Below, one piece after another: positions 1-22,354 of a stretch of 22,354 bases of DNA. A model generated the notes under the pieces. The model ran no database searches. It was not told the origin of the DNA and saw nothing but the letters and a program-made list of their open reading frames with translations. Source of the stretch: Fidelibacterota bacterium (GTDB lineage Bacteria > Fidelibacterota > UBA8477); the NCBI GenBank assembly GCA_021734045.1, contig JAIPJR010000049.1, positions 1 through 22,354 of the forward strand. Reading direction: 5' to 3'. Each line of letters opens with the position of its first letter. Position 1 is the stretch's first letter. A program made the translations under genes and the position numbers.

Positions 1-10
1 GTGTGGGCAT
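1..10 (-). CDS. 5' end of a minus-strand gene running off the left edge (3 codons visible)
   Basis: An ATG at 10-8 on the minus strand is preceded by a perfect AAGGAGG Shine-Dalgarno sequence (16-22) with a 5-base spacer. This is one of the best ribosome-binding sites in the window. Only the codons for Met-Pro-Thr are inside, so nothing can be said of the product. The terminator at 106-135 lies upstream of it and closes the preceding gene, so this gene probably has its own promoter in 23-105. It remains possible that the site is fortuitous. Confidence 0.5.
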
Positions 11-15
11 ACAAA

Positions 16-22
16 CCTCCTT
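16..22 (-). promoter_or_regulatory. Strong ribosome-binding site of the left-edge gene
   Basis: The minus strand reads AAGGAGG, five bases before an ATG. It lies directly beside a near-perfect 16-base palindrome at 23-38, whose minus strand contains a second AAGGAG motif. The palindrome could fold as a small hairpin or bind a regulator. Confidence 0.55.
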
Positions 23-105
23 CAAGGGGATCTCCTTGTATGGAACAATCTAATAATGCAAAAACCTAAACCGGTTCCGTCCCTTGTGCCGACATTTCAT
101 CCATA

Positions 106-135
106 TAAAAAAAGGACCCCGGTTTCCCGGGGTCC
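106..135 (-). terminator. Intrinsic terminator downstream of the golvesin-domain protein gene
   Basis: A perfect 9-bp stem (GGACCCCGG at 114-122 with CCGGGGTCC at 127-135) encloses a four-base loop. Read on the minus strand it is followed by seven consecutive U residues (positions 113-107). It lies 42 bases past the stop codon at 178. GC-rich stem, tetraloop and U-tract together make this a textbook Rho-independent terminator for the minus-strand gene ending at 178. Confidence 0.93.
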
Positions 136-177
136 CTGAGTTAACGACCGACCTGTCTTAACCTGTGTATTGTTCGT

Positions 178-2571
178 TTACTTCAGGAAGAGCAGCTTTT
201 TGGTCAGATTACCATTGGGTGTACTGAGTTGATAGAAGTACATCCCGCTGGCCACCTGTTTCCCAAATGCATCCATACCATTCCAGCTCACACTATACCG
301 ACCCGTGGGCATATTGCCACTGACCAGGGTGGTGACCCGCTGTCCCAACAGATTATAAATCGTGAGAGACACGGTTGATTGATAGGGAACTGAGAAATCA
401 ATCGTGGTGGTGGGATTGAACGGATTGGGGTAGTTCTGACTGAGTTGGAAATCCATGGGAATGGGTTCAAACTCATCTTTGATACCCACGAAGGGCTCTT
501 GAACCATAATAGCATCGGCTCGCAGGGTTGATTGCCCGCCGGCCAGCGTGTAATTGGTATCATTCACCAGCGTGACTGTATTCGCCAGTCCGCCGATGAA
601 AGGATAACGGCCCAGCAGAATCCATCCGGAATTATTTGCCTGATCCACTATAACTGTATCCGGGTCCTCGGTAAAGGGCTTCACAATGTATGGCACCGCA
701 TCAGCATCGATTTCCGAGGCGATACTGTACGCATAAACATCATATTCCATGGTATTCTGCATGGTGAGGGACCATTCTACCCAGGCATCCGCGTTCCGGG
801 CGCTGAAAAGGTAAAGATGATTACCATTATACCCCACAGCGGAGGATGAGAAATACCAGTAGTTGTAGAGGGTCGTATCGAGCTGAGCCAGGCTGTCACC
901 CGGATAGGGCTCAAAGCTCAGATCCGGTGAACTGCTCCAGTTAGGATGCGGTTCGCTTTCAGTGGCCGGATGGTCAACATAGAGCTGCTCACCAATACCG
1001 GTTCCATACAGCCGTCGGGTAATCACCGGAAAATCCCAATCATTGGAATTAATGGTGAGTGTATCCGAGTAACCGCGAACCTGGACCGGATGGAACGTGA
1101 TATTCACATTCAGTGAATCAAGAGCCGGAACACTAACCGGGAAGCCGGTGGGTGAATTGATGGTGAACACATCCGACTCCAGGTCGAGGCTGTTGATAAT
1201 CAACTCCTGACTACCAATGTTCTTGATCACCAGATTGGTGCTTGCGTCTGTATCTACAGAGACCTCACCAAAATTCACACTGGTCTGCGGAATCTCGATC
1301 TTGGGTCGCGCCGGTACTGAGACAAACTTCATCAGGTCGGTTCGCAGTACATACCCGCTGCCGGTACCGTCATTCACCATGAAAACATAGTTCAGATTTC
1401 CTTCGATGAAGTAATAAGTCCCGATGAATTTCCAGAGACAGGCTGAGGCTACATTCTGGTTGATATAGACTGAATCGGGTGTGGGTGAGCCAAAGGGATA
1501 CACTTCCACCAGTGCATGATCACTGGCATTATCCGTCAATGGTCCGGCGTAATACACATTGTATTGTCCTGATTCCGGAATATCCGGATTGAATTGGGCC
1601 CGGGCACCGGGATTGGTGGACTGGATGGCATACCGGCTCGTGGCATTTGGAATGCCTTCACAGACAGCGATGCCGTTGGAGTTTGTCCAGGCACCCTGAA
1701 GCTCCACATAACTTGGCGCGCCATTATCATTATTCAAGACCACTGTGAGGGCTGTCCCTTCACCCGTCACGGGAATGCTAATCAGCGGTTCTTCCGGGTC
1801 ATCGCTGGAAATCCGCACCGTATCGTGGACAACCTGCTCAGATGTGGGTGAAAAGCGGACGGTTATCTCACCCTTGCTATGCGCGGGAATGACGTAAGGG
1901 ACACCAGGTTCCGGGACCGAGAAGTTATTGGTATCGGTGAAGAGACTATCAATGGTCAGGGGCTGGTCACCGATATTGTAAATTCCCAGCGTCCAATCTT
2001 CAAACCAACCGATGTTCACTTCCGCATAATTGTATTCATTTCGGCGTTCCGGTTCCAGATCGGGTGCACCTGCACTGCGGACAATGCGCACCGCGTCAGA
2101 CCGTACCGCGTATCCTGTTGTACTCACTGAGTCATCAATCATCTGGATAAAGCTCTCTGAGCCTTCAATGAAATAATAAATGCCCAGCGGACGCCAGTAG
2201 CCACCCTGTACCGATTGGTTAAACCGGAGCGAATCGGGCGTACCACCAAATGGCGAAACCACGTAGAGCGCTTGATTTCGACTATTACTGTTCACCGGCA
2301 GGTAGAAATAGGTCATGTAGTAGCCTGACTCAGGCACTTCCAGGGTCCATTTCGTCCAAGCGCCTGTGGGACCATCATTCCCACCGGAACGTAGTAGAAC
2401 ATGGTGCTGGCCATTGTAGCCAACATTCACCACATCCCAGAAGTCGTAAGTCGTGTACGATTCGAACAGATTGACATCGCTGTCGTCCACTGTCACCGTA
2501 TCGCGAACCTGTTGGGCGACAAGACTGCCGGAAATCAGCAGAATGCCCAAAATGGATAGCAGATGTTTCAT
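178..2571 (-). CDS. Secreted multidomain protein: three golvesin/Xly-type domains alternating with two ASPM/Hydin-type Ig domains, T9SS C-terminal domain
   Basis: 797 residues from the ATG at 2571, chosen because GGGGAGG lies just upstream and a signal peptide (about 1-20, ending SLVAQ) follows at once; an in-frame extension to 2667 is possible but runs through untranslated-looking DNA. Domains seen: golvesin/Xly-like binding modules at about 27-164, 276-417 and 565-691, each with an aromatic-rich core (YYFIEG, YYFIEG, RYPFIGG) and an (R)-(S/T)-D-(A/L) ending; Ig-like ASPM/SPD-2/Hydin ('choice-of-anchor D') modules at about 183-273 and 423-525; a T9SS type A sorting domain at about 711-797 with QNYPNPFNP and a basic KKLLFLK tail. 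It is expected to be exported by Sec, then carried across the outer membrane by T9SS. No catalytic domain is visible, so a surface-binding or structural role is inferred. It stands as its own unit, 148 bases from the preceding gene, with a terminator behind it. Confidence 0.9.
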   Translation of the reverse strand: MKHLLSILGILLISGSLVAQQVRDTVTVDDSDVNLFESYTTYDFWDVVNVGYNGQHHVLLRSGGNDGPTGAWTKWTLEVPESGYYMTYFYLPVNSNSRNQALYVVSPFGGTPDSLRFNQSVQGGYWRPLGIYYFIEGSESFIQMIDDSVSTTGYAVRSDAVRIVRSAGAPDLEPERRNEYNYAEVNIGWFEDWTLGIYNIGDQPLTIDSLFTDTNNFSVPEPGVPYVIPAHSKGEITVRFSPTSEQVVHDTVRISSDDPEEPLISIPVTGEGTALTVVLNNDNGAPSYVELQGAWTNSNGIAVCEGIPNATSRYAIQSTNPGARAQFNPDIPESGQYNVYYAGPLTDNASDHALVEVYPFGSPTPDSVYINQNVASACLWKFIGTYYFIEGNLNYVFMVNDGTGSGYVLRTDLMKFVSVPARPKIEIPQTSVNFGEVSVDTDASTNLVIKNIGSQELIINSLDLESDVFTINSPTGFPVSVPALDSLNVNITFHPVQVRGYSDTLTINSNDWDFPVITRRLYGTGIGEQLYVDHPATESEPHPNWSSSPDLSFEPYPGDSLAQLDTTLYNYWYFSSSAVGYNGNHLYLFSARNADAWVEWSLTMQNTMEYDVYAYSIASEIDADAVPYIVKPFTEDPDTVIVDQANNSGWILLGRYPFIGGLANTVTLVNDTNYTLAGGQSTLRADAIMVQEPFVGIKDEFEPIPMDFQLSQNYPNPFNPTTTIDFSVPYQSTVSLTIYNLLGQRVTTLVSGNMPTGRYSVSWNGMDAFGKQVASGMYFYQLSTPNGNLTKKLLFLK

Positions 2572-2575
2572 AAAT

Positions 2576-2582
2576 CCTCCCC
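2576..2582 (-). promoter_or_regulatory. Ribosome-binding site that fixes the start at 2571
   Basis: The minus strand reads GGGGAGG, then four bases, then ATG at 2571. This decides against the 32-residue longer reading frame beginning at 2667, whose extra residues do not resemble a signal peptide. Confidence 0.75.
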
Positions 2583-2602
2583 AGATTTCATTGCGTTTTG
2601 TA

Positions 2603-2635
2603 TGTTCTTTGAAACCCACATTTTGTTCTTTGAAA
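2603..2635 (-). repeat. Two 12-bp direct repeats upstream of the golvesin-domain gene, 21 bp apart
   Basis: TGTTCTTTGAAA occurs at 2603-2614 and again at 2624-2635 (minus strand TTTCAAAGAACA). The 21-bp period equals two turns of B-DNA, putting both copies on the same face of the helix. They lie 32-64 bases upstream of the start at 2571, where a promoter or activator site would sit. The match is exact over all 12 bases. Regulatory function is inferred from position and spacing only. Confidence 0.5.
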
Positions 2636-2719
2636 TGGATATTACACCGCAATTTCACACAATTCAAGCAGCATTCATTTCCTTTTCAGAACATTCCTTC
2701 ATTTTTATATCACAAACCC

Positions 2720-4537
2720 TTATTTCAACAGGGTCAGTTTTTTCATTTGACGGTTTTCACCACTTGTCATGACCGCCAGATAAATTCCACTGGCTGCGGG
2801 TTGATTCAAATCAGTGTCCCCCTGCCAAATCATATGAAAGCTTCCGGTATGAAACGGACCGCTGTATAAAGTTTTAACCAATCGCCCGGTCAAATCGTAA
2901 ATCCGCACCGTTCCGTGCCCTTGTGAGGGAGCATCAATACGCAACGTCACGGCCGCATTAAAGGGATTAGGGTAGGGCTCATGCAGCGTTAGTGTGGAAG
3001 GAAGTTGCGACGAATCGTCCACAGACAGGTAGCTATATATTAACACCGGACTGGCCGGCCCCTCGTTCTGGAGCTTATCCAAAGCGGCTACGGCATATTG
3101 ATACACGTGCCCGGATTGAAAATCCAGATCATAATACACCGTATCGGGGCGGGGTGTGATGGTCACCAGGTGATTGGGATTAATGATACTCAATGGCTCA
3201 TCTACAGATCGGTAAACATTATAGCGGCTCACTACTTCACCATCGCTGGCTGAATCACGTAATGCAGGCCAGCGAATAATCGCATAGTTGTATTCTTCAT
3301 TGGGTTCGATAACCAACGAATCCACACCCAGTGGCGGAATGTCATCCTTCCAGGGCATGGCCGGTTGGTTGGCGGGATTTTTATAATGGGTGTCGGCCAA
3401 ATTCCAGAGAAATCCCGTATTGGTTACCAGATTATCGTAACGAAAATGGGTGTGACCTTCAGCGTGTAATCCACGGGCGACGGCGATTTCAGAATACACT
3501 TCATTGTAATCGTCCTCGTACTTGTAGGTCCCCATTCCAGCGTACAAGAGCCGATCAGCCCGTCGGTTATTCACCCAATCCATGAGATACTGCTCAAAGG
3601 GATAGGGATCGCCAATCGGCCAGTAAATCATGGGCACAATAATGTCAATATTGCCGTTTTCCGCCCATTGTTGCGGGTCTTGAAACACACCGTAATACCC
3701 ATTCCAGGGTGGTGTGTTATAGCGCCCAATCACTGCAGCTGATACTTTTACCTTTGGCTTGAGAACAATAGCGCTGTCATAAAAAGTATCAACAAATTGA
3801 TTGATTTGAGAGCGCTGCCAGTCCGGCCAGGTGAGGTTATTCGGATTGCCTTCGTCGCTGTAAAAACGGTTCAATGACACATCATCGTAGCTGTATTGGG
3901 TTCCCGGATAGCGGATATAGTCGAAATGAATGCCGTCAATGTCATAATTTTCCACCAGATACCACGCCAAAGCCTGGGTATGGGCGATGACTTCAGGATT
4001 GCCCGGTGAGAAAAACACATCCTCTCCCAAACTTGGATCCGGTGCGTGTCCCTGATTATCCACCATCCGCCAGTCGGGATGCTCATTCAGGGGATGAGGC
4101 GGCGTACTTTCCGGTGGCCAGTAGTTGTTGCTCCAGACCAGGAAACAATTGAACCAAGCGTGGATTTCCAATCCCCGGTTATGTGCCTGGGTAATGGCGT
4201 ACTGGAGCGGATCATACCCCGGATCGCCACCCAGGGTACCGGTGAGTTCGGCAGCCATTGGCTCATACGGGTTGGGGAAGAAGGTGCATCCCCGGGTGCG
4301 CACCTGGAAAAACACCGTGTTCATGTTGGCGGATTTCAAATTATCCAGCATGTTGCGTAGCTGGGTCTGCTGACTGCCGGCATTATGCGAATCTGGCCAG
4401 TCCGCGCCACCGACTGTGGTTAGCCATACCCCACGGCTCTCCTCATACTTGGCAGAGAGCGTAAGCGGTGTGTACGCGAGCAGGCAGATTGCTGTAAGAG
4501 CTGTTAAGCTATTAAGAAATGATGGTTTATATTTCAT
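2720..4537 (-). CDS. Secreted GHL10/DUF187-type glycoside hydrolase-like protein with fibronectin III-like and T9SS domains
   Basis: 605 residues. A signal peptide covers about 1-29. Residues 31-380 match the GHL10 (DUF187, YngK-like) TIM-barrel family: the start ESRGVWLTTV, then VFFQVRTRG near 75-83, HAWFN at 126-130, and the DGIHFDYIRYPG signature at 201-212, which carries the family's conserved acidic residues. A fibronectin III-like module spans about 404-505. A T9SS type A domain spans about 519-605, with YPNPFN and a KKLTLLK tail. Family members are thought to act on glycosidic bonds, but substrates are mostly unknown. It begins only three bases after the stop of the TonB-like lipoprotein gene and is therefore probably the last gene of the long operon; no terminator is visible behind it. 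Its start has only a weak ribosome-binding site, which fits translational coupling. Confidence 0.9.
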   Translation of the reverse strand: MKYKPSFLNSLTALTAICLLAYTPLTLSAKYEESRGVWLTTVGGADWPDSHNAGSQQTQLRNMLDNLKSANMNTVFFQVRTRGCTFFPNPYEPMAAELTGTLGGDPGYDPLQYAITQAHNRGLEIHAWFNCFLVWSNNYWPPESTPPHPLNEHPDWRMVDNQGHAPDPSLGEDVFFSPGNPEVIAHTQALAWYLVENYDIDGIHFDYIRYPGTQYSYDDVSLNRFYSDEGNPNNLTWPDWQRSQINQFVDTFYDSAIVLKPKVKVSAAVIGRYNTPPWNGYYGVFQDPQQWAENGNIDIIVPMIYWPIGDPYPFEQYLMDWVNNRRADRLLYAGMGTYKYEDDYNEVYSEIAVARGLHAEGHTHFRYDNLVTNTGFLWNLADTHYKNPANQPAMPWKDDIPPLGVDSLVIEPNEEYNYAIIRWPALRDSASDGEVVSRYNVYRSVDEPLSIINPNHLVTITPRPDTVYYDLDFQSGHVYQYAVAALDKLQNEGPASPVLIYSYLSVDDSSQLPSTLTLHEPYPNPFNAAVTLRIDAPSQGHGTVRIYDLTGRLVKTLYSGPFHTGSFHMIWQGDTDLNQPAASGIYLAVMTSGENRQMKKLTLLK

Positions 4538-4540
4538 CTT

Positions 4541-5812
4541 TTATTCATTTCCGGTTGCCGGTATCAATGTGCCGGTGGATTGAGTGTGAGCGCCGATGGC
4601 TGGAATGGGTTCAACTTTTCCCGGGGATATGCGAACCTTTGGGAAGAGAGGACTCAAGCCGAAACTGAGTTGAAATTGGACGGGTACAGGAATGTAATAG
4701 CCCTGACTGCCCATGGTGCGTACGGGCGAAAAAGTGAGCGCTTCCAGGGCAGCTTTTAATTGGTCATCAAGGTTTTGACTACCCGTTGATTTGAGGAAAC
4801 CAATCAGGTTCACCGAACCGTTGGTGGCAATCTCAACATCCACCCTCACATCAGCAAATCGATCATCGGACCGCAACAGGCGCAGCAGCGCGTCATAGGC
4901 GTTGGTGTTGCGAATTTCAAGCTCCTGAGTCAGCGTCGTAACGGAAAATTCATCCGCCGTACCGCTCTGATTATCCGCGCCATTTGAATCCAGGGAGTCC
5001 GCCGGTGTCTTAATTTCCGCGGCGGTGGCCGCCACATTACCTTTCCGCTCAAAGACCATGGTGAGGGTACGGATATCGTACGGCCAGTCGTTGGCATCAA
5101 AGCGCAATACGAAATCCCGAATAACGACCTTCAAAGTTTTTACTTCCGGAGGTAGAGGATCGAATACAACCAAACCTTCTGCTGTATTGCCTTTGAAAAT
5201 CGGGTCTTTCAGCAGCATGGTTTCCTTGGCTTTTCCTAATTTTTCCTTAAACCGGCGCCGTTCATTCCCGGAAGCACCCTTCTCGGCGATGAAATACCGC
5301 TCCAGGTTCGGCGGCTCGTCATATTGATCCAGACCGTAACTCTTCAGAACCGCGCCATTGTCCAGATGCAGCTCAATTTTCCGGGGATCAAGCTCAATCT
5401 TGGGTTGGGTGTAGTTAAAAATGCGCACTGCAAAAACGGTGAACTTGGCTGGCGTATAGCCCTTTTCCAAATCAACCCAATTGCCAAAGGTGTAGGGGTT
5501 GGTGGAGAATTGACCACGCTTGGAAATCTCCGGGTAAAGTGCATTCAGCATGGGGTCGGTCATCTGTTCGACCTCAATTTTTACCCCTTCCTGTTGCCAG
5601 ACCCAGGTGCGGCCATCCACAATGTAGGCGCTGTCTGTGGCAGCAGTATCAGCAGCCACGAAATTCATGGGGATAAAAATATCTTCCAGCAGGAAATAGC
5701 TGCAACCACCCATAATCCCAGTGAATAACAGCGTCACCAGCGCGGTCCGTGTTATGCTTTTAAGCTGATTGTGGCTGTATCGCTTTTTGGTCATGAATGC
5801 AATCTTTCTCAT
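4541..5812 (-). CDS. Predicted lipoprotein with a TonB-like C-terminal domain
   Basis: 423 residues from ATG 5812; ATG 5794 (417 residues) is equally plausible, as neither has a good ribosome-binding site. The N-terminus is basic, then hydrophobic, and ends in GGC with Cys37, an acceptable but not perfect lipobox, so lipid anchoring is likely but unproven. Residues about 115-255 look like a beta-rich domain I cannot name. Residues about 322-384 resemble the TonB C-terminal domain: VDVEIATNGSV, then GFLKSTGSQNLDD, then AALEALTFSPV, then a closing strand VPVQFQL. This is the usual order of 'x-G-x-V ... SSG...LD..A..A...W.F.PA...G......V.F'. The tail 385-423 is proline-rich and unstructured. It follows ExbB, ExbD and the DUF4159 protein in the same operon, which supports a Ton/Tol-type role. 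It lacks the N-terminal transmembrane anchor typical of TonB. The TonB assignment rests on pattern, not a profile search. Confidence 0.78.
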   Translation of the reverse strand: MRKIAFMTKKRYSHNQLKSITRTALVTLLFTGIMGGCSYFLLEDIFIPMNFVAADTAATDSAYIVDGRTWVWQQEGVKIEVEQMTDPMLNALYPEISKRGQFSTNPYTFGNWVDLEKGYTPAKFTVFAVRIFNYTQPKIELDPRKIELHLDNGAVLKSYGLDQYDEPPNLERYFIAEKGASGNERRRFKEKLGKAKETMLLKDPIFKGNTAEGLVVFDPLPPEVKTLKVVIRDFVLRFDANDWPYDIRTLTMVFERKGNVAATAAEIKTPADSLDSNGADNQSGTADEFSVTTLTQELEIRNTNAYDALLRLLRSDDRFADVRVDVEIATNGSVNLIGFLKSTGSQNLDDQLKAALEALTFSPVRTMGSQGYYIPVPVQFQLSFGLSPLFPKVRISPGKVEPIPAIGAHTQSTGTLIPATGNE

Positions 5813-5838
5813 TTCGCTTGCTTCTTACTTACTGCTTC

Positions 5839-7119
5839 TCACTGCGCCGAATAGTCTCGTTGTTGATCCACAATGCCACCGGGCTGGGTGAGCGCAAATA
5901 CAATCATGTTAATGCCCATATGGTACTGCCGGGTAACATCAACCCCTGCACCACCGCTGAGAATCTGCCCCCGTTCACCTTCCGTCCCCCAGGCCGTTCC
6001 GTGGTCCCAAACCACGCCATAACCTTTATCAGAATACAGCACGGCCAGGCGTCCTTCTATGAACACCCCGTCCAGGTAAGGCGTCATTTCAATCCCACTC
6101 CGCAGACTCGTGTACTGGTCCGCCCCTGGTGGCGGCATATTAAAATCGAAGTAACAATGGTAAATGGGGTGGGAGGATGGTAATACGACAAACTGTGCAT
6201 CAGCGCCCAGAGCTCGCTTCACATACATCTTCGCGCTGCGACCGAAGGGTGAGCGCGGGTCAGCTGAGGAATTGTCTATCACCAGAAAGCCGCCGTTTTT
6301 CAGCCATTTGCCCAGATTCCTCACTTCAGAATCGGTCATATTAAAACTGGTTTCCCCAAATAGGAAAATCATGGGTGCTTTCAGCAACGCCTTGTCATCA
6401 AATGTGATTCGCGGACCAATATCCATTTTGATATCGGTGTAGGTGTGCATGCGATGAATCAGGTTATTCAATGCTTCCGGTTCGGAATTCCAGCCCGGAT
6501 TCCCGTCCCAATCCCGCTCCTGGTCCGAATCGTACCGGATGGGATTCAAGGTGAAAAATCCCTTCACATCCTTTTTATTGTTGGGATTCACATCCACATA
6601 GGCCATGCGGTTCCCGATATTCAAGTCGCTGGCATCCAGCAGGTTTTCGCTGAGGGAGGCCATATCCGATTCCTTTTCAATCTGAACCGGCTTGGAGCTG
6701 ATGATTGGTTTTAAATCCATCTCCGTGGGACGAAAATCCATGCTACGTTCAATAGGTGCGGACGGTGGCGCCAGAGAAGCCAGAGCACTCATGCCTTTTG
6801 TGGCAGCAGTCTGCATGGAGCGTGGCTTGAAGGTTTTAGCCTGAGCGATTTTCTGCTGGAATTTCCGGGTGGTGGTTTTTGGCTTTTTCATCAACTCCAT
6901 GGTCTTCTGTAGCCGGGGTGCCCGCTGGTAAAATTTCACATTTAATGGCGGCTCAGACTCCTCCAGCTTGCCTTCTGGCAGTTTTATGCCGGTAATAAGC
7001 GGGATTATGTGCAGAACCAACGCGATGAGCCACGCCCACAGCAAGATTCTGTGGTATTTAATAACCAGTCGCACGGGCATGCTGGACGGGTTAAAGCGGT
7101 TTAGTGTCGTGGCATTCAT
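5839..7119 (-). CDS. TonB-like N-terminal membrane anchor fused to a DUF4159 domain
   Basis: 426 residues. One transmembrane segment lies at about 25-44, with a basic cytoplasmic side (RLVIKYHR) and a histidine inside the helix (ALVLH, His37). That is the arrangement of the TonB anchor, whose in-membrane His contacts ExbB/ExbD. Residues 45-190 form a low-complexity, Lys/Pro/Ser-rich periplasmic linker. Residues about 190-410 match DUF4159: FFTLNPIRY at the start, then IFLFGE, a GGFLVIDNS strand-turn, the DHPIYH-like SSHPIYH, and a GYGV segment, in the order of a class I glutamine amidotransferase-like fold. The gene lies 38 bases after exbD and about 26 bases before the TonB-like lipoprotein gene. 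The start is uncertain: neither ATG 7119 nor ATG 7080 has a clear ribosome-binding site. The function of DUF4159 is unknown; coupling to the ExbB/ExbD motor is inferred. Confidence 0.85.
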   Translation of the reverse strand: MNATTLNRFNPSSMPVRLVIKYHRILLWAWLIALVLHIIPLITGIKLPEGKLEESEPPLNVKFYQRAPRLQKTMELMKKPKTTTRKFQQKIAQAKTFKPRSMQTAATKGMSALASLAPPSAPIERSMDFRPTEMDLKPIISSKPVQIEKESDMASLSENLLDASDLNIGNRMAYVDVNPNNKKDVKGFFTLNPIRYDSDQERDWDGNPGWNSEPEALNNLIHRMHTYTDIKMDIGPRITFDDKALLKAPMIFLFGETSFNMTDSEVRNLGKWLKNGGFLVIDNSSADPRSPFGRSAKMYVKRALGADAQFVVLPSSHPIYHCYFDFNMPPPGADQYTSLRSGIEMTPYLDGVFIEGRLAVLYSDKGYGVVWDHGTAWGTEGERGQILSGGAGVDVTRQYHMGINMIVFALTQPGGIVDQQRDYSAQ

Positions 7120-7157
7120 ATCGCGTGTATGGGCTGGTTAAACGCTCCTCATTGGCT

Positions 7158-7574
7158 TTATGGAGAATTTTGATCTTCCGGATCAGCTGCAATAGCCAAC
7201 TGATCAATGCCGGCGGCTTTGGCAGCATCCATCACATCCACTACCATGTAATGCAAAGCCAGCTTATCCGCCTTTATAATCAAAACCTTGCTTCGGTACA
7301 TATCCTTCTGACGCCGAAGTTCCGGCTCCAGAGTCTCCAGCGTGACGATGGTACCATTCAACTCCATCACACCTTGATCGGAAATGAGAATATTCAAATC
7401 TTTCTCCGGTGGTGCTTCACTTTCGGCAGCTTTGGGTAGGTCCACTTCGATGCCTGGTGTGGTGCTAAAAACCGTGGTTACCATGAAAAAAATCAGGAGG
7501 AGAAACACCGTATCAATCAATGGCGTCAGATCCATCCCTTTATCATCAAGTTTACTGCCGCGCTGCTTACGCAT
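7158..7574 (-). CDS. exbD: ExbD/TolR-family biopolymer transport protein
   Basis: 138 residues from ATG 7574; a TTG two codons upstream (7580) is also in frame. One N-terminal transmembrane helix carries the family signature DLTPLIDTVFLLLIFFM, whose aspartate (Asp21 in this numbering) is the proton-carrying residue. A periplasmic domain of usual size follows (DLPKAAE, then LNILISDQG, then KADKLALHYMVVDVMDAAKAAG). The start codon overlaps the exbB stop by 8 bases (7567-7574), so translation is coupled, with GGAA at a suitable distance inside the end of exbB. With ExbB it forms the inner-membrane proton channel that powers a TonB-type protein. Only one ExbD copy is present here, next to the TonB-like anchor protein. 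Confidence 0.95.
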   Translation of the reverse strand: MRKQRGSKLDDKGMDLTPLIDTVFLLLIFFMVTTVFSTTPGIEVDLPKAAESEAPPEKDLNILISDQGVMELNGTIVTLETLEPELRRQKDMYRSKVLIIKADKLALHYMVVDVMDAAKAAGIDQLAIAADPEDQNSP

Positions 7575-8373
7575 TTTCAATTCCGTTGGCTGTTTTGACG
7601 GCCTCTTCTACCTCCCGGGCGACCTTCGCTGAAAGCCGCAATTCCGACTGCTTGGCCTTCAACAATTCCTTCTCTTTATCGGTCACCACATCATCATGGT
7701 AAACCTGCTCCACATAGTCCCGGTACACAGCCGGACGGCCGATTTCCTGGATTAATTCATTAATAAACAGGTGGGTGAATGGCTCCAGCCGTTTCAGAAT
7801 CTGCTCCACCCGCCGCCGGAAATAGTTGTACCCTAAGATGGAGGGAATAGCGATGACCAGACCCGCCGCCGTGGTAATCAATGCCGTATTAATACCACCC
7901 GCAACCGCCTGGGGATCACCGGCACCCTGGCGCGCAATGGCATCAAAGGCTTGAATCATACCTACAATGGTTCCTAATAATCCCACCAGCGGCGAGAGCG
8001 TACTGATGGTATTCAATCCAGCCAAATACTGTTCCAGATAATCGCGGCTATAATTCTCCGAGTCAAATTGCAGCTCTTCCCGCATTTGCTGAACGGAGCG
8101 TTTTTCCATGATCAGTAGATTCAGGCGATTGGCCAGCTGCCCCCAGACATTGGCTAATAATCCCTTCTCTTTGCTTAATCGTTCGTCTAAAGCTGTTGGC
8201 CCGTCATTTGTCAGAACAGTCTTCATCTCCTGGAGAAATTCCTCTGCATTCTTGTCTTTTGGAACCTTGCGATACCGGTAAAACCGCTCGATGATGAAAG
8301 CCCAGGATGTAATCGACAACAACAACAGGGGAATCATAAATGCCGGGCCGGCTTTCATTAAAAAATCTATCAT
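7567..8373 (-). CDS. exbB: ExbB/TolQ/MotA-family proton channel protein
   Basis: 268 residues. Three transmembrane helices: about 10-30, 122-144 and 163-185. The signature region is clear: TLSPLVGLLGTIVGMIQAF in helix 2 and INTALITTAAGLVIAIP in helix 3, including the conserved Thr residues lining the proton path. A cytoplasmic loop lies between helices 1 and 2. The C-terminus (about 205-268) is a long charged helical tail, more extended than in many ExbB proteins. The start at 8373 is supported by GGAGGA (8381-8386) with a 7-base spacer. It overlaps exbD by 8 bases. The 88-base gap to the upstream TPR gene is the widest inside this operon and could hold an internal promoter, though none is obvious. 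Confidence 0.95.
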   Translation of the reverse strand: MIDFLMKAGPAFMIPLLLLSITSWAFIIERFYRYRKVPKDKNAEEFLQEMKTVLTNDGPTALDERLSKEKGLLANVWGQLANRLNLLIMEKRSVQQMREELQFDSENYSRDYLEQYLAGLNTISTLSPLVGLLGTIVGMIQAFDAIARQGAGDPQAVAGGINTALITTAAGLVIAIPSILGYNYFRRRVEQILKRLEPFTHLFINELIQEIGRPAVYRDYVEQVYHDDVVTDKEKELLKAKQSELRLSAKVAREVEEAVKTANGIENA

Positions 8374-8380
8374 AGAGACA

Positions 8381-8386
8381 TCCTCC
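8381..8386 (-). promoter_or_regulatory. Ribosome-binding site of exbB
   Basis: The minus strand reads GGAGGA, seven bases before the ATG at 8373. It is one of few strong sites inside the long operon, suggesting that the exbB-exbD pair is translated efficiently and independently of the TPR gene before it. Confidence 0.75.
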
Positions 8387-8461
8387 GTTTAGCGGGAAGG
8401 GGGTTAATAGCTCGTGTGAAGTTCAGTGTAATCATGGTATTACGACAAATGCGGTTATGTC

Positions 8462-11400
8462 CTACTGTTTGCGAATCCATTTCGCGTGGTCCCGGGCAAA
8501 CGCCACCGCTTCAGCCTCCTCGGTACTGTCGGCGTAACCGTCCACCACCCGGTCAAAATATTCCAAAGCGGTCTGGTATTTACCCAATTGTTCATAGGCT
8601 GATCCGATATTCACCAACGCGCCAACGGCAACACTGCGGGACCCGTACTTTTCCAAAACCTTCTCCAGCTCTTCAATGGCTTTCGGCCAGTCTTCGTCAT
8701 CAAAATAGACCATGGCCGCTTCATAGGCCAGGTAGGACTCAATCTCACCGATCTCGTCAATTAATTTGCGTGCTTTTTCCGCCAGTTCATGGTCCGGATA
8801 ACGCGCCACGACCTGCTGATAGGCATTAACCGCTTCATCATATTTCTTCAGGTTGTAGTAATAATCACCAACCGTAAACTGAGAGAAAACCGCGAAATCA
8901 GATTCGGGAAAGTCGGTGGCAACCCGCTGGAAATAGGTCACCGCCGTTTCTGAACTATCCAACTGCACCAACGACCAAGCGATATTGTAAAGGCTGTGGG
9001 GCAGTAACGCCGAATCCGTTACCTGTTGATACCAGGCAATGGCATCCGGATAGGATTTGGCATTGTAATAGGCTTCCCCAATCTGAAATGTCACTTCCTG
9101 GGCTAACTGTGAGTGGGGATATTGCGCCAGAAATACTTTGAAATATTGAATGGCATCGGGCCAGCTATTGGCATTCATCTGGGAAAAGGCACGGTAATAA
9201 AATGCATACTCACGATTGGCATTCTCCGGAAACTCGGTAATCACGCGCTGGAATGCATCAAACGCTGCTGGTACATATTCTTCCAGCAGGAAATAGCATA
9301 AACCAGTTTGGTACACCAGGTTACCCTTCACATCTGCTTGTTGCGCCAGGGGCAGTGCTTTTTCGTAATCCTCCAATGCTGCAGCGTAATTTTCTTCCTG
9401 GTACCAACCATTGCCACGGAGATAGTAAGCGCGTGCTTTGGTCCCGTCCGGTATCTGGAGTTTCAAAATCTCTGAGGCAATCTGACGGCTTTTGGCAAAA
9501 TCACCGGTTGTGAGCAATAGCTGAACCTGCAAAAGCAACAAATCGGCCCGGTCAGTGGGTTGGTCGGTAACAGCCAGCCACTCGGTGATACGCTGTTCTC
9601 CCAATTCCTTCTGACCCGTGCGACCGTAGGCGTGGATGAGGCGATCCCGCGCCAGGCGAACAAAATTGCCGTTGTCCGGTTGTTGCAGCACCGATTCGAA
9701 ATCCGCGATGGCTTTTTCAAATTCCTGTAGCTGGATGTGGATAGTGCCTCGGCCGATGAGACTGGAGTTGTACAATTGCTGGTTATTTAAATCAGCCAGC
9801 GCCAGGTTGAATTCCTCCAGGGCCAGGTCAAATTCCTGGGTTTTGATATAGAGCCGGCCCAGGAAGTAATGAAATTCAGCCGCTTGTTGCCGGTCTGTCA
9901 GTGTAGCCAATGCTTTTAGTAGAATCTGCCGGGCTTCTTCAACATCGCCTTTACTCAGGTAAATTTCACTGATCTCGGACATGGCGCCGGCGTAATAGTC
10001 AGATTCGGGTGCGATGCGGCGCAGGTACCGGATGGCCTTCGCATAATCACCACGGTCACGGTGGGTATAGCCGATTTCCAGCAGGACATTGTTGGTATCC
10101 AGCCTCTCCGTCCCGGCAAAGCGGGTCAATACGGTATCATACAGCGCCAGGGCAGGTTCATATTGCTTCTGCTCCATTAAAATACGGCCCATTTGCAAGA
10201 GCGCCTGTGGCAGGAGGGGGTGGTTGGGGTGATTTTTTCGCATCTGTTCCAGACTCATGACCGCTTCCGGCCATTTATCAATGCTGTAATAGGCTAAAGC
10301 CTGATTATAGAGTGCTTCTCCGCGAAAATCGCTCTTGGGAAAAGAATCCAGCATGGTTTGGTAAGTAGCCGCACTGGCACTGTACTGACCCGAATCGAAG
10401 TATAATTGCCCCTTCACAATCATGGCCTGATCCAGTGGCAGGCCCACTTCATCAGCCACATCTTCAAACCCTTCCAGGTAGATGGTCAATTCCTGATTTG
10501 CCCGCTGGTACAGACCCTTTTCTTTCAGAAGTAAGACTTTGGCATATTGCATTTTTCCCTGAAAAACCCGGGACATGGAGGTATCCATAGCCTTGGAATA
10601 GACCGCCACTGCCGCGTCTACACCTTGCTGCTCAAATGTGATTTCCGCGATGCGTAAGTAGGCATTCTCTACCACATCGCGCATCCGCACAAAGGTATTT
10701 ACTACAATCTGGTACTGCTTAATCGCCTCATCCCAGCGCTCCAGCTTTTCGGCAATTTCACCAATCTTCATATATGCCTTGGCAGCGATTTCGAGAATTT
10801 CGTCGCTATCCTGGCCCAGGGCGATTTTGCTCTCGGTCTGGCTCTGGGCTTTCAGTTTTTGCAGCGCAACACCACTCCAGTCACGCTCGGTAAAGGTTTT
10901 TGGTGTGTGTTCTTCTATCACCGTTTGATAAGTGGCAGAGGCATTCTCCCAAGCTTCCATTTTTTCATACGCCTGGGCTTGCTTCATCAATGCCCGGACG
11001 GTGTACTTGCCGTCCGGATGCTTCAAAACCAGATCACGAAACGCATTCACCGCCCCCGAATAATCCTCCATCTGAAAATAAGCCCAACCTTTGTTGTAAT
11101 GCGCTTGTTCCACATAGTTACTGTTTGGGAAGCGTGCAATTAATGTATCCGCCTGGGCGATGACGGTTTCATAATCTTCTGCAGCGTAGGCGCTCTGGAT
11201 GATTTGGTATTGGGCCAGGGAACGAATAAAGTCATTGCCCTGCATCTGCCGGACATGGGAAAAATTGTCAATTGCCTCGGCGTAATTCCCCTCCTTGCGC
11301 TCGATATTTCCAATCTGGTAGTAGCAGGCCATGGGAAGCGTCACGATAAGACTGTCCTGAATGGTGATATAAATACTATCACTGGTGAGGAAGGGTGATT

Positions 11401-11575
11401 TGTTTTCCACAATCCGGGCAAATTGGTCTCTTGCCCCCGCATAATCTTCCATGACCAGCAGGGTTTTCCCCTGGTCATAGACCTTCAGCATTTCGCTGGG
11501 CGAGGGGATAAAATGGCTGACAACAATGCCTGCCAGCAGGATGTAACCCATATATGCTTCGAGAATGGCCAGCAT
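8462..11575 (-). CDS. Large TPR-repeat protein with N-terminal membrane anchor
   Basis: 1037 residues. A hydrophobic segment at about 4-24 (YMGYILLAGIVVSHFI) is best read as an uncleaved inner-membrane anchor, placing the rest in the periplasm. Almost all of residues 35-1037 is made of tetratricopeptide-type helical pairs, about 20 or more, with recurring patterns such as A.YQIG...., PNSNYVEQAHYNKGWAYF, FPKSDFRGEALYNQALAYY and YPDHELAEKARKL. These are of the YbgF/BamD-like subtype, where repeats end in '(F/Y)P(D/N/E)S'. TPR arrays act as protein-binding scaffolds. Its place just upstream of exbB and downstream of the outer-membrane barrel gene suggests a periplasmic adaptor linking motor and outer membrane. 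It starts 20 bases after the barrel gene stop, with no strong ribosome-binding site; ATG at residue 9 is an alternative start. Confidence 0.88.
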   Translation of the reverse strand: MLAILEAYMGYILLAGIVVSHFIPSPSEMLKVYDQGKTLLVMEDYAGARDQFARIVENKSPFLTSDSIYITIQDSLIVTLPMACYYQIGNIERKEGNYAEAIDNFSHVRQMQGNDFIRSLAQYQIIQSAYAAEDYETVIAQADTLIARFPNSNYVEQAHYNKGWAYFQMEDYSGAVNAFRDLVLKHPDGKYTVRALMKQAQAYEKMEAWENASATYQTVIEEHTPKTFTERDWSGVALQKLKAQSQTESKIALGQDSDEILEIAAKAYMKIGEIAEKLERWDEAIKQYQIVVNTFVRMRDVVENAYLRIAEITFEQQGVDAAVAVYSKAMDTSMSRVFQGKMQYAKVLLLKEKGLYQRANQELTIYLEGFEDVADEVGLPLDQAMIVKGQLYFDSGQYSASAATYQTMLDSFPKSDFRGEALYNQALAYYSIDKWPEAVMSLEQMRKNHPNHPLLPQALLQMGRILMEQKQYEPALALYDTVLTRFAGTERLDTNNVLLEIGYTHRDRGDYAKAIRYLRRIAPESDYYAGAMSEISEIYLSKGDVEEARQILLKALATLTDRQQAAEFHYFLGRLYIKTQEFDLALEEFNLALADLNNQQLYNSSLIGRGTIHIQLQEFEKAIADFESVLQQPDNGNFVRLARDRLIHAYGRTGQKELGEQRITEWLAVTDQPTDRADLLLLQVQLLLTTGDFAKSRQIASEILKLQIPDGTKARAYYLRGNGWYQEENYAAALEDYEKALPLAQQADVKGNLVYQTGLCYFLLEEYVPAAFDAFQRVITEFPENANREYAFYYRAFSQMNANSWPDAIQYFKVFLAQYPHSQLAQEVTFQIGEAYYNAKSYPDAIAWYQQVTDSALLPHSLYNIAWSLVQLDSSETAVTYFQRVATDFPESDFAVFSQFTVGDYYYNLKKYDEAVNAYQQVVARYPDHELAEKARKLIDEIGEIESYLAYEAAMVYFDDEDWPKAIEELEKVLEKYGSRSVAVGALVNIGSAYEQLGKYQTALEYFDRVVDGYADSTEEAEAVAFARDHAKWIRKQ

Positions 11576-11595
11576 GTTATGTTGTTATACGCCGA

Positions 11596-14343
11596 TTAAT
11601 AACCAGCGACCACCTCCACGATGATTTTTATGTTCTCGGAATCTCTCAATTCGGCAACCTCCGGGTCCACATAGCGAACGGTTTCGGTCTGGAAACCCAC
11701 CTGTAGCCACAACTCATACCCACCGTACTGGGTGTGGTTGGCCACGGTTCCCAGAAAAATCTGCTTGTTGAAATCATTCCGTGGGTCTTTGAAGTCGCGG
11801 TAACGATAGGAGAGAACACCCTTGTCATCAAGTTTGTCCCAAATGTTTTTGGTGGAGAAGCCCTGATAGCCCATGCGTAACTGTGTTTTCTCGGTGAGCT
11901 TATAGTTGAAGCGGATGATGGGTATGGACCAGCGGCGGTCATATTTCAAATCGGTGACAAAGGCGAGTGTGTTGGGATCCAGTGTGGTTTCCTCGCGCTT
12001 TTCTTCCCGCCGTTTGTACTGGAGCAGAATATCGATGGTCTCACTAAGGGGCAGGCGGTAACTGACCTTTGGAAAGACAAACCCATAATATCCCACATCA
12101 CCAATATGCGTGGATTCTGTACGGACGCGATCCGGCAGGTAACGTTTGTTCTGATCAAACTTCACCTTGCCTTCAATCACCAGATTAGGAATTTGATCGT
12201 ATCCCAGCATGGCAAAATAGGAGTGGGCTACACTATTTTGGTAAAAGAGGTTCTCGTTGGTATTATACAGCATGGCGTATCCCACCGCCGATTCCTGATA
12301 CTGAAATCCCGGGTCGGGAATATTATCTGCCACCCGTTTCCCGATGTAGCCGAACTGTACCCGTCCCAGGGTGGGTTTCTGTAGGTAATAATTGAACTTG
12401 ATATAATCGCTGTAATTATTGCCCTGAAAGGAAATGGCTTTCTGGCGCATGGTTCCCGCAGTCAACTCCAGATTGCGACCGGGATGAAAACTGGCGAAGA
12501 CGTGGTGACCTTTCGTATCGGGGCGGTAGAGATAGTCCGGGAGAATGTCGTTTTCCCGTGAATCAATCACATCGTTGTTGTTCCAGTCATCGCCAAAGTC
12601 AAAGCGCTGCGGATCCCGGTAAAACATCATAAACGGCTCGGCATAATCGGGTTCACCATTGCTGTTCTGGTCATCATCGGGAACACCGTCATTGTTTTCG
12701 TCAACACCGGGGAAAATACCTGCGTCCGGTCGCGGGAGTTGGGCATCGTAAACCTCATTCTGGTTTGCGATATAAAACTCGTCATTAAAACTGGCCAGGG
12801 CGGCACTGGAAATCCATGTGGTGTTATTATTCGGGTCCAGGATATTTCCGCCGGAATATCCGTATGGTCCCGGACCAATAATCATGGAGCCGTCAGCGTA
12901 GCGGTCGTTGTCGTCATTGTCATCCACAAGGGAAAAATAGTAAGTGGATGAATCCGCACCGTTCATGAGGCTTAGGTCACTACCATAATTGGGGTTCATC
13001 TCAAAGAATTCCGCCCCGATGGTGAATTTGCCCATATCGCGTTTGGTTTGCAGATACCAGCTTGATGCGGTCTGATCGGTGACAAATCCATCCGGATCGG
13101 GAAATTTCTGGTGGAGCTTGCTGATGTCATACTCACCGTTGAGGTGGAATCCCAACAAATTGGCTTCGGCGGCCAGTCCGTAAATCGTTTTTCCCGTATT
13201 CAATCCGTAATCAAACGAAACCTGCCGTTTGTTGGACTGATCCTTCACATTGCCATCTGCGCGGGCGACCAACTGGGATTGGGTGTAACCGGTGCGCACA
13301 TCGCCACCTGCCTGTACCGGGTAGGTCTGGTAGGCCTCAACCGAATAGTCATTGGAAAGAGTCATGGTGACCTGGACGCGCTTGGTTCCCGGGGGCAATT
13401 GGTAATGAATCTCTTCAACACGCTCGCCGGCAATATCTACCGGATAGCCATTGGGTTCCTGAATGGGTATAATAAAGTACGAGAATGGTGTTGCACTGGT
13501 GGTGTCTGAGGTCAGTGTACCGGATACCTTCACCAGTGGACGGCTATATAAAATCGCGCCATTGGCAAGTTCACCAGCTTCGGGACTGTCATCGGCAATG
13601 CGAATCACGAAATGTCCGGAGGTCACATTAATGGGTGTCACCGCACCGGTGAGGGAATTCTTGGGTCGGTCGCTGGCTGCCTCCGTCTGGAAAATGTTCA
13701 CATAGCTGCCGGTGAGATTCAGTACATCCCCGATCTCCGTGCGCCAGGTACCCCCTAATAAATAGGTAGCCCAGGAATAATTCCGGGTTGTGACCTGGGG
13801 GACAGAAACCGATAAATCCAACGGCATGGCAATGGGGTCGGAGAGACGGCTGGAGATAAAACTAAAGTTATTTTTCCCCGTAAAGCCGTCCCAGCGAATA
13901 CCATTAAACCGGGCTTTATTCAAAATATGGGGTGAAAACCGGGTCCGAATAGCGTCACCGATGATAAATGACGAACTGAAGCCCTTATAGCGATCCTGCG
14001 AAACAATTAGATTTTGGAAATAAATCAGATATTGCCGGCTTTTTCCCAGGCTGCTGCCGCCGGGGACAATGGGATTGTGTCGCAATGTATAGACGGGGAA
14101 TCCTTCCACCAGGAAATTGCCGAAATTGTCGTAAAGTTTACGGGAGATAATTTCCCGGGCGTAATTCTCGTACCCGTCAATGCCATAGTTTTCATATCCC
14201 TCACCATGACTCTCACTGGGAAGGGTGATGTATTGTGCCAGGGTGCTACGCCCGGGCAAAAGCATGGTGGTCACCAGACAAGCAAGCAGTAGGAAGCGGT
14301 GGAGTTGGGGTCGTGACTGTCCTGAATGTGTCATCATTGCCAT
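11596..14343 (-). CDS. Large outer-membrane beta-barrel protein with Asp-rich calcium-type loops
   Basis: 915 residues. A signal peptide ends near residue 37 (STLAQ). No family is recognised with confidence. Most of 180-915 shows alternating hydrophobic/polar strands with aromatic girdles and short turns, ending in a strand-like IKIIVEVVAGY, as expected of an outer-membrane barrel. Residues about 230-335 look like a globular domain. Between about 470 and 605 are Asp/Asn-rich segments (DDNDDND; DENNDGVPDDDQNSNG; DWNNNDVIDSREND) like thrombospondin type 3 or dockerin-type calcium loops, probably extracellular. It is sandwiched between the PorV/PorQ-like gene (17 bases) and the TPR gene (20 bases). 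Start: ATG 14343, or the nearby ATGs at 14337 and 14334; GAAGAG lies at better spacing for 14337. It may be the outer-membrane partner energised by the downstream ExbB/ExbD system; that is inference. Confidence 0.8.
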   Translation of the reverse strand: MAMMTHSGQSRPQLHRFLLLACLVTTMLLPGRSTLAQYITLPSESHGEGYENYGIDGYENYAREIISRKLYDNFGNFLVEGFPVYTLRHNPIVPGGSSLGKSRQYLIYFQNLIVSQDRYKGFSSSFIIGDAIRTRFSPHILNKARFNGIRWDGFTGKNNFSFISSRLSDPIAMPLDLSVSVPQVTTRNYSWATYLLGGTWRTEIGDVLNLTGSYVNIFQTEAASDRPKNSLTGAVTPINVTSGHFVIRIADDSPEAGELANGAILYSRPLVKVSGTLTSDTTSATPFSYFIIPIQEPNGYPVDIAGERVEEIHYQLPPGTKRVQVTMTLSNDYSVEAYQTYPVQAGGDVRTGYTQSQLVARADGNVKDQSNKRQVSFDYGLNTGKTIYGLAAEANLLGFHLNGEYDISKLHQKFPDPDGFVTDQTASSWYLQTKRDMGKFTIGAEFFEMNPNYGSDLSLMNGADSSTYYFSLVDDNDDNDRYADGSMIIGPGPYGYSGGNILDPNNNTTWISSAALASFNDEFYIANQNEVYDAQLPRPDAGIFPGVDENNDGVPDDDQNSNGEPDYAEPFMMFYRDPQRFDFGDDWNNNDVIDSRENDILPDYLYRPDTKGHHVFASFHPGRNLELTAGTMRQKAISFQGNNYSDYIKFNYYLQKPTLGRVQFGYIGKRVADNIPDPGFQYQESAVGYAMLYNTNENLFYQNSVAHSYFAMLGYDQIPNLVIEGKVKFDQNKRYLPDRVRTESTHIGDVGYYGFVFPKVSYRLPLSETIDILLQYKRREEKREETTLDPNTLAFVTDLKYDRRWSIPIIRFNYKLTEKTQLRMGYQGFSTKNIWDKLDDKGVLSYRYRDFKDPRNDFNKQIFLGTVANHTQYGGYELWLQVGFQTETVRYVDPEVAELRDSENIKIIVEVVAGY

Positions 14344-14360
14344 ACGCTCTTCAATCTCGA

Positions 14361-15350
14361 TTAGAATTCATAGGTGAGGGTGTACCGTTGCGTGGCACCG
14401 GCATCCAGTATACTCTGGGACCAGACATAGGCGGCATCCAGACGGAATTGATTATATCGCAAGCCAAATCCACCGGACAGCTCGCTACCACCATTGTCGC
14501 TGGCAGAAGCGCCACCCGCCCGGACCAGAATAGCGGTTTTCCCGAATCGATTATCAACACTCAGGGTGCTCAGCTCCACACCGGCGCGGATCTGACCCCC
14601 ATCCTGAAGCACATAATCCATACTCACCAGTCCGCTATTCCCTAACCAGGCCATTCCCAGGCGGGGGATAATCGGCAGCCGACCGGCGTCTTTCTGGTCA
14701 CCATCCACCGCGATGCTGGTAGGAATCAGGTTCTTAATGGCTAATCCAAGGGCGATTTTACCTTGAGGAGCCAACCCCAGTGGAAATTTCATCTGGCCCA
14801 GATCCAAGTCGTAATACAAACCGGCATCGGCAGTGAAGGTGAATTTGCTTAAAGCATCATCCTGAACACCGGTTACCGGGTCAACATCCGGAGTCATGCC
14901 CCAGTACAATCCCCGCAAGGCCACACCGGCAGCGATATTCCACGGCAATTCAAACGTGGTAGCAACCGGAATTTGAATCTCCTGGGACACGCCGGTGGTG
15001 AAAACCGAAATTCCGGCTCCCATTAACCCCAGAACCGGTGTGTCGTGATAAACCACACCGGCGCTGAAGTGCCTCAGGCTGCCTTCATTAATCCCGCCGA
15101 ACAGATTGGCGTAGGAGGTGAAGGCCAAATTATTGGGCGTACGGGCCAGGCCGGCAATGTTGTAAGCCAAGGCCTCACCATCACCAGCCAAAGCCGTATA
15201 CGCCCGTCCCAAACCAAGGGATCGGGTTCCATAATCCCCAATCTCAAAACCTGCGTGGAGTTTGGGTGTCCAGAGCATCACCCCGATCATCATCAACATG
15301 AAAAATCCCGGACGGGTGCTGCGTAAAATTTTTCTGAATTGAATGCTCAT
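14361..15350 (-). CDS. PorV/PorQ-family (UPF0164-like) outer-membrane beta-barrel protein
   Basis: 329 residues. Signal peptide about 1-33 (ends LHAG). The mature N-terminus has the family hallmark GTRSLGLGRAYTALAGDGEA...YNIAGLAR, corresponding to the common 'G.R..GMG.A..A.A.D..A...NPAGLA' motif of PorV/PorQ and FadL-like barrels. Barrel strands follow throughout, closing with a C-terminal aromatic strand ending in TYEF. PorV is the T9SS shuttle that escorts cargo with C-terminal sorting domains to the PorU/PorZ attachment complex; many FCB genomes carry several paralogues next to cargo genes. This one lies 22 bases after the discoidin-domain protein gene, suggesting a dedicated shuttle or partner for it. 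Whether it is functionally PorV, PorQ or another member cannot be decided here. Confidence 0.87.
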   Translation of the reverse strand: MSIQFRKILRSTRPGFFMLMMIGVMLWTPKLHAGFEIGDYGTRSLGLGRAYTALAGDGEALAYNIAGLARTPNNLAFTSYANLFGGINEGSLRHFSAGVVYHDTPVLGLMGAGISVFTTGVSQEIQIPVATTFELPWNIAAGVALRGLYWGMTPDVDPVTGVQDDALSKFTFTADAGLYYDLDLGQMKFPLGLAPQGKIALGLAIKNLIPTSIAVDGDQKDAGRLPIIPRLGMAWLGNSGLVSMDYVLQDGGQIRAGVELSTLSVDNRFGKTAILVRAGGASASDNGGSELSGGFGLRYNQFRLDAAYVWSQSILDAGATQRYTLTYEF

Positions 15351-15372
15351 GCGTTACTGCCTATGCGTTTTT

Positions 15373-17397
15373 CTAGTAAGCAACCACAATGGGTTTGGTG
15401 AAAACATTATCCCCGGCATCTGATTCCACACGAATCTGACACAAATACACACCGGGCGCGACGCGCTCACCCGATTGGTTGGTTGCGTCCCAGGTAGGAC
15501 CGGAAGCACCGCCGAAATAGGTAGCGGGGTACGTGCCATCGAGCACGGTGGCGACTTTACGCCCTCGAATATCGTAAATGGTGATGGTTACCGGTCGTTG
15601 TTCAGAAAGTTTGGCTACATAAAAGGAGATATGTGCCACATCGCAAACCCCGTCGTTGTTGGGTGTAATGGGGTTTGGTTTGATGGTGACCAGATTCAGG
15701 GAGACTTCCGGAATATTCGGTACTGTTACCTGCCAGCCGGTGGGACTCTCATCCACGCGCTGGGGATTGTCGGGAGATCCGGTGGACATGATAATCGCCG
15801 GAAGCGTATTGTTGGGCTCGGAAAACACCACATTGAATGTGAGACCCAGCTTCCCGGTGGTATTGAAAGTATTGTTGAAAATGACATAGAACCGGTCGCT
15901 TTCTGCGCGGGTGGTAGCCAGGTCATTGATATCTGCACCATCCAGACTCAGCGTCAAATCATGAATCGCAGCCGGCGTGTACACCAATATCGTATCCACA
16001 CCGTAATCCGTAGCGCCGAATGTGAAGTCCAGTGAGTAGGTAATGGTGGTGTCTTTTAACACCGGAGCCTCAGCCACATCCAGCGACGCATCAACCTTCG
16101 TGGCAATCAGGCGGCTGTCGTATTCAAATGAGATCTCGTTCAACTCCGGCGTACTGGTGGTGCCGGTGAACATGGACATGGCAAATTGGAAATACTGACG
16201 GGGTTCGGGTACGGGGAGAAATTGATTGTCAACAGCGGTTGGCGCAGACCAGCCTGACCAGGCAGTGTAGGTGACCACAATAGGTGGCAGGGTAATTTCG
16301 TCTATGCCGGTTGTGTCACTCCACAACACGATATTATTGGTGGTGTCAAAGTGAACCGTACCCGCAGCGAGTAAATCCGTTCCGGCCGTATCCTCCACCG
16401 TCAGCCCACCCAATGGGAACCAGGGATGTGTCAATGTATAGCCATTGTCCACAAAGGGCTCACCAACGGTGTACTCACCATCCTGTTCACCAGTATCCCA
16501 GGCTTCGTTCGACTGCTTGGTGCCATCGCCATTGGTATCATTATTGATGCCATTTGCGCCAAAATCGGAAAAGTCCTCACCGGGATTCCACACGCCATCC
16601 GTCATCAGCATTTCTGTCACCAGTGTAGAATCAGAACGGAACCGGACGCTCGCTCCTGTGCTGGTGGGTAACGTCAGTTGCCAGGTGAAGCGCCCTAGAT
16701 TCATCCGGCCACCCAGATCCTGAATACCTGAGATGTAATTTCCCACTGGAACCGGTCCCAGGCTGTAAACCTCCAATTCGCCTAATCCCAATGTCTTAGG
16801 TTGGGCATTGGGTTGTTTTAACCCATGAAAGCGAACGAAACGACCCAGTTGGGCGGGAAAACGGATGGTCAGAGCGCCATTGATATAGGCCACCATCTGT
16901 CCAGCAGCAACGGTATCCCAAGTCGTGCCTTCCAGACTGATGGATAGGAGGTAGTCGGTTGGCGCGAACACCGAAGCCACATCCGCCCGGTACCGAATAA
17001 TGACTTTATACAGGTTACGCTCGCTCTCCAGATCCACTTCTGCGTAGGTTTCAGTCCAGTTTTTGCTGGTGTAGTAAGCATGGTGATTTAAATCAGCCGC
17101 CGACCCATCGGTTATCTGGCTGGCATCCAGGGTTTCATCGGGACGGACAAATTTAGCAGGCTTATCCAGTGCAATATTCTGGGTGGAATCGCCCTCCAGG
17201 ATAATCGCACCTACTGCTGAATCCACTACACACCCCTGCATCGTGGCACCAGTGGCGAAATCAGAAACGCTGGTCAGTGTATGATATTGGGGTTGTGCCA
17301 AACCGATACCCAGTCCCAGAAACAGGAATGTGACCATGAATTGGTAGCGCTGTTTCAACCAGTAAAAATGCCCCCGCCAAGTTCTGCAATTATCCAT
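15373..17397 (-). CDS. Secreted discoidin (F5/8 type C)-domain protein with FlgD-Ig-like C-terminal domain
   Basis: 674 residues. The start is supported by AAGGA (17404-17408) at a 6-base spacer. The signal peptide is long-armed, ending near residue 35 (IGLAQ). Residues about 72-213 form an F5/8 type C (discoidin) galactose-binding-like domain: NIALDKPAKF, then ITDGS, then YAEVDLESERNLYKVIIRY, then RFVRFHGL. Residues about 268-320 are Asp/Asn/Gly-rich and may bind calcium. Beta-sandwich sequence of unknown family follows. Residues about 569-674 match a FlgD Ig-like/gliding-motility type C-terminal domain (PNPITPNNDG...TITIYDIRGRKVATV...APGVYLCQI). It ends TKPIVVAY and lacks the basic KKLLxxK tail of the other secreted proteins here. 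As the first gene of the operon, followed closely by the PorV/PorQ-like gene, it may be that protein's cargo or an outer-membrane-associated component. Confidence 0.85.
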   Translation of the reverse strand: MDNCRTWRGHFYWLKQRYQFMVTFLFLGLGIGLAQPQYHTLTSVSDFATGATMQGCVVDSAVGAIILEGDSTQNIALDKPAKFVRPDETLDASQITDGSAADLNHHAYYTSKNWTETYAEVDLESERNLYKVIIRYRADVASVFAPTDYLLSISLEGTTWDTVAAGQMVAYINGALTIRFPAQLGRFVRFHGLKQPNAQPKTLGLGELEVYSLGPVPVGNYISGIQDLGGRMNLGRFTWQLTLPTSTGASVRFRSDSTLVTEMLMTDGVWNPGEDFSDFGANGINNDTNGDGTKQSNEAWDTGEQDGEYTVGEPFVDNGYTLTHPWFPLGGLTVEDTAGTDLLAAGTVHFDTTNNIVLWSDTTGIDEITLPPIVVTYTAWSGWSAPTAVDNQFLPVPEPRQYFQFAMSMFTGTTSTPELNEISFEYDSRLIATKVDASLDVAEAPVLKDTTITYSLDFTFGATDYGVDTILVYTPAAIHDLTLSLDGADINDLATTRAESDRFYVIFNNTFNTTGKLGLTFNVVFSEPNNTLPAIIMSTGSPDNPQRVDESPTGWQVTVPNIPEVSLNLVTIKPNPITPNNDGVCDVAHISFYVAKLSEQRPVTITIYDIRGRKVATVLDGTYPATYFGGASGPTWDATNQSGERVAPGVYLCQIRVESDAGDNVFTKPIVVAY

Positions 17398-17403
17398 GCA
17401 AAA

Positions 17404-17408
17404 TCCTT
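17404..17408 (-). promoter_or_regulatory. Ribosome-binding site of the discoidin-domain gene
   Basis: The minus strand reads AAGGA within a purine-rich run (AGAAGAAGGA), six bases before the ATG at 17397, fixing the start of the first gene of the operon. Confidence 0.75.
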
Positions 17409-17482
17409 CTTCTCAAATTGTCATGCCGGATTCCGGCGTGAAAATATCCGCTGTCGGCTGAATCACCAAGGGGTTTACGCGA

Positions 17483-17509
17483 GATTGTTTGTACGATAAC
17501 TAAACAATC
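17483..17509. repeat. 8-bp perfect inverted repeat upstream of the operon
   Basis: GATTGTTT at 17483-17490 and AAACAATC at 17502-17509 are exact reverse complements separated by 11 bases. The centre-to-centre spacing is 19 bases, close to two helical turns, as expected for a dimeric repressor or activator site. It lies about 86-112 bases upstream of the operon's first ATG. It has no adjacent T-run in the minus-strand direction, so a terminator is unlikely. Confidence 0.5.
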
Positions 17510-17681
17510 CCAGTGTCTCAAAAGACCATAAATCATTTCAAAAACCCAGGTTTAAATAATTAATAAATAAAATATTAGTATCCAAAAAACCGACTCCTTA
17601 CATCAACCGCACTGAGCGGATTATGGGCAAAATTTCTGCCAAAAACCGGTAATATTTTGAAAGAGCAGCAATCTTAATGGT

Positions 17682-18464
17682 TTAGAGTGGAATTATTTCC
17701 ATCAGGATTGCATTGGGTGTTTCCGCCACCACATTGCGCAGGCTGTCTATTTGGACTTCCATGGATTGGTAGAAGGTGAGTAGTGCCGGCGTGGGAGCCC
17801 AGTTTACAACCGGCTGTCCCGGATATTTCCCTCGACTGTCCCGCTCCAGGATGTGGGTCAATTGCTCCTGCCGGAACCAATCCCCGCTGATGTCCGTCAG
17901 CGGCCCATCGGCTTCGGTGATGGTCAGATTCAGTTTGTACAAGTACCGCCGTTCTCGTCCCGGGCTTACAATCACATCCTTCCCAACCTGCAGGGCATCC
18001 CGCTGGAATTCGGCATTCGTACAAACCCACAATTCCCCGGACACATCCGGCTGACTTTGCTGCAATTGCACCGTGCGTCGCCAGTCGAGGGGGGAGATGA
18101 TGAGCGTGAATGCCTTCCCGGTCACCGCAGGGCGTTGTCGAAATGCCTCAATGCCTGCCGTGCCGGAATCAATGAAAATGACCTGTAATCCTTCAACACC
18201 GGTTGATGCAGGGGAAATTTCTACCGTATCGGCAGAACCGACCCAGAGTATTTGATGAAACGCCTCTGCTCCGGCAAACCGGCCCAGATGGCGTGCCATT
18301 TTGGCTTGATTACCCGATTCCCTGGATAAGGATTTGGATTGTACCAGCAGCGTACCGCTGATTGGTTGAAAGGGTCGGGGTTGATTTGCCGGTGAACAGG
18401 ACCACCAAACGGCTGTAATGAGCAGGGTGATGCCAAACCACCATCTTGTATTTCTTAAAGGCAT
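17682..18464 (-). CDS. Predicted lipoprotein, possibly a degenerate 5'-nucleotidase-like metallophosphoesterase
   Basis: 260 residues from ATG 18464, chosen because basic residues (MPLRNTR) and a hydrophobic stretch ending in Cys23 (WWSC) follow; the lipobox is atypical. An in-frame extension to a TTG at 18575 looks untranslated. No family is recognised firmly. The layout from residue 36 on (a strand GTLLVQS, then GNQAKMARHLGRF, then LWVGSADTVE, then GVEGLQVIFIDSG, then AFTLIISPLDW, then DVIVSPGRERRYLYKLNLTI) recalls the calcineurin-like domain of UshA/5'-nucleotidase proteins, where the equivalent late strand is 'G..VVQ.G..G.YLG.L.L..'. However, the metal-binding D-x-H, GNH and GH-x-H motifs are absent. 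Residues 195-250 are helical. It is divergent from the phosphodiester glycosidase gene at 18794. The phosphoesterase idea is weak inference; lipoprotein of unknown function is the safe call. Confidence 0.7.
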   Translation of the reverse strand: MPLRNTRWWFGITLLITAVWWSCSPANQPRPFQPISGTLLVQSKSLSRESGNQAKMARHLGRFAGAEAFHQILWVGSADTVEISPASTGVEGLQVIFIDSGTAGIEAFRQRPAVTGKAFTLIISPLDWRRTVQLQQSQPDVSGELWVCTNAEFQRDALQVGKDVIVSPGRERRYLYKLNLTITEADGPLTDISGDWFRQEQLTHILERDSRGKYPGQPVVNWAPTPALLTFYQSMEVQIDSLRNVVAETPNAILMEIIPL

Positions 18465-18638
18465 GTATTGATAATAGAATCCGGTCTGTCCAAAGACAAG
18501 GATAAGCGTACAATGGCGGTGTGATTCGTCACCATTTGTTAATAAATATTTACAATCTAACCCAACCCGGGCCAATCCATTGTTGTTAGTCTGTAAATCC
18601 TTATAAACGCTGGTGTAATGCGGATAAGATGTGTTTCG

Positions 18639-18656
18639 GGTGCTTTAAATAGCACC
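18639..18656. repeat. Palindrome between the divergent genes
   Basis: GGTGCT (18639-18644) and AGCACC (18651-18656) are perfect reverse complements around a six-base A/T centre (TTAAAT). The 18-bp size and A/T core resemble operators of dimeric regulators. It lies about 138-155 bases before the plus-strand start and 175-192 before the minus-strand start. There is no following T-run, so it is not an intrinsic terminator. Confidence 0.45.
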
Positions 18657-18780
18657 TGGGAAAATGGGTAAAACGGTATAACAGTTGCAGTAAAAAATTC
18701 GTAACATCCGATGGATTACATCGAGATCGCAATGAGCCAAACATGGCAAATAATATCACTATTATTCATACAACGTCCCG

Positions 18781-18786
18781 AAAGGA
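18781..18786 (+). promoter_or_regulatory. Ribosome-binding site that fixes the start at 18794
   Basis: AAAGGA is followed by a 7-base spacer and then three consecutive ATG codons from 18794. It supports the shorter protein, whose signal peptide begins at once, over the reading frame opened at 18743. Confidence 0.75.
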
Positions 18787-18793
18787 TTCTACC

Positions 18794-21241
18794 ATGATGA
18801 TGACAAAATTCGTGAACCGGCTGGCATTATTTATCGCGGTTCTGATTGTCCCGGTAATGGGAACGGAAATTACCAGTACCAACCTGGTGGGTCCGGGCGT
18901 CTGGCACACCCACACCCGGATTCCGGAAGTGCCCTGGGATATGCATATCATGACCATCGATCTTCAAAATCCCTACATCACGCTGGAGTCCAGCAAGGGA
19001 GAGGATCAGCTCTTTGCCAGGGAAGGCACTTCTTCCGCTGCAGCACGCAAAAGCTATCCCGGACATCGGGTTATCGGTGCGGTGAATGGTGATTTTTACA
19101 ATGTGGAGACCGGCGAACCCATCAACGCCCAGATCGTGAATGGTCATGTCATCCACCGTCCCACCGGCAGACCCACCTTTGCCGTTTCCAGCGACTCCAT
19201 TCCCTTCATCGAATACATGTCCATGTCGGGCGTACTGGTGGACGACAGCGGTGCAGAAAATGCCATTCATGGTGTGAATCAATCCCGCAACACGGACCAA
19301 CTGGTCATGTTCAATGATTTTTACGGCGCCACCACGGCCACCAACGAGTTCGGAACGGAAGTGGTCTGCACGCTGGTGTCAGAACCGCTGGTGAACGACA
19401 CCGTACGGGTTGTGGTTATGGCGAAAAATGCCGGTGCAGGCAATGCCCAGATTCCTGATGACGAATTGGTTTTTTCCGGGCACGGCGTCAGCGCTGCGTT
19501 TTTAAATGACCAGGTGGCAATCGGCGATACGCTGCGTTATCTGATGCGCTTTTCCGGCGTGAATGAATCCGTTTTGGTGAATGCCATTGGCGGGAATCCC
19601 ATTATTGTTCAAAACGGAAGTCCGGTGAACGACGACGGTATCCGCCATCCGCGCACCAGCGTGGGCTGGGATGAATCAGGCCGGTATCTGTATTTTTTCG
19701 TGGTGGATGGACGCCAGGCCGGGCTGAGTCTGGGTGTTACCTTGGGCGAATTGGGACAACTCATGGCGGAACGCGGTGTGTATCGTGGCCTGAATCTGGA
19801 TGGCGGGGGCTCCAGCACCTTTGTCATTCAGGGACAGATAAAAAATTCACCCTCTGATGGCGGCGAACGGCGCGTGAGTAATCACATGCTGGTGGTGAGC
19901 TCCGCCCCAATCGGTGCGCTGGATTCGTTGGCATTCATCACCCATGAACGCCGTGTATTCCAGGGGGGCAATGCCACCTTTCCGCTGCGGGCGTACGATC
20001 AATATGGCAATCCGCTGGTTCCGGATACATTGGATTTGAACTGGGGGTGCGATGCGGGTATTGGGAGCATCACGCCAGACGGTGTCTTCACCGCCGGGAC
20101 CGTTCACGACAGTGGCTATGTCTATGTGAGCAGCACCGACCAATCCACCGCCGATTCGGTGTTTGTCACCATTGATGTCCCCACAGAGCTGGCCGTGAGT
20201 CCCCGGTCATTAATCCTGCGAATGGGGGAGACCCAGCCCATTCAGCTCAATATGTTCGATACCGGCGGCAATCGCTTTCCGGTACAGGCCGATAATGCAG
20301 ATTGGACAGTTCCCACGGCATTATTAACGCAGAATGGCGCTGAATTTACCGCCATCGGTGCCGGAGAAGGCTGGCTGGTGGCGCAGTATATGGCGGTGGT
20401 GGGTTCCTGTTATGTGGCCGTGGAGGTGGATTCGGCCAATCTGGTGCTGGAAGATTTCGAGACCGGTCTGGACTTATGGGAACTGGATGGCACCGAGATG
20501 GATATGTTTACCACCCGGTTTCTGGCAAGCACAGAATTCCCTGGCACGGCCAAATTGCGCTACAAATTCACCCGCAGTGGTGGTTCCAGTGTGGTCAGCA
20601 TGCAAAAGGACATTCTGGTATCGGGCAGCCCCGATTATCTCACCTTCCGGTTCAGGGGCAATGGCTATAGCCATACCCTCATGTGGTATTTCACCGATAT
20701 TGACAACGAGCTGTTCCGCCTGCTGATTCCCTATAGCTCGTCCAACACCGATTGGCAGACGATAACGCTGCCCTGGAACTACGCCCAGGCTGATTGGTCC
20801 AACCCGGGTGCCCAACTCACCTTTCCCATCACCTTTCACCATCTGGATGTTTACCTGGGCGGTGGGGATGTGAATGAAACCATACGGGATTCCATCTATT
20901 TTGATGATTTAGCTGCGGAATATTTCATGGATGTGATGCCTGAAGGGCCGGTTCTTCCCACTGAATTCAAATTAACGCGCGTTTATCCCAATCCATTTAA
21001 TGCAGCGACACGTATCGAATTCCAGGTGCCGCCGCAGTGCGATGTTGAATTGGCTATTTATGATATCACCGGACGCAAGGTCTGGTGGCACCAATCTTCC
21101 GGAAATCTGAACGCGGGACTCCGGAGCCTCATCTGGCAGGGCGTGGATATGCAAAATCAACCGGTGGCGTCGGGTGTGTATTTCTTGCAACTCCGGAGCA
21201 ATGGGCAGCAGATAAACCGGAAATTATTGATGATGAAGTAG
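18794..21241 (+). CDS. Secreted NAGPA-type phosphodiester glycosidase with Ig-like, carbohydrate-binding-like and T9SS domains
   Basis: 815 residues. Signal peptide about 1-23 (ends PVMGT). Residues about 50-372 match the phosphodiester glycosidase/NAGPA domain (PF09992): GAVNGDFYN at 95-103, NAIGGNPIIVQNG near 263-275, RHPRTSVGWD at 284-293, and NLDGGGSSTF at 334-343. The last is the family's most conserved motif. The human relative cleaves the N-acetylglucosamine-phosphodiester cap of mannose-6-phosphate; bacterial relatives act on envelope or extracellular glycopolymers. Two Ig-like (BIG2-like) modules follow at about 373-463 and 465-545. A jelly-roll, carbohydrate-binding-like domain spans about 550-712 (starting LEDFETGLDLWE, ending DSIYFDDLAAEY). 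A T9SS type A domain spans about 725-815, with YPNPFN and tail NRKLLMMK. The gene is monocistronic as far as visible and divergent from the lipoprotein gene. Substrate unknown. Confidence 0.92.
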   Translation: MMMTKFVNRLALFIAVLIVPVMGTEITSTNLVGPGVWHTHTRIPEVPWDMHIMTIDLQNPYITLESSKGEDQLFAREGTSSAAARKSYPGHRVIGAVNGDFYNVETGEPINAQIVNGHVIHRPTGRPTFAVSSDSIPFIEYMSMSGVLVDDSGAENAIHGVNQSRNTDQLVMFNDFYGATTATNEFGTEVVCTLVSEPLVNDTVRVVVMAKNAGAGNAQIPDDELVFSGHGVSAAFLNDQVAIGDTLRYLMRFSGVNESVLVNAIGGNPIIVQNGSPVNDDGIRHPRTSVGWDESGRYLYFFVVDGRQAGLSLGVTLGELGQLMAERGVYRGLNLDGGGSSTFVIQGQIKNSPSDGGERRVSNHMLVVSSAPIGALDSLAFITHERRVFQGGNATFPLRAYDQYGNPLVPDTLDLNWGCDAGIGSITPDGVFTAGTVHDSGYVYVSSTDQSTADSVFVTIDVPTELAVSPRSLILRMGETQPIQLNMFDTGGNRFPVQADNADWTVPTALLTQNGAEFTAIGAGEGWLVAQYMAVVGSCYVAVEVDSANLVLEDFETGLDLWELDGTEMDMFTTRFLASTEFPGTAKLRYKFTRSGGSSVVSMQKDILVSGSPDYLTFRFRGNGYSHTLMWYFTDIDNELFRLLIPYSSSNTDWQTITLPWNYAQADWSNPGAQLTFPITFHHLDVYLGGGDVNETIRDSIYFDDLAAEYFMDVMPEGPVLPTEFKLTRVYPNPFNAATRIEFQVPPQCDVELAIYDITGRKVWWHQSSGNLNAGLRSLIWQGVDMQNQPVASGVYFLQLRSNGQQINRKLLMMK

Positions 21242-21498
21242 GGGAAGACGAATGGAGTTGAAAGAGTGAACCGGGAGATCAGCAGAAGAACCAGGGTGGC
21301 AACCTTGTGACCTAACGAAAAATCCTGTCTCAGGTTGGTGACTGCCTGTTGTAGAAGAGAAACACGAAGGATGTGTGGCTAGTAGAAGTTACTTTACAAT
21401 CTCTTAAACAACCGAGAACACTAATTTATCAAATTATACCAAAGATGTTGCATATCATTACTTTAAAAACAATATTTTGAATAATCGGTGATCGCAGG
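21242..21498. other. Intergenic region with falling GC content
   Basis: 257 bases between two plus-strand genes. No intrinsic terminator is visible after the stop at 21241. From about 21390 the DNA becomes clearly A/T-rich. TTGCAT (21448-21453) followed by TATTTT (21473-21478) is a possible promoter for the next gene, but the 19-base spacer is longer than ideal. No open reading frame worth calling was found on either strand. Confidence 0.5.
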
Positions 21499-22354
21499 AT
21501 GCTCAACCAGCAACAGGGAATAGTAAGTAGGAAAACATGGAGACTTCTTCAGCCTCTCCTCATTTTAATGGTGACCGTCACGAATTATGCATTCACACAA
21601 TCAATAAGCTGGAATCGTGTCACGAATGATGGGCAATACACGGGAGGATTTACCAGCTCTAGTCCTACTTTTGCGGATATAGATGGTGACGGCGATCATG
21701 ACTGTTTTATAGGGACTGCACGTTCTAACACTGAAAATGCCAGAGTTTTTTATTTCGAAAATATTGGTGATCCTGAAAATAGTAGCTGGCAGTTAGTCAC
21801 TGATTCATACAACGACATACAATTTGATGACATCTTAATAAACATCACCTTCGCAGATATAGATGCTGATGGTGATCTCGATATGTTTATCGCTGGTGAC
21901 TCCTATACCCACGGCATCCATTTTTTCGAAAACGTCGGCAATTCTAATAATCCTGAGTGGCAATATATCACGGACACCTATCAGAGTATTGATGCTAATG
22001 AAGCGATGGGATATTTTATGAAACCAACCTTCGCAGATCTGGACAATGACAATGATTTGGATTTGCTTGTAGGTGCATACCTTGGAAATACTTATTACGA
22101 AAATATCGGTGATTCATCCAACGCGAGTTTTGAGATAGTGACATATAACTATTTTGATTACGAATCGAGTCATTATTGCCCAATTTGGGCAGATATCAAT
22201 TCCGACGGAGATTACGATTGTTTCATTGGCTTGTCGTCTCTCCTGTTTTACGAAAATATTGGATCAGCGGAATTGCCTGCGTGGAGTTTAAATTCAGAAA
22301 ACTATAACAACATATCCGGCCAGGCGATATCTCATGCATTTTGTGATCTTGATG
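21499..22354 (+). CDS. FG-GAP/VCBS repeat secreted protein, 3' end outside the window
   Basis: The frame stays open from ATG 21499 to the window end (285 codons; an in-frame stop at 21478-21480 bounds it upstream). Signal peptide about 1-34 (RLLQPLLILMVTVTNYAFTQ). Four complete FG-GAP/VCBS-type repeats follow and a fifth begins at the edge. Each has a calcium-loop motif: FADIDGDGDHD at 58-68, FADIDADGDLD at 118-128, FADLDNDNDLD at 178-188 and WADINSDGDYD at 230-240. An (F/Y)(F/Y)EN(I/V)G strand accompanies each. The period is about 50-60 residues. Such repeats build integrin-alpha-like beta-propellers or adhesive surface proteins. Codons are richer in A/T (ATA, AAT, GAT, TTT) than in neighbouring genes, hinting at transfer or different selection. 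The ribosome-binding site is weak (AGG directly before ATG). A T9SS domain would be expected at the missing C-terminus. Confidence 0.85.
   Translation, partial: MLNQQQGIVSRKTWRLLQPLLILMVTVTNYAFTQSISWNRVTNDGQYTGGFTSSSPTFADIDGDGDHDCFIGTARSNTENARVFYFENIGDPENSSWQLVTDSYNDIQFDDILINITFADIDADGDLDMFIAGDSYTHGIHFFENVGNSNNPEWQYITDTYQSIDANEAMGYFMKPTFADLDNDNDLDLLVGAYLGNTYYENIGDSSNASFEIVTYNYFDYESSHYCPIWADINSDGDYDCFIGLSSLLFYENIGSAELPAWSLNSENYNNISGQAISHAFCDLD

Follow-up and report, generated by a model that had tools for sequence, protein, structure and literature searches.

The window analysed here (the whole stretch of 22,354 nucleotides) comes from a 2.54-Mb metagenome-assembled genome of the phylum that we count below as Marinimicrobia (Candidatus Marinimicrobia or Neomarinimicrobiota, now Fidelibacterota). 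Ten genes lie head to tail on its minus strand, 3-88 bp apart or with short overlaps, in the order F5/8-domain protein, PorV-like protein, g915, TPR protein, ExbB, ExbD, DUF4159 protein with a transmembrane (TM) anchor, lipoprotein, GHL10 protein and Golvesin protein:

15373..17397, minus strand: F5/8 C-domain protein with a T9SS-type C-terminal sorting domain (PF00754, E 8e-10; CHU_C); syntenic in KSB1
14361..15350, minus strand: PorV/PorQ-family-like protein (NF033709, E 2e-14, below cut-off); syntenic in KSB1
11596..14343, minus strand: g915, a 915-aa protein belonging to no known family; syntenic in three phyla
8462..11575, minus strand: TPR protein of 1037 aa (TPR families; weak similarity to PorW/SprE); syntenic in KSB1 and a third phylum
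7567..8373, minus strand: ExbB/TolQ (PF01618, E 7e-30), with S20xxxW24 in TM1 and a Pro in TM3, residues that TolQ/ExbB have where they contact TolA/TonB
7158..7574, minus strand: ExbD/TolR (PF02472, E 1.6e-28), with the conserved Asp (PLIDTVFLL)
5839..7119, minus strand: candidate force transducer, TM helix plus DUF4159 (PF13709, E 5e-27; AF2 model); orthologues in KSB1 and the third phylum
4541..5812, minus strand: lipoprotein with a conserved core (about residues 1-260) and a TonB-type C-terminal domain (about 295-389; TIGR01352)
2720..4537, minus strand: GHL10 glycosyl-hydrolase-like protein with a T9SS tail (PF02638, E 3e-50; TIGR04183); syntenic in KSB1
178..2667, minus strand: Golvesin-C/choice-of-anchor protein with a T9SS tail (PF25275, E 4.5e-44; TIGR04183); syntenic in KSB1

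The genes for ExbB, ExbD, the anchored DUF4159 protein and the lipoprotein are consecutive, in the order and at the positions given by an earlier sequence-only reading; exbB and exbD are intact and adjoin the transducer gene, and the GHL10 gene starts 3 bp after that of the lipoprotein. The g915 protein has no sequence match in Pfam, NCBIfam or the PDB and is probably an outer-membrane barrel; it contains a conserved Asp/Asn-rich, calcium-loop-like stretch, DENNDGVPDDDQNSNGEPDY. Profile searches of the cluster found none of the TolB/Pal families that are the hallmark of Tol-Pal, and Pfam searches no TonB-dependent receptor plug or barrel family.

The adjacency of the four genes is conserved beyond this phylum, in KSB1 and in a third phylum-level group (64 genomes centred on G470, separate from the Marinimicrobia and KSB1 sets). 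The KSB1 genome concerned (L077/L121/L122) has the block in the same order as Marinimicrobia, with the TM-DUF4159 genes as a tandem pair and a lipoprotein of 266 aa that lacks the TonB-type tail; between its lipoprotein and GHL10 genes lies a gene for a 314-aa protein without significant family match (L077:10262-11206). The third-phylum module reads g915-TPR-ExbB-ExbD-DUF4159-lipoprotein, with one or two ExbD in many loci. Among 49 third-phylum loci, which partly overlap and many of which are broken by contig ends, 33 have the TPR gene, 26 ExbD, 25 ExbB, 25 the lipoprotein and 24 g915, while the F5/8, GHL10 and Golvesin genes are absent from most. TM-DUF4159-type matches occur in 38 of the 64 genomes, with a maximum of 14 in one genome; this multiplication is seen at L134, L136, L137 and L208 of G470 and in G639 and G681, with four copies in tandem. 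The cluster is rare in the other two phyla: the lipoprotein is found in 3 of 245 Marinimicrobia genomes, all of one genus, the full TM-DUF4159 protein in 1 of 82 KSB1-phylum genomes, and g915 in 3 of 80 genomes searched, only those having the operon. Occurrence at 3/245 and 1/82 rules out simple vertical conservation within Marinimicrobia and KSB1, and transfer or loss of the cluster is likely there. None of the intermediate DUF4159 matches in KSB1 (G273, G274, G277 and G279) is motor-linked; one of them adjoins MoxR/DUF58-type genes.

The DUF4159 protein has the single N-terminal TM helix (about residues 18-43) with an in-membrane His that the sequence-only reading described, H37 in the motif ALVLH (residues 33-37), followed by a D-box-like strand (58-68), a linker to about residue 195 and, again as that reading had it, a DUF4159 domain (residues 207-410; PF13709, 95.1 bits against a gathering cut-off of 25.9). 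There the chain ends; a TonB C-terminal domain is missing from it. The AF2 model, of low confidence outside the head (mean pLDDT 46), has a helix at 18-43 and a strand at 60-66. The best solved match of the modelled head in structure comparison is 4i66, Hoch_4089 (E 3e-10), and the structure matches give it a Rossmann/amidotransferase-like fold. A long linker is indeed present, but it is not proline-rich filler: its sequence hardly varies within the genus and is conserved in part in KSB1. As published, the D-box is a strand of alternating hydrophobic and polar residues between prolines that is captured by ExbD dimers, QPISVTMVTPAD in E. coli (PMC10907165). Just outside the membrane, the window's PLNVKFYQRAP fits this pattern, and both KSB1 copies follow the same rule (P-LSVKFIQ-TAP is a KSB1 example). 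A relaxed form of the pattern, drawn up after seeing the sequences, occurs in 27 of 53 transducers, themselves related, against 2.8 expected from shuffles; the strict form is seen in 4, for an expectation of 0.6.

The anchor of the window's protein is AxxxH, the Ser of the SxxxH of TonB and TolA being replaced by Ala; the KSB1 anchors are true SxxxH (SVILH and SLLIH), as are several others. The TM His is found in the window's genus, in KSB1 and in many third-phylum copies, but is missing from about ten motor-adjacent third-phylum transducers, so that docking through the His is not universal. Orphan TM-DUF4159 copies away from exbB may also lose it: G470 has orphan paralogues (L136, L137) without the TM His and a motor-linked copy that retains it. 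G681 (L203, L205) has long TM-DUF4159 variants of 448-501 aa with SLALH anchors and no exbB nearby.

In cryo-EM structures from E. coli, the Ser and His of TonB or TolA touch a Ser and a Trp in TM1 of ExbB or TolQ (PMC12215075), and S20xxxW24 of the window's ExbB aligns to SIASW of the TolQ in the solved structures. In 24 motor-transducer pairs the ExbB Ser goes with the transducer His in 12 cases and never with its absence, while another residue at that position goes with the His once and with no His in 11 (7, 0, 1 and 8 pairs after dereplication; Fisher p 0.0014); the Ser column is tied first for covariation among 214 ExbB columns. The covariation partly reflects shared ancestry, which inflates the figure, and the contact Trp is not conserved, so we take it as support rather than proof.

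The lipoprotein has a candidate lipobox after its signal helix, MGGC in the window, cleaner in sister genomes (LGGC or LSGC) and atypical in KSB1 (FIQC). The TonB-type C-terminus attributed to it resembles TonB C-terminal domains in both profile and structure comparison. TIGR01352 matches residues 321-382 with E 4e-6, at 27.0 bits just short of its curated cut-off (27.1), and the other TonB profiles fall below theirs (PF13103, 19.2 against 22 bits; PF03544, 15.2 against 24.6 bits); hhalign pairs the tail with the same genome's own TonBs at E 1.7e-4. The AF2 model of the tail, built from three sequences only, is locally fair (pLDDT 64-82 for residues 301-360, below 50 beyond). In a Foldseek comparison of this model, TonB/FusB take seven of the top eight rows, and in VIA the first eight rows all belong to TonB/FusB C-terminal domains, over residues 295-389, at Z 5.0-6.8, modest taken alone. 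Taken together, these matches put the resemblance beyond chance, and the C-terminus is, on the predicted structure, a real TonB fold. An ApaG/Ig-like assignment of the N-terminal domain was not used, the matches being weak (VIA, Z about 4.5).

In the 22 lipoproteins with readable C-termini, a TonB_C-type tail is found in 3 (one genus), an AgmX/PglI-type tail in 8 and none in 11. The AgmX/PglI tails belong to the third phylum (7 of 8 tested, all over the curated cut-off at 43.7-61 bits) and have secondary matches to GltG and GltJ. The presence of a different TonB-like tail on the same core in another phylum makes the association of tail and core a recurrent one. Where the lipoprotein is tail-less the anchored DUF4159 protein is still present, and a search for a TonB-like tail elsewhere in such loci turned up a single ordinary TonB, encoded on the opposite strand (L184). 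A TonB-superfamily tail thus comes in two forms on one lipoprotein core and yet is dispensable, since 11 of the 22 lipoproteins lack it while the transducer stays.

For a long time, motors of the ExbBD/TolQR type were associated mostly with TonB, TolA and gliding, and reports of transducers with other heads date only from 2025: the vWA-headed force transducers of Williams-Jones et al. combine a TonB-like TM helix with an SHLS-type motif, a motor box, a linker and a non-TonB globular head, in operons that run TPR, tolQ, two tolR, transducer (PMC12204202). The present cluster resembles them in the make-up of its transducer and in its TPR-ExbB-ExbD-(ExbD)-DUF4159 layout but differs in having DUF4159 as the head instead of vWA and in adding conserved lipoprotein, g915 and PorV-like genes; neither Marinimicrobia nor KSB1 is mentioned in that paper. 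With TonB and TolA and their ExbBD/TolQR motors it shares the motor, the TM His, the D-box-like strand and a transducer gene beside the motor genes, while the head domain is different and the TonB-type domain, if present, sits on a separate lipoprotein. By the tests made, the cluster belongs neither to the vWA-transducer family nor to the Agl-Glt systems considered below; its DUF4159-headed transducer is best read as a variant of the vWA-headed, non-TonB type described recently. DUF4159 would then be a second non-TonB head type. Its set of partners is conserved across three or more phyla, in one of which the genes have greatly multiplied, and this points to a wider class of motor-driven envelope machines yet to be explored. 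The cluster also gives DUF4159, of which no mention was found in the literature searched, a testable cellular context, and it would separate being pulled from gripping an outer-membrane target, usually joined in TonB.

From the computed domain content, synteny, motifs and tail fold we infer energisation, force direction, outer-membrane location and target, and conclude that the cluster probably encodes a PMF-driven trans-envelope machine with a DUF4159-headed force transducer and a lipoprotein on which a TonB-type docking domain is optional. ExbB and ExbD would form the inner-membrane motor. The TM helix of the transducer would dock on ExbB via the in-membrane His, its D-box-like strand would be captured by ExbD, and its linker would bring the DUF4159 head, in place of a TonB C-terminal domain, into the periplasm. 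That the motor energises the DUF4159 protein, one of the suggestions of the sequence-only reading, is probable given the TonB-like anchor adjoining exbB/exbD, and docking of the lipoprotein at the outer membrane at the same time fits with it. The lipoprotein would be the partner on the outer-membrane side, and the TonB_C or AgmX/PglI domain added in some lineages would most likely bind a partner strand by beta-augmentation. Probable partners in the outer membrane or periplasm are the TPR, g915 and PorV-like proteins. A more elaborate version, which we put forward tentatively as the less probable course, has the transducer split over two proteins: the motor would pull the DUF4159 chain, the head would engage the outer-membrane lipoprotein, and the tail would pass the force to a barrel (g915 or the PorV-like protein). 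If true, several phyla would have a motor-driven envelope system that has not so far been described.

A task for such a machine is suggested by its neighbours. As an accessory motor for T9SS-like export, ExbB/ExbD and the DUF4159 protein would supply the energy for exporting or assembling the F5/8, GHL10 and Golvesin proteins, a reading that is compatible with the force transducer and names its task. The same conserved run does include three genes for proteins with T9SS-type tails, as well as genes for a PorV-family-like protein and for a TPR protein resembling PorW/SprE; however, neither the PorV nor the PorW match reaches its cut-off, and most third-phylum loci lack the three presumed cargo genes. 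We consider this task rather unlikely.

The head might instead be an enzyme of amidotransferase-like fold tethered near the motor, with the TM helix a mere anchor. The fold does match amidotransferase/Rossmann proteins, and the majority of DUF4159 proteins in Marinimicrobia are small, secreted and anchorless, but the anchored subfamily does not share the GHG and HADD-type residues of the secreted one, and the D-box-like strand and the His/Ser covariation suggest contact with the motor; we regard an enzyme as unlikely. The secreted proteins share with ours the family DUF4159, but they are about 230 aa long, have a signal peptide and no anchor or linker, and lie in DUF456-DUF4159-DUF4175-TPR loci with no adjoining exbB/exbD; the different neighbours and the missing anchor rule out membership of the window's cluster in these ordinary loci. 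Most Marinimicrobia carry such a secreted DUF4159 (L048-L064), which is absent from the window's genome; the sister genome G002 has both kinds.

We think it distinctly improbable that the cluster encodes a relative of the AglRQS core complex of Myxococcus, in which GltG contacts AglR (PMC3169522), serving motility or surface assembly. The ExbB-like motor, the two ExbD-like proteins of many loci, the TPR proteins and the AgmX/PglI tails with their secondary GltG/GltJ matches are all reminiscent of Agl-Glt (AglRQS, GltG/PglI). There, however, the tail is on the TM transducer GltG and here on a lipoprotein, the transducer head here is DUF4159, and the cluster has no FHA domain and no specific match to GltC, GltD or GltE.

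One of the two inferences offered by the sequence-only reading was that the two proteins together replace TonB, anchor and receptor-binding domain lying on two chains that serve a TonB-dependent receptor; although both TonB hallmarks are real and on adjoining genes, and the same lipoprotein core bears a different TonB-like tail in another phylum, we dropped this as the leading reading and consider it very doubtful, since the source genome, which the survey for canonical TonBs covered, has a canonical exbB-exbD-exbD-tonB-tonB locus on another contig, the tail is missing from KSB1 and about half of the lipoproteins (11 of 22), in clusters that still have the anchored DUF4159 protein, and the window's cluster lacks the receptor family searched for above. 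The canonical TonBs (L005:5217-6661) lack a His in the TM helix, and at the position of the TolQ contact Ser their ExbB carries Phe. A third contig of the source genome encodes an M56-peptidase-like protein bearing a TonB tail.
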